DNA of 64,000 nucleotides from Gordonia mangrovi. GTDB lineage: Bacteria > Actinomycetota > Actinomycetes > Mycobacteriales > Mycobacteriaceae. Numbering within the stretch: position 1 is the stretch's first letter; each line of letters starts with the position of its first letter. The notes below the pieces were generated by a model. That model worked only from the letters and a program-made list of their open reading frames with translations, was not told where the DNA came from and searched no databases. A program made the translations under genes and the position numbers. Below are positions 1 through 64,000 of the stretch, in pieces. The stretch covers positions 1,364,001 through 1,428,000 of the forward strand of contig NZ_CP102850.1 in NCBI RefSeq assembly GCF_024734075.1, in the 5' to 3' direction.

Positions 1-411
1 GGACTGAAGGCCGGCAAGCTGTACGGGTCGCGGATCGGGTCCGGGGTGGATGCCGGGCGCGTCTACTTCCCACCGAAGGCGGTCAGCCCGTCCGACGGTT
101 CGGCCGCGGTGGAGCGAGTCGAGTTGGCCGACACCGGGATCGTGACCACGTTCTGCATCGTCAACGTGCCCTTCCAGGGTCAGCGGATCAAGCCACCGTA
201 CGTGGCCGCCTACGTGCTCCTCGACGGCACCGACATTCCGTTCCTGCACCTGATCCTCGACTGCGAGGCCTCGGACGTACGCATGGGCATGCGCGTTCAG
301 GCCGTCTGGCAGCCCGAGGAGGAGCGAGAACTGTCCATGGGCAGCATCAGCCACTTCCGTCCGACCGGTGAACCCGACGCCGACTACGAGTCCTATCGCG
401 AGTTCCTGTGA
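1..411 (+). CDS. Zn-ribbon/OB-fold (DUF35) protein, 5' end outside window
   Basis: The reading frame is open from base 1, so the start lies upstream; only the C-terminal 136 residues are visible. They resemble the OB-fold half of DUF35 proteins, with the hydrophobic run VAAYVLLDGTDIPFLHLIL and the tail SISHFRPTGEPD. The Zn-ribbon cysteines expected in the N-terminal half would be outside the window. DUF35 proteins of steroid clusters pair with thiolase-like Ltp proteins; ChsH2 with the retro-aldolase Ltp2 is the known example. Here the gene lies 46 bases before two Ltp genes, matching the Rv3521-Rv3522-Rv3523 order of M. tuberculosis. Partnership with Ltp4 or Ltp3 is inferred. Confidence 0.75.
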   Translation, partial: GLKAGKLYGSRIGSGVDAGRVYFPPKAVSPSDGSAAVERVELADTGIVTTFCIVNVPFQGQRIKPPYVAAYVLLDGTDIPFLHLILDCEASDVRMGMRVQAVWQPEEERELSMGSISHFRPTGEPDADYESYREFL

Positions 412-457
412 GTGACAACGACTCTTCGACCGAACACTTCCCTCTAGGAGTTCTCCA

Positions 458-1492
458 GTGACCCTCCCCCGGATCGCGATCGTCGGGTTCGCGCACAGCC
501 CGAACATCGTCGGGACGCACGGCACCACCAACGGCGTCGAGATGCTGATCCCCTGTTTCAGCAAGCTCTATGCCGACCTCGGCATCTCCCGCACCGACAT
601 CGAGTTCTGGTGCAGCGGCTCGTCGGACTACCTTGCCGGTCGAGCATTCTCGTTCATCTCGGCGATCGACTCGATCGGCGCGATGCCGCCGATCCACGAA
701 TCACACGTCGAGATGGACGGCGCCTGGGCGTTGTACGAGGCGTGGGTCAAGATCGCCACCGGCGAGGTCGACCTCGCCCTGGCTTACGGTTTCGGCAAGT
801 CCACCGCAGGCAACATGGATCAGACTCTCGCCCTGCAGCTCGATCCGTACACCGTCGGGCCGCTGTGGCCCGACGCCCGATCACTGGGAGCGTTGCAGGC
901 CCGTGCCGGCCTCGACGCCGGCACCTGGACCGAGGCGGATATGGCCGCCGTCGCCGCCCGCACCTCGGGCTCGTCGGTCGACGACGTGCTCGGCGCCGAC
1001 TACGTGGCAGACCCGTTGCGCGCCCACGACATCGCCCCCTACACCGATGCTGCGGCCGCGGTCATCATCGCCAGTGAGCGCAAGGCCCGCGAACTGGTGG
1101 CCAATCCGGCTTTCGTCACCGGCTGGGATCACCGCATCGACACACCCAACTTCGGCGCTCGGAATCTGACCGTCTCGCCGTCGACGAAGCTGGCCGGCGA
1201 CACCGCCTTCGGCGACCGCAGCCGCGCGGTCGACGTCGCCGAGATCAACGCGTCATTCACCCATCAGGAGCTGATCGTGCGTAACGCACTCGACCTCCCG
1301 GATTCGGTGCGCATCAACCCGTCCGGCGGCTCACTGGCGGGCAACTCGCTGTTCTCCGCCGGACTGCAGCGCGTCGGTTACGCGGCTCACGAGATCCTCA
1401 CCGGCAACGCCGGCACCGCGGTGGCGCATGCGTCGAGCGGCCCACTGCTGCAGCAGAACATGGTGGTCACTCTGGCAGGAGACGAGAACTGA
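458..1492 (+). CDS. ltp4: Thiolase-like lipid-transfer protein Ltp4
   Basis: This 344-residue protein belongs to the SCPx-thiolase-like (Ltp) group, about the length of Rv3522 (Ltp4). The GTG start follows a TAGGAG ribosome site at 446-450. Thiolase-fold landmarks are EINASFTHQE near residue 263 and the C-terminal glycine-rich NPSGGSLAGNS. The WCSGSSDY segment near residue 50 is not the classical thiolase nucleophile loop, which fits Ltp proteins acting as aldolases or non-canonical thiolases in side-chain removal. The stop overlaps the ltp3 start by one base (TGATG), implying translational coupling. The exact substrate, a steroid side-chain CoA ester, is inferred from context. Confidence 0.8.
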   Translation: MTLPRIAIVGFAHSPNIVGTHGTTNGVEMLIPCFSKLYADLGISRTDIEFWCSGSSDYLAGRAFSFISAIDSIGAMPPIHESHVEMDGAWALYEAWVKIATGEVDLALAYGFGKSTAGNMDQTLALQLDPYTVGPLWPDARSLGALQARAGLDAGTWTEADMAAVAARTSGSSVDDVLGADYVADPLRAHDIAPYTDAAAAVIIASERKARELVANPAFVTGWDHRIDTPNFGARNLTVSPSTKLAGDTAFGDRSRAVDVAEINASFTHQELIVRNALDLPDSVRINPSGGSLAGNSLFSAGLQRVGYAAHEILTGNAGTAVAHASSGPLLQQNMVVTLAGDEN

Positions 1493-2670
1493 TGGCCCAC
1501 AACAATCGCGCAGCAGTCCTGGGCACCGGCCAGACCAAGTACGTCGCCAAGCGTCACGACGTCACGATGGCCGGCATGTGCCGGGAGGCCATCGACGCCG
1601 CCCTGGCCGACGCCCAGGTGTCCATCGACGATGTCGACGCCATCGTGATCGGCAAAGCGCCCGACCTGTTCGAGGGGTCGATGATGCCCGAACTGGCGAT
1701 GGCCGAGGCACTCGGCGCCGTCGGCAAGCGAATGATTCGGGTGCACACGGCCGGGTCTGTGGGCGGATCGACGGCCAACGTGGCCGCATCGCTCGTGTTC
1801 GCCGGGGTGCACAAGCGTGTCCTTGCCGTTGCCTGGGAGAAGCAGTCCGAGTCGAATGCCATGTGGGCGTTGTCGATCCCCGTTCCATTCACCAAACCGG
1901 TCGGCGCTGGTGCCGGCGGGTTCTTCGCCCCGCACGTGCGTGCCTACATCCGCCAATCGGGCGCCCCCGAACACATCGGCGCGATGGTCGCCGCCAAGGA
2001 CCGCCGTAACGGTTCACTCAATCCGCTGGCCCATCTGCAGCAGTCGGATCTCACCGTCGAGAAGGTGATGAGCAGCCAGATGCTGTGGGACCCGATCCGC
2101 TACGACGAGACGTGCCCGTCGTCGGATGGGGCGTGCGCGGTGGTGATCGGCGCCGAGGACGTGGCCGATGCCGCCGTCGCGGGCGGCAACCCGGTGGCAT
2201 GGATTCATGCCACGGCGATGCGCACCGAACCCCTCGCGTTCGCCCACCGTAACGTGGTGAACCCGCAGGCCAGCCGCGACGCTGCTGCCGCCCTCTGGAA
2301 AGCCGGCGGCATCGACAATCCGATCGAGGAGATCGACGCCGCCGAGGTGTACGTGCCGTTCTCGTGGTTCGAACCGATGTGGCTGGAGAGCCTCGGATTC
2401 GCTGCCGAAGGTGAAGGCTGGAAACTCACCGAGGCCGGCGAAACCGAGATCGGTGGCCGCATCCCGCTCAACGCCTCCGGCGGCGTGCTGTCGTCCAATC
2501 CGATCGGCGCATCCGGCATGATCCGCTTCGCCGAGGCCGCAATCCAGGTGATGGGCAAAGCCGGCGCACATCAGGTCCCCGACGCCCGCAAGGCCCTCGG
2601 CCACGCCTACGGCGGTGGCTCGCAGTACTTCTCGATGTGGCTGGTCGGGGCCTCCAAGCCCACCCACTAG
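1492..2670 (+). CDS. ltp3: Thiolase-like lipid-transfer protein Ltp3
   Basis: This 392-residue SCPx-type thiolase homologue matches Rv3523 (Ltp3) in length and position. Visible features are the N-terminal AAVLGTGQTKY strand, the HTAGSVGGSTAN active-site region near residue 85, and the C-terminal NASGGVLSSNPIGASGM and GHAYGGGSQYF loops. It is coupled to ltp4 by a one-base overlap and ends the plus-strand run; a long perfect hairpin follows 42 bases later. Like other Ltp proteins it probably handles CoA esters of a steroid side chain, either thiolytically or by retro-aldol cleavage. Which reaction it performs cannot be read from the sequence. Confidence 0.8.
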   Translation: MAHNNRAAVLGTGQTKYVAKRHDVTMAGMCREAIDAALADAQVSIDDVDAIVIGKAPDLFEGSMMPELAMAEALGAVGKRMIRVHTAGSVGGSTANVAASLVFAGVHKRVLAVAWEKQSESNAMWALSIPVPFTKPVGAGAGGFFAPHVRAYIRQSGAPEHIGAMVAAKDRRNGSLNPLAHLQQSDLTVEKVMSSQMLWDPIRYDETCPSSDGACAVVIGAEDVADAAVAGGNPVAWIHATAMRTEPLAFAHRNVVNPQASRDAAAALWKAGGIDNPIEEIDAAEVYVPFSWFEPMWLESLGFAAEGEGWKLTEAGETEIGGRIPLNASGGVLSSNPIGASGMIRFAEAAIQVMGKAGAHQVPDARKALGHAYGGGSQYFSMWLVGASKPTH

Positions 2671-2711
2671 CCCGGGGGCGTCACCTCCCTTCCCAACGTC
2701 CCCACACGGAG

Positions 2712-2820
2712 GCCGACAGAACCCAGAATTTCGCCGAGAGAACCCTCTCTTTCGCCGACAGCATCAAGCCGTCGGCGAGTAGAGGAGGGTTCTCTCGGCG
2801 AAATTCTGGGTTCTGTCGGC
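2712..2820. repeat. Long perfect hairpin between convergent genes (copy A)
   Basis: Two 36-base arms (2712-2747 and 2785-2820) are exact reverse complements around a 37-base loop. The loop holds a second stem (CGCCGAC at 2753-2759 with GTCGGCG at 2771-2777). An outer 8-base pair, CGGAGGCC (2707-2714) with GGCCTCCG (2834-2841), brackets the structure. The arm motifs (CCGACAGAACCC, CGAGAGAACCC) recur in the hairpin at 58518-58623, so this is a repeat family and not a one-off terminator. It sits between the convergent ltp3 and NTF2-like genes and could end transcription from both sides. Confidence 0.9.
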
Positions 2821-2870
2821 GCGAAAGGTGGCCGGCCTCCGCGCTGGGCACGCGGAGCTGCAAGGTCGGG

Positions 2871-3323
2871 TTAGACAGGCCTGACCGACGCGATCGTTTT
2901 CTCGACCTCCCAGAACGCGCGCAGCGCGCTCATCTTCCCGTTGGCGTCGGCGCGATAGGTGAACACGCCGTGCGCCTCGGACACATGCCCGGCGATGTGG
3001 GTGACGATCTTGCCGACGTAGGCGACCTCGTTGCCGCAGATGATCTCGTCGTCGAAGACGAATTCGATGCTCTCGGTGGTGGCGATCGACTTGTCCCAGA
3101 ACTCTGCGATCTGTTCGTGCCCGTGGAATCCCTTGCCTTCCGGGTCGAACATCGAGGGCCCCACCGGATCCTCCACCGATCCCTCGGCGGCGAAGTTCTC
3201 CACCCACGCCTGCTTGTCGCGCGCGGCGACGAACTCGCGGGACCGGCGTCCCGCCACCACCGCGGGATGATTCTCCCGGTCGATGTTCAGGTAGGCCGGC
3301 GTCTCCTTTTCCTGCGTGGTCAT
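2871..3323 (-). CDS. NTF2/SnoaL-like (ketosteroid-isomerase fold) protein
   Basis: This 150-residue protein has the look of the NTF2-like/SnoaL family: SREFVAARDKQAWVENFAAE, a GHEQIAEFWDKSI helix, then beta strands carrying HIAGHVSEAHGVFTYR. It starts 10 bases after the end of the P450 gene on the same strand, so the two are probably co-transcribed from the KstR-box promoter region. Family members isomerise or hydrate steroid-like ligands, or only bind them. A role next to the P450 in handling a sterol enone is plausible but unproven. No signal peptide or membrane segment is present. Confidence 0.7.
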   Translation of the reverse strand: MTTQEKETPAYLNIDRENHPAVVAGRRSREFVAARDKQAWVENFAAEGSVEDPVGPSMFDPEGKGFHGHEQIAEFWDKSIATTESIEFVFDDEIICGNEVAYVGKIVTHIAGHVSEAHGVFTYRADANGKMSALRAFWEVEKTIASVRPV

Positions 3324-3333
3324 TTCGGCCCGG

Positions 3334-4623
3334 TCATTTCGTGCCGTAGTCGACCTGGAGTTCTTTCACACCGTTGATCCAGCCATGGCGCAGCCGGCGC
3401 GGCGACTCGAGTTTGCTGATGTCGGGCACCAAGTCGGCGATGGCGTTGAACATCAGGTTGATCTCCATGCGGGCCAGGTTGGCGCCGACGCAGAAGTGCG
3501 CACCGTTGCCGCCGAACCCGACATGCGGGTTGGGATCGCGCAGGATGTTGAAGTCGAACGGCTTGTCGAAGACGTCCTCGTCGTAGTTGGCCGAGCCATA
3601 GAACAGCCCGACGCGCTCCCCCTCGGCGACGTCGACTCCACCGATCTGCGTGTCGCGCTTGGCAGTCCGCTGGAAGCAGTTGACCGGTGTCGCCCATCTG
3701 ACGATCTCGTCGACCGCGGTCGCGGGCCGTTCTCTCTTGAACAGCTCCCACTGATCCGGGTGGTCGAGGAAGGCGTTCATGCCGTGGCTGATGGCGTTGC
3801 GTGTGGTCTCGTTGCCCGCGACGGTCAGCAGGATGAAGAAGAACCCGAACTCGGTCTCGTCGAGGGACTGACCATCGATGTCGGCGTTCACCAAGGTCGA
3901 GACGATGTCGTCGACCGGGTTCTTCCGCCGCGCCTCGGCCATCGTGTAGCCGTATCCCAGGATCTCCGCGGACGCCATCTCCGGGTCCTCACCGAACTCC
4001 GGGTCGTCGTAGTTCATCATGTTGTTCGACCAGTCGAACAACTTGCCGCGGTCCTCTTCGGGCACACCGAGCAGGTCGGCGATGGCCAGCAGCGGCAGGT
4101 CGACGGCGACATCATGGACGAAGTCGCCGGTCCCCTTCTCGGCGGCCTTGCTCACGATCGTGCGCGCGGCGTTGTCGAGCTTCTCCTCCAGCGAATGCAC
4201 CGCGCGCGGCGTGAAGGCCTTGGAGACCAGCTTGCGCAGCCGGGTGTGGTCGGGCGGATCGTGGTTGATCAACAGCGCCTTGGTGACGTCGAGCTGATCC
4301 TGGGTCATCTCGTCGTCGAAGCGCATGATGACGCCGTTGGTGGCGGTCGACCAGTCGTCGTTGTTCTTCGAGATCTCGCGGATGTGGGCGTGCTTGGACA
4401 CCACCCAGTACCCGCCGTCGTGAAAACCGCCGCCCTTCCCCGGCAGCTGGGCGTTCCACCAGACGGGAGCCGTTCTGCGGAGCTGGGCGAACTCCTCCAC
4501 CGGAATGCCCTTCTCGAGCAGTTCCGGGTTCGTGAAGTCCCAGCCCTCCTGCTCCATGAACGGATAACCGGCCGTAGCGCCCCCCGAATCGGCGCCGGTC
4601 GTCGCACCCTGTGCCTGGGTCAC
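3334..4623 (-). CDS. cyp125: Cytochrome P450, CYP125 type (steroid C26/27 hydroxylase)
   Basis: The 429-residue P450 is close to the 433 residues of Rv3545c (CYP125), which hydroxylates the terminal side-chain methyl of cholest-4-en-3-one. The oxygen-binding I-helix reads AGNETTRNAI, with Asn in place of the usual Asp. The ExxR pair is in DEIVRWATP, and the haem loop is FGGNGAHFCVGANLAR with the thiolate Cys. The GTG start at 4623 is preceded by a GAGGTGG ribosome site. The gene is divergent from fadA5, as in M. tuberculosis. Exact KstR boxes lie 25 and 81 bases upstream. A close paralogue sits at 7497-8741. Confidence 0.85.
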   Translation of the reverse strand: MTQAQGATTGADSGGATAGYPFMEQEGWDFTNPELLEKGIPVEEFAQLRRTAPVWWNAQLPGKGGGFHDGGYWVVSKHAHIREISKNNDDWSTATNGVIMRFDDEMTQDQLDVTKALLINHDPPDHTRLRKLVSKAFTPRAVHSLEEKLDNAARTIVSKAAEKGTGDFVHDVAVDLPLLAIADLLGVPEEDRGKLFDWSNNMMNYDDPEFGEDPEMASAEILGYGYTMAEARRKNPVDDIVSTLVNADIDGQSLDETEFGFFFILLTVAGNETTRNAISHGMNAFLDHPDQWELFKRERPATAVDEIVRWATPVNCFQRTAKRDTQIGGVDVAEGERVGLFYGSANYDEDVFDKPFDFNILRDPNPHVGFGGNGAHFCVGANLARMEINLMFNAIADLVPDISKLESPRRLRHGWINGVKELQVDYGTK

Positions 4624-4647
4624 GTCACACCACCTCGCTCTGAGATT

Positions 4648-4661
4648 TAGAACCTGTTTCA
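4648..4661. promoter_or_regulatory. KstR operator, exact match
   Basis: TAGAACCTGTTTCA fits the published KstR consensus TNNAACNNGTTNNA at every fixed position. It lies 25 bases upstream of the cyp125 start, so it can overlap that promoter. KstR is the TetR-family repressor of side-chain and A/B-ring steroid genes; no kstR gene is visible in this window. Confidence 0.75.
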
Positions 4662-4703
4662 GTCTCATTAGAGCACATTGTGATGCGGATGACAGTTCCG
4701 GAT

Positions 4704-4717
4704 TGAAACTTGTTCTA
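4704..4717. promoter_or_regulatory. KstR operator, exact match
   Basis: TGAAACTTGTTCTA matches all fixed positions of the KstR consensus. It lies in the 330-base gap between divergent cyp125 and fadA5, 43 bases from the first exact box, so both genes could be controlled from it. Confidence 0.75.
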
Positions 4718-4743
4718 GTTTTGCCGGGCGGCCGAGTCCATGA

Positions 4744-6605
<1,862 letters not shown>

Positions 6606-6640
6606 CCGAAGGGCGCGGCCGGCGATCAGATGGCCACCAC

Positions 6641-7246
6641 TCAACCACCGGTCGGCATCGCCCGCACCGCCGCACCGGCCCACGCGTCCAGGAAGCGACG
6701 CATGTCGTCGCCGTCACGGTCGCTCGGGTCGAGCACCATGGATTGCAGTGTGCGCAGCAGGATCTCGATGAGGGTTCCGAGATCGTCGTCGGTGTAGCCG
6801 CACGCCGTCCAGTCGACGTCCATCCGGTCGATGATCGAGCGCGCGAAGGTCCGGCCGAGCTCGGAGGTGAACTCACCGACGACGGGCGCGCTCACCCGGT
6901 CGGCACGGAGCAACAGACCGACGTAGTCGTCGTCGCGGAGCTCGTCGCGAACCGCTACCAGGCCCTCGACCACCGCCACATCGGGCTGCTCGATACCGCG
7001 CAGCCGCACCGCGATCCGTTCGAGCAGCGCATCGACGGCCTGTACCGCGGTCGCGGCGAGCAATTCGTCGATGCCCGCGTAGTACCGGTAGACGGTCTGC
7101 CGGGTGACACCGAGTTCGCGCGCGACATCGGCAAGGCCCGTCGACGTGCCGCGCCGGTCGATCGTGGTTCGGGTGGCCTCGAGAATCCGTGCCCGCGCCT
7201 CGTCGTCGTTGACCGGGACCCGACCACCCCACCCGTGGGTACGCAT
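6641..7246 (-). CDS. TetR-family transcriptional regulator
   Basis: A 201-residue TetR-type repressor. The N-terminal helix-turn-helix reads ARILEATRTTIDRRGTSTGL then DVARELGVTRQTVYRYYAGI, followed by a variable alpha-helical ligand domain. The ATG at 7246 places the helix-turn-helix at residues 15-60; the open frame runs further up to 7540 but that part looks non-coding. It is transcribed away from the second P450 gene, with a 27-base inverted repeat (7328-7354) in the shared gap. It is therefore probably the local repressor of the P450 and of itself. The ligand is unknown. It differs clearly from KstR2 at 20119. Confidence 0.82.
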   Translation of the reverse strand: MRTHGWGGRVPVNDDEARARILEATRTTIDRRGTSTGLADVARELGVTRQTVYRYYAGIDELLAATAVQAVDALLERIAVRLRGIEQPDVAVVEGLVAVRDELRDDDYVGLLLRADRVSAPVVGEFTSELGRTFARSIIDRMDVDWTACGYTDDDLGTLIEILLRTLQSMVLDPSDRDGDDMRRFLDAWAGAAVRAMPTGG

Positions 7247-7327
7247 CAACCGCCGCCCACGCCAGCGCACCCGTCCATGGCGGATCAGCCTACCGGCATC
7301 CACAGCCGACCCGCGCGCGGCAATAGA

Positions 7328-7354
7328 CCATACGTGTCGAACACAGGTGTATGG
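7328..7354. promoter_or_regulatory. Inverted repeat, probable TetR operator
   Basis: CCATAC at 7328-7333 pairs with GTATGG at 7349-7354, with further symmetric TGT/ACA bases inside (TGT at 7336-7338, ACA at 7341-7343). It lies between the divergent TetR and P450 genes, 82 bases upstream of the TetR start. This is the normal location for an autoregulated TetR operator. Confidence 0.5.
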
Positions 7355-7419
7355 TGTAGTGACCGGCGACACAGGGAAACGACAAATGCCCCGCGCCGCG
7401 CCACGATGAGGAGGCTGCG

Positions 7420-7500
7420 TTGACCACATCACCCCTTGCCGGACCGTCATCTGACGTAGGACACACCAGCTGCGCCACGGGGAACGCGGGAACGCCATGA
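7420..7500 (+). CDS. Possible 26-codon leader ORF coupled to the P450 gene
   Basis: A TTG start at 7420 has a strong GAGGAGG ribosome site at 7408-7414. It opens a 26-codon frame (beginning TTSPLAGPSSDVGHTSCA) whose TGA overlaps the ATG of the P450 gene (ATGA at 7497-7500). The P450 itself has only a weak ribosome site, so the ORF may deliver ribosomes by coupling. The peptide matches nothing I recognise. It is too short for composition to prove coding. Confidence 0.3.
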   Translation: MTTSPLAGPSSDVGHTSCATGNAGTP

Positions 7501-8741
7501 CGACATCGGCCGAGCAGACCTTCGACGAGATCGATTTCACCGACCCCCTGCTGCTTGAGCGTGGTCTGCCGTTGCGCGAGTTCGCCGAACGACGCGCGAC
7601 GGCCCCGGTCTGGTGGAACCCTCAGGCGATCGGACCGGCGTTCTTCGACGACGAGGGGTTCTGGGTCGTCTCCCGGCATGCCGACATCCGAGCGATCTCC
7701 AAAGACACCGCCACGTGGTCGAACTGGGCCAAGGGTGCGGTCATGCGCATGCCCGAGACATCTACGCGCGAGCAGGTGGAGGCTTCCCGCGCGTTCCTGC
7801 TCAACATGGATCCGCCCGAGCACACGCGGATGCGCAAGATCGTCTCGCGGATGTTCACGCCCCGAGCCGTCGCCACACTCGAGGAATCCCTCGCCCGGCA
7901 CGCCAGGGAGGTGGTCTCGAACGCTGCGCAGACCGGCACCGGCAACTTCGTCGAGGACATCGCGATCCACCTGCCGCTGCGGGCAATCCTCGATCTACTG
8001 GGCGTGCCCGAGAGTGACCACGCGTATCTGTGCGAACTCGCCGACTCGATGGTCAACCCCGACGACCCGGACAGCAAATACGATCCGTTCACCGCCAACG
8101 TCGAGATGCTGAACTACGCCTCTGCGATGGCCGAGGACCGACGCACCACTCCGCGCGACGACATCGTCACCGTGCTGGTACAGGCCGACATCGACGGCCA
8201 TGCGCTGAGCGAGACCGAGTTCGGCCTGTTCGTCATCCTGCTCGTCATCGCCGGAAACGAGACGACCCGAAATGCGATCAGCAACGGCATCAACGCATTT
8301 CTCGACAACCCCGGGCAGTGGGACCTGTATCGACGTGAGCGTCCCGCGACCGCCGTCGACGAGGCCATCCGGTGGGCGACACCGGTGCACTGCTTCCAGC
8401 GCACCGCGACATGTGACACCGAGGTCGGCGGGGTGCCCATCGCCGCGGGCCAGCGTGTCGGATTGTTCTACAGCTCAGCCAATTACGACGAGGAGGTGTT
8501 CGACGACCCGTTCGCCTTCGACATCACCCGCGACCCCAATCCGCACCTGAGCTTCGGCGGCAACGGCGCGCACTTCTGTATCGGCGCCAATCTGGCGCGA
8601 CTCGAGGTGAACACCATGTTCAACACGCTCGCCGACATCGTTCCCGACATGACCAAACTCGCCGAGCCGCAACGTGTTCGCTCGGGTTGGCTCAATGGCG
8701 TCAAGGATCTGCAGGTGTCCTACCGACCGGATGGACGATGA
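7497..8741 (+). CDS. Cytochrome P450, CYP125-like paralogue
   Basis: A 414-residue P450 very similar along its length to the CYP125-type enzyme at 3334-4623 but lacking its N-terminal extension. The I-helix reads AGNETTRNAI, with the same Asn replacement. The ExxR pair is in DEAIRWATP and the haem loop is FGGNGAHFCIGANLAR. It has its own divergent TetR regulator and a different promoter, so it may serve a different sterol or side chain, or a different inducer. It is followed by a convergent CoA-ligase gene. It may be a duplicate or an acquired paralogue; no equivalent stands here in the M. tuberculosis order. Confidence 0.85.
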   Translation: MTTSAEQTFDEIDFTDPLLLERGLPLREFAERRATAPVWWNPQAIGPAFFDDEGFWVVSRHADIRAISKDTATWSNWAKGAVMRMPETSTREQVEASRAFLLNMDPPEHTRMRKIVSRMFTPRAVATLEESLARHAREVVSNAAQTGTGNFVEDIAIHLPLRAILDLLGVPESDHAYLCELADSMVNPDDPDSKYDPFTANVEMLNYASAMAEDRRTTPRDDIVTVLVQADIDGHALSETEFGLFVILLVIAGNETTRNAISNGINAFLDNPGQWDLYRRERPATAVDEAIRWATPVHCFQRTATCDTEVGGVPIAAGQRVGLFYSSANYDEEVFDDPFAFDITRDPNPHLSFGGNGAHFCIGANLARLEVNTMFNTLADIVPDMTKLAEPQRVRSGWLNGVKDLQVSYRPDGR

Positions 8742-8785
8742 TCTCGACACTCCACTCACTCCGTTCGCGGCTACTCGATCACCAG
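8742..8785. repeat. Fragment of dispersed intergenic repeat (GGTCGAGTAGC family)
   Basis: The stretch from TCTCGACAC to GCTACTCGATCACCAG (last 16 bases at 8770-8785) repeats the sequence at about 12409-12446. It is a diverged, reverse-oriented copy of the element at 29099-29141. It fills the gap after the P450 stop. Confidence 0.55.
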
Positions 8786-8789
8786 GTAT

Positions 8790-8820
8790 CCCCCTCAACT
8801 GCTGGTTGAGTGGGACCAGC
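8790..8820. terminator. Hairpins between convergent P450 and CoA-ligase genes
   Basis: CTCAAC (8794-8799) can pair with GTTGAG (8805-8810), with flanking C and G runs. The alternative stem GCTGGT (8801-8806) with ACCAGC (8815-8820) is also possible. The location between two gene ends suggests a bidirectional terminator without a T tract. Confidence 0.4.
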
Positions 8821-8825
8821 AGCAC

Positions 8826-10466
8826 TCACCCGATGCCGCGCTCGGCCGACTCCCAGTACTGTGCACGCAGCGCCTTCTTGTCCGGCTTACCCAGCGCGGT
8901 CAGCGGAAGCGAGTCGGCGTAGACGACCTGCTTGGGCGACTGGACGGCACCCTTGCGGGCCTTGACCGACTCCTGGATCTCACGGGTGATCCGTTCCTTT
9001 GTGACCGCATCCTGGTCGGCGTCGTCGCGCAGCACCACCACGGCCGTCACGGCTTCGCCCCACTTGTCGTCGGGCACTCCGATGACGCCCACCTGCCCCA
9101 CCGACGGGTGTTCGGCCACAACGTCTTCGACCTCACGCGGGAAGACGTTGAACCCGCCGGTGACGATCATGTCCTTGGTGCGGTCGACGATGTACCAGAA
9201 TCCGTCGGCGTCTTCGCGGGCGACGTCACCGGTGCGGAGCCAGCCGTCGCGAAAGGTGTCGGCGGTCTGCTCCGGCAGCCCCCAGTAGCCACCGGCCAGC
9301 AGTGGTCCCGCCACGCAGATCTCGCCCGGGTCCCCCTGGGCCACCGGCTTGTCGTCGGGCCCGAGCAGAGCGGTCCGCAGGAACGCCGACGGCCGGCCAC
9401 AACTGCTCAGCCGACGCGGATCGTCACCGGGTTTGGGGTGGTCGTTCTTGCCGAGGTAGCTGATCACCATGGGCGCCTCGGACTGGCCGTAGTACTGCGC
9501 GAAGATGGGACCGAATCGTTCGATGGCCTCCGCGAGTCGCACCGGATTGATCGCCGACGCGCCATAATACACCGTCTCCAGCGACGAGAGGTCACGGGTC
9601 TTCGAATCGGGGTGGTCCATCAGCGCGTACAGCATGGACGGCACGAGCATCGTCGCGGTGATGCGTTCGGACTCGATGACGCGCAGTACCTCACCCGGGT
9701 CGAACTTGCCCATCACCACCATGCACCCGCCCTTGATCAGAGTGGGTACGAAGAACGCGGCACCCGCATGCGACAGCGGGGTGCACATCAGGAATCGGGG
9801 ATTCTCCGGCCACTCCCACTCGGAGAGCTGGATCTGGGTCATCGTCGACATCGCCCGCGCGGTACCGATGACGCCCTTGGGTTTGCCCGTGGTGCCGCCG
9901 GTGTAGGTGATCGACACGATGTGTTCGGGCGGCAGGTCGGCCGCAGCCAACGGCTTGGGCGCGAAGTTCTCCGCCTCGGCGATGACATCGCGGCCGTAGG
10001 CGGCGAGCTGCTCGGGCACCGGACCCAACGTCAGCACCTGTTTGAGGCTGTCGACCCGCTCGACCAATGCCGCTGCTCGTTCGACGAACATCGGCACCGG
10101 GTCGATGACCAACGTCGTCACGCCCGCATCCGACAGCACGTAGGCGTGGTCGTCGAGCGACCCGAGCGGGTGCAGCGCGGTGCGCCGCCAGCCCTGGGTC
10201 TGACCGGCACCGATCACCAGCAGCACCTCGGGCCGATTCAGCGCGAGCAGACCCACCGTCGAACCGGTCCCGGCACCCAGCGATTCGAATGCCTGCTGAT
10301 AGCGACTGACGGCGTCGGCCATGTGACGCCCGGTGAGCTCGGTGTCGCCGAGGAACAGCACCGTGCGGTCCGCATGCCGACGTAGTGCGGCCACCAACAG
10401 GTCACCGAGATGGGTGCCGCCGCGCAAATGATCGAATTCGGTCGTCGAATCCTGAAGAGCAGTCAT
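8826..10466 (-). CDS. Acyl-CoA synthetase (FadD-type, AMP-forming)
   Basis: A 546-residue adenylate-forming ligase. The P-loop motif is ITYTGGTTGKPKGVIG, the hinge region is GWLRTGDVA followed by VDRTKDMIVTGGFNVFPREV, and the C-terminal lysine loop is LTALGKPDKKALR. These enzymes activate a carboxylate as an acyl-adenylate and then transfer it to CoA. ATG at 10466 is chosen; a GTG at 10478 is also in frame. A KstR-like box lies 102 bases upstream, so the substrate may be a steroid side-chain acid. It is not FadD3, which is present separately at 25819. Confidence 0.82.
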   Translation of the reverse strand: MTALQDSTTEFDHLRGGTHLGDLLVAALRRHADRTVLFLGDTELTGRHMADAVSRYQQAFESLGAGTGSTVGLLALNRPEVLLVIGAGQTQGWRRTALHPLGSLDDHAYVLSDAGVTTLVIDPVPMFVERAAALVERVDSLKQVLTLGPVPEQLAAYGRDVIAEAENFAPKPLAAADLPPEHIVSITYTGGTTGKPKGVIGTARAMSTMTQIQLSEWEWPENPRFLMCTPLSHAGAAFFVPTLIKGGCMVVMGKFDPGEVLRVIESERITATMLVPSMLYALMDHPDSKTRDLSSLETVYYGASAINPVRLAEAIERFGPIFAQYYGQSEAPMVISYLGKNDHPKPGDDPRRLSSCGRPSAFLRTALLGPDDKPVAQGDPGEICVAGPLLAGGYWGLPEQTADTFRDGWLRTGDVAREDADGFWYIVDRTKDMIVTGGFNVFPREVEDVVAEHPSVGQVGVIGVPDDKWGEAVTAVVVLRDDADQDAVTKERITREIQESVKARKGAVQSPKQVVYADSLPLTALGKPDKKALRAQYWESAERGIG

Positions 10467-10567
10467 GGACACCAACACTAGGACGTGTTTCAGAATTTCG
10501 GAAGAACTGACGACTATACGGCTTCTTGACGTGGTCTGATGCCGAGTTTCAGGACCACCGTCAATGG

Positions 10568-10581
10568 TAGAACACGTTCCT
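10568..10581. promoter_or_regulatory. KstR-like operator upstream of the fadD-type gene
   Basis: TAGAACACGTTCCT matches the KstR consensus except for the last base and has the palindromic core GAACNNGTTC. It is the only KstR-like site seen outside the cyp125-fadA5 gap. Confidence 0.55.
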
Positions 10582-10634
10582 TCTCGCGGATTGGCGTCTC
10601 GTGGTGCTCATCACCACACGTCGCGGGCGCTCAA

Positions 10635-10801
10635 CTAAGTGGTGCTGTTCGTAAGTTCATCCGGGGTATTCGGTGGAGCGATGGGCGACTGGCAAGGCGG
10701 AGGAGGGAGCGATGACAGCGTCATCGTGACCGACGACAACGCAGCCAGTCGCCCATCGAACGCCGAAGACACCCGACGAACTTACGGACAGGACCACTAA
10801 G
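10635..10801. mobile_element. MITE-like palindromic element, about 167 bp
   Basis: The first 59 and last 58 bases are imperfect reverse complements (roughly four-fifths identical with one gap). The inner ends are exact over 15 bases (10679-10693 with 10744-10758), and CGTAAGTTC (10650-10658) pairs with GAACTTACG (10778-10786). The 50-base centre contains a small GATGAC/GTCATC stem at 10721-10735. No ORF lies inside. Long terminal inverted repeats around a short non-coding centre are typical of a MITE. A 24-base copy of the left tip recurs at 11467. Confidence 0.65.
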
Positions 10802-10811
10802 ATCGGTGACC

Positions 10812-11468
10812 ATGACCGATCTGGATCTGGCCACCAGCCGCCGCGACATCACCGATGCCCTCCTGACCGCATTCGAGCGCCGGCACGAGGTCCTCGACGC
10901 CATCGTCGACGCCGAGAACCGCGATGAGGCAGTGGAGGCTGTCGCACAACTCCTCGACAAGTCCACCCTGGGCGCCGAGGCGATCCTCGGCATGTCCTTC
11001 TTCCAGCTCACCAAGGACGAGCGTCGCAAGAATCAGGCCGAACTCGACGACCTCAACAGCGCGCTCACCTTCACCTTGGCCGAGCGTCCCGCCAGCAGCG
11101 GCGACACGCTCGAACTGCGCCCGTTCGACGCGACCGCCGACGCCGACCTGTTCACCACCCGCACCGAGGAACTCCAGGTTGCCGGCGACGGCTCGGGCTC
11201 CCCCGCCGGCGACATCGCCGACGAGATCGCCAAGGCCAACGAACGCGTCCACAACGAGGACGCGGTCTGGCTCGTCGGCATCGATGGCGGCGAGAAGGTC
11301 GGGTTCGTGTTCGGCGAACTGACGGGTAGCGAGGTCGACGTCCGGATCTGGATTCACCCCGATCACCGGAAGAAGGGCTACGGGACGGCATGCCTGCGCA
11401 AGTCGCGCGCGGAGATGGCCGCCTACTTCCCCGGTGCCCACATGGTGGTACGTGCACCCAGCGCGTAG
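10812..11468 (+). CDS. GNAT-like acetyltransferase with GyrA-like N-terminal segment
   Basis: A 218-residue two-part protein. Residues about 8-75 (RRDITDALLTAFERRHEVLD, then LLDKSTLGAEAILGMSFFQL and TKDERRKNQAELDDL) closely resemble the helical tower region of GyrA/ParC, where LLDI...QAQAILDMQLRRL is typical. Residues about 95-218 look like a GNAT fold, with the acetyl-CoA loop HRKKGYGTACLRK near residue 185. GTG at 10806 is an alternative start. The gene begins 11 bases after the palindromic element and ends on a partial copy of its tip. The function is unknown; the N-terminal part may serve protein contact or may mimic gyrase. Confidence 0.6.
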   Translation: MTDLDLATSRRDITDALLTAFERRHEVLDAIVDAENRDEAVEAVAQLLDKSTLGAEAILGMSFFQLTKDERRKNQAELDDLNSALTFTLAERPASSGDTLELRPFDATADADLFTTRTEELQVAGDGSGSPAGDIADEIAKANERVHNEDAVWLVGIDGGEKVGFVFGELTGSEVDVRIWIHPDHRKKGYGTACLRKSRAEMAAYFPGAHMVVRAPSA

Positions 11469-11490
11469 TGGTGCTGCACGTAAGTGCGTC
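11467..11490. repeat. Partial copy of the palindromic element tip
   Basis: AGTGGTGCTGCACGTAAGTG and the next four bases match the left arm at 10638-10661 at 20 of 24 positions, in the same orientation. It overlaps the stop codon of the GNAT gene, so that gene is bracketed by related sequences. Confidence 0.5.
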
Positions 11491-11986
11491 AGGCCCGAGC
11501 CGCGGCCGCCCCGTCGGCCCGGGTGGCAGCGGCATTGACGCGGGTGAGGACGTCGTGCAGCTCATCGAGCACGTCGAGGTCGACGCCCAGTGCCTCGACC
11601 ACGGCGGGCGGGATACCCAAGGCCTGTTCGCGGAGCGCCCAGCCCTGATCGGTCAACGCGACGTCGACGTTGCGTTCGTCGTCACCACGACGCTGCCGAA
11701 CGACGAGACCCGACGCCTCGAGCCGCTTCAGCAGTGGCGACAACGTGGCCGAATCGAGTTGCAGAACCTGCCCGAGGTCCTTCACCGCGCGCGGCGAGTC
11801 CTCCCACAGCGCCAGCATCACGAGGTATTGCGGGTGGGTCAGGCCGAGCGGCTCGAGCAGTCGCCGGTAGATCTTCAGCACCGAACGATTCGCCACGGCC
11901 AGCGCGAAACACACCTGCCGTTCCAGCAGCAGCGGATTCGACTCTCCGCCTTTGATGTCCACGCCTGAGGTGGTCACGCCGGTCAC
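11489..11986 (-). CDS. MarR-family transcriptional regulator
   Basis: A 165-residue winged-helix regulator of the MarR/OhrR type. The recognition region reads LTHPQYLVMLALWEDSPRAV, then LGQVLQLDSATLSPLLKRLE, followed by the wing VVRQRRGDDERNVDVALTDQ. A Cys in LERQVCFALAVANR near the N-terminus is placed like the peroxide-sensing Cys of OhrR-type members, so redox sensing is possible. The GTG at 11986 overlaps the stop of the preceding gene (GTGA), indicating one operon with it; a GTG at 11977 is an alternative. Confidence 0.82.
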   Translation of the reverse strand: MTGVTTSGVDIKGGESNPLLLERQVCFALAVANRSVLKIYRRLLEPLGLTHPQYLVMLALWEDSPRAVKDLGQVLQLDSATLSPLLKRLEASGLVVRQRRGDDERNVDVALTDQGWALREQALGIPPAVVEALGVDLDVLDELHDVLTRVNAAATRADGAAAARA

Positions 11987-12372
11987 CGCCCGCGATACTT
12001 GCGGTGGTACTCGTCGTAGAGGTCCGCGTTGCGTTCCTTCTCGCGCTTGTCGATCAGATCGGGATCGAGACCGTGCTGTTCCAGTCGATGCCGGCGGTAG
12101 ACGCGGTTGAGCGCCAACGTGAAGAACACGTAGGCGATGGGGATCGGTAGTGCCATGGTGATCCGGACATCCCACGGCGCCGGCACCAGGAGGAACGGCA
12201 GCATCAGCATGAGAACCGGAATCGCCCAGCGCACCACCATGCGCAGTGTGGCGTGCGGTCCCGCAAGGTCGTTGGCGACCCATTCGTTCATCGACTTCGG
12301 CATTCTCGCGCCGTAGCAGTATCGGATGTATTGCAGCCCGCGAGGACGATCGCTGGTGGTTGACGTTTGCAC
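11983..12372 (-). CDS. Small membrane protein (DUF5313-like)
   Basis: A 129-residue protein with two hydrophobic segments (MVVRWAIPVLMLMLPFLLV near residue 45 and ITMALPIPIAYVFFTLAL near residue 70). A charged C-terminal tail follows, rich in Arg, Lys and Glu (DPDLIDKREKERNADLYDEY). The N-terminal RPRGLQYIRYCYGARMPKSM fits the mycobacterial DUF5313 group as I remember it. The GTG start at 12372 keeps that conserved part. It is the first gene of a two-gene unit with the MarR regulator and lies behind a short palindrome. The role is unknown. Confidence 0.6.
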   Translation of the reverse strand: MQTSTTSDRPRGLQYIRYCYGARMPKSMNEWVANDLAGPHATLRMVVRWAIPVLMLMLPFLLVPAPWDVRITMALPIPIAYVFFTLALNRVYRRHRLEQHGLDPDLIDKREKERNADLYDEYHRKYRGR

Positions 12373-12378
12373 GAATCA

Positions 12379-12390
12379 ATCGTACACGAT
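12379..12390. promoter_or_regulatory. Short palindrome, possible MarR operator
   Basis: ATCGTACACGAT is a palindrome with 5-base arms just upstream of the membrane protein-marR unit, in a locally AT-richer stretch. The position suits autoregulation by the MarR protein. Confidence 0.4.
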
Positions 12391-12408
12391 CAAATCGTTC
12401 CTCGATGA

Positions 12409-12560
12409 TCTCGATACGCTTCTTCGTCGCTACTCGATCACCAGAACTGTCCCCGCGCGAGCACGCGCCCCCGGCCCGTCGAGTAGCCCCGCGCGAGCAA
12501 GCGCCCCCCGCCGGTCGAGTAGCCTGCGAGCCCCTGGGCGAGCACGCGTATCGAGACCCC
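12409..12560. repeat. Cluster of dispersed intergenic repeat copies
   Basis: The stretch starts with CTCGATACGC and GCTACTCGATCACCAG, contains two GTCGAGTAGCC units (from 12479 and 12515), and ends with GCGTATCGAGACCCC. These are reordered pieces of the element found intact at 29099-29141. GCGCGAGCA also occurs several times. No gene is seen here. Confidence 0.65.
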
Positions 12561-12562
12561 GC

Positions 12563-12946
12563 CTACACCCGCCGCCGCGGCACCCCGAACCGCGCGACGA
12601 TCGCCCGAATCCGGTACTCCTCGTCGACGACAAACGACTCGTGGACATGCGCAGCCAACCCGAGCGCCTTGGGTCGCACATGCACCCAGTACCGTGTGGC
12701 CACCATGTGGCCATCGACGTCGGCCGAGAACTCACTGATCCGGTGGATCAGCCGGAACTGAGGGCCCCGACGGAGACCCCGCGCGATATGCGGTCCGTTG
12801 CGGCCGGTCTTCAGGCCCAACTCGACCCGGGTGCACTCCGGATGTAGCGACACCCCGGAAGGGTCGTGGCTGACCAGGGCGTCGACATAGGCACGCGCGG
12901 CGGCGACGCGTTGCGCCGCGCGCTCGGGATCGCGGTCCGGCGTCAC
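12563..12946 (-). CDS. Small NTF2-like protein (DUF8021-like)
   Basis: A 127-residue protein starting at the GTG at 12946, two bases after the SDR stop. Its pattern, ERAAQRVAAARAYVDALVSH, then HPECTRVELGLKTGRNGP, then RLIHRISEFSADVDGHMVAT, suggests a cone-shaped NTF2-like fold that binds a small hydrophobic molecule. Similar small proteins accompany the Rv3548c-type SDR in related steroid clusters. The family name is from memory and tentative. Tight spacing implies co-transcription with the SDR. Confidence 0.6.
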   Translation of the reverse strand: MTPDRDPERAAQRVAAARAYVDALVSHDPSGVSLHPECTRVELGLKTGRNGPHIARGLRRGPQFRLIHRISEFSADVDGHMVATRYWVHVRPKALGLAAHVHESFVVDEEYRIRAIVARFGVPRRRV

Positions 12947-12948
12947 GT

Positions 12949-13845
12949 CTACCGCGCGCCGTAGACCGGAACCGGCACCGGCGACTTCGCGAGGAGTTCG
13001 TCGACCACCGGGCCCAGTTCGCCGGGTGCCCACCGAGAGCCCTTGTCCTGCTCGGCGCTGCGCTGGAAGGCGTCGATGACGGTGACCTTGCCACCTTCCA
13101 CTTCGAAGACGCGGCCCGTGACCGAGGAGGACTCCGTCGATCCCAGCCACACCACCAGCGGCGAGATGTTCGCGGGGTCCATGGCGTCGAAGGAGCCGTC
13201 GGCCGGCGCGGCCATCTGCGCGGCCATCGCCTCTCCGGCACCCATCGTCATCTGCGTACGCGCCGACGGTGCGATCGCGTTGGCGGTCACCCCGTAGTTG
13301 CCCAGTTCGGCCGCCGCCTGGATGGTCAGAGCGGTGATACCGGCCTTGGCGGCCACATAGTTGCCCTGCCCCACCGAACCGAAAAGTCCTGCGCCCGAAG
13401 AGGTGTTGATGATGCGAGCGGTTCGCTGACGACCCGCTTTCGATTCGCTACGCCAGTATGCGGCGGCATGGTGCAGTGTCACGAAGTGACCCTTGAGATG
13501 AACTCGCACCACGGCATCCCACTCGTCTTCGGACATGGCCACCAGCATCCGATCGCGCACGAACCCGGCGTTGTTGACGATGATGTCGAGCCCGCCGAAT
13601 GTGTCGACGGCGGTGGCGATCATGGCCGCGCCGGCATCCCAGTCGGCCACATCGGAGACGACGGGAATGGCCCGGCCGCCCGCCGTGACGATCTCGTCGG
13701 CGACGGCGTGCGCCGAGTTGGTGTCGAAGTCGTTGACCACCACCTGCGCCCCCTCGGCGGCGAAGGCGAGCGCGTGTGCGCGCCCGATACCCTGTCCGGC
13801 ACCGGTCACAATGGCGACCCGACCTTCATTCAACTTGTCCACCAC
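12949..13845 (-). CDS. Short-chain dehydrogenase/reductase (Rv3548c-like)
   Basis: A 298-residue classical SDR. The cofactor loop is VTGAGQGIGRAHALAF, the structural motif is IIVNNAGFV, the catalytic Ser is in NTSSGAG and the YxxxK pair is in GNYVAAKAGI. The acidic residue in VVVNDFD suggests NAD(H) preference. GTG at 13845 follows a GGGGAGA ribosome site. Its place beside the other SDR and echA20 equals Rv3548c, a cholesterol-cluster gene of undefined substrate. It probably oxidises or reduces a hydroxy/keto group of a ring or side-chain intermediate. A 43-base gap separates it from the SDR upstream, so they likely share a message. Confidence 0.8.
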   Translation of the reverse strand: MVDKLNEGRVAIVTGAGQGIGRAHALAFAAEGAQVVVNDFDTNSAHAVADEIVTAGGRAIPVVSDVADWDAGAAMIATAVDTFGGLDIIVNNAGFVRDRMLVAMSEDEWDAVVRVHLKGHFVTLHHAAAYWRSESKAGRQRTARIINTSSGAGLFGSVGQGNYVAAKAGITALTIQAAAELGNYGVTANAIAPSARTQMTMGAGEAMAAQMAAPADGSFDAMDPANISPLVVWLGSTESSSVTGRVFEVEGGKVTVIDAFQRSAEQDKGSRWAPGELGPVVDELLAKSPVPVPVYGAR

Positions 13846-13888
13846 GACTTCTCCCCTTCATCGATTGCCCTGCGCCATCCTGGGCGAC

Positions 13889-14713
13889 TCATACCTTGTT
13901 GTCTGCGGTCGCCGCGGCGAGGAAGGCCGGTCGCTCACCACCACCATGCACTGTCAGCGTGGAACCGGTGATGTAACCGGCCAACGGACTGAGCAGAAAG
14001 GCGACGGCGTTGCCGACGTCCTCGGGCATCGCCAGCCGGCCCATCGGGATCGTCGCAGCCACGGCCGCGACACCGGCGTCGTCACCGTAGTGCAGATGCG
14101 CCTGTTCGGTCAGCACCGACCCGCAGACCACCGAGTTGATGCGGACCTGTGGCGCCCATTCGATGGCCAGTGACGTGATCGCGTTGTCCAGCCCCGCCTT
14201 GGCCGCCCCATAGGCCGAGGTCCCCGGTGACGGTCGATGCCCACTGACGCTGGACACGTTCACGATCGCTCCACCACCCTCCTGTTGGCACATCATCGCG
14301 TGCGCCGCACGAGCGACGGTCAACGGCGCCAGCAGGTTCAGTTCGACGATCTTGCTCGCGAAACGCGGCGACGCATCGGCGGCCGGCGCGAACGGCGACC
14401 CCCCGGCGTTGTTCACCACACCGTCGAGCCGGCCGTGCGTCTCGACGATGCCCCGCACCATGGCATCGACCGCATCCGCATCCCGCACATCGCAGGTCAC
14501 GAACTCGACCTCGGAGTCGGGACCGGGATTGCGTCCACACACCACGGGAACGGCACCGAGATCGGCGAGCACGCGCGCGATGCCCGCACCCACCCCTCGT
14601 GTCCCACCCGTCACCAGCACGACCTGCTTGTCCAGGCCCAGATCCAGCCCACGCGCGGCTGCCGAAGCGGCGCCGGCGACGCCCTGACCAGCGACCTGCC
14701 CGTCTGCCTTCAT
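13889..14713 (-). CDS. Short-chain dehydrogenase/reductase (Rv3549c-like)
   Basis: A 274-residue SDR with VLVTGGTRGVGAGIARVLAD, VVNNAGGSPF, NVSSVSGHR and the YGAAK active-site motif. It begins with a roughly 30-residue extension (KADGQVAGQGVAGAASAAAR) ahead of the Rossmann fold. The ATG at 14713 lies 18 bases from an exact KstR2-type operator shared with divergent echA20, placing the gene in the C/D-ring regulon. It corresponds to Rv3549c by position. Its substrate is not known to me. Confidence 0.8.
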   Translation of the reverse strand: MKADGQVAGQGVAGAASAAARGLDLGLDKQVVLVTGGTRGVGAGIARVLADLGAVPVVCGRNPGPDSEVEFVTCDVRDADAVDAMVRGIVETHGRLDGVVNNAGGSPFAPAADASPRFASKIVELNLLAPLTVARAAHAMMCQQEGGGAIVNVSSVSGHRPSPGTSAYGAAKAGLDNAITSLAIEWAPQVRINSVVCGSVLTEQAHLHYGDDAGVAAVAATIPMGRLAMPEDVGNAVAFLLSPLAGYITGSTLTVHGGGERPAFLAAATADNKV

Positions 14714-14730
14714 GAGTGCTACCCTACCAA

Positions 14731-14754
14731 ACAACCAAGCACTTGCTTGGTTGT
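14731..14754. promoter_or_regulatory. KstR2 operator between divergent SDR and echA20
   Basis: A near-perfect 24-base palindrome (ACAACCAAGCA / TGCTTGGTTGT arms). It contains ACCAAGCACTTGCT at 14734-14747, which fits the KstR2 consensus AnCAAGnnCTTGnT exactly. It can control both the SDR and the echA20-ipdABC operon. Confidence 0.8.
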
Positions 14755-14781
14755 GTTCTGAAGGACTCGAGAGGAGCAGGT

Positions 14782-15570
14782 GTGCCGATCACCACCACAC
14801 GCACCGAGAGCGGGATCGTGACGGTGACCGTCGACTACCCGCCGGTCAACGCGTTGCCGTCCGCAGCCTGGTTCGAACTGGCCGACGCCATCACCGCAGC
14901 CGGCGAGGACCTGTCCACCCACGTCGTGATCCTCCGGGCCGAAGGGCGCGGGTTCAACGCCGGCGTCGACATCAAGGAGATGCAGGCCACCGCCGGTTTC
15001 GACGCGCTGATCGGCGCCAATCGCGGGTGCGCGGCGGCGTTCTCCGCCGTCTACGACTGCGCGGTTCCGGTGATCGCCGCGGTCAACGGGTTCTGCGTGG
15101 GCGGCGGGATCGGGTTGGTCGGCAACGCTGATGTCATCGTCGCCACCGACGATGCGGTGTTCGGCCTGCCCGAGGTCGACCGCGGTGCGCTCGGCGCAGC
15201 GACGCATCTGGCCCGCCTGGTACCGCAGCACATGATGCGCACCCTGTACTACACCGCGCAGAACGTAACCGCCCAGCAACTCGAGCATTTCGGCTCGGTG
15301 TACCGCGTGGTGGCCCGCGAGGATCTCCTCGACGCCGCGATGGAGGTGGCCGAGAAGATCGCCACCAAGGACACCCGGGTGATCCGGGCCGCCAAAGAGG
15401 CCATCAATCACATCGATCCGGTCGATGTGAAGAGCAGCTACCGGCTCGAGCAGGGCTTCACCTTCGAACTCAATCTGGCCGGCGTCGCCGACGAACACCG
15501 CGACGCCTTCGTCAGCACCGGTAAGGCCCTCGACACCGCCGGATCGACCAGCACTGGAGGACGCGCCTGA
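14782..15570 (+). CDS. echA20: Enoyl-CoA hydratase-family ring-D hydrolase EchA20
   Basis: A 262-residue crotonase-fold protein equivalent to Rv3550. In the established pathway EchA20 hydrolytically opens the last cyclopentanone ring (ring D) of the indane-type CoA intermediate. Visible motifs are the oxyanion-hole segments AEGRGFNAGVDIKEM and GFCVGGGIGLVGNADVIVA. The GTG start at 14782 follows GAGGAG. The gene leads a tightly packed operon: its TGA overlaps the ipdA ATG. A KstR2 operator lies 28 bases upstream, so expression should rise when HIP-CoA accumulates. Confidence 0.85.
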   Translation: MPITTTRTESGIVTVTVDYPPVNALPSAAWFELADAITAAGEDLSTHVVILRAEGRGFNAGVDIKEMQATAGFDALIGANRGCAAAFSAVYDCAVPVIAAVNGFCVGGGIGLVGNADVIVATDDAVFGLPEVDRGALGAATHLARLVPQHMMRTLYYTAQNVTAQQLEHFGSVYRVVAREDLLDAAMEVAEKIATKDTRVIRAAKEAINHIDPVDVKSSYRLEQGFTFELNLAGVADEHRDAFVSTGKALDTAGSTSTGGRA

Positions 15571-16469
15571 TGACGGCCACCCCAACCGACAAGACCAGTT
15601 CGCTCGACGACGTCATCGACGAACTGCGCGACGGCATGACCATCGGCATCGGCGGATGGGGTTCGCGGCGCAAGCCGATGGCGCTGGTCCGCGCGCTGGC
15701 CCGCTCCGACATCAGGGATCTGACCGTCGTCACCTACGGCGGACCCGACCTCGGACTACTCTGCGCTGCCGGCAAAGTCCGCCGCGCCTACTACGGGTTC
15801 GTCTCTCTGGACTCCGCTCCGTTCTACGATCCGTGGTTCGCGAAGGCCCGCACGTCGGGCGCGCTCGAGGCACGTGAGATGGACGAGGGCATGGTCAAAT
15901 GCGGCCTCGAAGCGGCTGCTGCCCGACTGCCGTTTCTGCCGATCCGTGCCGGCCTCGGTTCCGACGTCCCCAATTTCTGGGCGGGCGAACTCAAGACCGT
16001 CGAGTCCCCCTACCCCGTGGCCGACGGTCGAACCGAGACGTTGATCGCGATGCCCGCACTGCGGCTCGACGCGGCCTTCGTCCATCTCGATCTCGCCGAC
16101 AGCCGCGGCAACGCCGCCTATACCGGCGTCGACCCGTACATGGACGACATCTTCTGCGGCGCCGCCGAACGCCGCTATCTCGAGACCGACCAGATCGTCT
16201 CCACCGAGGTTCTGGTCAAAACCGTTCCGACCCAGCGGTTGTTGCTGAACCGGATGAATGTGGACCGGGTGGTGCACACGCCGAACGGCGCGCATTTCAC
16301 CTTTGCGGGCGAGTACGGCCGCGACGAGAAGTTCCAGCAGTTCTATGTGGAGTCGGCGAAGGACCCCGACACCTGGGCGGCGTTCTCGAAACGCTTCCTC
16401 GAGGTCGACGAGGCCGACTACCAGCATGCGGTCACCGAATGGCAAGGCGAGCAGGAGGACCAGCAGTGA
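15570..16469 (+). CDS. ipdA: CoA-ester ring-C hydrolase, alpha subunit IpdA
   Basis: A 299-residue member of the CoA-transferase class I fold, equal to Rv3551. With IpdB it forms a heteromer that hydrolyses the ring-C carbon-carbon bond of COCHEA-CoA; it is not a true CoA transferase. The N-terminal GMTIGIGGWGSRRKPMALVR segment is the typical glycine-rich loop of this fold. The gene overlaps echA20 by one base and ipdB by four bases (GTGA), which supports stoichiometric subunit synthesis. Confidence 0.85.
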   Translation: MTATPTDKTSSLDDVIDELRDGMTIGIGGWGSRRKPMALVRALARSDIRDLTVVTYGGPDLGLLCAAGKVRRAYYGFVSLDSAPFYDPWFAKARTSGALEAREMDEGMVKCGLEAAAARLPFLPIRAGLGSDVPNFWAGELKTVESPYPVADGRTETLIAMPALRLDAAFVHLDLADSRGNAAYTGVDPYMDDIFCGAAERRYLETDQIVSTEVLVKTVPTQRLLLNRMNVDRVVHTPNGAHFTFAGEYGRDEKFQQFYVESAKDPDTWAAFSKRFLEVDEADYQHAVTEWQGEQEDQQ

Positions 16470-17251
16470 GCACCACCGCCGACACGAGCTCTTCGCCGGT
16501 TGAGCCTGTCGAAACCACCCGCGCCGAGATCTGTGTCGTCGCGTGCGCCGAGATCTTCTCCGGCGCCGGCGAGATCATGGCGTCCCCGATGGCGCCGACG
16601 CCGCTGATCGGCGCACGTCTGGCCCGGCTGACCACCGAACCCGATCTGTTGATCACCGACGGTGAGGCGCTGATCCTGTCCGACACCCCGGCCATCGGCA
16701 AGTCCGGTCCGATCGAGGGGTGGATGCCGTTCCGCAAGGTGTTCGACGTCGTCGCATCGGGACGTCGACACGTGGTGATGGGCGCCAACCAGATCGACCG
16801 GTACGGCAACCAGAACCTGTCGGCGTTCGGGCCGCTACAACACCCGACCCGGCAGATGTTCGGCGTGCGCGGCGCACCCGGCAACACCATCAACCATCCG
16901 ACCAGCTACTGGGTGGCCCGTCACTCGGCGCGGGTGTTCACCGACACCGTCGACATCGTCTCGGGAATCGGTTACGACAAGGTCGATCCCGACAATCCGG
17001 CGTTCCGCTACCTGAACATCCCGCGAGTGGTGACCAACCTGGGCGTCTTCGACTTCGAGGGCCCCGACCACACCATGCGCGCACGGTCGCTGCACCCCGG
17101 CGTCACCGCCGAGGACGTCGCCGAGAACACCGGCTTCGAGATCGCCGGCCTCGCCGATGCCCCCACCACCCGACTCCCGACCGACGAGGAATTGACCCTG
17201 ATCCGGGATGTGCTCGACCCCAAGGGCGTCCGGAATCGAGAAGTGAAATGA
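16466..17251 (+). CDS. ipdB: CoA-ester ring-C hydrolase, beta subunit IpdB
   Basis: A 261-residue beta subunit matching Rv3552 (250 residues). Conserved parts include EICVVACAEIFSGAGEIMAS, ITDGEALILSDTPAIG and the RHVVMGANQIDRYGNQN loop. The first 19 or so residues are extra. They are encoded partly by GGTTGAGCCTGTCGAAACC (16498-16516), which looks like a dispersed actinobacterial repeat read as VEPVETT. A start lower down is not available in good context, and the GTG at 16466 overlaps the ipdA stop, so the extension is probably translated. Confidence 0.83.
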   Translation: MSTTADTSSSPVEPVETTRAEICVVACAEIFSGAGEIMASPMAPTPLIGARLARLTTEPDLLITDGEALILSDTPAIGKSGPIEGWMPFRKVFDVVASGRRHVVMGANQIDRYGNQNLSAFGPLQHPTRQMFGVRGAPGNTINHPTSYWVARHSARVFTDTVDIVSGIGYDKVDPDNPAFRYLNIPRVVTNLGVFDFEGPDHTMRARSLHPGVTAEDVAENTGFEIAGLADAPTTRLPTDEELTLIRDVLDPKGVRNREVK

Positions 17252-18339
17252 CCTCCCCGGCCCGGGCAGCGAGCCTCTCGACCCGATTCACCGAACTCGT
17301 CGGCATCGACTACCCCATCGTGCAGACCGGCATGGGCTGGGTGTCGGGGCCGTCGCTGACCTCGGCCACGTCGAATGCCGGCGGCCTGGGCATCCTCGCA
17401 TCGGCGACGATGACCTACGCCGAGCTAGCAGCCGCGATCGCGAAGACGAAGTCGTTGACCGACAAGCCGTTCGGCGTCAACATCCGCGCCGACGCCGCCG
17501 ACGCACCGGAGCGCATCGATCTGCTCATCCGCGAAGGGGTGCGAGTGGCGTCGTTCGCCCTGGCACCCAAGCAGGAGTTGATCGCGAAGCTGAAGGCCAA
17601 CGGGATCTTGGTGATCCCGTCGATCGGCGCTGCCAAGCATGCCGTCAAGGTCGCGTCGTGGGGCGCCGACGCGGTGATCGTGCAGGGCGGTGAAGGCGGC
17701 GGCCACACCGGCCCGGTGGCCACCACGTTGCTGTTGCCGTCGGTGCTGGATGCGTTGTCGGCCAAGGGCATCGACATGCCAGTTGTCGCCGCGGGTGGCT
17801 TCTTCGACGGCCGCGGGCTGGTCGCCGCGTTGTCGTACGGAGCCGAGGGGGTCGCGATGGGCACCCGGTTCCTGCTGACCACTGACAGCGCGGTGCCGGA
17901 TTCGGTGAAGCAGGAGTACCTGCAGCGCGGCCTCGGCGACACGGTGGTGTCGGTGAAGGTCGACGGCATGCCACACCGCGTCCTGCGGACTCCGCTCGTG
18001 GAGGCACTGGAGAGCGGCAGCCGGATCAGAGCGCTCGCCGCGGCGGCGCGCAATGCCAACGAGTTCAAGCAGATGACCGGCATGAAGTGGACCACGATGC
18101 TGCGCGACGGCCGCACCATGCGCAAGTCCGGTGAACGCAGCTGGCAACAGGTCATCATGGCCGGCAACACCCCGATGCTGTTGCGCGCCGGGCTGGTCGA
18201 GGGCAACACCGAGGCCGGGGTGCTCGCGTCGGGTCAGGTCGTGGGCATGATCGATGATCTGCCGAGTTGCGACGAACTCGTGCAGTCGATCGTGACGCAG
18301 GCGCACGATCGGCTGAAGGCACTCGGCACCTTGGGTTGA
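17248..18339 (+). CDS. ipdC: FMN-dependent nitronate monooxygenase-like oxidoreductase IpdC
   Basis: A 363-residue TIM-barrel flavoprotein of the nitronate monooxygenase/2-nitropropane dioxygenase family, the counterpart of Rv3553. IpdC is established as an FMN enzyme that oxidises the ring-C/D CoA intermediate before EchA20 acts. Flavin-binding landmarks are YPIVQTGMGWVSGPSL, VIVQGGEGGGHTGPVATTLL and VVAAGGFFDGRGLVAALSYG. The ATG overlaps the ipdB stop by four bases. It is the last gene of the echA20 operon, ending before a convergent CoA-ligase gene. Confidence 0.85.
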   Translation: MTSPARAASLSTRFTELVGIDYPIVQTGMGWVSGPSLTSATSNAGGLGILASATMTYAELAAAIAKTKSLTDKPFGVNIRADAADAPERIDLLIREGVRVASFALAPKQELIAKLKANGILVIPSIGAAKHAVKVASWGADAVIVQGGEGGGHTGPVATTLLLPSVLDALSAKGIDMPVVAAGGFFDGRGLVAALSYGAEGVAMGTRFLLTTDSAVPDSVKQEYLQRGLGDTVVSVKVDGMPHRVLRTPLVEALESGSRIRALAAAARNANEFKQMTGMKWTTMLRDGRTMRKSGERSWQQVIMAGNTPMLLRAGLVEGNTEAGVLASGQVVGMIDDLPSCDELVQSIVTQAHDRLKALGTLG

Positions 18340-18384
18340 CGGCAGCCGGTCATTTCCACACCCGGCCGGCCGCCGTGCTCGGGC

Positions 18385-19983
18385 TCAGGCGCCGGCGATG
18401 TCCGCGTGCCGCGTCCGTAGATCCTTCTTGAGGATCTTGCCGCTGGGGTTCTTCGGCAACGCGTCGGCGAGCACCACGTACTTGGGCCGCTTGTAGCCGG
18501 CAAGGATGCCGGCCAGATGCTCGTCGACCTGCTCTTCGGTGATCTCCACGCCCTCCTTGGGCACGATGACCGCGGTCACCGCCTCGATCCATTTCGGGTG
18601 CGGCACACCGAACACCGCTACCTCGGCGACCCCGTCGAGTAGATAGATGGCCTCCTCGACCTCCCGCGAGGCGACGTTCTCGCCGCCGGTCTTGATCATG
18701 TCCTTCTTGCGGTCGACCACCGAGAGATAGCCGTCGGCGTCGATGATGCCGAGGTCGCCGGAGTGGAACCAGCCGTTGCGGAATGCCGCCGCCGTCTTGT
18801 CCTCGTCGTTGTAGTAGCCCAGCGACGCATGTGGACTGCGGTGCACGATCTCACCCACCTCGCCCGTTGGGACCGGGTTGTCCTCGTCGTCGACGACCCG
18901 GGTCTCCACGTTGAGCGCTGCACGCCCGGCCGATCCGGCCCGCTCGAGCTGTTCGTGGGGCTGCAGAATGGTTGCCAGTGGCGACATCTCGGTCTGTCCA
19001 TAGAAGTTCCACAACGAGACATCGGGAAGCCGCTCGCCGAGTTCACGCAACACCTCCACCGGCATCGCGGACGCACCGTAGTAGCCCTTGCGCAGCGACG
19101 ACAGGTCACGCCTGTCGAAGTCAGGATGACGCAGCAACGAGATCCACACGGTGGGCGGGCAGAACAGTTTCGTCACCTTGCGCTGCTCGATCGTCTGCAG
19201 CACCGTCGCGGGGTCGGGTCCGGGCAAGATGATGCTGGTGGCACCCAGATAGATGTCGACCGACAGGAAGCAGTCGAGTTGCGCGCAATGAAACAGCGGC
19301 AGCGTGTGGATCTCCACGTCGTCAGCACTCATCCCGCCATCGATGGCACACGAGACATATTGACTGATCAGGGATTTCGACGACAGCAATACGCCTTTGG
19401 GCCGCGATTCGGTGCCGCTGGTGTACATCAGCCGCAGCGGATCGTCGTCGGCGACGGCCACGTGCGGGGCAGAGTCGTCGCCGGCGGTCATCCAGTCGTC
19501 GACGTTGTCCCAGCCTGCTTCCGCGGTTGCGCCGGCCATCGGGATCCAGCCACGGACCGCGTCGGTCAGACCGGACAACTCCATCGCCTTGCTCACCGTG
19601 GGCGCGAGGGCGTCCTCGGTGACCACCACGCTCGCGCCCGAATGGTCGAGGATGAAGCTGATCTCCTCGGGCCCCAGGCCGAAGTTCACCGGGACGAGCA
19701 CCGTACCCAGGCGCGCCGAGGCGTAGTGCAGGACGGCGAACTGCCAGCAGTTGTGGCTGACGAGCGCGATCCGGTCGCCCTTGACCACACCCCGCGCTGA
19801 CAGCGCGTTGGCACACCGGTTCACCGCCTGATCCACGTCGGCGAACGTCAACGTCGCGTCACCGTTGATGATTCCGACCTTGTCAGGCATTCGCAATGCC
19901 GTCCGGCGCAACACGTCACCGAGGGTGTGCTGACGGACCGTGTCGATCGCTGTGGCCGTTGCGGGAGTGTAGCGCTCTGTCAT
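18385..19983 (-). CDS. Acyl-CoA synthetase (FadD-type) next to kstR2
   Basis: A 532-residue AMP-forming ligase. Its P-loop is the variant YTSGTESRPKGVLL; other motifs are FYGQTEMSP, WFHSGDLGIID, the hinge DRKKDMIKTGGENV and the catalytic lysine in NPSGKILKKDL. The ATG at 19983 is used; frame openness upstream to 20076 is without a ribosome site. It runs in the same direction as kstR2, 135 bases downstream of it. Substrate could be a steroid-derived or medium-chain acid. It is clearly distinct from FadD3 and from the ligase at 8826. Confidence 0.8.
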   Translation of the reverse strand: MTERYTPATATAIDTVRQHTLGDVLRRTALRMPDKVGIINGDATLTFADVDQAVNRCANALSARGVVKGDRIALVSHNCWQFAVLHYASARLGTVLVPVNFGLGPEEISFILDHSGASVVVTEDALAPTVSKAMELSGLTDAVRGWIPMAGATAEAGWDNVDDWMTAGDDSAPHVAVADDDPLRLMYTSGTESRPKGVLLSSKSLISQYVSCAIDGGMSADDVEIHTLPLFHCAQLDCFLSVDIYLGATSIILPGPDPATVLQTIEQRKVTKLFCPPTVWISLLRHPDFDRRDLSSLRKGYYGASAMPVEVLRELGERLPDVSLWNFYGQTEMSPLATILQPHEQLERAGSAGRAALNVETRVVDDEDNPVPTGEVGEIVHRSPHASLGYYNDEDKTAAAFRNGWFHSGDLGIIDADGYLSVVDRKKDMIKTGGENVASREVEEAIYLLDGVAEVAVFGVPHPKWIEAVTAVIVPKEGVEITEEQVDEHLAGILAGYKRPKYVVLADALPKNPSGKILKKDLRTRHADIAGA

Positions 19984-20118
19984 GACCTGCCCTTCGCTGC
20001 GTCCGGCTACCGGAGTTACCCGGGTCACAGTAGCAAGCCGGTATACAGCTGCAGCCCCAGAGTGAGGCCCCGACAATAGTCGTCCCGGCGACCCCGTGGG
20101 ACTGCCGCCGTATCGCGG

Positions 20119-20721
20119 TCAGCGCGGCAGTATCCCGTCGAGCACGATCGACAGATACTGCCCGGCGATGTCGTCGGCCGAGAGCGCACCCCCCGGGCGA
20201 TACCAGCGCACCGCCACCCAGACGGTGTCCCGCAGGAAGCGGTAGGCCAACTCGACGTCGAGATCGGCACGGAACTCGCCGTCGTCGACACCGCGCCGCA
20301 ACACCGCATGCCACAACTGGCGGAACTCGGTGTTCAGCTCGCCGATGTAGCCGAAACGTTCCTGTGCCGCAAGACGTTTCGCCTCGTCCTGATAGATGGC
20401 GACAGCGTTGCGCTGCGCGTCGATCGACTCGAACGAGGCGACCACGAGACCGCGCAGGGTGTCCGCGGCGCTGAGACCGGCCGCGGCGATCTCCCGGTAG
20501 CGCGCGAACAGATCGTCGAGGAAGCCCCGCAGGATCTCATCGACCATCGACTCCTTGGAGTCGAAGTGGTGATAGAGACTTCCGGACAGAATGCCGGCGG
20601 CGTCGGCGATGTCGCGCACCGTGGTGGAGCGCAGACCGTTCTCGGCGAACATCCGGCCCGCTGTGGCCAGCAGTTCGTCACGCCTGGTGGAACCGGTGAC
20701 GGTACTGCTGCGTGGGGCCAT
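20119..20721 (-). CDS. kstR2: TetR-family repressor KstR2
   Basis: The 200-residue protein aligns well by eye with Rv3557c. The helix-turn-helix STTVRDIADAAGILSGSLYH and the following HFDSKESMVDEILRGFL, as well as TVWVAVRWYRPGG near the C-terminus, are almost the same. KstR2 represses the C/D-ring genes and is released by HIP-CoA, the product of FadD3. Three sites fitting its palindrome occur here: before echA20, in front of kstR2 itself and before fadD3/fadE30. Autoregulation is therefore expected. Confidence 0.9.
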   Translation of the reverse strand: MAPRSSTVTGSTRRDELLATAGRMFAENGLRSTTVRDIADAAGILSGSLYHHFDSKESMVDEILRGFLDDLFARYREIAAAGLSAADTLRGLVVASFESIDAQRNAVAIYQDEAKRLAAQERFGYIGELNTEFRQLWHAVLRRGVDDGEFRADLDVELAYRFLRDTVWVAVRWYRPGGALSADDIAGQYLSIVLDGILPR

Positions 20722-20732
20722 GAGCTCACCCT

Positions 20733-20746
20733 AGCAAGCGCTTGGC
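20733..20746. promoter_or_regulatory. KstR2 operator in the kstR2 promoter
   Basis: AGCAAGCGCTTGGC matches AnCAAGnnCTTGnT except for the last base. It lies 12 bases upstream of the kstR2 start. Its right part overlaps the stem of the hairpin at 20741-20775. Confidence 0.65.
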
Positions 20747-20775
20747 CGGGTCCGCGCATTGCGAACCCGGCCAAG
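20741..20775. terminator. Hairpin ending the upstream operon, overlapping the KstR2 operator
   Basis: CTTGGCCGGGT (20741-20751) and ACCCGGCCAAG (20765-20775) form a perfect 11-base stem with a 13-base loop. It lies between the end of the aldehyde dehydrogenase gene and kstR2 on the same strand. No T tract is present, which is common for actinobacterial terminators. Confidence 0.55.
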
Positions 20776-20818
20776 CGGAGCGACTTCCGGTGAGAAGTCC
20801 TGTGAGAGGAAACCTACG

Positions 20819-22327
20819 TCAGCGCTTCTTGTTCTTCTTGATCGCCTTGTTGTTGAAGCGCGCCCACATCTTGAGCTGACCGTTGGTCATCTTCTTGTCG
20901 CGGTTGGTGAACGGCGGCGACATCATCTCGGCGATCGACAGCGGCAGCGTCGAGACCGTCACCGCACGTGCGTGGCTGAACGTCTCGAAGCCGGTGCGGC
21001 CGTGGTAGGCACCCATACCGCTCTTGCCGACACCGCCGAACGGCAGCTCGAGGCTGAACAGGTGCGTGGCGAAGTCGTTGGCGTTGACCGAACCGCTGCG
21101 GGTGCCGTCGATCAGTTTCTTGTAGTTCGCGTTGTCGTCGCCGGACCAGTACATGGTCAGCGGATGCGGGTGGCTGCTGATGTGGCTGATCGCCTCGGAC
21201 AGATCCCGGTACGGGTAGACGGTCAGGACCGGACCGAAGACCTCGTCCTCCTCGATCTTCATGCCGGCCTTGACCCCGGTCAGCAGCGTCGGCGGGATCT
21301 TGCGCGCCTCGGCATCCGGCAACGACTCGCCGGCCGGGATCACCTGATGCTTGGTCGCGCCGAGCGCCACGGCATCGTCGATCAGGCCGACGATGCGGGA
21401 GAAGTTCTTCTCGTTGATCGTCGAGGTGTACTCGGTGTTCGAGCGGATCGTCGGGAACTTCTCCTTCCACCGCGCGACCACCTTGTCGGTGAACTCACCG
21501 ACCTTGGCCTCCGGCACGAACACGTAGTCGGGGCACAGGCAGACCTGGCCACCGTTGACCATGCGCGCATCGGCCAGGAACTTGGCCGCCTTGTCGATGT
21601 CGGCGTCGGGGTCCACCACCGCGGGATTCTTGCCGCCCAGTTCGAGGGTGACGGGGACCAGGTTCTTGGCCGCTTCCTGCGCCACCGACGAGCCCACCTC
21701 GGGCGAACCGGTGAAGAACATGTGGTCGACCTTGAGCTTGGCGAAATCCGAGCCGGAGCCGTGCTTGCTGGTGATGACGGCGAGTTCTTCGATGGAGAAA
21801 TAGTCGGGAGCGTGCTTGGCGATGACGTCGGTGGTACGCGCGGTGATCGACGACGGACGCATCAGCACCCGGTTGCCGGCGGCGAACGCCGAGCCGGCCG
21901 GCACGAACGTCAGGTTGAGCGGGAAGTTCCACGGGCCCATGATGCCGACGACGCCGAGCGGGTCGTGACGCAGCCGCTGCTTGAAACCGGCCAGCCCCTG
22001 CCCCTTGGCGACGTTGACCTCCTTCATCCATTTTTCGGCGTGCCGCCGCTGGTGGGTGAGGTCGATCATGCAGCCGACGATGTCGGTGGCCATCGACAGC
22101 TCACGCGGACGGGAACCGAAGTCGGCCTCGAGGGCCTCGGCGATCTCCTCGGAGTTGTCGAGCAGCAGCGACGAGAGCCGGGTGATGCGGTCGATGCGAG
22201 TCTTGGCGTCCGGGATGCCGTCGCGCAGGAACGCGGCCCGCTGGATCTCCAGCAGCTCGGTCATCGTGTGGGCTTCCGACGACACGCGGTCCCCGACCGC
22301 GGTCTGCACCTCTGCTGGTTTGGTCAT
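20819..22327 (-). CDS. Aldehyde dehydrogenase (class-3/coniferyl-aldehyde type)
   Basis: A 502-residue NAD(P)-dependent aldehyde dehydrogenase. Markers are GIMGPWNFPLNLTFVPAGSA, MFFTGSPEVGSSVAQEAA, the Glu-bearing VTLELGGKNPAVV, the nucleophile region GGQVCLCPDYVFV and the C-terminal LPFGGVGKSGMGAYHG. A basic tail (KKMTNGQLKMWARFNNKAIK and on) may contact membranes, as in fatty-aldehyde enzymes. ATG at 22327 has a GGAGG ribosome site. It lies inside the KstR2 cluster but behind its own gap with an AT-rich inverted repeat. The aldehyde substrate is not evident. Confidence 0.82.
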   Translation of the reverse strand: MTKPAEVQTAVGDRVSSEAHTMTELLEIQRAAFLRDGIPDAKTRIDRITRLSSLLLDNSEEIAEALEADFGSRPRELSMATDIVGCMIDLTHQRRHAEKWMKEVNVAKGQGLAGFKQRLRHDPLGVVGIMGPWNFPLNLTFVPAGSAFAAGNRVLMRPSSITARTTDVIAKHAPDYFSIEELAVITSKHGSGSDFAKLKVDHMFFTGSPEVGSSVAQEAAKNLVPVTLELGGKNPAVVDPDADIDKAAKFLADARMVNGGQVCLCPDYVFVPEAKVGEFTDKVVARWKEKFPTIRSNTEYTSTINEKNFSRIVGLIDDAVALGATKHQVIPAGESLPDAEARKIPPTLLTGVKAGMKIEEDEVFGPVLTVYPYRDLSEAISHISSHPHPLTMYWSGDDNANYKKLIDGTRSGSVNANDFATHLFSLELPFGGVGKSGMGAYHGRTGFETFSHARAVTVSTLPLSIAEMMSPPFTNRDKKMTNGQLKMWARFNNKAIKKNKKR

Positions 22328-22395
22328 GTGTGATCCTCCGAACGTTGCGACTGTCCACGCCACCGCGATGGGACGAATCAGCGTGGGTGTTCCAT

Positions 22396-22431
22396 CATAG
22401 TATGCGGCACGTCACACCATGCTATATGTGG
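22396..22431. promoter_or_regulatory. AT-rich inverted repeat upstream of aldehyde dehydrogenase
   Basis: The motif ATAGTATG on the left faces CATGCTAT on the right (7 of 8 symmetric bases), about 13 bases apart. The surrounding bases are much richer in A and T than the neighbourhood. It sits 70-105 bases upstream of the aldehyde dehydrogenase ATG. It may be a promoter with an operator for an unidentified regulator. Confidence 0.4.
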
Positions 22432-22489
22432 CCACGCTCGTTTTCAGAACGCTCCCCCGCAACGCGCCCCACACGGAGGCCGGGAGGGT

Positions 22490-23644
22490 CTAGAGCCGCT
22501 CGATGATGGTGACGTTCGCGGTACCGCCGCCCTCGCACATCGTCTGCAGGCCGTACCGTCCACCGGAACGTTCGAGTTCGTTGAGCAGGGTCGCGAACAG
22601 CTTGGCCCCGGTCGCGCCGAGCGGATGCCCGAGCGCGATTGCCCCACCGTTCGGGTTGACCTTGGCGGGATCGGCGCCGGTCTCCTTGATCCACGACAGC
22701 ACGACGGACGCGAAGGCCTCGTTGATCTCGACGACATCGATGTCGTCGATCGACAAGCCCGTTTTCGCCAGCGCGTACGCCGTCGCCGGGATCGGCGCAG
22801 ACAGCATCATCACCGGGTCGTCGCCGCGTACCGACATGTGGTGGATGCGGGCGCGTGGGGTGAGTCCGTACTCCTCGAGTGCCCTTTCCGAGACGACCAA
22901 CGTCGCCGAGGCGCCGTCGGAGATCTGCGACGACACCGCTGCCGTCAGCCGCGACCCATCCGCCAGCGGCGACAGCCCGGCCATCTTCTCCATCGACGTC
23001 TCGCGTGGGCATTCGTCGACGATGCAGTCGCCGAGCGGGACGTTCTCGTTGTCGAAGTGTCCGGCCGCGATCGCCGCGCGGGCCCGCTCGTGCGATTGCA
23101 GCGCCCAGCGCTCCATGTCCTCCCGGGTGATGTCCCACTTGGTGGCCATCATGTCCGCACCGTGGAATTGGGAGATCTCGGCGTCGCCGAAGCGTTCCCG
23201 CCATCCGGCGGATTCCGCGGTGGGGGTGGTGAAGCCGAGGTCTCGCCCGGCGATCATCGCCTGCGAGATCGGGATGGCGCTCATGTTCTGTACGCCACCG
23301 GCGACGACGACGTCCTGGGTGCCACTCATCACGCCCTGCGCGGCGAAATGGATGGCCTGCTGCGATGATCCGCACTGCCGGTCGACGGTGGTGCCCGGGA
23401 TGGCCAGCGGCAGTCCCGCGGCCAGCCACGCGGTGCGCGCGATGTTGCCGGCCTGCGGGCCGATGGCGTCGACACACCCGAACACCACGTCGTCGACGAC
23501 GTTCGGGTCGATACCCGTCCGATCGATCAACCCGCTGAGGACGTGGGCGCCGAGGTCGGCCGAGTGGGTTTTGGCGAGCGACCCGTTGCGCTTGCCGACC
23601 GGGGTCCGGACGGCGTCGACGATGTAGGCCTGGGGTGTGCTCAT
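22490..23644 (-). CDS. fadA6: 3-ketoacyl-CoA thiolase FadA6
   Basis: A 384-residue thiolase equal in place to Rv3556c. FadA6 is assigned to thiolysis of the acyclic CoA esters formed after ring C is opened. The nucleophile region is VDRQCGSSQQAIHF, followed by [12 protein letters not shown], the His of GHPLGATGAKLF and the second Cys in MCEGGGTANV. The ATG at 23644 starts 21 bases after the ipdF stop, so it is co-transcribed with ipdF and fadE30. The overall chain is similar to FadA5 but belongs to a different branch of the pathway. Confidence 0.85.
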   Translation of the reverse strand: MSTPQAYIVDAVRTPVGKRNGSLAKTHSADLGAHVLSGLIDRTGIDPNVVDDVVFGCVDAIGPQAGNIARTAWLAAGLPLAIPGTTVDRQCGSSQQAIHFAAQGVMSGTQDVVVAGGVQNMSAIPISQAMIAGRDLGFTTPTAESAGWRERFGDAEISQFHGADMMATKWDITREDMERWALQSHERARAAIAAGHFDNENVPLGDCIVDECPRETSMEKMAGLSPLADGSRLTAAVSSQISDGASATLVVSERALEEYGLTPRARIHHMSVRGDDPVMMLSAPIPATAYALAKTGLSIDDIDVVEINEAFASVVLSWIKETGADPAKVNPNGGAIALGHPLGATGAKLFATLLNELERSGGRYGLQTMCEGGGTANVTIIERL

Positions 23645-23665
23645 GTGAGGGCTCCGATTCGGTTG

Positions 23666-24511
23666 TCAGGCACGCTGGCTGGAGATCGAGACGACCTCGC
23701 CGGTGAGATAGGTGGTGTAGTCGCTGGCGAGCATGGCGATGGTGGCCGCCACCTCCCAGACCTCGGCCGCCCGGCCGTAGGCCTCGCGGGAGGCCAGTTC
23801 GTCGAGCAGATCGTCGCTGGTCACCTTCGCCAGGAACGGGTGCTTGGCGATCGACGGTGCGATGGCGTTGATGCGGACGCCGACGTCGGCGGCCTCCACG
23901 GCCGAACACCGGGTCAATGCCATGACGCCGGCCTTCGCGGCCGCGTAGTGCGCCTGTCCACGCTGAGCTCGCCAGCCGAGGACCGACGCGTTGTTGACGA
24001 TCACTCCCCCGTGTTCGACGCCGCGGAAGTAGCGCAGCGCGGCACGGGTGGCGCGGAAGGTGCCGTTGAGGGTGATGTCGAGGACGCGGTCCCATTCCTC
24101 GTCGGTCATGTCGGCCACCGGGGTCTCGCCGCCGAGTCCGGCGTTGTTGACCAGCACGTCGATGCGTCCGAGTTCGCTTGCCGCCGAGTCGATCAACGCG
24201 TCCACCTGGGCGGACTCCTGCACGTTGCAGGCGATCAGTCCGACGGTCTGATCGGTGAATTCCGCGGCGAGCGCGTCGCGTGCCTCGCCGAGTCGTCGTT
24301 CGTGCCAGTCGCTGATCACCACGTCGGCGCCCTCCATCAGCGCCCGACGCGCGGTGGCGAAGCCGATTCCCGTCCCGGCGGCGGCGGTCACCACCACCTT
24401 GCGGCCGAGCAGCAGACCGTGCCCGGGGGTTTCGGCGGGCGGGTCGGCCAGCGGCGAACGCTGCGTGCTGTCCGTGTCGGTGCGCACATCGACGGGCGTT
24501 CTGGTGGTCAC
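23666..24511 (-). CDS. ipdF: Short-chain dehydrogenase IpdF
   Basis: A 281-residue SDR matching Rv3559c. IpdF oxidises the 5-hydroxyl of the indane CoA ester to the 5-oxo form during C/D-ring degradation. SDR motifs are VVVTAAAGTGIGFATARRAL, VLVNNAGLGG, NNASVLGWRAQ and the YAAAK catalytic pair. The cofactor loop has Ala in place of the usual first Gly. About 30 residues of polar, Pro-rich sequence precede the Rossmann fold. The GTG start overlaps the fadE30 stop by four bases. Confidence 0.84.
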   Translation of the reverse strand: MTTRTPVDVRTDTDSTQRSPLADPPAETPGHGLLLGRKVVVTAAAGTGIGFATARRALMEGADVVISDWHERRLGEARDALAAEFTDQTVGLIACNVQESAQVDALIDSAASELGRIDVLVNNAGLGGETPVADMTDEEWDRVLDITLNGTFRATRAALRYFRGVEHGGVIVNNASVLGWRAQRGQAHYAAAKAGVMALTRCSAVEAADVGVRINAIAPSIAKHPFLAKVTSDDLLDELASREAYGRAAEVWEVAATIAMLASDYTTYLTGEVVSISSQRA

Positions 24512-25776
24512 TGTCGGGCCTCCCGCGGTAGGCCGAGCACGCGCTCGGCGATGATGTTGCGCTGCACCTCGTTCGAGCCGCCGTAGATGGTGTCGGCGCG
24601 GGTGAAGAGGAACAGCCGTTGCCATTCGTCGAGTTCGACGCGGTCGGGATCGGTGATGTCGTTGGCGGCGCCTTCGGCGGTGTGCGTGGGGCCGACGAGT
24701 GACGGCGCGCCGACGATCGCCATCGCCAGCTCGCCGAGATCGCGATGCCAGTTGGCCCACAACAACTTCGACACCGAGGCGGCGGCTGTTCCGGAGACGA
24801 TGTCGCCGGCGAGCGTGCGTTGGGCGTTGGCGCGCATCACGGTCAGCCCGATCCAGGCCCGGGTCAGTCGTGAGGCGATCTCCGGATTGTGCACGGCGCC
24901 GTTACCCCGCGCGATCTCGGCGAGATTGCGCCATTCCCGTTCGAAGCCGACCTGCTGTCCGAGCGTGGAGACACCGCGCTCGAACTGCAGCAACCCCATC
25001 GCGACCGTCCACCCGTCACCGGGTTCCCCGACGATGAGGTCGGCGTCGGTGACCGCATCGTCGAAGAACACCTCGTTGAATTCCGATGTGCCGGTGAGCT
25101 GCTGGATCGGGCGCACCGTGACGCCCGGTTGCTCGATGGGCACCAGCAAGAAGCTCAGTCCATGGTGTCTGCTGGAGCCCTTCTCGGTCCGGGCGATCAC
25201 AAAGCACCACTGCGCGACGTGGGCCAGCGACGTCCAGACCTTCTGCCCGTTGAGGATCCACCGCTCGCCGGCGTCGTCGAGCGCAGCGGTGGTCGACACC
25301 CCGGCGAGATCCGATCCGGCGCCGGGTTCGGAATAACCCTGCGCCCACAACTCCGTGACGTCGACGATGCCCGGCAGAAAACGCTGTTTCTGCTCCTCGG
25401 TGCCGTACTCGATCAACGTCGGACCAAGCAGTTCCTCGCCCAGATGGTTGACCCGGGCGGGCGCGTTCGCCCGCGCATACTCCTGATGGAAGATGATCCG
25501 CTGCTCCAACGTCGCGCCGCGGCCGCCATAGCGGACGGGCCAGCCGAGACAGGTCCACCCGGCGCGGGCGAGATGACGATCCCAGGCCAGCCGTTGGTCG
25601 AAGAACTCGTGCTCACTGCCCGGACCGCCGCGCCCCGTGAGATCCGCGAACTCCCCGACCAGGTTCTCATCGAGCCATTCCCGTACGGCGCGGGCGAACT
25701 GGTCGTCGGCATCCGGGACAGTTCGTGCCCATTCGCCGAGGTCGACCGCCCGGTCGGCCAGATTGATCGAGGTCAT
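24508..25776 (-). CDS. fadE30: Acyl-CoA dehydrogenase FadE30
   Basis: A 422-residue flavoprotein of the acyl-CoA dehydrogenase family, matching Rv3560c. It dehydrogenates the propanoyl side chain of the HIP-type CoA ester made by FadD3. Signatures are ELWAQGYSEPGAGSDLAGVS near residue 140 and DTIYGGSNEVQRNIIAERVL at the C-terminus. The ATG at 25776 lies 18 bases from the operator shared with divergent fadD3. It is the first gene of the fadE30-ipdF-fadA6 operon, which is linked by a GTGA overlap. Confidence 0.86.
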   Translation of the reverse strand: MTSINLADRAVDLGEWARTVPDADDQFARAVREWLDENLVGEFADLTGRGGPGSEHEFFDQRLAWDRHLARAGWTCLGWPVRYGGRGATLEQRIIFHQEYARANAPARVNHLGEELLGPTLIEYGTEEQKQRFLPGIVDVTELWAQGYSEPGAGSDLAGVSTTAALDDAGERWILNGQKVWTSLAHVAQWCFVIARTEKGSSRHHGLSFLLVPIEQPGVTVRPIQQLTGTSEFNEVFFDDAVTDADLIVGEPGDGWTVAMGLLQFERGVSTLGQQVGFEREWRNLAEIARGNGAVHNPEIASRLTRAWIGLTVMRANAQRTLAGDIVSGTAAASVSKLLWANWHRDLGELAMAIVGAPSLVGPTHTAEGAANDITDPDRVELDEWQRLFLFTRADTIYGGSNEVQRNIIAERVLGLPREARQ

Positions 25777-25793
25777 GGCCGCTAGCTTAGCGC

Positions 25794-25812
25794 ACCAAGC
25801 AAGTGCTAGGTT
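25794..25812. promoter_or_regulatory. KstR2 operator between fadE30 and fadD3
   Basis: ACCAAGCAAGTGCTAGGTT is a 19-base palindrome. Read on the minus strand, ACCTAGCACTTGCT matches the KstR2 consensus with one difference. It sits 6 bases before the fadD3 ATG and 17 bases from fadE30, so repression of both is expected. Confidence 0.72.
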
Positions 25813-25818
25813 GGGGAC

Positions 25819-27387
<1,569 letters not shown>

Positions 27388-27481
27388 CCGCGACTGTCGC
27401 GCCGCCGCGCGCCACCGCACGACCGTTCCTACACTGGGGCGCGCAGCGGATCACACCAGACCACAACGGCGGGCGGAGTCG

Positions 27482-28969
27482 ATGACACAGCAGCAGTCCA
27501 CCGACATCGACGGCTCGGTCTGGCTGGACGAGGCGGGCGTCCTCGACCCGCACCTGCCCACCCGACGCGTCGACACCCACGCCGCGGTGGTCGTCCTCAA
27601 CGGCGACCGGGCGTGGAAGTTCAAGCGACCGGTGCGGTTCAGCTACCTCGACTTCAGCACCCCCGATCGGCGCCACGACGCCCTCGAGGCCGAGCTGCGC
27701 CTCAACCGGCGCACCGCACCGCGGTTGTATCGCGGGCTGCACGCCGTCCGCCGTGACACCGACGGATCGGTGTCGCTCGACGGCCCCGGCGAGACCGTCG
27801 ACTGGGTGTTGGAGATGACGCGTTTCGACGACGATGCCCTGCTGATCCGCTGCGCGGAAACCGGCCATCTCGACGCACAGCTCCTCCGGTCGCTCGCCGA
27901 ATCGGTGGTGGCGCTGCATGCCTCGGCCGAGGTGTGCACGGACGAGGCGGGTGCGGCCCGGCTGCGCGATGTCGTCGACGGGAACGTGGTCAGCATGGCC
28001 GCCTATCCCGAGATCCTCGACCAGGCGCGGGCCGCCGAGCTGACCGAACGACTGCGCACACTGATCGACCGCGACACCGACCTGCTCGACCGCCGCGCCC
28101 GCGCCGGCCGGGTACGCCACGGTCACGGCGACCTTCACCTGGCCAACATCGCGATCCTCGACGGGCAACCCGTCCCGTTCGACTGCCTGGAGTTCGATGC
28201 GGAGCTGGCGACCACCGACGTCCTCTACGACCTCGCCTTCCTGCTGATGGACCTCTGGGCCCGCGGACTGCGCACCGAGGCCAACATCGTCGTCAACAGC
28301 TACCTCGACCTGTCCCCCGACGACGAGGACGCCTACCGCCTCCTCCCGACCATGCTGAGTGTGCGGGCCACCGTCCGCGCCCATGTCGAGGCCGCCGAAG
28401 GGCACGCCGACACTGCGCGCCACTACCTCGATCTCGCGTTGGGTGTCCTCGACGCGGTGCCCGCCCGGCTGATCGCGTTCGGCGGCGGATCGGGGACGGG
28501 CAAGTCGACGTGGGCGCGCGCCGTCGGCGGACTCGTCGGTCAGGCACCCGGGGCACGCATCCTGCGCAGCGATGTGCTGCGCAAACGTCTTGCCGGAGTC
28601 CCCCTGTTCACGCGGCTGCCGGAGGCTGCCTACCGCACCGAGACCAGCCGGAGGGTGTATGCCGAGATCAACCGGCTGGCCGTTCCACTGCTGCGCGGCG
28701 GTATGAGCGCGATCGCCGACGCCGTCTATGCCCGCGACGACGACCGCGCCGCCATCGCGGGCGTGGCGACCGCTGCTGGGGTGGGGTTCACCGGAATCTG
28801 GCTCGAGTTGTCGGAATCCGAGCGGATCGCCCGGGTCGCCGCGCGCACGGCAGACCCGTCGGATGCCGACGCGACGATCGTGCGCCGGCAGAGCCCGTCA
28901 TTGCCGACGCCGGCCGACTGGACGGTGGTCGACGCGGGTCCGGCACCCGATCCCACACGGGTGCTGTAG
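27482..28969 (+). CDS. Two-domain kinase: APH-like domain plus P-loop kinase (Rv2004c-like)
   Basis: A 495-residue fusion. The N-terminal 300 or so residues are aminoglycoside-phosphotransferase-like, with the catalytic-loop motif VRHGHGDLHLANIAI near residue 215 and PFDCLEFDAELATTDVLYDL. The C-terminal part is a P-loop kinase, with Walker A AFGGGSGTGKSTWARAV near residue 338. Rv2004c, a dormancy-regulon protein, has this architecture and length. The biological substrate is not established. No DosR-type site was identified upstream. A GGAG ribosome site supports the ATG at 27482. Confidence 0.78.
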   Translation: MTQQQSTDIDGSVWLDEAGVLDPHLPTRRVDTHAAVVVLNGDRAWKFKRPVRFSYLDFSTPDRRHDALEAELRLNRRTAPRLYRGLHAVRRDTDGSVSLDGPGETVDWVLEMTRFDDDALLIRCAETGHLDAQLLRSLAESVVALHASAEVCTDEAGAARLRDVVDGNVVSMAAYPEILDQARAAELTERLRTLIDRDTDLLDRRARAGRVRHGHGDLHLANIAILDGQPVPFDCLEFDAELATTDVLYDLAFLLMDLWARGLRTEANIVVNSYLDLSPDDEDAYRLLPTMLSVRATVRAHVEAAEGHADTARHYLDLALGVLDAVPARLIAFGGGSGTGKSTWARAVGGLVGQAPGARILRSDVLRKRLAGVPLFTRLPEAAYRTETSRRVYAEINRLAVPLLRGGMSAIADAVYARDDDRAAIAGVATAAGVGFTGIWLELSESERIARVAARTADPSDADATIVRRQSPSLPTPADWTVVDAGPAPDPTRVL

Positions 28970-29007
28970 GTCTCAGGCGCGGGGTCTTCGTCGCGCGGTG
29001 GTACCGA

Positions 29008-29141
29008 CCGCTGGTCGAGTAGCCGAGGAGCCTGCGACGAGGCGTATCGACACCCGACGACACAAAACCGCTGGCATACCCAGACCCGACGACACAAACC
29101 GCTGGTCGAGTAGCCGAGGAGCCTGCGACGAGGCGTATCGA
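29008..29141. repeat. Tandem pair of dispersed intergenic repeats
   Basis: A 43-base unit (CCGCTGGTCGAGTAGCCGAG to GAGGCGTATCGA) occurs exactly at 29008-29050 and again at 29099-29141, 91 bases apart. The spacer itself contains a doubled ACCCGACGACACAAA(A)CCGCTGG. Diverged copies lie at 8742, 12409 and 53583. The whole 252-base gap downstream of the kinase gene is made of this repeat. Confidence 0.85.
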
Positions 29142-29158
29142 GACCCGGCGCCATGGAG

Positions 29159-29177
29159 TTTGGGTAGCCAAACCTAA
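29159..29177. promoter_or_regulatory. IdeR/DtxR-like iron box before a small ORF
   Basis: TTTGGGTAGCCAAACCTAA matches 15 of 19 positions of the IdeR consensus TTAGGTTAGGCTAACCTAA, the best match found in the window. It lies 86 bases upstream of the 50-codon ORF. Confidence 0.55.
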
Positions 29178-29263
29178 CCCCAACGAACGCGAGCAGATCC
29201 GCGTCCGATATCGTTTCGGCCGTGCCGACTGGTGCACATGAATCTCGAGAGAAGGGCGCAGAC

Positions 29264-29416
29264 GTGGGAAGTACGGAATCCATTCTGGAACTCGGTTATT
29301 GGCTGTCCGGAACCGATGTCTACAACAATGTGTGGCTACCGATCTGGGATGTGATCGCGGGAACCCACAACGCGCTCTTCCCGTTCCTGCCTCCGCTGTG
29401 GACGACCAACGGCTGA
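29264..29416 (+). CDS. 50-residue hydrophobic peptide of unknown function
   Basis: The GTG at 29264 follows GAGAGAAGGG and opens a 50-codon frame. The frame is also open from a GTG at 29222, which lacks a ribosome site. The peptide is rich in Trp, Leu, Ile and Pro (GYWLSGTDVYNNVWLPIWDV, then NALFPFLPPLWTTNG). It has no clear signal peptide and could be a single membrane-associated helix. It is bracketed by an IdeR-like box upstream and a strong hairpin downstream, which gives it a transcription unit of its own. I recognise no family. Confidence 0.5.
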   Translation: MGSTESILELGYWLSGTDVYNNVWLPIWDVIAGTHNALFPFLPPLWTTNG

Positions 29417-29441
29417 CGGATCGGGCGCATCTGATCGGCTA

Positions 29442-29471
29442 CTTGCGCTCCCTGAGTCCGGGGAGCGCAAG
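29442..29471. terminator. Bidirectional terminator hairpin
   Basis: CTTGCGCTCCC (29442-29452) and GGGAGCGCAAG (29461-29471) form a perfect 11-base stem with an 8-base loop. It lies between the end of the small ORF and the end of lysS, which converge here. Confidence 0.75.
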
Positions 29472-29479
29472 AAGCCGGG

Positions 29480-31024
29480 TCAGGTCCGCGGCTTGACCAG
29501 CGGGAACAGGATCGTCTCGCGGATACCGAGTCCGGTCAGCGCCATCAACAGCCGGTCGATGCCCATCCCGGTGCCCGCGGTCGGCGGCATGCCGTACTCC
29601 ATCGCGGCGAGGAACTCCTCGTCGAGACGCATCGCCTCGTCGTCTCCGGCGGCAGCCAGCCGGGCCTGATCGACAAATCGCTCGCGCTGGATCACCGGGT
29701 CGACGAGTTCGGAGTAGCCGGTGGCCAGTTCGAAGCCGCGCACATACAGATCCCATTTCTCGGCGACGCCGGGCACCGTGCGATGGGCACGCACCAGCGG
29801 CGACGTCTCGACCGGGAAGTCGCGGACGAACACCGGTTGGGAAAGGCGTTCTCCCACCATGTGCTCCCACAGCTCCTCGACGAGCTTGCCGTGGCCGTAC
29901 CCCTTGTCCTTCGGGACCTCCAGACCCACCCGGTCGGCGATCGTGAGCAGTTCGTCGACACTCGTGCCGGCATCGCCGCTCATCGGGACGATCTCCTGGC
30001 CCAGCGCCTCCGACAGCGACGGGTACATCTGAAGCGACGTCCACTCGCCGGACAGGTCGTACTCGCTGCCATCGGCCATCATCGGGGTCAGCGTGCCCAG
30101 CGCACCCTGCGAGACCTCTTGCACGAGTTCGCGGGTCATCACCGCGGCATCGTCGTAGGTGCCGTAGGCCTGATAGGTCTCGAGCATCGCGAATTCCGGC
30201 GAGTGGGTGGAGTCCGCGCCCTCGTTGCGGAAGTTGCGGTTGATCTCGAAGACCCGCTCGATACCGCCCACGATGCACCGCTTCAGGAACAACTCCGGTG
30301 CGATACGCAGATACAGATCCATGTCGAAGGCGTTGGAGTGGGTGACGAACGGTCGCGCCGCCGCACCACCGTGCAGCGTCTGCAGCATCGGCGTCTCGAC
30401 CTCGAGGAAGCCTCTGCGGCCCAGCGCATTTCGCAGCTCGGACATCACCGCGATGCGGGTGCGGGCGTTCGCCCGGGCCTCCGGGCGCATGATGAGGTCC
30501 ACGTAGCGCTGCCGGACGCGGGTTTCCTCGTTCATCTCCTTGTGGGCGACGGGCAAGGGCCGCAACGCCTTCGACGCCATCTCCCACGAATCGGCCATCA
30601 CCGACAGCTCACCGGTGCGCGAGCTGATCACCTCGCCGTGCACGTACACGATGTCGCCGAGATCCACCTGGGCCTTCCACCGGACCAGCGCGTCCTCGCC
30701 GACGCCGTTGAAGCTGATCATCGCCTGCAGCTGGGTGCCGTCACCTTCCTGCAGGGTTGCGAAGCACAACTTGCCCTTGTTGCGTAGGAAGATGATGCGG
30801 CCCGCGACGCCGACGATCTCGCCGGTCTCGGTGCCCGCCTCGAGGTCGGGGTGGGCGGCCCGGATCTCCGACAGACTGTGCGTGCGCGCGATGGAGACCG
30901 GGTAGGCCTCGCGTCCTTCGCCCAGAATGGCCTCGCGCTTCTCCCGACGGATCCGGAGTTGTTCCGGCGTGTTGTCGTCGGCAGCGTCTGCGGGCGCGTT
31001 CTGCGTGGTAGGAGTGTTGCTCAC
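29480..31024 (-). CDS. lysS: Lysyl-tRNA synthetase, class II
   Basis: A 514-residue class II lysyl-tRNA synthetase, near the 505 residues of Rv3598c. The OB-fold anticodon domain covers about residues 70-190. Motif 2 is [20 protein letters not shown], and motif 3 is [20 protein letters not shown] close to the C-terminus. A polar Asn/Thr/Ala-rich leader of about 25 residues starts at the GTG at 31024. It charges tRNA-Lys with lysine. Its position downstream of coaX follows the mycobacterial order. A bidirectional hairpin ends the transcript. Confidence 0.92.
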
Positions 31025-31089
31025 CCCCGAGACCTTATCGGAATCAGGTGTCGCGCCCGTTGCCCGGTCGAGCTGGGTGGCGACTCGGT

Positions 31090-31512
31090 TCAGTGGGCCG
31101 AGATCGCGGCGAGTTCCTGCTCGCTGATGGTGCCGACGACGCGGGCCCGCCGCAGGGCGCGGTACCCGCCGACGACGAACACGGCGCCGGTGATGCCGCG
31201 CGCCTGCAGATGCCAGGCCAGCCACTCGGCCTCGTGGCCGTCGTCGCTGATCAGCAGCCAGCGGGCATCGGCGTGTGCGCTGCTCAGCGACTCCGGGGTG
31301 CCCGGCGTGAGGCGGGTGAGGAGTTCGGCGGCATCGATGGCCAGTGCACCGGACAGGACGCCGTCGGCCTGACGTTTACGCTGGCTGCGCACGTCGACGG
31401 GCGTCGTTCCCGAGGCGACGAGAGCGGCGTAGTCGGTCGCCTGCGCCGACAGCGGGGCAGCGCCGGCGGAGGAAGTGACAGTGGTGACGGGGGTACCGAG
31501 GACGGCGGTCAT
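31090..31512 (-). CDS. Rhodanese-like protein lacking the catalytic Cys
   Basis: A 140-residue single rhodanese domain: [20 protein letters not shown] matches the CH2A/B region. The active-site loop reads [18 protein letters not shown], where Asp/Asp stands in place of the usual CRxGxR cysteine. The protein therefore cannot form a normal persulfide and may be a binding or regulatory module. It lies between coaX and lysS, where M. tuberculosis has only a very short gene. A tiny Cys-rich ORF precedes it by 67 bases. The ribosome site AGGAC is well placed before the ATG at 31512. Confidence 0.68.
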
Positions 31513-31579
31513 GTGAGGTCCTGTGAGAGTGATCGAGTGAGCGGGGGTCGTCGAAGAAGGGCGGCCGCAGATGCGGAAC

Positions 31580-31615
31580 TCAGCCCTGACAACACTCCAG
31601 ACAGCTCATGATCAC
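31580..31615 (-). CDS. Cysteine-rich leader ORF (candidate attenuator)
   Basis: A GTG at 31615 (or ATG at 31609) opens an 11-codon frame ending in SCLECCQG, with three Cys codons in a run of five. The sequence CACACT, 8-13 bases upstream of the GTG, could be a -10 element for a leaderless transcript. Polycysteine leaderless short ORFs upstream of sulfur genes are known in mycobacteria as cysteine-responsive attenuators. This one sits 67 bases ahead of a rhodanese-like gene, the expected type of target. Confidence 0.45.
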   Translation of the reverse strand: MIMSCLECCQG

Positions 31616-31666
31616 GGCGAACAGTGTGCCACAGATCGTCGCGGGGCACCAGACCCGGAGCCCGCC

Positions 31667-32470
31667 TCAGCGCCGCCGCTGCTGCTTGGACCGTTCGTAG
31701 ACCAGCCGCAGTCCGTCGAGGGTCAGGTAGGGGTGATGGGCGGTGAGGGTCTCGCACTCGTCGAACATCAGCGGCGCGAGGAACCCGGTGGCCACCACGG
31801 CGACGTCGTCGGAGTCGAAGCCGTCGATGGTGTCGCGGACGCGGTCCACCAGCGCGTCGACCTGGCCGGCAAACCCGTAGAGGATGCCCGACTGCAGCGC
31901 TTCGACGGTGTTCTTGCCCAGCACACTGCGCGGCGGCATCAACTCCACCTTGCGCACGGTCACGGTGTGTTCGGAAAGCGCCTCCACCGCGAGGTTCACG
32001 CCCGGCGCGATGGCACCACCGAGGAATTCGCCCTTCGTCGAGATGGCGTCCACCACGGTGGCGGTGCCGAAGGCCACCACGATGCACGGCCCCTTCGGGT
32101 AGTTGTGGTGGGCGGCAACGCAGTTGGCGACGCGGTCGGTGCCGACCTCTTTGGGGTTGTCCACCAGCAGCGGAACCCCGGTCCGCACACCGGGTTCCAG
32201 CAGCACGTGGTGATGACCGTCGCCGAAATAGCGCGGCACCATCACCCGCAACTCACGCAACAGCGACGGCACCGTGGACAGCGCCGCGACCCCGGTCACC
32301 TGCTCGACGTCGGAGCCCAGCAGGCCGCGGACGAGCAGCGCGAGCTCGTCGGAGGTCAGGTTCGGTTCGGTGTGGATGCGCCAGTCGCGCACCATCGTCG
32401 CGTGTTCGCCGGCCCCGGCGAAGACGCCGAGATGGATGTTGGTGTTCCCGACGTCGACGGTCAGCAGCAT
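31667..32470 (-). CDS. coaX: Type III pantothenate kinase
   Basis: A 267-residue kinase of the ASKHA superfamily that phosphorylates pantothenate in CoA synthesis. The phosphate-1 loop is TVDVGNTNIHLGVF at the N-terminus. The conserved DNPKEVGTDRVANCVAAHH and VVAFGTATVVDAIS are present, as is GGAIAPGVNLAVEAL. It is the last gene of the DUF2520-panC-panD-coaX run, separated from panD by 9 bases, so pantothenate is made and phosphorylated by one operon. Confidence 0.92.
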   Translation of the reverse strand: MLLTVDVGNTNIHLGVFAGAGEHATMVRDWRIHTEPNLTSDELALLVRGLLGSDVEQVTGVAALSTVPSLLRELRVMVPRYFGDGHHHVLLEPGVRTGVPLLVDNPKEVGTDRVANCVAAHHNYPKGPCIVVAFGTATVVDAISTKGEFLGGAIAPGVNLAVEALSEHTVTVRKVELMPPRSVLGKNTVEALQSGILYGFAGQVDALVDRVRDTIDGFDSDDVAVVATGFLAPLMFDECETLTAHHPYLTLDGLRLVYERSKQQRRR

Positions 32471-32479
32471 GGGCGGGGA

Positions 32480-32905
32480 TCAGACGACGGCGTCGACGAG
32501 GACGCGCGGATCCCGCAGGCCCGAGCCCTCGGGCACACGCGCGGGATCGTCGCCGGCCTCGAGCACGCGGTTGGCGTCGTCGACGAACACCACCGACGGC
32601 GAGTACTCGCGCAGCTCCTGCTCGTTCATGATGCCGTAGGCGATGATGATCACCAGATCGTCGGGGTGTACGAGATGCGCGGCGGCCCCGTTGATCCCGA
32701 TCACGCCGGAACCACGCTCGCCGGCGATGACGTAGGTCTCGAGGCGGGCGCCGTTGTTGATGTCGACGATGGTGACCTGTTCGCCCTCGAGCAGGTCGGC
32801 GGCGTCGAGCAGATCCTGGTCGATGGTCACCGACCCGACGTAGTGCAGGTCGGCCTGGGTGACCCGAACCCGGTGGATCTTCGACTTCATCATGGTGCGG
32901 AACAT
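32480..32905 (-). CDS. panD: Aspartate 1-decarboxylase proenzyme
   Basis: A 141-residue pyruvoyl enzyme making beta-alanine from aspartate. The self-cleavage site is Gly24-Ser25 in [10 protein letters not shown], giving a beta chain of 24 residues and an alpha chain with an N-terminal pyruvoyl. [20 protein letters not shown] is the typical second half. The C-terminal tail (about residues 115-141) is longer than in enteric PanD, as usual in actinobacteria. The start at 32905 lies 27 bases after panC. Confidence 0.93.
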
Positions 32906-32932
32906 CAGATTCCCTTCGGTGGGTGTTCGGTG

Positions 32933-33850
32933 TCAGTGGTGTGGTTGTTCGGGGTCGCGGCCGGCAAACCCGGTGCCGATCGCGACGCCGACGTTGTCGA
33001 TGAGTCGGGCCGGCCCGACCCGTGCGGCCACCAGTAGTCGTCCGTCGCCGCGCTCGGGCGGTGGCTCGAGCTGACGGCCGGTGAGCGCGAGGTAGTCGAC
33101 CTCGATCTCGGGATGGGCATCGAGCACCGACTGCGCGGCGGCCAGGATCGCATCGCGCCCGCCGGCCGCGGCATGGGCGCCGGCGACCAGCGCAGCCGAC
33201 AGGGTGGTGGCCAGGTCACGCTGGCGTTCATCGAGGTAGCGATTGCGCGAGGACATCGCCAAGCCGTCCGACTCGCGTACGGTCGGCACGCCCACCACAT
33301 CGACGTCGAGGTTCAGATCGTCGACCATCTGCTTGATCAGCACCAGCTGCTGATAGTCCTTCTCGCCGAAGTAGGCGGCGTGCGGCGCGACGATGGTCAG
33401 CAGCTTGAGGACGACGGTCAGCATGCCGGCGAAGTGCGTGGGACGGGAGATGCCGTCGAGCACGGCACCGGCCGGGCCCGGATGGACCATGCTGCGCTGA
33501 CCGTGGGGGTACATGTCCGCGACGGTCGGCGCGAACACCAGCTCCACCCCGAGCGGCCGCAGCAGCTCGCAGTCGGCGTCGAAGGTCCGCGGGTAGGCGT
33601 CGAGATCTTCGTTGACGCCGAACTGCAGCGGGTTGACGAAGATCGACACGATGACGACGGTGTTGCCGCTGGCCTTCGCGGCCCGGACCAGTTCGAGGTG
33701 CCCGGCGTGCAGGGCGCCCATGGTGGGTACGAGCGCCACCCGCTTACCCGCGCGCCGCAGCGCGGCGGTGATCCGGTGCAGTGTCGCCGGATCCCGGTGA
33801 ACGGTCAGTTCGCCTGGTGTGTACGGTTTGTCGCCGAGATCGGTGGTCAT
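32933..33850 (-). CDS. panC: Pantothenate synthetase
   Basis: A 305-residue ligase that joins pantoate and beta-alanine using ATP. The HIGH-type motif is [37 protein letters not shown] binds pantoate, [20 protein letters not shown] is conserved, and the KMSKS-like loop is [10 protein letters not shown]. The ATG overlaps the stop of the DUF2520 gene by four bases (ATGA), so the two are translationally coupled. Confidence 0.93.
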
Positions 33851-34848
33851 GTCGTCTCCAGCACGTCGATGAGGTCGGCGGGCGCATCGGTGAGCCCGGC
33901 GGTCCGGCGCGCCAGCACCCGGTAGGCCTCGGCGATGTCGGTGACACCGGCGCCGTCGGCGGGCAGCGTCCGCAATGCGGCGAGGTGATCGGCGACGGCC
34001 TTCGCATCGCCGCGGGCGACCGGACCGGTCAACGCCTGCGGTCCGAGCTCCAACACGTTCTGCAGCGACGCCGTCACCAGCGGTCCGAGAATGCGTTCGG
34101 CGAGCATCGCGCCGCTGCCGTCGACGGTGGCCGCCGCCCGCCCGGCCTGCCCGCCACGACCCTCGATCGCCGCGTTGAGAGCGGCCACCGCATCGGTGAT
34201 GAGAGTGATCAGGTGATTGGCGCCGTGCGCGAGCGCGGCGTGGTACAGCACCCGGTCGGCTTCGGCGATCCGCACCGGCTCGCCGCCCATCTCCAACACC
34301 AGCGCCTGGGCGATGGCGTAGCCGACCTCGTCGGCGGCGGTGACGCCGAAGCAGGCCTGCCGCAGCCGGACGGTGTCGTCGGCGGTGCCGACGAAGGTCA
34401 TCGCCGGATGGATGGCAAGGGGTAGCGCGCCCAGTTCGGCGAGGGGGGTGAGCACGCCGACGCCGGCCGCCCCGGCGGTGTGCGCGACGAGTGTGTTGGG
34501 CCGCAGCGCCCCGCTGTGGGCGATCTCCTCGACGACGGCATCGAGTGCGGCGTCGGGAACGGCGACGATCAGAAGTTCCGAACGGGCCACGACGGAGCGC
34601 AGGTCCAGGATCTCGGAGTCGGGCAGCCGATCGGTGGCGCGACGCCGAGACGCCTCGGATCGGGCCACCACCGCACCGACCACATGCCCGGCCTGCTCGA
34701 GGGCGGCGCCCACTGCTGTGCCGACACGACCGGCGGAGATGAGTCCGACGGTCAGCCGCGCCGGGGTGGGCAGATTCGAGACGCCCGACAGGTAGGGGGC
34801 ATCTCCGCGCAGCCCGGACGGGCCGAGATCATCGCTCGGTGAGGTCAC
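33847..34848 (-). CDS. Rossmann-fold/DUF2520 reductase-like protein (Rv3603c-like)
   Basis: A 333-residue two-domain protein: an N-terminal Rossmann fold ([20 protein letters not shown]) followed by a 6-phosphogluconate-dehydrogenase-like helical domain with [15 protein letters not shown]. The gene order equals Rv3603c, which always stands before panC. Its coupling to panC suggests a role in pantoate supply, possibly as a ketopantoate reductase substitute, but this is inference. The GTG at 34848 has the ribosome site GGAGG six bases away. About 30 N-terminal residues are low-complexity. Confidence 0.75.
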
Positions 34849-35068
34849 CGCTGTCCTCCGCTGATAAGTTCCAGTCCCGGCTGAGCTCGGGTACCAGACG
34901 TTGCAGAGCAAGACTAGGCCCTGGGTACACCCCGACGCCAATGCCTGTGACAGGTCTCACGCGAGGCTCGCGTCACCGCCACAGAGACCTCAGCCGTCGT
35001 CATGGACCCACGGCGCGCGACATGTCTCTGCCCACAGGTGAGGTCGGTCGATGACGGCGGCGGGCGGG

Positions 35069-36217
35069 TCAGTCCTCTCGGCGACGGCGGCCGCTGCCGG
35101 GCGCACCGGACTGCCGCAGCTGGCTGAGCAACTCGGAGACCGGCAGGCCCGCGGAGTGGGCGCTCTCGCTGTCGTCGGTGCGCCGCCGCCGACGTCCCTG
35201 CAGTGCCGGGTTCGCCTCGTCGCCGCTGCCCTCGTGGCGTCCCACCGTGGCGAACGGCACCGACTCCGGCGACGGTTCGGGCGCCGCAGTCGCCGAGAGG
35301 GGCTCCGCATGGGTCGGTTCGGCGACCTCTGGCGGGGCAACCGGCTCTTCGACCTCGGAGGTGGCGGTCTCGGGTTCGGCCTCCGCCGGCGGCCATTCGT
35401 CGGTCGGCGATTCGTCGACGTAGCCACCGGCCGGCGCGGACTCCTCGGCGCTCATCTCGTCGTCGGCGAGGACGGCGTCCTCCACGTGGTCGTCGGCGAT
35501 CTCGCTGGGCACCTCGGTCGCGATCCGTCCCGAGATCGGCGCCTCGTCGGTGATCACCGGGATCACCTCGGTCATCTCGTTGGGGTCCAGGTCGGCCGGG
35601 ATACGCCGACCGGCATCGGCGGCCGGTGCGGTGGTCGCGAAATCCTGGGCGGCGCGCACGCTGTCGTCGGTGGCGTAGTCGCGTCCGAAACCGGCGCCGT
35701 ATCCCGCCCGATAGCCGGTAGCACCGGGCGCGCCGATGCCGGACGCCAGTTCGCGCAGCTTGTCGCTCGGCAGCGCCACCCTCGGGTCGGGCAGCGATTC
35801 GCCGAGCAACATTTCCAGACTCGACCGCAGCGCCAGCACCTGGGCCTTCAGGTCGGCGAGTTCTTCGTTGGCCTCGGCGCTGACCTCTTTGCGGACCGTG
35901 GTCTCCACGTCGAGTTCGTACTGGCGCCGAGCCGCGATCTCACGCTCGAGCTGCAGTTCGTACACCAGCCGCAGGTCCCGGCTCTTCGCCTCCGCGCTCT
36001 CGGCCTGGCGGCGGAACTTGGTCACCAGAATGGCGCCGATCACGGCCGCCCACAGCGCGGCGATCACCGCCAGAGACCCGCTGATCGACAACTGGTCGGT
36101 GAAGACCATCAGGATGCTGGCCGCGATGGCGAGCACGATGAGCAGACCCAGCAGCCATTGTCCCACCGATCTACCGGAGCGCCGCGGCTCCGCGGAACGG
36201 CCATTCGAGGTCGTCAT
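35069..36217 (-). CDS. Membrane-anchored coiled-coil protein with acidic Pro/Glu-rich tail (Rv3604c-like)
   Basis: A 382-residue protein. Two membrane segments (about residues 22-40 and 48-66, QWLLGLLIVLAIAASILMVF and SLAVIAALWAAVIGAILV) are followed by a coiled coil (about 70-140, rich in Glu, Arg and Leu). A long disordered tail is full of Ala, Pro, Glu and Thr and ends with a basic cluster (RRRRRTDD and GRRRRED). Position equals Rv3604c. The family is often called DUF6779. It may scaffold a cell-envelope process; no enzyme motif is seen. It is 220 bases away from the panC operon and 84 bases from the fol operon. Confidence 0.7.
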   Translation of the reverse strand: MTTSNGRSAEPRRSGRSVGQWLLGLLIVLAIAASILMVFTDQLSISGSLAVIAALWAAVIGAILVTKFRRQAESAEAKSRDLRLVYELQLEREIAARRQYELDVETTVRKEVSAEANEELADLKAQVLALRSSLEMLLGESLPDPRVALPSDKLRELASGIGAPGATGYRAGYGAGFGRDYATDDSVRAAQDFATTAPAADAGRRIPADLDPNEMTEVIPVITDEAPISGRIATEVPSEIADDHVEDAVLADDEMSAEESAPAGGYVDESPTDEWPPAEAEPETATSEVEEPVAPPEVAEPTHAEPLSATAAPEPSPESVPFATVGRHEGSGDEANPALQGRRRRRTDDSESAHSAGLPVSELLSQLRQSGAPGSGRRRRED

Positions 36218-36301
36218 GATCGTGAACTTACCGTCTGACCGCACTGAAGTAGCACAAGCACTGCGGAGAGTCACGAATCGTTCGGGTGCTATACGCGATG
36301 G

Positions 36302-36829
36302 TCAGGCCGGCCCCGGATGGCCTCCGACAGCGTCTTCCGTCGGGTCATCGGGTGCCCGACAACAATATTCGAGCCACAGGGCGGCCGCCACCAGAAGCAC
36401 GCCACCGATCAGCCCGACGATCGCGCCGGGCCGGTCGTGCTGCGCAGCCGCGAGATCGTGGCGGGTCCACAGGAACACGAGCAACCCGGTCCAGACGCCG
36501 ACCGCGATGGCGCCCAGGATTGCCGACGACTTCGCCAGCGCGAACACCCGCGCGGCGGTCAGCGGATGCAGTTGGCCACGCGCGCGACCCACATCGCGGG
36601 AGGCCACCCGAGCCCGCACGACGAACGCGATCACCGCCTCGAGTGCGGCGAGGATGTAGAGCACCAAGCCGGCGAGCAGCGGCATCGGCGGCAGACTGCC
36701 GTAGTTGTAGCGGACCAGGATCCAGGCCACGATCGCCACCACCACGGCGATGGCCGCGAGGTCACGCACCCGGGTGGGGCCGAGGCCAGATTCCTGGTTC
36801 TCCTCCGGTGGACGTCTCGGTGCGGTCAT
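36302..36829 (-). CDS. DUF3180 membrane protein
   Basis: A 175-residue protein with four predicted membrane spans (about residues 22-40, 48-70, 104-122 and 138-157), matching Rv3605c. It is the last gene of the folate operon, and its ATG overlaps the folK stop by four bases. The conserved position next to folK in mycolic-acid actinobacteria is notable, but its biochemical function is unknown. An Arg/Asp-rich cytoplasmic loop separates spans two and three. Confidence 0.78.
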
Positions 36830-37353
36830 CGTCGCCTCACCGCGGGCAGGTCGTCGACCGGCACCACACCGGCGCGCTCGTCGGGGTCGAGTTCGGCGAT
36901 CAGATCGGCCACGGGGCGTTCGCCCTGCGGCGTCCAGAGCGTGGCGTCGGGTTCGATGGCCAGCCACGGCACCAGCACGAACGCACGCTGCGCCGCACGC
37001 GGATGCGGCAGCGTGAGCGCGGGGTCGTCGCTGCGCACGATCTCGCCGTCGCGGCTGACCGAGATGACGTCGACGTCGAGAGTCCGGGGACCCCACCGCA
37101 CATCACGGGTACGGTCAGCGGCCTGCTCGAGCTCGTGACAGATGTCGAGCCACTGCCCGGGATTGCGGTCGGCACCGGCGAGCAACGTCACGTTGAAGAA
37201 GTCGTCCTGGTCGACGCCGCCCCACGGCGCCGTCGAATACACCGGTGAGACGGCGATGAGGTCGTCGGCGAGGCGTTCGACGACGCCGGCCAGGTGAGCG
37301 CGCCGGTCACCGATGTTGGACCCGGCCGAGAGGACGACACGCGAATACGTCAT
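36826..37353 (-). CDS. folK: 2-amino-4-hydroxy-6-hydroxymethyldihydropteridine diphosphokinase
   Basis: A 175-residue HPPK that transfers pyrophosphate from ATP to the pterin alcohol. Signatures are [15 protein letters not shown] at the N-terminus, the conserved [15 protein letters not shown] and [16 protein letters not shown]. The ATG at 37353 shares one base with the folB stop; a GTG at 37356 is possible too. The last 20 residues, [19 protein letters not shown], are a variable tail. Confidence 0.9.
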
Positions 37354-37742
37354 CACATCTGCGACTTTCGGGAGCTCATCGCCTTCCGGGAGCGTCGCGT
37401 CACCACCGCGACGTCGGCGAACCGCAGCGGGATGGGCGCCGACGGTTTGTGCACGGTGACCTCGCAGGCGGCGATGCGCTCGTCGTCCATCAGCGCCTCG
37501 GCCACCTCCCCACCGACGGCCTCGATCAGGTTGCGCGGCGGCCCGGCGACGATGTCGTGGGCGCGTTGGGCCAGCGCCCCGTAGTCCACGGTGTCGGCGA
37601 GGTCGTCGGAGGCGGCGGCCGCGGCCAGGTCGAGCCACAGTGTGACGTCGAGGATGAAGTCCTGCCCGTCGCGCCGTTCGTGTTCGAAGACGCCGTGATT
37701 GCCCCGGACGACCAGTCCGCGCAGTTCGATGCGGTCGGTCAT
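37353..37742 (-). CDS. folB: Dihydroneopterin aldolase
   Basis: A 129-residue aldolase acting between FolE and FolK. The family motif [20 protein letters not shown] lies at residues 8-27, and the catalytic lysine is in [17 protein letters not shown] near residue 98. The enzyme is normally an octamer. Its start overlaps the folP stop by one base (TGATG) and its stop overlaps folK, so the three genes are translated together. Confidence 0.9.
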
Positions 37743-38662
37743 CAGCTGTTCCCCACTCCCGTGTGTCGCGTCGGTCCCGGCGCCGCGGCGTCACGCGGTC
37801 CGCGCCGTCCGCCGCTGCGCCATGCGCCGGCGACCGCGATGGCGTCGCGACTGCTCGCCACGTCGTGCACCCGCACCGCCCACGCCCCGTCGGCAGCGGC
37901 CAGCGTGGAGATGGCGGCGGTCGCGACCTCGCGGCCCGCCGGTGGGCGGGGTTGGCCGTCGCGGGCGAGCAGAGTGCCGAGGAATCGCTTGCGTGAGGCG
38001 CCCACCAGCACCGGGAAGCCCAGCCCGACCAGTGTGGGCAGCGCGTGCAGCAACGCCCAGTTGTGGTCGGCGGTCTTGGCGAAACCCAGGCCGGGGTCGA
38101 GGATGATCCGGTCGGGGTCGACGCCGGCGTCCACCGCCGAGTCGACCTGGGCGAGCAGTTCCCCGCTGACCTCGGCCACCACGTCGCGGTAGCCGCCGGC
38201 GTCGTCGACACCGTGGGTGAACGGTGCACCGGCACGCGCCGCGACCCGGTCGACCGGACGCCAGTGCATCAGAATCCACGGCAGGCCCGAGTCGGCCACG
38301 ACCCGCGCCATGTCGGCGTCGGCCCGCCCGCCGGAGACATCGTTGATGACCGTGACCCCGGCATCGATGGCGGCCTCGGCCACCGCGGCCCGCATGGTGT
38401 CCACCGACAGCGGCACACCGGCATCGGCGAGACCTTTGATGACCGGCGCGACCCGCGCCGCCTCCACCTCCGGGTCCACGCGGGTGGCGCCCGGGCGAGT
38501 GGATTCGCCACCCACGTCGATCAGATCGGCGCCCTGGGCGATCAGGTCGTGCCCGTGGGCGATCGCCGCGTCGAGGTCCAGGTAGCGGCCGCCATCGGAG
38601 AAGGAGTCGGCGGTGACGTTGATGACCCCCATCACGAGGGTGCGGTCGGCATCCAGACGCAT
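37742..38662 (-). CDS. folP: Dihydropteroate synthase
   Basis: A 306-residue TIM-barrel enzyme that joins p-aminobenzoate and pterin pyrophosphate; it is the sulfonamide target. Motifs are [20 protein letters not shown] near residue 10, [37 protein letters not shown] and [12 protein letters not shown]. The ATG at 38662 lies 17 bases after the folE stop. The Pro/Arg/Gly-rich C-terminal tail of about 20 residues is not part of the fold. Confidence 0.92.
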
Positions 38663-38679
38663 CGGGTGGTGGTGACCGC

Positions 38680-39318
38680 TCAGGTCCGCGAGATCAGGTC
38701 GAGCGCCTCGCCGCGCGAGATGGCGCTGGTCTTGAACAGTCCGCGCACCGCCGACGTGGTGGTGGTGGCGCCCGGTTTGCGGATGCCACGCATCGCCATG
38801 CACAGATGCTCGGCCTCGATCACCACGATCACCCCGCGCGGTTCGAGCCGCTTGACGATGGCGTCGGCGATCTGGCTGGTCAGCCGTTCCTGAACCTGCG
38901 GACGCTTGGCGTAGAGGTCGACGACCCGCGCGAGTTTGCTCAGTCCGGTGACCTGTCCGCCCTGGCCGGGGATGTAGCCGACGTGCGCCACCCCGTGGAA
39001 GGAGACGAGATGGTGTTCGCAGGTCGAGTACATCGGGATGTCCTTGACCAGCACCAGTTCGTCGTGGTTCTCGTCGAAGATGGTGGCGAGAACCTCACTG
39101 GGATCCGTGTAGAGCCCGGCGAACATCTCCCGGTAGGCGTTGGCGACCCGGGTGGGGGTGCGCTTGAGCCCCTCACGATCAGGGTCCTCCCCCACCGCGA
39201 TCAGCAGTTCACGGATCGCCGCCTCGGCGCGAACCTGATCGAACTGCCGGCCGCTGGGCGTGCGCGGGGCGAGTTCGTCGACCGCGCGATCCATGTCCTG
39301 CTGTTCACTGATGGTCAT
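38680..39318 (-). CDS. folE: GTP cyclohydrolase I
   Basis: A 212-residue enzyme committing GTP to folate synthesis. The zinc ligands are Cys/His in [20 protein letters not shown] and Cys in [35 protein letters not shown] is the conserved substrate-side segment; the usual K after IPG is Q here. The frame is open far upstream, but that part lies in ftsH, so ATG 39318 is taken. It leads the folE-folP-folB-folK-DUF3180 operon 52 bases after ftsH. Confidence 0.9.
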
Positions 39319-39370
39319 CGTGTCATCTGGTCCGTTCTGGAACGTGCGTTCGGCGCGACGGCGGGTGCCT

Positions 39371-41833
<2,463 letters not shown>

Positions 41834-42025
41834 GCCTGTTGGTGGTGGTTCGGGCGGGTCTGGCTTGCCTGCCCGTGCCGTTCCCACTGTCCTTCCCGGT
41901 CGACGTCGCGGCCGGCCGCGCCTCGTGAGCGCGGCTGTCCGTATTTGTAGAGGCTACCGGTCAACGAACATCCGGGGAAAACCGTTCCGGCCTGCCCTCG
42001 CGGGCTCCTCGCCGCTGGTGAGAGC

Positions 42026-42622
42026 TCAGTTCTGGTAGACGGTGGGCCGGAGCCGTCCGATGAAGGGAAGATCGCGGTAGCGTTCGGCGAAATCGAGGCC
42101 GTAGCCGACGACGAATTCGTTCGGGATGTCGAAGCCCACATCGGCGACGTCGACCGGTGAACGCACGGCCTCGGGTTTGCGCAGCAGGGTGCACACCTCC
42201 AGGGACCGCGGCGAGCGCGTCGCGAGGTTCCTCATCAGCCACGACAGCGTCAGGCCGGAATCGATGATGTCCTCGACGATGAGCACGTCGCGACCGGTGA
42301 TGTCACGGTCGAGGTCCTTGAGGATGCGCACCACGCCCGACGACGACGTCGACGACCCGTAGCTCGACACCGCCATGAACTCCATCTGCGACGGGATACT
42401 CAGCTCCCGGGCGAAGTCCGTCATGAACATGACCGCGCCCTTCAGGACGCCGATCAGCACCAGATCCTGTTCGATGTCGCCATAGCGTGACGCCACCGAT
42501 TCGGCCAGCTCCCGGGTGCGCTGCTTGATCTGCCCCTCGGTGATGAGGATCGCCTCGATGTCGTCGCCGTAGGCGTGTGGGTTGTCGGCGTGTGTGTTGT
42601 CGGATCCCTGTGAGGACTGCAC
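42026..42622 (-). CDS. hpt: Hypoxanthine (guanine) phosphoribosyltransferase
   Basis: A 198-residue purine-salvage enzyme. The PRPP loop is [17 protein letters not shown] near residue 113, the pyrophosphate loop is [18 protein letters not shown], and the C-terminal part holds [18 protein letters not shown]. The GTG start at 42622 gives a short polar leader ([17 protein letters not shown]). A Ser-rich loop ([13 protein letters not shown]) is typical of the family. Position next to ftsH and tilS follows the mycobacterial order. Confidence 0.92.
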
Positions 42623-42996
42623 GGTTCCAGCTTGTCATGCCTGGGGCTGTGCGTGCCCGACACCACCGGAACGGCGCGCGAATCCGGTCGCCTGTCCGCG
42701 CCGTCGGCGCGACGTTGATCGAGCGTCCCAGTACGCCCGGTCACGGAGTAGGTCGTTCGTACGACAGTTCGGGCGAGAACGGCATGTCGCGCATCACACT
42801 CAGATCACGAATGGCAACATGATTCACACGCGACACACTTTCCTCCAACAAAGAACATTTATTTGTGAAGGTGAATTCGTTCGCAGACGCTTCGATTTCA
42901 GGGGGCCTGGTCATTTGTTCTGCGAACGAGATTCCTTCACGCAGCCTGTCCGTCCCGACTCTCGTCGCGGAGTCGATGACCTGAAAGACACCGCAT
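42623..42996. other. AT-richer intergenic region upstream of a secreted-protein gene
   Basis: No convincing gene is seen in these 374 bases; short frames here have atypical codon use. From about 42820 the composition becomes clearly richer in A and T than the surroundings. A 23-base arm (42865-42887, ending ATTCGTTCGCAGA) faces an imperfect reverse complement at 42919-42940 (TCTGCGAACGAG and on), with ends GTGAAGG and CCTTCAC. This could be an operator or a remnant of a mobile sequence. Confidence 0.55.
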
Positions 42997-43719
42997 ATGC
43001 ATTCACATCCAGGCACCCGCGCCCGCCGACCAGGCCCCCTCCGTCATCTGCGCCTGCTCAGCATCTTTTCCTTTGTCACCGTGGCGATTACAGCGTTCGC
43101 CGGGGTTGCCCAGGCCGCCCCGACGCAGCCCGGGCCGACGACGTACGACATTCATACGACAGCGTCGTCCTTCTCCATCACCGTGCACAACGGATCGATC
43201 AGCACCAATAACGGTGTGCTCGCCATTCGCAATAACGCCGGCGCGACCGCATTTCAGATGCCGCTGAACTATCGCAAGGAATATCTGCAATTCCCCATCG
43301 ATGCACGGACCTCCGGCAACACCGCGACGTTGATACCGTCTCGTGACGTTGCGCGGGCCATTCCGGTGAATCCGCTCGAGGTGGAGCAGTTGCGAATGCA
43401 GGCTGCGGAGAAGGTCGACGCGCCGCGGACCAAGCAGGAGCGGGATGACGAGGCACTGCAGCGCTTCAATCAGGAGTTGAGCGCGGGCATCAGCATCTCC
43501 TCGCTGGTGGGCACGGTACTGGGTGCAATTGTGGGAGGCATCGCAGGCTGCGCGCTCGGGCTTTTCGCAGCGGTCATCGGATGTCCGTTCATCATTCCGT
43601 TGGGTGCATCGCTCGGCGGGATTGTCGGCCTGGCACTCGGCGGCGGCGGTTCGCTGATCTGGTCCGCCGTCAATTACTTCAACACCATCAACTCCCCGTT
43701 CGTCCCGCCCCGCAACTGA
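42997..43719 (+). CDS. Secreted protein with glycine-rich hydrophobic C-terminus, unknown family
   Basis: A 240-residue protein with a signal peptide (hydrophobic part LLSIFSFVTVAITAFAGVAQ, likely cut after AQA). A polar beta-rich domain follows, then a Gln/Glu/Arg-rich helix. A glycine-zipper-like hydrophobic hairpin (about residues 168-222, with SLVGTVLGAIVGGIAGCALG) holds two Cys. Such C-termini occur in secreted proteins of Gordonia, Rhodococcus and Nocardia of unknown role; membrane insertion is possible. The gene stands on the opposite strand between hpt and tilS and breaks their conserved order. Codon use is less GC-biased than that of its neighbours, hinting at transfer. Confidence 0.65.
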   Translation: MHSHPGTRARRPGPLRHLRLLSIFSFVTVAITAFAGVAQAAPTQPGPTTYDIHTTASSFSITVHNGSISTNNGVLAIRNNAGATAFQMPLNYRKEYLQFPIDARTSGNTATLIPSRDVARAIPVNPLEVEQLRMQAAEKVDAPRTKQERDDEALQRFNQELSAGISISSLVGTVLGAIVGGIAGCALGLFAAVIGCPFIIPLGASLGGIVGLALGGGGSLIWSAVNYFNTINSPFVPPRN

Positions 43720-43739
43720 GTCGACAACGCTTCACCCCC

Positions 43740-43775
43740 GACGGTCCGCCTCCACGCTCGACGAGGCGGGCCGTC
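43740..43775 (+). terminator. Rho-independent-type terminator after secreted-protein gene
   Basis: GACGGTCCGCCTC (43740-43752) pairs with GAGGCGGGCCGTC (43763-43775), with a single T-G wobble. A 10-base loop separates the arms, and ACTCTTTCT follows. It lies 20 bases after the stop codon. Confidence 0.75.
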
Positions 43776-43862
43776 ACTCTTTCTGGCCGCACCTGCATGT
43801 TCCGGCTTGGAGCAGGAACTGCGGCCGGACCCTGGAACTGCGGCCTGAACTATCCGCCGACA

Positions 43863-44813
43863 TCAGCGGGACAGGTGCACGACGTGCAGGCGGGGGCCGG
43901 CACGGGCGACGACGGTCCGCGACGTCGGGTCGCCGCCGATCGCGACGTGCCCGTGGGAACCCGGTTCGACGATCAGGCGGTCGACGGCGCCGATCACTCG
44001 GTGGGTCGGTTCGGTGGCGCCGACGTCGAGCAACCAGCGGCGCAGGACCCGGGTGCGCAGGGCGGCCGGGGCGGCGGCAAGGACTTCGGCGTCCAGATCA
44101 CCCTCGACTGCCGCACGGCGGTACCAGTCCTCGGCGAGCGCGTCGAGCGCGTCGTTGTCGGCCTGCAGCGCGGTGGCGGTGCGGCCGAGCGCATCGACGA
44201 CCCCGCCGTGCAGCACGTCGTCGAGCAGCGGTAGCACCTCGCCACGCACCCGCACCCGGGTGAAGCGGGGATCGCGGTTGTGCGGGTCGCGATGGGGTCG
44301 CAGGCCGAGCTCGATGCAGACGGCCAGCGTCTGCGCGCGTCGAATGCGCAGCAACGGTCGGCCCCAGGGCGGATTCCACGGCCGCATCCCGGCGATCGAC
44401 CGGGCGCCGGAGCCGCGGGCGAGGCCGAGCACCACCGTTTCGGCCTGATCGTCGGCGGTATGGGCGAGCAGCACCGCCCGGCCGTCGCGGGCGTCGTCGA
44501 GCGCGGCGTAGCGGGCGGTGCGCGCGGCGGCCTCCATCCCACCGTCGGAGCCGACACTCACCGGCAGCACCGTTGCTTCCGCGCCGAGCCCTCGAGCGGC
44601 GTCGGCCGCCTCGACAGCGACCGCATCCGACCCCGGCTGCAACCCGTGGTCGACAACGAGCGCATGTACTCGCAGGCCGGCGCGTACCGCGCACGCCACC
44701 AACGCCAGCGAGTCCGGACCACCGGACAGTCCGACGCACACCTCGTCCCCGACGGCCGGGCGACGAACCGCGAAATCGGCGATCGCGCGGGTTACAGCAC
44801 CCGTTGCATCCAT
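43863..44813 (-). CDS. tilS: tRNA(Ile)-lysidine synthetase
   Basis: A 316-residue N-type ATP pyrophosphatase that modifies the wobble C of tRNA-Ile(CAU) to lysidine. The PP-loop motif is VGLSGGPDSLALVACAV near residue 30, followed by VVDHGLQPGSDAVA and LLAHTADDQAETVVLGLARG, with RPLLRIRRAQT near residue 155. The C-terminal domain is the short form usual in actinobacteria. The ATG at 44813 lies within the end of the upstream metalloprotein gene (22-base overlap). Confidence 0.9.
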   Translation of the reverse strand: MDATGAVTRAIADFAVRRPAVGDEVCVGLSGGPDSLALVACAVRAGLRVHALVVDHGLQPGSDAVAVEAADAARGLGAEATVLPVSVGSDGGMEAAARTARYAALDDARDGRAVLLAHTADDQAETVVLGLARGSGARSIAGMRPWNPPWGRPLLRIRRAQTLAVCIELGLRPHRDPHNRDPRFTRVRVRGEVLPLLDDVLHGGVVDALGRTATALQADNDALDALAEDWYRRAAVEGDLDAEVLAAAPAALRTRVLRRWLLDVGATEPTHRVIGAVDRLIVEPGSHGHVAIGGDPTSRTVVARAGPRLHVVHLSR

Positions 44814-45868
44814 AGACGCGGTTCGTCGATCTCGTTCGGCCGCGGCATCGTCTCCGGCGACGTCCAGATGGTGTTGAACTGCTCCATCCCCACCGCGCCG
44901 ACCACTTCGTCGACGAACGCCTTGCCGCGGATGTACTGGGCGAGTTTGGCGTCCATGCCGATGAGGGCGCGGATGATGCGTTGGATCGGGTTGCGCGGCG
45001 CCGTACGTCGTTTGTCGAAGGCCTGGCGAATGGTGGCGACGGTGGGCACATGCGCGGGCCCGACGGCGTCCATCACGTGATCGGCGTGCCCTTCGAGGAG
45101 CGTGCCGAGCATCATCATGCGGTTGAACGCCTCGTACTGTTCGGGTGTCTGCAGCAGTTGCATGGCGCCGAGGACGCCCTTCTCGCGGGGTTTGTCGCCG
45201 CGCAGCGTCTCGGTGATGCGACCGAGGATCTCGCCGGTGGTCTCCCCGGCATCCGAGGTGAGGATCTCGAGGTTGTCGATCATGTACTGCCGCAGCCACG
45301 GGTTGGCCGAGAACTGCACGCGGTGGGTCACCTCGTGCAGGCAGACCCACAGCCGGAAGTCGCTGGGCACCACCTTCAGGGAGCGTTCGACGGCGATGAT
45401 GTTGGGTGCCACCACCATGAGCACACCCGGGTCGCCGGTGTCGGGGTCGGGGGTGAACGGATCGTACTGGCCGAGGATGGCGCCGGACAGGAAGGCGAGC
45501 AGTCCGCCGGCCTGCACTCCCCCGGCCTTCGCCGACAGTGCGGCGAGGCCGGAGGTGTCTGCGTCGCCGGTGACACCGAGCATCGACTGCATCGAGCGCG
45601 ACGCGGCGTCCACCCATTCCCTGCGATCGAGGATGCGCGTGGTGGGCACCCGCAGGCCGTCGGCGAGGCCGGTCACCTCCCGGACCGGCGCTTCGGCCCG
45701 GGTGGCCGCGTCGGCGAGTTCCGCGTGTGCGGCGTCGATCGTGTACGCGGTGGTCTTGGGTCCCGACCGGGCGAGCCGTTTGCCGGTGGACGCGGCCAAC
45801 CCCCAGTCGATGCGCGCACCGATCGACTCGGTGTCGGCCTGGTCGACAGTCGTGTCGTTGCTGTTCAT
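44792..45868 (-). CDS. Zinc-metalloprotease-like protein (DUF2342, Rv3626c-like)
   Basis: A 358-residue protein with the zinc-protease motif in VCLHEVTHRVQF near residue 182. It lacks a signal peptide. Members of this family were once annotated as F420-biosynthesis-associated; their target is unknown. It is kept between dacB and tilS as in M. tuberculosis (Rv3626c). ATG 45868 overlaps the dacB stop (ATGA); an alternative ATG at 45880 would extend it by four residues. Downstream it overlaps tilS by 22 bases. Confidence 0.8.
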   Translation of the reverse strand: MNSNDTTVDQADTESIGARIDWGLAASTGKRLARSGPKTTAYTIDAAHAELADAATRAEAPVREVTGLADGLRVPTTRILDRREWVDAASRSMQSMLGVTGDADTSGLAALSAKAGGVQAGGLLAFLSGAILGQYDPFTPDPDTGDPGVLMVVAPNIIAVERSLKVVPSDFRLWVCLHEVTHRVQFSANPWLRQYMIDNLEILTSDAGETTGEILGRITETLRGDKPREKGVLGAMQLLQTPEQYEAFNRMMMLGTLLEGHADHVMDAVGPAHVPTVATIRQAFDKRRTAPRNPIQRIIRALIGMDAKLAQYIRGKAFVDEVVGAVGMEQFNTIWTSPETMPRPNEIDEPRLWMQRVL

Positions 45869-47268
45869 CGGCACCCGCATTCCCTCAGTGCGCCGGCCAC
45901 GTCGTCGAGCGCGGGCCGCGCGTCGACCGGGGACGTGCCTCCTGACATGAGTGCGAACGCCAACACCCGGCCATCGATCGTCTGGACTATCCCGGTCAAC
46001 GAACTCACCCCGGTGAGGGTTCCCGTCTTCGCCCGCACCCACCCGGCGCCGGGGTTGGTGTCCGGGTCGAACCTCTCGGCGAGCGTGCCCGTGCCACCGG
46101 CCACCGGCAGCCCGTCCAGCAGGGACCGCATCAGCGGCTGCGACGGCCCGGCGGCCGCGCCCATCAGGGTGTCGAGCAGACCGGCGGGCACCCGGTTGGC
46201 GTACGAGAGCCCGGACGCGTCGCGCAGCGACACCGCGGACATGTCGAAACCGTGCTGACTCAGCGTCGCCACGATCGCGGACACTCCGCCTGCCAGGCTC
46301 GGCGGCCCGCCCCGCGCGACGGACAGTTCGACCGACAGCGTCTCGGCGAGCACGTTGTCACTGAACCGCATCATGTCGTTGACGCGGGTCACCAGCGGCG
46401 CCGACTGCACCTGCGCGATCACCTGCCCGCCGGTCGGCACGGTCTGCTCGGTGACCGCGACATCGACGCCGAGGGCCGCGGCGAGCGCTTCCCCGGCGGT
46501 GATCGCCGGGTCGGCGACACGCGGCGAGTACTCGTCGAGCGGTTCGATGCGGGCGCCGTCGACCATCAGCGATTCGATGGGCGCGATGTCGCCGCCGGCG
46601 ATGTCGGCGTCGTCCCAGGTGCTCACCATCGTCGGTCCGGTGAAGGCGCTGGTGTCGACGGCGACGGACGTCACGTCGATGCCGGCCTTGCGGATCTGCG
46701 CGGCGAGGTCGGCGATGCGGGGTGCGCGGGTGTAGAAGGTGTCCGCGCCGGTCGGTTGCGCCGAGAGGGTGGGGTCGCCCGCTCCCTTGAGGATCACCTG
46801 CCCGCCGGGGCCGGCCACGACCGTGGTGGTGATCCGCTGGTCGTGCGGCAACGCCAACAGGGCCGCCGCAGCGGTGAGGATCTTGGCATTGGAGGCGGGC
46901 ACACGTGGTTCGGCGGGCGAGTCCGACCAGAGCTGTTGACCGGTGAGGGCGTCGCTGATCTCGCCGGTGAACTCGCCGAGCGCGGGGTCGGCCACGGCGT
47001 CGGCGATGGCCTGTTGCACCCCGGCCGGGGTCGGTTCGGGTGCATTCGGCACGACCGGGTTGATCTGCGGGTTCACCGTGATCGCGGCGGGCTGCGGCGG
47101 GATGCCGGGCGGTAGTTCGTCGACGGAGTCGAGCTGCAGGGCGACGGCCACTGCGCCGCCGCCGATGAGGGCGAGGATGACCACCGAGATCACCGTCCAC
47201 AGCACCCCGCGGCGGGACCGGAGCGAGCGACCCGATCTGCTGTCCCGCGTCGTCGATCCGAGCCGCAC
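45865..47268 (-). CDS. dacB: D-alanyl-D-alanine carboxypeptidase/endopeptidase (PBP4, S13 family)
   Basis: A 467-residue extracytoplasmic peptidoglycan hydrolase. An N-terminal membrane anchor (LWTVISVVILALIGGGAVAV, residues 22-42) precedes a Pro-rich linker. The active-site triad motifs are SxxK in VPASNAKILTAA, SxN in RFSDNVLAE and KTG in VRAKTGTLTG. It corresponds to Rv3627c. GTG at 47268 follows AGGTGG. It is the first gene of the dacB-metalloprotein-tilS run and is divergent from ppa. Confidence 0.88.
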   Translation of the reverse strand: MRLGSTTRDSRSGRSLRSRRGVLWTVISVVILALIGGGAVAVALQLDSVDELPPGIPPQPAAITVNPQINPVVPNAPEPTPAGVQQAIADAVADPALGEFTGEISDALTGQQLWSDSPAEPRVPASNAKILTAAAALLALPHDQRITTTVVAGPGGQVILKGAGDPTLSAQPTGADTFYTRAPRIADLAAQIRKAGIDVTSVAVDTSAFTGPTMVSTWDDADIAGGDIAPIESLMVDGARIEPLDEYSPRVADPAITAGEALAAALGVDVAVTEQTVPTGGQVIAQVQSAPLVTRVNDMMRFSDNVLAETLSVELSVARGGPPSLAGGVSAIVATLSQHGFDMSAVSLRDASGLSYANRVPAGLLDTLMGAAAGPSQPLMRSLLDGLPVAGGTGTLAERFDPDTNPGAGWVRAKTGTLTGVSSLTGIVQTIDGRVLAFALMSGGTSPVDARPALDDVAGALRECGCR

Positions 47269-47402
47269 GCCCTGCCACCTCCGGTGATCGCCGTGGGGGT
47301 CGGGCCCCCGTGTCCGCCTCACAGTATCGTTGAGGCGATCTGCGCAGGCGACTGCTCGTCGGCTGCCGTCACCACCAGCGACAAACTGTGCCAGGAGGAA
47401 CT

Positions 47403-47915
47403 GTGGAATTCGATGTGACCATCGAGATCCCGAAGGGTAGCCGCAACAAGTACGAGGTCGATCACGAGACCGGCAAGGTCTACCTCGACCGCTACCTGTA
47501 CACATCGTTCGGCTACCCGGCCGATTACGGCTACATCGACGGCACCCTCGGTGAGGACGGCGATCCGCTGGACGCGCTGGTGCTGCTGCCCGAGTCGGTG
47601 TTCCCCGGCGTCATCGTCAAGTCCCGCGTGGTCGGCATGTACACCATGACCGACGAGGCCGGCGGCGACGACAAACTGCTGTGCGTGCCCGCCGACGACG
47701 TGCGCTGGGACCACATCCAGGACATCACCGACGTCAGCGAATACGAACTGGGCCCCATCTCCCACTTCTTCGAGCACTACAAGGACCTCGAACCGGGCAA
47801 GGAAGTCCAGCCCGGTGGTTGGGTCGGCAAGGCCGAGGCCGAGAAGGTCGCTCAGCAGGCCATCGATCGCCTGGCCGAGCACCCCGCCCACGCCAACGAG
47901 CCCTCTCGCGGCTGA
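47403..47915 (+). CDS. ppa: Inorganic pyrophosphatase
   Basis: A 170-residue family I soluble pyrophosphatase, like Rv3628 (162 residues). Signatures: [20 protein letters not shown] at the N-terminus, [20 protein letters not shown] with the metal-binding Asp residues, and [13 protein letters not shown]. The GTG start at 47403 has the strong ribosome site GGAGGA. Frame openness to 47388 is not used. It hydrolyses pyrophosphate from biosynthetic reactions; monocistronic. Confidence 0.93.
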
Positions 47916-48003
47916 CCGCCGCCTCATCTCCCAACGCCACCACCACCGGCGAGGTCACCTCGGGACCGGCCTCACGGCGGTCTGGGCGCGTTGCTTGGGT
48001 GAC

Positions 48004-49686
48004 TTACGAGGCGTCGGTCGCGCCGACGGGCCGGCCGGTGCGCAACGGCAGTTCCTTCCACGTCACCGTCCCGATGATCGCGAACGCCGCCATGATCGAC
48101 ACGGCCAGGAAGACGGTGTCCATCGAGTTGGCGAAGCCCACCTTGATCGGCCGGGCCAGTTCGTCGGGCAGCGCCTGGATCACCGACGTGTCGGACATGA
48201 CATCCGCGGAGGCCGACGCCTGACCGGGATTCTGTGACGCCGCGATCAGACCTTGGGCGAACTCCCGCGTCTGCGGGTTGTCGCTCTGCGCGGCTTGCGC
48301 CACCGCCGCCTGATATTCCGGCTGCGAGGCGGCCGAGCTCATCTCGTCGGCGATGTTCGGACCCATCAGGGAGAACAGCACCGAGAAGAACACCGCCACA
48401 CCCATGGTGCCGCCGATCTGGCGGAAGAAGGTCGCCGTGCCCGTGGACAGGCCCATGTCCTTGGGCGGCAGGATGTTCTGCATCGCCAGCATGACGGGCT
48501 GCATCAGGTTGCCGAGGCCGAAACCGATCAGGGCGGCGGTGAGCATCACCAGGTACAGCGGGGTGTCGACGCCGACGAGATGCATCAGGAACGCACCGAC
48601 GGTGATCAGCACCGACCCGATGATCGGGAAGATCTTGTACCGCCCGGTACGCGAGATCAGCTGGCCGGAGAGGATCGAGCCGGTCATCAGGCCGAGCACC
48701 ATCGGCAACATCTGCAGGCCGGCGACCATCGGACTCGATCCGCGCAGCACCTGGTAGTACTGCGGCAGCATCGAGATGCCACCGAACATCGCCGCACCCA
48801 CGATCACCGAGATGCCGATGCCCTGCGAGAAGATCGGGTTGCGGAACACCCGAAGCGGGATCAACGCCTCATCACCCATCCGGTGCTCGATCCAGATGAA
48901 CGCGGCGATGCCGACCACCCCGACCACGTAGCACAGCCAGGCCGCGCCCGAGGTCCAGCCCCATTCACGGCCCTGCTCGGCGACGATGAGCAGCGGCGCG
49001 ACGGCGACCGCCAGCGCGGTGGCACCCCAGTAGTCGGTGCGACCGCCCTCGCCCTTCTGCTGGTCGTAGTTGAGCACCTTGTAGATCAGCACCAACGCGG
49101 CGAGCCCGATCGGCACGTTGACCAGGAACACCCAGCGCCACCCGGTAACCCACAGGATTGACGACTGGCCGGCGAAGAGACCGCCGAGCACCGGGCCCAG
49201 GACGCTGGAGGTGCCGAACACGGCCAGGAAGTAGCCCTGGTACTTGGCACGTTCACGCGGCGGCACGATGTCACCGATGGTGGTCAACGCCAGCGTCATC
49301 AGACCACCGGCACCGAGCCCCTGGAAGGCGCGGAACGCCGCCAGTTCGTACATCGAGGTGGCCAGGCTGCACAGCAGCGACCCGACCACGAAGATCGAGA
49401 TGGCGACCATGAAGAACGGCTTGCGCCCGTACATGTCCGACAACTTGCCGTACAGCGGGGTGACGATGGTCGCGGTCACCAGGTAGGCGGTGGTCGCCCA
49501 CGCCTGCATGTCGTAGCCGTCGAGATCGTCGGCGATGGTCCGGATCGACGTCGACACGATCGTCTGGTCGAGTGCGGCGAGGAACATGGCGCTCATCAGG
49601 CCGGCGAGGACCGTCATGATCTGACGATGGCTCAACCCTGCCCCGGCGACGTCCTCGCGAGGCGCCGCGGCCATGGATTCTGTCAT
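48004..49686 (-). CDS. MFS drug exporter, DHA2 (EmrB/QacA) type
   Basis: A 560-residue, 14-span transporter. Motif A is LYGKLSDMYGRKP between spans 2 and 3; motif C-like GTSSVLGPVLGGLF marks a drug/proton antiporter. The long soluble loop near the C-terminus (about residues 445-510, NIADEMSSAASQPEYQAAVA and on) precedes the last span and is common in this subgroup. The ATG overlaps the stop of the marR gene by four bases, so regulator and pump are one operon. Substrates are not predictable. Confidence 0.88.
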   Translation of the reverse strand: MTESMAAAPREDVAGAGLSHRQIMTVLAGLMSAMFLAALDQTIVSTSIRTIADDLDGYDMQAWATTAYLVTATIVTPLYGKLSDMYGRKPFFMVAISIFVVGSLLCSLATSMYELAAFRAFQGLGAGGLMTLALTTIGDIVPPRERAKYQGYFLAVFGTSSVLGPVLGGLFAGQSSILWVTGWRWVFLVNVPIGLAALVLIYKVLNYDQQKGEGGRTDYWGATALAVAVAPLLIVAEQGREWGWTSGAAWLCYVVGVVGIAAFIWIEHRMGDEALIPLRVFRNPIFSQGIGISVIVGAAMFGGISMLPQYYQVLRGSSPMVAGLQMLPMVLGLMTGSILSGQLISRTGRYKIFPIIGSVLITVGAFLMHLVGVDTPLYLVMLTAALIGFGLGNLMQPVMLAMQNILPPKDMGLSTGTATFFRQIGGTMGVAVFFSVLFSLMGPNIADEMSSAASQPEYQAAVAQAAQSDNPQTREFAQGLIAASQNPGQASASADVMSDTSVIQALPDELARPIKVGFANSMDTVFLAVSIMAAFAIIGTVTWKELPLRTGRPVGATDAS

Positions 49687-50183
49687 TTCTGTCCTTTCCC
49701 AAGCGCATCAAGCGAGTCGGGCCCGGCCTTCGCGCACGGTGGTGCGATGACCGTCTCGGCGGCGTCGACAAACCTGCCGAGCAACCCGACCAGGGTCCGC
49801 AGCTCGTCGTCGCTCCAGTCCGACATGGCCTGGTCCATCGCCGTGCGGCGCACCGCCCGCATCGCCTCGACCCGGGCGCGTCCGTCGTCGGTGATCACCA
49901 GCTGGGTGGCACGCCCGTCGTCGGGGTCGGCTTCCCGGCGCACCAGCCCGAGATCGACCAGTTGGGCCACGTAGCGACTCACCGTCGAGGGGTCGGCATT
50001 GAGGTTCTCTGCCAGTTCCCGCGACCGCATCGGCTGGCGCGCGAGGTGGAACAGGGACTTGAACGCGGCCGACTCGACCTCGCCGTCACGCGTCTTGAAC
50101 GTGGTGTGCGTCGCACGGTCACGGATGCGGATGTAGCGGGCGAGAGTGTCGAACAGCTCGTCGAGAGCTCCTTGGTCGAGCAT
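49683..50183 (-). CDS. MarR-family repressor of the exporter operon
   Basis: A 166-residue MarR regulator with ESAAFKSLFHLARQPMRSRE, the recognition helix region ADPSTVSRYVAQLVDLGLVR and the wing READPDDGRATQLVITDDGR. ATG at 50183 follows GGGAGG; a GTG at 50186 is adjacent. It is co-transcribed with the exporter and probably represses its own promoter, which contains direct and inverted repeats. Ligands are likely to be exporter substrates. Confidence 0.85.
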   Translation of the reverse strand: MLDQGALDELFDTLARYIRIRDRATHTTFKTRDGEVESAAFKSLFHLARQPMRSRELAENLNADPSTVSRYVAQLVDLGLVRREADPDDGRATQLVITDDGRARVEAMRAVRRTAMDQAMSDWSDDELRTLVGLLGRFVDAAETVIAPPCAKAGPDSLDALGKGQK

Positions 50184-50243
50184 CACGCCTCCCGGTGGTC
50201 ACGTTTCGGGGCCGGACCCCTCGAGTTCTTTACTTTCTCTTTG

Positions 50244-50292
50244 CAATTAGTTGCTGGCAACAATTAGTTGCCGAGTGCAAGTATGCACTCGG
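50244..50292. promoter_or_regulatory. Repeat-rich control region between marR-exporter and allantoicase
   Basis: CAATTAGTTGC occurs at 50244-50254 and again at 50261-50271. Between them GTTGCTGGCAAC (50250-50261) is palindromic. Directly after, CCGAGTGCA (50271-50279) and TGCACTCGG (50284-50292) form a perfect 9-base inverted repeat with a 4-base loop. These are good candidates for MarR operators controlling the divergent genes. Confidence 0.6.
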
Positions 50293-50331
50293 ATTAGTGG
50301 GAAGGCAAACTCTTACCTACGATCAGACAAC

Positions 50332-51366
50332 GTGACCCCTCAGCCGCCACCCTCATCGGGCAATCGTCCGCATTTCACCTCGATGCCCGATCTCGCACTC
50401 CGCGATCTCGGTGGCGCGGTGGTCTGGACCAACGACGACCTGTTCGCCGAGGCGCAGAACCTCATCAAGACGCCGCCGGCGCAGTATCAGCCCGCCACCT
50501 TCGGCCACAAGGGCCAGGTGTACGACGGCTGGGAGACCCGTCGTCGTCGGCAGAGCGGCGTCGACCAGGCGATCGTGCGGCTCGGCGCGCCCGGCGTGGT
50601 GTACGGCGTGGTGGTCGACACGTCGTGGTTCAAGGGCAACTATCCCCCGCACATCTCGGTGGAGGCGGCGGCCGTGGAGGGCGTCGTCTCGGTCGATCAA
50701 CTGCTCAACGACGTGGAGTGGGTCCCGATCGTCGACAAGACCCCTGCCGAGGGCGATACCCGCAACCCCTTCAAGGTCGATGCGAAGAACCGGTTCACCC
50801 ACGCGCGGCTGACGATGCACCCCGACGGCGGCGTGGCCCGATTCCGGGTCCACGGTCGTGGCGTGCCCAATCCGCATTTCTTCCGGTACGGGCACTTCGA
50901 CCTCGCCGCGTTGGAGAACGGTGGCCTGATCACGGCCTGCTCCAACATGTTCTACAGCTCACCCAACAATCTGCTGATGCCCGGTCGGGCCCGGCACATG
51001 GGCGAGGGCTGGGAGACCTCCCGGCGCCGCGACGACGGCAACGACTGGGTCCAGGTCCGGCTCGCCGGGCGTGGCAACGTCAACCTCGTCGAGCTCGACA
51101 CCAGCTACTTCCTGGGCAACGCGCCGGGTGCCGCCACGGTCCGCGGCCGCGACGGTGAGAACGGCGAGTGGTTCGAGGTCCTGCCCCGCACCGAGTTGCA
51201 GCCCGACACCCGCCACCGCTTCGTCATCGACCTCGACCGTCCGATGACCGAGGCGCGCATGGACATCTATCCCGACGGCGGCATGGCCCGGTTCAAGCTG
51301 TACGGCACGTTGACCGACGATGCGGAGGCCGAACTCATCGAGCAGTGGGAGCGCGGCGAGGCCTGA
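50332..51366 (+). CDS. alc: Allantoicase
   Basis: A 344-residue protein with two tandem homologous halves of the allantoicase fold (beta-sandwich). DGWETRRRRQSGVDQAIVRL near residue 65 is repeated as EGWETSRRRDDGNDWVQVRL near residue 225, each ending in a MHPDGG or IYPDGG motif and ARFRVHG/ARFKLYG. It hydrolyses allantoate to ureidoglycolate and urea in purine catabolism. No ribosome site precedes the GTG; TACGAT ends 8 bases upstream, suggesting a leaderless transcript. No other allantoin genes are in the window. Confidence 0.88.
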   Translation: MTPQPPPSSGNRPHFTSMPDLALRDLGGAVVWTNDDLFAEAQNLIKTPPAQYQPATFGHKGQVYDGWETRRRRQSGVDQAIVRLGAPGVVYGVVVDTSWFKGNYPPHISVEAAAVEGVVSVDQLLNDVEWVPIVDKTPAEGDTRNPFKVDAKNRFTHARLTMHPDGGVARFRVHGRGVPNPHFFRYGHFDLAALENGGLITACSNMFYSSPNNLLMPGRARHMGEGWETSRRRDDGNDWVQVRLAGRGNVNLVELDTSYFLGNAPGAATVRGRDGENGEWFEVLPRTELQPDTRHRFVIDLDRPMTEARMDIYPDGGMARFKLYGTLTDDAEAELIEQWERGEA

Positions 51367-51525
51367 GCTTCGCGCGCACCAATCGCGCATCCGCGCATGT
51401 CCCGACGTGCGCGGATGCGGGCTCGCTGCGCGGATGCCGCGGGCCGCGGCACCGACGACCCCGGCCACGTCGATTTCGGATCGGCGTGCGCAAAGCACGC
51501 CGCGCCGCGCCGGTACCGTGAGGTC

Positions 51526-52620
51526 ATGTCCACATCCGACGGCGACGTGTTCGTGCTGTCCCGGCCGCACGGCACCGTCCGTGGCCGCGGTGTTCGACGC
51601 GCCTTTGCCGACGCCGCTGCGGCCCGGGCCGCTTTGTCCACGGGCGCGGCGCGGGCCATCACCGGGGCGATTCCCTTCGATCCGGCCGATGCGGCGGCGT
51701 TGGTGGAACCGGGGTTGCTGGAGTTCGACGACGCGCCGCTCACGCCGACACCGCCGACTCCGCGTCAGGTCGTGTCGATGACGACGCACCCGGATCCACG
51801 GACCCACCGCGACCGGGTGGTGGCGGCCATCAAACAGATCGCCGACGGCGTGGTCGACAAGGTGGTGCTCGCCCGAGCCGTCGACATCGTGGTGCGACCG
51901 GGCGTCGAGATCACCGAGTTGTTGGGTGCATTGGCCGGCGGCAACGTCGACCGCAATGCCTTCGCCGTGGATGTGGGAGCGGTGACCGGCGACGCCTCGT
52001 GGTTGCTCGGGTCGAGTCCGGAAGTGTTGCTGCGCAAGCAGGGTCGTGTAGTCACCTGCAGTCCGTACGCCGGTTCGGCGCGCCGATCCGACGACCCCGC
52101 GGCGGACCGGGCGGCCGCCGAGGCGCTCGCGTCGTCGTCGAAAGACCTCGCCGAGCACCGATTCGTCGTCGATTACCTCCGCGACCGGCTCGCCCCGTTG
52201 AGTTCGGATCTGGATGCACCGTCGACCCCAGAGGTCCGCTCCACCGGCGAGATCTGGCATCTGGCGACGCCGATCCGCGCCACGCTGCGTGATCCGTCGG
52301 TCACCGCGCTGGATCTTGCGGCGTTGCTGAGTCCCACCCCGGCGGTCTGCGGCACACCGAGTGATGTTGCCGCCGAGTTGATCCGCGACGTCGAGGAGCC
52401 GCGCCGACTGTACGGTGGTGCGGTCGGCTGGTGTGACGCCGCCGGCGACGGCGAGTGGATGGTCACCATCCGCTGCCTACGGCTGGCCGCGGACCGAGAG
52501 AGCCTGCGCACCTGGGCCGGCGGCGGTATCGTCGCCCAGTCCGATCCGCAGGACGAACTCGACGAGACCACCGCCAAACTCGCCACCGTCCTGAACGCCC
52601 TCGGGGTGGAGCATGCCTGA
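51526..52620 (+). CDS. Isochorismate synthase
   Basis: A 364-residue chorismate-utilising enzyme. Recognisable are VVDKVVLARAVDIVV, the SPEVLLRK strand, STGEIWHLATPIRATL with catalytic Glu/His, PTPAVCGTPSDVAAELI, and GGAVGWCDAAGDGEWMVTIR near the C-terminus. It makes isochorismate for menaquinone or for a salicylate/catechol siderophore. Neither the men cluster nor siderophore synthetase genes are nearby, so the branch is open. ATG at 51526 follows GTGAGG. The end overlaps the next gene by 8 bases. Confidence 0.83.
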   Translation: MSTSDGDVFVLSRPHGTVRGRGVRRAFADAAAARAALSTGAARAITGAIPFDPADAAALVEPGLLEFDDAPLTPTPPTPRQVVSMTTHPDPRTHRDRVVAAIKQIADGVVDKVVLARAVDIVVRPGVEITELLGALAGGNVDRNAFAVDVGAVTGDASWLLGSSPEVLLRKQGRVVTCSPYAGSARRSDDPAADRAAAEALASSSKDLAEHRFVVDYLRDRLAPLSSDLDAPSTPEVRSTGEIWHLATPIRATLRDPSVTALDLAALLSPTPAVCGTPSDVAAELIRDVEEPRRLYGGAVGWCDAAGDGEWMVTIRCLRLAADRESLRTWAGGGIVAQSDPQDELDETTAKLATVLNALGVEHA

Positions 52621-53569
52621 CGACTTCCTGATCGCCCACAACCCCGAGGAAGGCTCCTCACTGCCCTATCTGGTGCGAATCCCGCTGGGCGCCAACGGCG
52701 TGATCCTCAAAGTACGAGACACCTGGCCGCGCACCAGCAAGATCTACTGCCACCGCGCCGAGGAGTGGCCCACCGACGCCGACATCGTGGACCGCCTTCC
52801 GGTGCGTACGGTGTCGCAGCGCGGCGCCGCCATCGATTTGGTGCTGGAGCGGGGCCGGGAGAACCGCTCCCAGTTCGTGCTGACCCGGGCGCGGGGCCGG
52901 GAGATGATCTTCTGGCAATCCCGGCGCACCACCAAGCAGGCCCGCCCCAACGTCACGCTGCCCACCGCCCGCGCGCACGGGCAGATACTCGAGATCGTCG
53001 TCGACAGCGGTGAACGGTATGCCTACCGTTTCGGCCACCAGCAGACGACGACCACCCGGCGCAAGCTCCCCGCCGGAGACTACGCGGTGACCGACGGGGA
53101 CACCGTGATCGGTGCGGTGGAGCGCAAATCCATCGATGACCTCAGCGCCGGTCTGACGTCGGGCAAGCTGACCTACCAACTCTCCGATCTCGCCGGTCTG
53201 CATCGGGCCGCCGTGGTGGTCGAGGCGTCCTACAGCGCGGTGTTCAAGCGCGAGTACGTCTCCGGCACGACGCTGGCAGAGGCACTCGCCGAAGCGCAGG
53301 TCCGCTTCCCGCGCGTACCGATCGTGTTCTGCGACAACCGAAAGCTGGCCGAGGAGTGGACCTACCGCTGGCTCGGGGCCGCCCTGCACGAGTGGCGACT
53401 GTCCACGCGCACCGACGTCGTGGTCGCCGACCTGGCCGGACCGTCGGCGTCGCCCGCCGAGATCCGCGCGTGGGCGGCCGGACGGGGCATCGACGTGCCC
53501 GCGAAGGGACGTATCCCCGCGCGGGTGCGGGCGGCGTGGGAGCGGCGCAACGACCGACCGGAGGGGTGA
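52613..53569 (+). CDS. ERCC4-type nuclease with C-terminal Lsr2-like DNA-binding domain
   Basis: A 318-residue protein. The ERCC4/XPF nuclease core has VVDSGERYAYRFG near residue 130 and the signature GDYAVTDGDTVIGAVERK followed by SIDD near residue 170 (GDX(n)ERKX3D). The last 40 or so residues, PAEIRAWAAGRGIDVPAKGR and IPARVRAAWE, closely resemble the C-terminal domain of Lsr2, with KGR in place of RGR. The N-terminal 120 residues are of unknown fold. The 8-base overlap with the isochorismate synthase gene suggests co-translation, although no functional link is obvious. Confidence 0.75.
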   Translation: MPDDFLIAHNPEEGSSLPYLVRIPLGANGVILKVRDTWPRTSKIYCHRAEEWPTDADIVDRLPVRTVSQRGAAIDLVLERGRENRSQFVLTRARGREMIFWQSRRTTKQARPNVTLPTARAHGQILEIVVDSGERYAYRFGHQQTTTTRRKLPAGDYAVTDGDTVIGAVERKSIDDLSAGLTSGKLTYQLSDLAGLHRAAVVVEASYSAVFKREYVSGTTLAEALAEAQVRFPRVPIVFCDNRKLAEEWTYRWLGAALHEWRLSTRTDVVVADLAGPSASPAEIRAWAAGRGIDVPAKGRIPARVRAAWERRNDRPEG

Positions 53570-53582
53570 GCGGAGCGACCGA

Positions 53583-53651
53583 CCTCGATACGTCGACCAG
53601 CGGTTGGGCTGACTTTCCGGCGCGGGACACTAGCCGAGGGCCGTATCGAGA
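53583..53651. repeat. Diverged copy of dispersed intergenic repeat
   Basis: CCTCGATACG (53583-53592), GTCGACCAGCGG and CGTATCGAGA (53642-53651) are the landmarks of the 29099 element, here arranged as an inverted repeat with about 49 bases between the ends. It lies between the convergent nuclease and metZ genes and may assist termination. Confidence 0.5.
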
Positions 53652-53668
53652 TCAGCCCGCCGACTGTC

Positions 53669-54868
53669 TTACCCCAGCGCCCGATCCAAATCCGCGAGCA
53701 GGTCGTCGACGCCCTCGAGCCCCACCGACAGCCGCACGACGGAGTCGGTGACGCCGATGGCGGCGCGACCCTCCGGCCCCATCGCGCGATGAGTGGTGGT
53801 GGCGGGGTGGGTGATCAGCGACTTCGAATCACCGAGATTGTTGGAGATGTCGATGACCTGCAGACCGTTGAGCACCTCGAAGGCCCGCTTCTTTCCCGCC
53901 ACACCGTCGCGGTCGGCGATCTCGAAGGTCACCACGGTGCCGCCGCCCGACATCTGCGCCTTGGCGAGTTCGTACTGCGGATGAGACTGCAGGAAGGGAT
54001 ATTTGACCCACGCAACTCGCGGGTCGGCCTCCAGGAACTCGGCGATCCGCAACGCCGACGACACCGCGGCGTCCAACCGCAACCGCATCGTCTCGAGGCC
54101 CTTGAGCATCGTCCACGCGTTGAACGGACTCAGCGCCGGACCGGTGTGGCGCATCAGGGTCTGCACCGGGCCGTCGATGAACTCCTTCTCGCCGAGCACC
54201 GCACCACCCATCACGCGGCCCTGGCCATCGATGTGCTTGGTGCCGGAGTAGACGATGACGTCGGCGCCCATGTCGAGTCCGCGCTGCAGCAGCGGAGTGG
54301 CGAACACGTTGTCCAGCACCACTTTCGCGCCGGCGGCATGCGCCATCTCGGTCACCGCGGCAACGTCGACCAGCGTCTGCATCGGATTCGACGGGGTTTC
54401 GAAAAACACCGCCGTGGTCGGCGTCGACAGCGCGTCGCGCCACTGGTCGAGGTCCTCGCCGTCGACGAACACGGTCTCCACACCCCAGCGGGGCAGGATC
54501 TCGTTGCACACCACGAAGCAGGAGCCGAACAGGCTGCGCGCGGCCACCAACCGGTCGCCGGCCTTCAGCAGCGCCCCGAGCGCGACGAACACCGCGGCCA
54601 TCCCGCTGGCGGTGGCGAAACAAGCTTGCGCACCTTCGATCTGACGCAACCGCTCCTGGAACATCTCGACCGTGGGGTTGCCGTAACGGGAGTAGACGAA
54701 GCGCTCGTCCTCGCCGGTGAAGGCGCGTTCGGCGGCCTCGGCGGAGTCGTAGACGTAGCCGCTGGTCAGATAGAGGGCCTCGGAGGTCTCGAAGAATCCG
54801 GACCGGTCCAACCCGGCCCGCACGGCCAGCGTGTCGGCCGAGACACCTTCGGGTAGTTGCTTGCTCAC
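53669..54868 (-). CDS. metZ: O-succinylhomoserine sulfhydrylase
   Basis: A 399-residue PLP enzyme of the Cys/Met metabolism family, matching Rv0391. The PLP lysine is in VIVYSGTKHIDGQGRVMGG, with SRYGNPTVEMFQERL, ATASGMAAVFVALGALLKAG and VVLDNVFATPLLQRGLD. It makes homocysteine from activated homoserine and sulfide. The GTG at 54868 overlaps the stop of the rhodanese gene (GTGA). A rhodanese-metZ pair also occurs in M. tuberculosis (Rv0390-Rv0391), suggesting the rhodanese supplies or channels sulfur. Confidence 0.87.
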   Translation of the reverse strand: MSKQLPEGVSADTLAVRAGLDRSGFFETSEALYLTSGYVYDSAEAAERAFTGEDERFVYSRYGNPTVEMFQERLRQIEGAQACFATASGMAAVFVALGALLKAGDRLVAARSLFGSCFVVCNEILPRWGVETVFVDGEDLDQWRDALSTPTTAVFFETPSNPMQTLVDVAAVTEMAHAAGAKVVLDNVFATPLLQRGLDMGADVIVYSGTKHIDGQGRVMGGAVLGEKEFIDGPVQTLMRHTGPALSPFNAWTMLKGLETMRLRLDAAVSSALRIAEFLEADPRVAWVKYPFLQSHPQYELAKAQMSGGGTVVTFEIADRDGVAGKKRAFEVLNGLQVIDISNNLGDSKSLITHPATTTHRAMGPEGRAAIGVTDSVVRLSVGLEGVDDLLADLDRALG

Positions 54869-55278
54869 GATTGCCGCCAGGGCAGGTTCTGCGCGCGCCA
54901 GCCGGCGCCACCGCGATGGTCGTCGGCGTCGAGCCCACCCTCGAAGCCGTCGAGCATGTTGTATGCCTTCGCGACCCCGTCCGCGGTCGCGGCCTCCGCG
55001 GCCCCGATGGACCGATGTCCGGAACGGCAGATGAAGATCACCTCGTCGTCGTCGGCTATCCCGGCGTCGCGCAACTCGGCGACGAACGCGTCGTTGTGCC
55101 GCCCGTCCGGGAAGCGGTTCCACTCGATGAACACCGCCTTCTTCCCGATCACCTCGAGATCCGGCACCCCGACGAACGCCCACTCGGCCTGGGTGCGGCA
55201 GTCCACCAGCACCGTTTTGGGGTCGTTCTCCAGCTTCTCCCACGCCTCCAGTGGCGTGAGGTCACCCGCATAGCTCAC
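54865..55278 (-). CDS. Rhodanese-like sulfurtransferase
   Basis: A 137-residue single-domain rhodanese. The active-site loop FICRSGHRSIGAAEAAT has the catalytic Cys and the Arg of the CRxGxRS pattern. VLVDCRTQAEWAFVGVPDL is the CH2A-like motif. GTG at 55278 overlaps the stop of the upstream membrane protein gene, and its own stop overlaps metZ, so three genes form one operon. In contrast to the rhodanese-like gene at 31090 this one keeps the nucleophile. Confidence 0.82.
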   Translation of the reverse strand: MSYAGDLTPLEAWEKLENDPKTVLVDCRTQAEWAFVGVPDLEVIGKKAVFIEWNRFPDGRHNDAFVAELRDAGIADDDEVIFICRSGHRSIGAAEAATADGVAKAYNMLDGFEGGLDADDHRGGAGWRAQNLPWRQS

Positions 55279-55781
55279 GACGTACACACCTTCCAGTCCC
55301 CGTCTTCTCGCACCACGACCACATCCGTGACCTGCTCTGAGTCGGGCGTCTCGTCGAAATGCCAATGTACCTGCGCGGTCGCCCGGTCACCGTTCACGTC
55401 GATCTCGCTGATCTCCGGGATGACGATCTGCCCGTTCTCCTCGAACGACACCCGGTTCTGCTCGACGAAAGTGTCCTCGTCCGGAAAGCTGTCCGACGCC
55501 AGTTCCGCAGCACAGGTGGCCTCGCGGTAACGCGTGTAGTCCAGCTCGTTGCGCGCCGTGTACACATCGTTGACGGCGTGCTGGATATGCGCCTCGGTAC
55601 TCATCCGATCGTCGGCCGGGCGGATCAGATAGGAGATGCTGATGCCGACTGCGGCGACCACGACGAGGCCCAACGCGACCAGAAACGGCCACGCGGCCTT
55701 CCAGGACGGTGCGGGCGTCATCTGGTCGTCGGAACGCCCACCGGACTCCGAACGACCCTGATCATCCGCACGCTTGGCCAT
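55275..55781 (-). CDS. Membrane-anchored NTF2-like protein
   Basis: A 168-residue protein with one N-terminal membrane span (about residues 33-52, FLVALGLVVVAAVGISISYL) after a polar cytoplasmic leader. An extracytoplasmic domain with alternating strands follows (VNDVYTARNELDYTRYREAT, then GDRATAQVHWHFDETPDS). This looks like the DUF4878/lumazine-binding-like NTF2 group. Two Cys (about residues 90 and 166) may form a disulfide. It heads the operon with rhodanese and metZ. The function is unknown. Confidence 0.65.
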   Translation of the reverse strand: MAKRADDQGRSESGGRSDDQMTPAPSWKAAWPFLVALGLVVVAAVGISISYLIRPADDRMSTEAHIQHAVNDVYTARNELDYTRYREATCAAELASDSFPDEDTFVEQNRVSFEENGQIVIPEISEIDVNGDRATAQVHWHFDETPDSEQVTDVVVVREDGDWKVCTS

Positions 55782-55843
55782 GGCGCGCAGTCTATCGACC
55801 GTCGTCAGGCCCCCTGGCCGGGGCACCGACCCGCAGGCTGTGG

Positions 55844-55862
55844 TTAGGGTAGCTTTACCAAC
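55844..55862. promoter_or_regulatory. IdeR-like iron box before the siderophore-binding lipoprotein
   Basis: TTAGGGTAGCTTTACCAAC matches 13 of 19 IdeR consensus bases. It ends 22 bases before the lipoprotein ATG, overlapping the probable promoter. The function of the downstream gene supports iron control. Confidence 0.5.
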
Positions 55863-55884
55863 CCACCGCTGCCCGGAGGCCCTC

Positions 55885-56919
55885 ATGCGTGTCCCCCGAA
55901 GACGACCCACCCGCCCGGGACGGATCGCGATCACGTCACTCGCGGTGGTCGCCGCCCTGTCCGTCGGAGCGTGTAGCGCACCCGACGAGGACACCGCGGC
56001 ATCGTCGTCGATGCCGGCTGCCGATCCCGGCGCCCTGCCGGTCACCATCGACCACGAGTACGGCGCGACCACGGTGTCCGCGCAACCGTCCCGTGTCGCC
56101 GCGATGGGGGTGGGCGACGCCGACACCTTGTTGGCGCTGGGTATCACACCGACGACGATCGCCCCGTTCGCCGATCCGACGCAGCGCAGCGCGCCCTGGA
56201 ACGCCGACCTGCTCGGTGATGCCGAGCCGGTGATCCTGCCGCAGGCGGCGGCCCAATTCGGCAGCCAGATCCCGTTGGCCCTGCAGACCGAGCCAGACCT
56301 GGTCACCGCCGTCGGCGCCGCGCCGACCCGCGAGCAGTACGACATCCTGTCGAAGGCCGCGCCGACCGTCGTGCGTCCCGCCGACCACCCGGACTGGCAG
56401 GTCCCCTGGGATGTGCAGACCACGCAGATCGGTCGCGCCGTGGGGCTACCCGAGCAGGCGCAGGCCAAGATCGATGAGACGGAGTCCTTCCTCGCCGACA
56501 TCCGCGAGCAGCATCCGGAGTTCGCCGGCAAGACCGGCGTGGTGGTCACCGCGGCGCCCGACGGCGGGCTGTCGATCTACAGCGCCGATGACGGCCGCGG
56601 GCAGGCCCTCGCCGACTACGGACTCAGCTTTCCCGAGTCGCTGCAACCGGCCATCACCAACGGCTTCTACGGTTCGATCTCCGCCGAGAACATGTCCATG
56701 CTCAACGACGTGGACGTGGTGGTCGCGGTCGACTGGGACGGCGCCAACGATCGTCTGCGCAACGATCCGGCCTGGTCACGGCTGCCGGTGGTGACCGAGG
56801 GCCGCGTCGTCTACCTCGATCAGCAGGTGGGCAGCGCGATGTCGGTGCCGACCGTGCTCACCATCCCGTGGGTGGCCGCCCAGGCCGTCGAGCCCATTTC
56901 GGCAGCCGCACAGCGCTGA
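55885..56919 (+). CDS. Iron-siderophore ABC transporter, substrate-binding lipoprotein
   Basis: A 344-residue FecB/FepB-type binding protein. The lipobox Val-Gly-Ala-Cys lies near residue 29 after a hydrophobic signal. The mature part has two lobes: QPSRVAAMGVGDADTLLALG (typical start of a periplasmic-binding-protein-2 fold), EPDLVTAVGAAPTREQYDIL, and VDVVVAVDWDGANDRLRNDP. It captures a ferric siderophore outside the cell membrane. GGAGG at 55875-55879 supports the ATG. The matching permeases are at 59410-61586, separated by fprA and a secreted-protein gene. Confidence 0.85.
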   Translation: MRVPRRRPTRPGRIAITSLAVVAALSVGACSAPDEDTAASSSMPAADPGALPVTIDHEYGATTVSAQPSRVAAMGVGDADTLLALGITPTTIAPFADPTQRSAPWNADLLGDAEPVILPQAAAQFGSQIPLALQTEPDLVTAVGAAPTREQYDILSKAAPTVVRPADHPDWQVPWDVQTTQIGRAVGLPEQAQAKIDETESFLADIREQHPEFAGKTGVVVTAAPDGGLSIYSADDGRGQALADYGLSFPESLQPAITNGFYGSISAENMSMLNDVDVVVAVDWDGANDRLRNDPAWSRLPVVTEGRVVYLDQQVGSAMSVPTVLTIPWVAAQAVEPISAAAQR

Positions 56920-56930
56920 CCACCGAGGAC

Positions 56931-56949
56931 ATAGGTGAGGTTTACCTCA
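56931..56949. promoter_or_regulatory. IdeR-like box before fprA
   Basis: ATAGGTGAGGTTTACCTCA matches 14 of 19 IdeR consensus bases. It contains the perfect palindrome GTGAGGT-TT-ACCTCAC (56935-56950). It lies 124 bases before fprA. Confidence 0.5.
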
Positions 56950-57072
56950 CAAGAGATTTTGGCCGACGACGATCAGCGCCTACCGTAGAAGGGATAGGCG
57001 CCGCGTCAGCGGCCACCGCCACCGACTTCTTCACCGGAAGTCACCGAGAGAGCCACGGAAAGCACCTATTCC

Positions 57073-58470
57073 ATGAGTGACACCAGCCGCCCGTTGCGGG
57101 TTGCCATCGTCGGTGCAGGTCCCGCCGGGATCTACGCCGCCGACGCGTTGATGAAGTCCGACACCGCCAAGGACCGAGGCGTCAGCATCGACCTGTTCGA
57201 GCGCATGCCCGCACCGTTCGGTCTGATCCGGTACGGCGTGGCACCTGATCATCCGCGTATCAAGGGCATCATCACGGCGCTGCACAAGGTGCTCGACAAG
57301 CCGCAGGTACGACTCATCGGCAACGTCGACTACGGCACCGACATCACCCTGGACGAACTCCGCGACCTCTACGACGCGGTGATCTTCTCCACCGGCGCCA
57401 CCGACGACCGCGCGCTCGGCATCCCCGGCATCGACCTCGAGGGCAGCTACGGCGCCGCCCAGTTCGTCGCCTGGTACGACGGACACCCCGACTTCCCGCG
57501 CACCTGGCCGCTGGATCAGGAGAAGGTCGCCGTCATCGGTGTCGGCAACGTGGCGCTCGACGTCGCACGCGTGCTGGCCAAGACCGGTGACGAACTACTG
57601 CCCACCGAGATCCCCGCCAACGTCTACGAAGGCCTCAAGGCCAACAAGGCCGTCGAGGTGCACGTATTCGGCCGCCGCGGACCGGCGCAGGCCAAGTTCA
57701 CCCCGTTGGAACTCAAAGAGCTCGATCACTCACCGAACATCGAGGTCATCGTCGCACCCGAGGACATCGACTACGACGAGGGTTCGGCAGTCGCGCGCCG
57801 CGGGTCGAAGATCACCGACCAGGTCGCGACGATCATCGAGAACTACGCCATCCGCGACCCCAAGCAGGGCGCGATCCACAAGCTCTACCTGCACTTCTTC
57901 GAAAACCCCGTGGAGATCCTCGGCGAGGACGGCAAGGTCGTCGGTTTGCGCACCGAGCGCACCCAGCTCGACGGCACCGGCAACGTCAAGCCGACCGGCA
58001 AGCACACCGACTGGGAGATCGGCGCGGTCTACCGTGCCGTCGGCTACCTGTCGGACAACCTGCCGCAGATCCCGTTCGACCACCAGGCCGGCGTGATCCC
58101 GAACGAGGCCGGCCGCGTGTTCGACGAGGGCAGCCAGCTCACCGGCATCTACACCACCGGCTGGGTCAAGCGCGGACCCGTCGGCCTGATCGGCCACACC
58201 AAGGGTGACGCCAACGAGACCGTCGACTGCATCCTCGAGGACATGACCAACGGTGCCCTGCTCTCGCCGAGCCGCCCGGCCGAGGACGCTCTCATCGAGA
58301 TCCTCGAGGCCAAGAGCATCCCGTTCACCACCTGGGACGGCTGGTACCGCCTCGACGAGCACGAGCGCGCCCTGGGCGCCGCCGAGGGCCGCGAACGCGT
58401 CAAGGTCGTCGAGCGCGAGGACATGCTGGCCGCCAGCGAGCCCGACAAGGTCGTGCGCCCCTCCAGCTGA
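57073..58470 (+). CDS. fprA: NADPH-ferredoxin reductase FprA
   Basis: A 465-residue adrenodoxin-reductase-like flavoenzyme. The FAD motif is RVAIVGAGPAGIYAADALM, the NADPH motif is KVAVIGVGNVALDVARVLAK, with FGLIRYGVAPDHPRIKGI and the C-terminal GWVKRGPVGLIGHTKGDAN. It passes electrons from NADPH to ferredoxins that serve P450s, among others, so it may support the two CYP125-like enzymes as well as iron metabolism. The IdeR-like box upstream and iron-transport neighbours suggest iron control. Confidence 0.88.
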   Translation: MSDTSRPLRVAIVGAGPAGIYAADALMKSDTAKDRGVSIDLFERMPAPFGLIRYGVAPDHPRIKGIITALHKVLDKPQVRLIGNVDYGTDITLDELRDLYDAVIFSTGATDDRALGIPGIDLEGSYGAAQFVAWYDGHPDFPRTWPLDQEKVAVIGVGNVALDVARVLAKTGDELLPTEIPANVYEGLKANKAVEVHVFGRRGPAQAKFTPLELKELDHSPNIEVIVAPEDIDYDEGSAVARRGSKITDQVATIIENYAIRDPKQGAIHKLYLHFFENPVEILGEDGKVVGLRTERTQLDGTGNVKPTGKHTDWEIGAVYRAVGYLSDNLPQIPFDHQAGVIPNEAGRVFDEGSQLTGIYTTGWVKRGPVGLIGHTKGDANETVDCILEDMTNGALLSPSRPAEDALIEILEAKSIPFTTWDGWYRLDEHERALGAAEGRERVKVVEREDMLAASEPDKVVRPSS

Positions 58471-58477
58471 CGCGAGG

Positions 58478-58505
58478 CACGTTGGCGAGCTACCTCGCCA
58501 ACGTG
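58478..58505 (+). terminator. Terminator hairpin after fprA
   Basis: CACGTTGGCGAG (58478-58489) and CTCGCCAACGTG (58494-58505) form a perfect 12-base stem with a 4-base loop, 7 bases after the stop. No T tract follows. Confidence 0.75.
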
Positions 58506-58517
58506 CTCAGCACGGCG

Positions 58518-58623
58518 GCCGACAGAACCCAAAAAATCACCGAGAGAACCCACCCGCGATCACAGTCGCGGGCCTCCGTCCAAGACGGTGGGTTCTCTCG
58601 GTGATTTTTTGGGTTCTGTCGGC
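58518..58623. repeat. Long perfect hairpin between convergent genes (copy B)
   Basis: Arms of 37 bases (58518-58554 and 58587-58623) are exact reverse complements. The loop carries its own stem (CCCGCGA/TCGCGGG). The arms share GCCGACAGAACCCA and CCGAGAGAACCC with copy A at 2712, but the middle parts differ in both arms in a compensating way (AGAATTTCG versus AAAAAATCA). This indicates selection for pairing, or a template copying mechanism that regenerates the partner arm. Confidence 0.9.
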
Positions 58624-58695
58624 GTACGCCGAGGTTCTGTCGGCGCGAATCCGGGTTCTGTCGGCGCGAATCCGGGTTCTGTCGGCGCGAAACCG
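58612..58695. repeat. 21-bp tandem repeats, four units
   Basis: GGTTCTGTCGGCG begins at 58612, 58633, 58654 and 58675, an exact 21-base period. Units two and three are GGTTCTGTCGGCGCGAATCC plus one base; the first unit is the hairpin arm end, and the last changes to GCGAAACC. Copy A has a single such unit at 2809-2826. Confidence 0.9.
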
Positions 58696-58731
58696 GGAGG
58701 TGACGTCACCTCCCGAACGTGCGGGTGGGCG

Positions 58732-59181
58732 TCAGTTGTCGATCCGACGGAAGTTCTGCCAGTAACCGAAGTTGTTGGTCAGGTTCTCGGCTTCGTTGGA
58801 GAAGGTGAACCCGGAGATCGAGGACGGGAAGCATCCGAACCAGCGGGTCTCGATCGGGCGGACCCAGCGGTTGCCGTTCCACTTCGACATCGATTCGCCC
58901 GGCTTGAGCTCCTTGACGCGTACCGACGCACCGTTGATCTCGTTGAGGATCACGTCGTGCATGGTGGTGTCACCGATGTTGCGCACGGTCATCCAGCGAT
59001 ACATGTACCAGGCCTGATTCCACGGCTGGCCCCACTGCCCGAAGTGGCATTCGATCCCCCCGAGGATCTGCAGATCGCCCGGTACGGCCGACTGTGCCGG
59101 CGCGGTACCGGCCAGCGAACCGGCTGCGATACCGACCGTGGCCAGCACGGCCGCCCCCGCACGCTTGAGTGATGCTCTCAT
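58732..59181 (-). CDS. Secreted aromatic-rich protein of unknown function
   Basis: A 149-residue protein with a clear signal peptide (LKRAGAAVLATVGIAAGSLA, predicted cut after AQSA). The mature chain is about 117 residues with many Trp, Tyr and Asn (WGQPWNQAWYMYRWMTVRNI) and two Cys, possibly paired. It looks like a small beta-rich domain with an exposed aromatic surface. It lies convergent to fprA and divergent from the iron permease genes, but whether it has an iron role is open. I recognise no family. Confidence 0.7.
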   Translation of the reverse strand: MRASLKRAGAAVLATVGIAAGSLAGTAPAQSAVPGDLQILGGIECHFGQWGQPWNQAWYMYRWMTVRNIGDTTMHDVILNEINGASVRVKELKPGESMSKWNGNRWVRPIETRWFGCFPSSISGFTFSNEAENLTNNFGYWQNFRRIDN

Positions 59182-59390
59182 CGAACCTCTCCCTACTTGT
59201 TGTCCTCATGACGCCATGCCGGCACGGCACGGTCTCGTCAGTGACGTCTTCTCTCTGCAACGTGTGGTGGGATTATCGGCCCGTCCATGCCGAATCGTTA
59301 CGCACCGCTCAGCATCTTCACAGCCCGGCGAACAATTCGTTATACAACGGATATTGGGACGTTCGGCCCTGACTTCCGCGGCCGAGAAAG

Positions 59391-59409
59391 GTTGGTAAGG
59401 TTACCCTTT
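59391..59409. promoter_or_regulatory. Weak IdeR-like box at the permease start
   Basis: GTTGGTAAGGTTACCCTTT matches 12 of 19 consensus positions and overlaps the probable ribosome site of the first FecCD gene. The match is weak, and the assignment rests on gene context. Confidence 0.35.
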
Positions 59410-60468
59410 GTGCGTCGAATGACCGGGATTGTGCTGCTCACCGCGGTACTTGTGGTGGCACTCCTGGCCTCCGTCGCCATCGGTACCCGTCAGCTCGGAC
59501 TCGGCGAGGTCATCGACGCATTGCAGGCCGGCGGATGGCCGCATCTGGCCCTCACCCACTTCCACGGGGTGCCGTGGGTCGTGCTGGAGTCGCCCACGGC
59601 CCCACCCGGCGCCGACGACGTCTACGGCATCGTCTGGGACCTCCGGTTCCCGCGGACGGTGCTCGGCCTGGTCGTGGGCCTGGCGATCGGTGCCGCGGGC
59701 GCGCTCGCCCAAGGACACACCCGCAACCCGCTCGCCGACCCCGGCATGCTCGGGGTGAACGCCGGAGCAGCGTGCGCGGTGGTGGTCGGCGTCTACGTAC
59801 TCGGTATCCAGAGCCCGATCGCCTACATGGCGTTCGGCCTGCTCGGCGCCCTCATCGCGGCCAGTGCGGTCTTCGGCCTGTCCGCGCTGTCCGGGGCGAG
59901 TCCGCTGACGCTGGTGCTGGCCGGTACCGGACTGTCCGCGCTGCTGCTCGCGATCACCTCGGGCATCGTGCTCACCGACAGCGTCACCCTCGACGCCTGG
60001 CGGTTCTGGAACGTCGGTGCCACCACCGGACGTGGACTCGACGTGTTCTCCGCGAGCCTGCCGTTCATCGTCGTCGGGCTGATCCTGGCGCTGGGCAGCG
60101 GCTACTTCCTCAATGTGCTGAGCCTCGGCGAGGACATGACCAAAGCACTCGGCTCCCGCGTGGTGCTGATCCGATCGGTCGGGATCCTCACCATCACCCT
60201 GCTCATCGGGGCCGCGACGGCCGCATGCGGTCCGATCGTCTTCCTGGGCCTGGTGGTGCCGCACATCTCCCGCGCCATCGTCGGACCCGACTATCGGTGG
60301 ATCGTGCCCTACTCGGCGTTGTTGGGTGCGATCCTCATCCTGGTGTGCGACATCCTCGGCCGCGTCATCGCCCGACCCGGCGAGATCCAGGTCGGCGTGG
60401 TGCTCGCGCTGGTCGGTGCACCGTTCCTGATCGCCCTGGTCCGCCGACGGAAGCTGGTGAGCGTATGA
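59410..60468 (+). CDS. Iron-siderophore ABC transporter permease (FecCD family)
   Basis: A 352-residue permease with about nine or ten membrane spans. Family marks are DLRFPRTVLGLVVGLAIGAA, GHTRNPLADPGMLGVNAGAA and GPIVFLGLVVPHISRAIVG, the last being the contact loop for the ATPase. GTG at 59410 is preceded by AAGG nine bases away; an ATG at 59419 is in frame. The stop overlaps the second permease start by four bases (ATGA). With its partner it forms the heterodimeric channel for ferric siderophores. Confidence 0.86.
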   Translation: MRRMTGIVLLTAVLVVALLASVAIGTRQLGLGEVIDALQAGGWPHLALTHFHGVPWVVLESPTAPPGADDVYGIVWDLRFPRTVLGLVVGLAIGAAGALAQGHTRNPLADPGMLGVNAGAACAVVVGVYVLGIQSPIAYMAFGLLGALIAASAVFGLSALSGASPLTLVLAGTGLSALLLAITSGIVLTDSVTLDAWRFWNVGATTGRGLDVFSASLPFIVVGLILALGSGYFLNVLSLGEDMTKALGSRVVLIRSVGILTITLLIGAATAACGPIVFLGLVVPHISRAIVGPDYRWIVPYSALLGAILILVCDILGRVIARPGEIQVGVVLALVGAPFLIALVRRRKLVSV

Positions 60469-61586
60469 CCGTCGACCTCCGGCCCCAGCCGGCCGTGCCG
60501 GAACCCGACGGGACGGCGCAACGCCCGACCACCCGACGCATCATCCGGGTGGGACCGTCGTCCTGGGTGATCCGGCCGAGGATGCTGACGGTGGGTATCG
60601 CGGGCGCCGCGATCACCCTGCTGCTGTTCCTGCTCAGCGTCGGGGTCAGCGACTACCCGATGGGCCCGCTCGACGTCGCCCGCGTCCTGCTCGGTGGCGG
60701 TACCCGCATCGAGAACGTGGTGGTCTTCGACGTCTCGCTGCCCCGGGCGCTGGTCTCGCTGCTGGTGGGTTTCGGTTTCGGTATGGCCGGTGCGCTGACC
60801 CAGCGGATCGCCCGCAACCCCCTGGCGACCCCCGACATCCTCGGCATCACCGCCGGGGCGAGCGCCGCCGCGGTCGCCGCCATCGCCTTCTCCACGAGTT
60901 GGGGCGCCTGGCTCGCCGGCCTCGGCATCCCGACGGCAGCGCTGCTCGGCGGGTTCGTGACCGCCATCGCCATGTACGTCCTGGCCTGGCCCGGCCGCCG
61001 GGCCAATGCGGGCATCGACCCGTTCCGGCTGGTCATCATCGGCGTCGGCGTCACCTGGATGCTGCAGGCACTGACCAGTTACATGTTGACCCGGGCGCAG
61101 ATCGCCGACGCCGCGCGAGCCCAGACCTGGCTGGTGGGATCGGTGTCGCAGGCGACATGGACCGACGTGTGGCCGTCGCTGATCGCGGTCACCGTCGGCA
61201 TGACGATGGTGATCGGCTTGTCGCGACCGATCGGCGTGCTGGGTCTGGGCCCCGACATCGCCCGCGGACTCGGCGTGAACACGGGTCGGGTCACGGCGGT
61301 CGTGCTGGTGGCCGCGGTGTTCATCACCGCGCTGTGTGTCTCGGCGGCCGGACCGATTGCGTTCGTCGCGCTGCTGGCCCCGCAGATCGCGCTGCGGCTG
61401 ACCGGATCGCCCCAGCCCACACCGCTCGCGTCGGGGTTGATCGGCGCGATGCTGGTCCTCGGCGGCGATCTGCTGTGCCGCACGGTGCTGCCCGGCAACC
61501 TGCCGGTCGGCATCGTCACCGCCGCGATCGGCGGCCCGTTCCTCATCTACCTCATGATCACCATGTCCCGAAAGGCCACGGTATGA
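60465..61586 (+). CDS. Iron-siderophore ABC transporter permease (FecCD family), second subunit
   Basis: A 373-residue partner permease with a polar N-terminal extension of about 45 residues. Marks are VSLPRALVSLLVGFGFGMAG, RIARNPLATPDILGITAGAS and AAGPIAFVALLAPQIALRLT. It is translationally coupled to both neighbours through ATGA-type overlaps. A binding protein gene for this system is present at 55885, and the ATPase gene follows directly. Confidence 0.86.
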   Translation: MTVDLRPQPAVPEPDGTAQRPTTRRIIRVGPSSWVIRPRMLTVGIAGAAITLLLFLLSVGVSDYPMGPLDVARVLLGGGTRIENVVVFDVSLPRALVSLLVGFGFGMAGALTQRIARNPLATPDILGITAGASAAAVAAIAFSTSWGAWLAGLGIPTAALLGGFVTAIAMYVLAWPGRRANAGIDPFRLVIIGVGVTWMLQALTSYMLTRAQIADAARAQTWLVGSVSQATWTDVWPSLIAVTVGMTMVIGLSRPIGVLGLGPDIARGLGVNTGRVTAVVLVAAVFITALCVSAAGPIAFVALLAPQIALRLTGSPQPTPLASGLIGAMLVLGGDLLCRTVLPGNLPVGIVTAAIGGPFLIYLMITMSRKATV

Positions 61587-62437
61587 ACACTGCTCCCGGC
61601 ACCGGCCTCATCCCGGACGTGTCGTCGGTCTCGGCCTGCCGGCTGCGGGCGCAGGGCCTGCACGTCGGCTACGACGACCGGACGGTGATCGCCGACCTGG
61701 ACATCGCCATCCCCGACGCCCAGATCACCACCATCATCGGTCCCAACGGCTGTGGGAAGTCGACGTTGCTGCGGGCGCTGTCGCGGCTGCTGCCACCGCG
61801 GGCCGGCACGGTCTACCTCGACGGCGACGACATCAACCGGATGCGCCCCAAGACGGTGGCCCGCACGCTGGGCCTGTTGCCGCAGAACCCGGTGGCGCCG
61901 GAGGGTCTCACCGTCGCCGACCTGGTGATCCGCGGTCGTCATCCCCACCAACGCTGGTATCAGCAGGCCACCGCCGCCGACGAGGCCGCGGTGGCGTGGG
62001 CCCTGGAACAGACCGAGACCGCCGATCTCGCCGACCGCCCGATCGACGCGCTGTCGGGCGGTCAGCGCCAGCGGGTGTGGATCGCATTGACCCTCGCCCA
62101 GGAAACGGATCTGCTCCTGCTCGACGAACCGACCACCTACCTCGATCTCGCCCACTCGGTGGAGATCCTCGACCTCGTGCACACGTTGCGCACCGAACAC
62201 GGCAAGACCGTGGTGATGGTCTTGCACGACCTCAATCTTGCTGCCCGCTACAGTGATTCGCTGTTCGTGATGCGGGCGGGTCAGCTCGTCGCGCACGGTC
62301 GGCCCGACGAGGTGATCACCGCGGAACTCCTCGACCACGCATTCGGCCTGCAGGCGCACGTGATGGCGGATCCGGTCGCCGGTGGTCCGATGATCATCCC
62401 GCTCGGTTCGCGGCTGCCACGCATCCAACGCGCCTGA
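61583..62437 (+). CDS. Iron-siderophore ABC transporter ATP-binding protein
   Basis: A 284-residue FecE/FepC-type ATPase. Walker A is IIGPNGCGKSTLLRALSRLL, the Q-loop is GLLPQNPVAPEGLTV, the signature is IDALSGGQRQRVWIALTLAQ, Walker B is DLLLLDEPTTYLDL and the switch His is in VMVLHDLNLAARYSD. It energises the two permeases, overlapping the second by four bases. Together with the lipoprotein at 55885 it completes one importer. Confidence 0.88.
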   Translation: MNTAPGTGLIPDVSSVSACRLRAQGLHVGYDDRTVIADLDIAIPDAQITTIIGPNGCGKSTLLRALSRLLPPRAGTVYLDGDDINRMRPKTVARTLGLLPQNPVAPEGLTVADLVIRGRHPHQRWYQQATAADEAAVAWALEQTETADLADRPIDALSGGQRQRVWIALTLAQETDLLLLDEPTTYLDLAHSVEILDLVHTLRTEHGKTVVMVLHDLNLAARYSDSLFVMRAGQLVAHGRPDEVITAELLDHAFGLQAHVMADPVAGGPMIIPLGSRLPRIQRA

Positions 62438-62456
62438 TCGTCGCGGCCGCTCACGG

Positions 62457-63350
62457 TCATGCCGTCTCCGACGCGGTGCCGGGCGCGTTCTGCTCATGTG
62501 TCGTCATCAGCGCGACCGCGACGGCACCACTGATGGCGCCCAGGAAACCGACGTAGGCGAGCCAGGCCAGGCCGTCGATCGCCTGGTCGCCGAGAAACAG
62601 CACCCCGATGATCGAGGGCAACCCCGTTTCGCCGACCACGAGCACGGCCGTCACGCCGTTGACCGGTCCGAGTTGCAACGCAACGGTTTGCACGTAGAAG
62701 GCGCCCGCACCGGCGATCGCGATCGTCGGTGCGGCCGGGTCCAGCATCAGCACCACCGGGTCGAAGGGGTGCACACCGTCCAGCACACGCACCGCCACTG
62801 CGATCGCGCCGTACAGCATCCCAGCCAACGCTCCCCCGAAGATCGCACCCCGCCGACCGAGCAGGTGCATGACGAACAGTCCCAGCACCGTGCCCGACGC
62901 GACGAGGATGAACAGGACCCAATGGAACATGTCGTCCGGTCGGGTCGGCGCTTCGTGGGAGGCCGATGCCCCGAGCATGCACAGGGAACCGACGACAACC
63001 CCCATCGCGAGCCAATCCCGTCCACGCAGAGCCGTATTCAACAGGACAGTGCCCAGTAACGCGGTGATGATGAGGTTGCCCGCGACAATCGTCTGCGCCA
63101 GGAACAGCGGCAGCAACCGAGCCGCGACGGCCCCACCGGCGAAGCCCAGGATCACCATCAGGGTGCCGAGCAGGAACGCGGGATCACGGAAGGTCTGCAG
63201 GGTGGACCGCAACGACGGGTCGGCACCGCCCGCGGTCACCGTGTCCGTCGACAGGTCGTCGGCGCGCTGGGCGCCCATCGCGCGCAGCACGGTGGACAGT
63301 CCGTAGGCCACCGCCGCCAGGGTGGCCGCAATGATTCCCACCGTGAACAT
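62457..63350 (-). CDS. DMT-type (EamA-like) membrane transporter
   Basis: A 297-residue protein with about nine or ten membrane spans in two related halves (FTVGIIAATLAAVAYGLSTV at the start, AWLAYVGFLGAISGAVAVAL at the end). It resembles the drug/metabolite transporter superfamily or the NIPA-like DMT group of actinobacteria. The loop after span one (DDLSTDTVTAGGADPSLRST) is polar. It is convergent with the iron ATPase gene, with only 19 bases between the stops. The substrate is unknown. Confidence 0.7.
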   Translation of the reverse strand: MFTVGIIAATLAAVAYGLSTVLRAMGAQRADDLSTDTVTAGGADPSLRSTLQTFRDPAFLLGTLMVILGFAGGAVAARLLPLFLAQTIVAGNLIITALLGTVLLNTALRGRDWLAMGVVVGSLCMLGASASHEAPTRPDDMFHWVLFILVASGTVLGLFVMHLLGRRGAIFGGALAGMLYGAIAVAVRVLDGVHPFDPVVLMLDPAAPTIAIAGAGAFYVQTVALQLGPVNGVTAVLVVGETGLPSIIGVLFLGDQAIDGLAWLAYVGFLGAISGAVAVALMTTHEQNAPGTASETA

Positions 63351-63582
63351 GCGCCGACGATATCCGGCGCACCCGGGTCATGTCGCTCACCCGGGTGCGT
63401 TCACATGCCGTCGCACACCCCAGTTGCGTTCTGTGACAGGACATCGAACAACGATTGCCGGACCTGGCCTAGAGATGATGGCCGCTCAGTCTTCGACGTA
63501 TCCTGGGATGGATCACCGATCGCCTGAGACCGACACCAACACCGACGCACGACTCCGACAACTCCGAGATGAGGAACTCAGC

Positions 63583-64000
63583 ATGGTGATGGCCGACCGC
63601 CCAGAGGTCGAGACCGCCTCCACCCCGGTCACCGCGCTCACGGTGGTGGGCCTGGCCGAGTGCCTGCTGAACGGGCTGGCGCGCGTGCCTTTTCGCCGGC
63701 CGTGGCAGGGACCGTCAGGCATCTTGGACAACCTCGGACAATCCGTCACCCGCCAGACCGTCAGGTCGTTCATGGGGTTCTCGATGGGCCTGCCGATCGA
63801 GGAGTTCCGGTCGATGGAGAAGATCCTCGACGACATCTGCAAGGTGGTGATACCACCGTTCGTCGAGGTCGTGAACCGTGTGGAGATCACCGAGGACACA
63901 GTAGGCGGGGTATCGGGCGTCTGGTGTCGGGCAAAGGCGAGCACCGACGCCTACGTCGAGGACGCGGAGAACAAGGAGTCGATCGGCGCCACCGTCCTGT
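63583..64000 (+). CDS. Probable alpha/beta-hydrolase (Lip/steryl-esterase type), 3' end outside window
   Basis: The frame stays open to the end of the window. The visible 139 residues include RTVRSFMGFSMGLPIEEFR-type sequence, DDICKVVIPPFVEVVNRVEI and VGGVSGVWCRAKA. They resemble the N-terminal region before the HGGG oxyanion motif in mycobacterial Lip-family hydrolases; the catalytic part lies beyond base 64000. ATG 63583 has GAGGA eight bases upstream. In-frame ATGs at 63508 and 63475 lack good ribosome sites. Confidence 0.55.
   Translation, partial: MVMADRPEVETASTPVTALTVVGLAECLLNGLARVPFRRPWQGPSGILDNLGQSVTRQTVRSFMGFSMGLPIEEFRSMEKILDDICKVVIPPFVEVVNRVEITEDTVGGVSGVWCRAKASTDAYVEDAENKESIGATVL

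Follow-up and report, generated by a model that had tools for sequence, protein, structure and literature searches.

Two long hairpins between convergent genes

In the stretch of 64,000 nucleotides of Gordonia mangrovi DNA analysed here (the window), two long hairpins, A and B, lie between the 3' ends of converging genes. Hairpin A (2712-2820) stands between a thiolase-like gene on the plus strand (1492-2670; Pfam Thiolase_C_1) and a SnoaL-like gene on the minus strand (2871-3323; Pfam SnoaL_2), both with their 3' ends towards it. Hairpin B (58518-58623) follows the 3' end of a plus-strand pyridine-nucleotide oxidoreductase gene (57073-58470; Pfam Pyr_redox_2), which we take to be FprA-like, and is faced by an unnamed minus-strand open reading frame (58732-59181) without a Pfam match. 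A second fprA-like gene, 81% identical, is present elsewhere in the genome (contig C1, 1171656-1173017). The genes come from a codon-usage script with the window as training set rather than from curated annotation, and together with the Pfam assignments these calls agree with the convergent setting given in the original prediction.

The inverted-repeat search resolved hairpin A into arms of 36 nt (2712-2747 and 2785-2820) with 37 nt between them, and hairpin B into arms of 37 nt (58518-58554 and 58587-58623) with 32 nt between them; the arms are 100% complementary in both cases, exactly as had been predicted. No other inverted repeat among the window's listed matches, with arms up to 300 nt apart, is as long; the next non-overlapping one reaches 29 nt at 83%. 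The arms far exceed chance: in 20 windows simulated with a first-order Markov model perfect close inverted repeats reached at most 15 nt in one and stayed below 14 nt in nineteen, compared with 37 nt observed. A search of the window against Rfam gave no match at the gathering score.

Each arm is built from two units of a 21-bp repeat, which comprises a 14-bp core (GGGTTCTSTCGGYG) and a 7-bp spacer. In hairpin A, the outer left unit (2711-2724, minus strand, locus L076) departs from the core at one position and is followed by an inner left unit with the core GGGTTCTCTCGGCG (2732-2745, minus strand), and the two are mirrored by inner and outer right units on the plus strand (2787-2800 and 2808-2821); the loop contains a degenerate third left unit with three mismatches (2753-2766, minus strand). 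Hairpin B is organized in the same way, with an outer left unit carrying one mismatch (58517-58530, minus strand), an inner left unit (58538-58551, minus strand), an inner right unit followed by the spacer ATTTTTT (58590-58603, plus strand) and an outer right unit (58611-58624, plus strand). It is continued by three more direct plus-strand units in 21-bp steps (58632-58687) behind the 3' end of the minus-strand gene. The outer motifs said to be common to A and B are present, and the predicted folds contain the expected inner stems, two small ones in the loop of B and one in that of A. An imperfect 29-nt inverted repeat with 2 nt between its arms, found at 51373-51432 of the window, has no match to the core.

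A 21-bp repeat throughout the genome

The unit is not confined to the window. Within the 5,388,218 bases of the genome, the exact core GGGTTCTSTCGGCG occurs 64 times and its reversed control not at all, and a core with Y at position 13 and one mismatch allowed has 162, compared with 2 for the reversed pattern. Pairs of cores exactly 21 bp apart gave 105 matches at two mismatches and 116 with a degenerate core at one mismatch, all controls being empty. When neighbouring cores less than 100 bp apart were measured in 34 loci with no chaining rule, the spacing was exactly 21 bp in 117 of 120 cases, a count biased to 21, and one from which weak copies are missing, by the use of core and 21-bp pair patterns to gather the loci. 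In total, the places listed hold at least 178 units in at least 48 arrays in a genome of 5.4 Mb. The search for more copies that had been proposed was thus productive both here and in relatives: matches in named records fell at 11 places in Gordonia tangerina (strain GW1C4-4), at one in Gordonia rhizosphera (NBRC 16068) and, as a stray, at one in an Oscillospiraceae record. The repeat is a short palindromic extragenic unit in many dispersed copies. No description of it was found in the literature searched, which is no proof of absence.

Two helical turns and seven codons are candidate reasons for the 21-bp period. A repeat coding for a peptide was rejected, since most arrays lie outside predicted genes; arrays within predicted open reading frames number 3 of 48 here and 12 of 32 in 30 short loci of 3 kb, counts that may be inflated where the gene caller reads through stop-free arrays.

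Position and polarity at gene ends

Sense refers to the strand of the immediately upstream gene, on which the unit reads CRCCGASAGAACCC followed by its spacer. Such a co-oriented upstream gene precedes 37 of the 48 arrays of this genome (8 are opposite and 3 lie inside open reading frames), and 34 of these 37 arrays begin at a distance of -16 to 64 nt from the stop codon. The 31 elements outside open reading frames are distributed over convergent gaps (15, including 9 hairpins), co-directional gaps (14, including 3 hairpins) and divergent gaps (2, including 1 hairpin), compared with 42 convergent, 135 co-directional and 42 divergent gaps in a background of all fetched loci that includes the element-bearing gaps (219 in total). 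Convergent gaps make up 42 of 219, yet hold 9 of 13 hairpins and 15 of 31 elements; the convergent placement originally proposed for the hairpins is accordingly preferred. It is no rule, since 4 of 13 hairpins lie in other gaps and co-directional gaps are used as well. The placement rule is a position behind the stop codon, mostly in one orientation, with co-directional genes included.

Because an array between convergent genes is in sense with one of them whichever way it points, polarity was tested only on solitary arrays in co-directional gaps. Over five genomes these are sense and antisense in a ratio of 34:10, made up of 10:1 here, 9:1 in G. tangerina, 6:3 in G. rhizosphera, 4:1 in genome G170 and 5:4 in the distant genome G006; the polarity is weak in G006 and G. 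rhizosphera. The solitary co-directional class of this genome includes locus L064, treated elsewhere as a hairpin, and two arrays that overlap gene ends (L057 and L074). Only part of the listed arrays was taken in from the four other genomes, and the gap classes include neither the five elements of G. tangerina that lie at contig ends nor the five within open reading frames (three here and two in G. rhizosphera).

The orientation of paired arrays is uniform. All 31 classifiable close inverted pairs are sense-inward and none is outward (13 here, 7 in G. tangerina, 4 in G. rhizosphera, 6 in G170 and 1 in G006), and among adjacent arrays 150-2500 bp apart 17 pairs point inward, 5 are direct (4 and 1) and none points outward. 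The 17 wide inward pairs enclose one predicted gene in 12 cases, none in 4 and two in 1, and the ten enclosed genes that were run through Pfam encode mostly ordinary enzymes. Three genes flanked by inverted arrays have a Pfam DUF559/MTES_1575 domain, namely those at L073, at L128 (the counterpart of L073 in G. tangerina) and at L245, and none was found at L190; such genes occur between inverted arrays in lineages with different cores. A link of the repeat to this nuclease family was dropped, as most of its 10 matches in the genome are away from the listed repeat places; the match at 4291841 is between arrays, and that at 1226585 is 1.6 kb from a single core with one mismatch.

Arms, spacers and loops of the hairpins

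That the arm centres would differ between copies and still pair within each copy was anticipated from A and B, and the same is seen in all 14 hairpins of the genome with matching spacers: the 7-nt spacers are identical (7/7) in both arms of 14/14, though they differ between loci. Over 27 hairpins of three genomes the mean spacer match is 6.07 of 7, compared with 3.31 when right arms are re-dealt (highest of 2000 re-deals, 4.63), with the arm register picked for the longest perfect run and kept as it is in the shuffles, and with related hairpins counted separately. Counted from the inner core, pairing is uninterrupted for 33-34 positions in 11 of the 14 hairpins here, and for 28, 20 and 12 at L071, L065 and L064, respectively. 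A run of 34 is reached by only 3 of 13 hairpins in G. tangerina and G. rhizosphera, so that the 'perfect' arms of the original prediction describe 11 of 14 copies in this genome but not most copies in these two relatives.

The inner cores are 36-38 nt apart in 12 of the 14 hairpins, and 30 and 41 nt apart in the other two. Several loops hold a worn third unit, which resolves the distance into a base of ~16 nt plus 21. The inner spacers of the hairpins are richer in T than those of solitary arrays (an average of 3.08 of 7 over 24 hairpins from three genomes vs 1.63 over 157 spacers from two, p = 0.001), with at least five T in the 7-nt spacer in only 6 of the 14 hairpins here; B has six and A has three. 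The spacer ATTTTTT recurs at three loci of the genome, and the outer motif CCCAGCACGG is, by eye, common to several hairpins.

Shared places and paired changes among near relatives

Array places are largely held in common with the nearest relatives. Homologues (78-99% identity) of genes that bear arrays in this genome precede 24 of 26 sampled arrays in G. tangerina, and homologues of such genes precede 9 of 17 in G. rhizosphera, where ~0.13 would be expected at random if 38 of an estimated 4,900 or so genes bear arrays. With the distant G006 1 of 17 positions is shared, and with genus g10 none of 21 sampled arrays, for which reason the inheritance of array places is shown for near relatives only. 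These counts cover arrays with a usable upstream gene, after four duplicate rows of 138 had been dropped. At the nine places shared with G. rhizosphera the fifth base of the core differs in four (GGGTT vs GGGTG) and the consensus core differs somewhere in eight; L187 and L202, both duplicates of other loci, were left out of this comparison.

The shared places count against two further explanations. A mobile element of the REP/MITE kind, mobilized by a transposase acting in trans, would account for the many dispersed copies, for the recurrence of the outer motif and of the ATTTTTT spacer at three loci, and for the scarcity of positions in common with distant relatives. We consider this quite unlikely, given that most sampled arrays of G. 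tangerina and 9 of 17 in G. rhizosphera are at places where this genome also has one, that the stretch 58500-58700 is without a match in plasmid or phage records, and that Y1_Tnp/RAYT was found in none of 59 Gordonia genomes by a search whose control was positive in 5 of 14. REP proper, one of the identities offered in the original prediction, is thus unsupported, and membership of the REP/RAYT family was rejected. The other explanation, growth of arrays by replication slippage in untranslated 3' gaps with hairpins matched by template switching and no function at all, is in our judgement slightly less probable still. It is in keeping with the avoidance of divergent gaps (2 of 31 elements here), with the resemblance of spacers within an array and with the fact that template switching needs no selection; without function one would not expect polarity with respect to the upstream gene, places shared among near relatives, a conserved core combined with a variable spacer, or hairpin spacers richer in T.

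To follow how the arms change over time, five hairpins with complete arms were picked and compared with their G. tangerina orthologues, in registers aligned manually; copies truncated at contig ends and heavily worn ones (L118, L119, L123 and L126 among them) were not part of the set. Of 175 paired positions 162 are unchanged, 10 have changed on both arms (8 of them still paired in both species) and 3 on one arm, where 0.76 double-arm changes would be expected if the arms were independent. Applied to five hairpins related to B, RNAalifold gave a consensus fold in which the long stem is retained together with two small stems in the loop, with both-sided changes in 6 of 45 pairs (4 in the long stem); the overall covariation term of +0.32 gives no support. 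Covariation between arms, proposed at the outset as a check, was borne out by the ratio of 10 double to 3 single changes in the five orthologues and not by the consensus fold. The loop stems are weakly supported, as 9 of their 10 pairs are broken in at least one sequence.

The loops of the five orthologous hairpins have 18 to 30 identical positions of 36-38. Inversion of the loop is expected of some template switches; one of the five loops (L059/L115) fits better inverted (3 vs -8) and four fit better colinear, a weak signal. The matched arm changes would fit template switching between arms, and compensatory selection would leave the same pattern. Template switching is reported to be able to create and maintain RNA hairpins (PMC8794818).

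Eight repeat places in G. tangerina are at most ~520 bases from a contig end, seven of them within 200 (contigs C7, C17, C21, C28, C33, C41, C44 and C54; loci L113, L117, L120, L121, L122 and L126), and L113 and L117 match the two sides of the single hairpin L071 here, as if that assembly broke at hairpins.

The loci of A and B in other Gordonia

A search of 59 Gordonia genomes gave 30 loci behind fprA; the repeat hairpin is found in two of them, those of this genome and of G. tangerina. In 27 of the 28 others a perfect stem of at least 10 bp lies within 330 nt of the stop codon, and several have a symmetric hairpin with A-tract, GC-stem and T-tract. A strict terminator detector accepts 16 of the 30 loci and neither of the repeat-bearing ones. 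Two genomes (G040 and G049) have divergent array-like repeats, recognized by eye, beside a canonical terminator. Given the stems at the other fprA loci, an ordinary bidirectional terminator was apparently replaced at B by the repeat hairpin. For convergent gaps in general, other strong stems are about equally rare, 2 of 15 where there is a hairpin and 3 of 18 where there is no array, which does not speak for a replacement of terminators at large; the canonical-terminator detector had no match in the gaps examined of two genomes and is uninformative there. Another short repeat (CCGCCGGCTGAGCC..., in steps of ~19-22 bases by eye) is found between stop codon and terminator behind fprA at L157, L159, L161 and L165.

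The SnoaL-like gene of locus A was likewise followed to 30 loci in the 59 genomes, several of which have unrelated hairpins. In G. rhizosphera an array of seven units lies behind it, and in G. tangerina the next gene is a different one and an array is found near a contig end. Other hairpin families with repeated arm motifs (CCACCCCATCTCTTG... and ATCCGCACCTCGTCTG...) occur behind this gene at L080-L085, L101, L103 and L104. By eye, an extra gene seems to follow the SnoaL-like gene in several relatives (L079-L089) that is absent from 2671-2870 of the window, and the gap around hairpin A looks as if a stretch between two gene-end arrays had been lost.

Distribution in the family and lineage-specific cores

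A pattern of three units at exact 21-bp steps, restricted to positions common to the variants seen, was found in 6 of the family's 31 genera and in 44 of its 401 genomes, with no match in any control; genomes without a match may have another core. The matches comprise 26 of 53 Gordonia and members of genera g10, g12, g16, g18 and g29, those of g29 (one to three in each of four genomes) being regarded as noise. In a sample of the whole class 5 of 296 genomes matched, this genome included, and the other four had one or two places each. The cores are specific to lineages (GCGCACGGTCGACG, GGGCACGGTCGGCG, GGGCGCTGTCGGCG and others), with more than one in some genomes.

Head-to-head arrays of genus g10 have gaps of 24, 24, 45, 24, 44, 45, 45, 46, 128 and 24 nt, which equal 2-4 modulo 21 in 10 of 10, and their arms are unequal, with 22-30 of the first 35 positions in agreement in the 10 pairs. 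Register across the centre is thus more general than matched arms. The register is among the grounds for an explanation in which the arrays are sites of a putative DNA- or RNA-binding factor at gene 3' ends, acting as a roadblock or in RNA processing or stability, and the hairpins are a by-product of facing sites. It draws further on the polarity, on the exact 21-bp period in spite of variable spacers, on the recurrence of that period with different cores across lineages, on the near-constant gaps here (36-38 nt in 12 of 14) and on the core changes at places shared with G. rhizosphera (fifth base in 4 of 9, any position in 8 of 9). We hold it to be unlikely, as sites bound in the duplex need no identical spacers in both arms, and homogenisation among arrays could equally yield lineage-specific cores, of which some genomes have more than one.

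Lineage-specific cores are also what a DNA-uptake type of signal would show, one occurring in dialects and serving as a terminator when paired, as in the Neisseriaceae. Signals of the DUS/USS type are not known to occur in tandem, and the repeat described here is tandem, polar relative to genes and of low density, with 178 units grouped into 48 arrays in the loci fetched from 5.4 Mb. In common with such signals, its core varies by lineage and stands in inverted pairs at gene ends; the DUS dialects of the Neisseriaceae have inverted pairs associated with terminators (PMC3630211). Copy numbers of DUS/USS run to hundreds or thousands (PMC2346458). Taken together, these features make an uptake signal a very improbable identity for the repeat.

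A model of the gene-end hairpins

The anatomy of the arrays, their polarity and register, the matched change of the arms and the places common to near relatives are observed, and together they suggest a model in which the unit is a polar gene-end repeat, facing arrays form bidirectional terminator-like hairpins, and the arms are matched by template switching plus selection. In this genome two facing arrays pair through two units per side, with matching spacers and a nearly constant loop size. A transcript of either gene could fold into this stem, with a T-rich spacer after it in some copies, and the stem may act as a bidirectional terminator or as a hairpin that protects 3' ends. Template switching by DNA polymerase across the hairpin would copy one arm onto the other, and selection for the stem would remove broken copies. 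We give this model even chances of being right; confidence in it is tempered by the imperfect state of most hairpins in two relatives and by the unfavourable covariation term.

Judged from the DNA, a role as bidirectional terminator is plausible. Of the features of intrinsic terminators, the stem is present, and at least five T are found in 6 of 14 spacers, including that of B and not that of A. The short loop of 3-8 nt is lacking, the inner cores being 36-38 nt apart in 12 of 14. A simple terminator scan gave nothing at A and B, with a loop limit of 8 that excludes loops of this kind. Rho-utilisation sites were considered as well, given that the sense core is C-rich here, and set aside in view of cores such as CGTCGACTGGGCGC in the sense direction in G020 and G027.

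A wider version of the model, more tentative and in our estimate improbable, would see in the polar 21-bp arrays a code for gene 3' ends in Gordonia and at least four related genera, with a lineage-specific core read by a putative sequence-specific factor that defines transcript ends; the hairpins would then be two end marks fused into one bidirectional terminator. To our knowledge, the definition of transcript ends in high-GC actinobacteria is poorly understood, and a polar, exactly spaced gene-end repeat whose core varies by lineage would be a handle on a possible dedicated factor. The orthologous hairpins, with double and single changes at 10:3 in five of them, in addition offer a natural experiment on the maintenance of paired stems by template switching.

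Comparison with known systems

Integron attC sites were considered and set aside as an identity for the repeat. Mycobacterial MIRU are tandem repeats at gene ends in one orientation, and in this respect, as far as their general description goes, they resemble the present arrays; they differ in having a longer unit and are not known to form hairpins like these. Bidirectional intrinsic terminators lie between convergent genes and share with the repeat hairpins this position, a GC-rich stem and, in some copies, an A-tract before and a T-tract after the inner stem. The repeat hairpins differ from them in a paired run of 33-34 or more in 11 of 14 copies, a loop of ~37 nt, fewer than five T in 8 of 14 spacers, and their construction from a genome-wide 21-bp repeat.

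REP/BIME elements with RAYT (PMC2817692) are dispersed extragenic palindromes as well. The present repeat is set apart from them by 21-bp arrays, a preferred polarity, places shared among near relatives and the absence of RAYT from the Gordonia genomes searched. From the DUS dialects the repeat differs in its exact 21-bp tandem steps, its polarity behind stop codons and a copy number below that usual for DUS. It resembles them in having a short core in lineage-specific versions and inverted pairs that go with terminators (PMC3630211). Minus the features of density and single units, DUS dialects in paired terminators are the closest known behaviour to that of the repeat described here.
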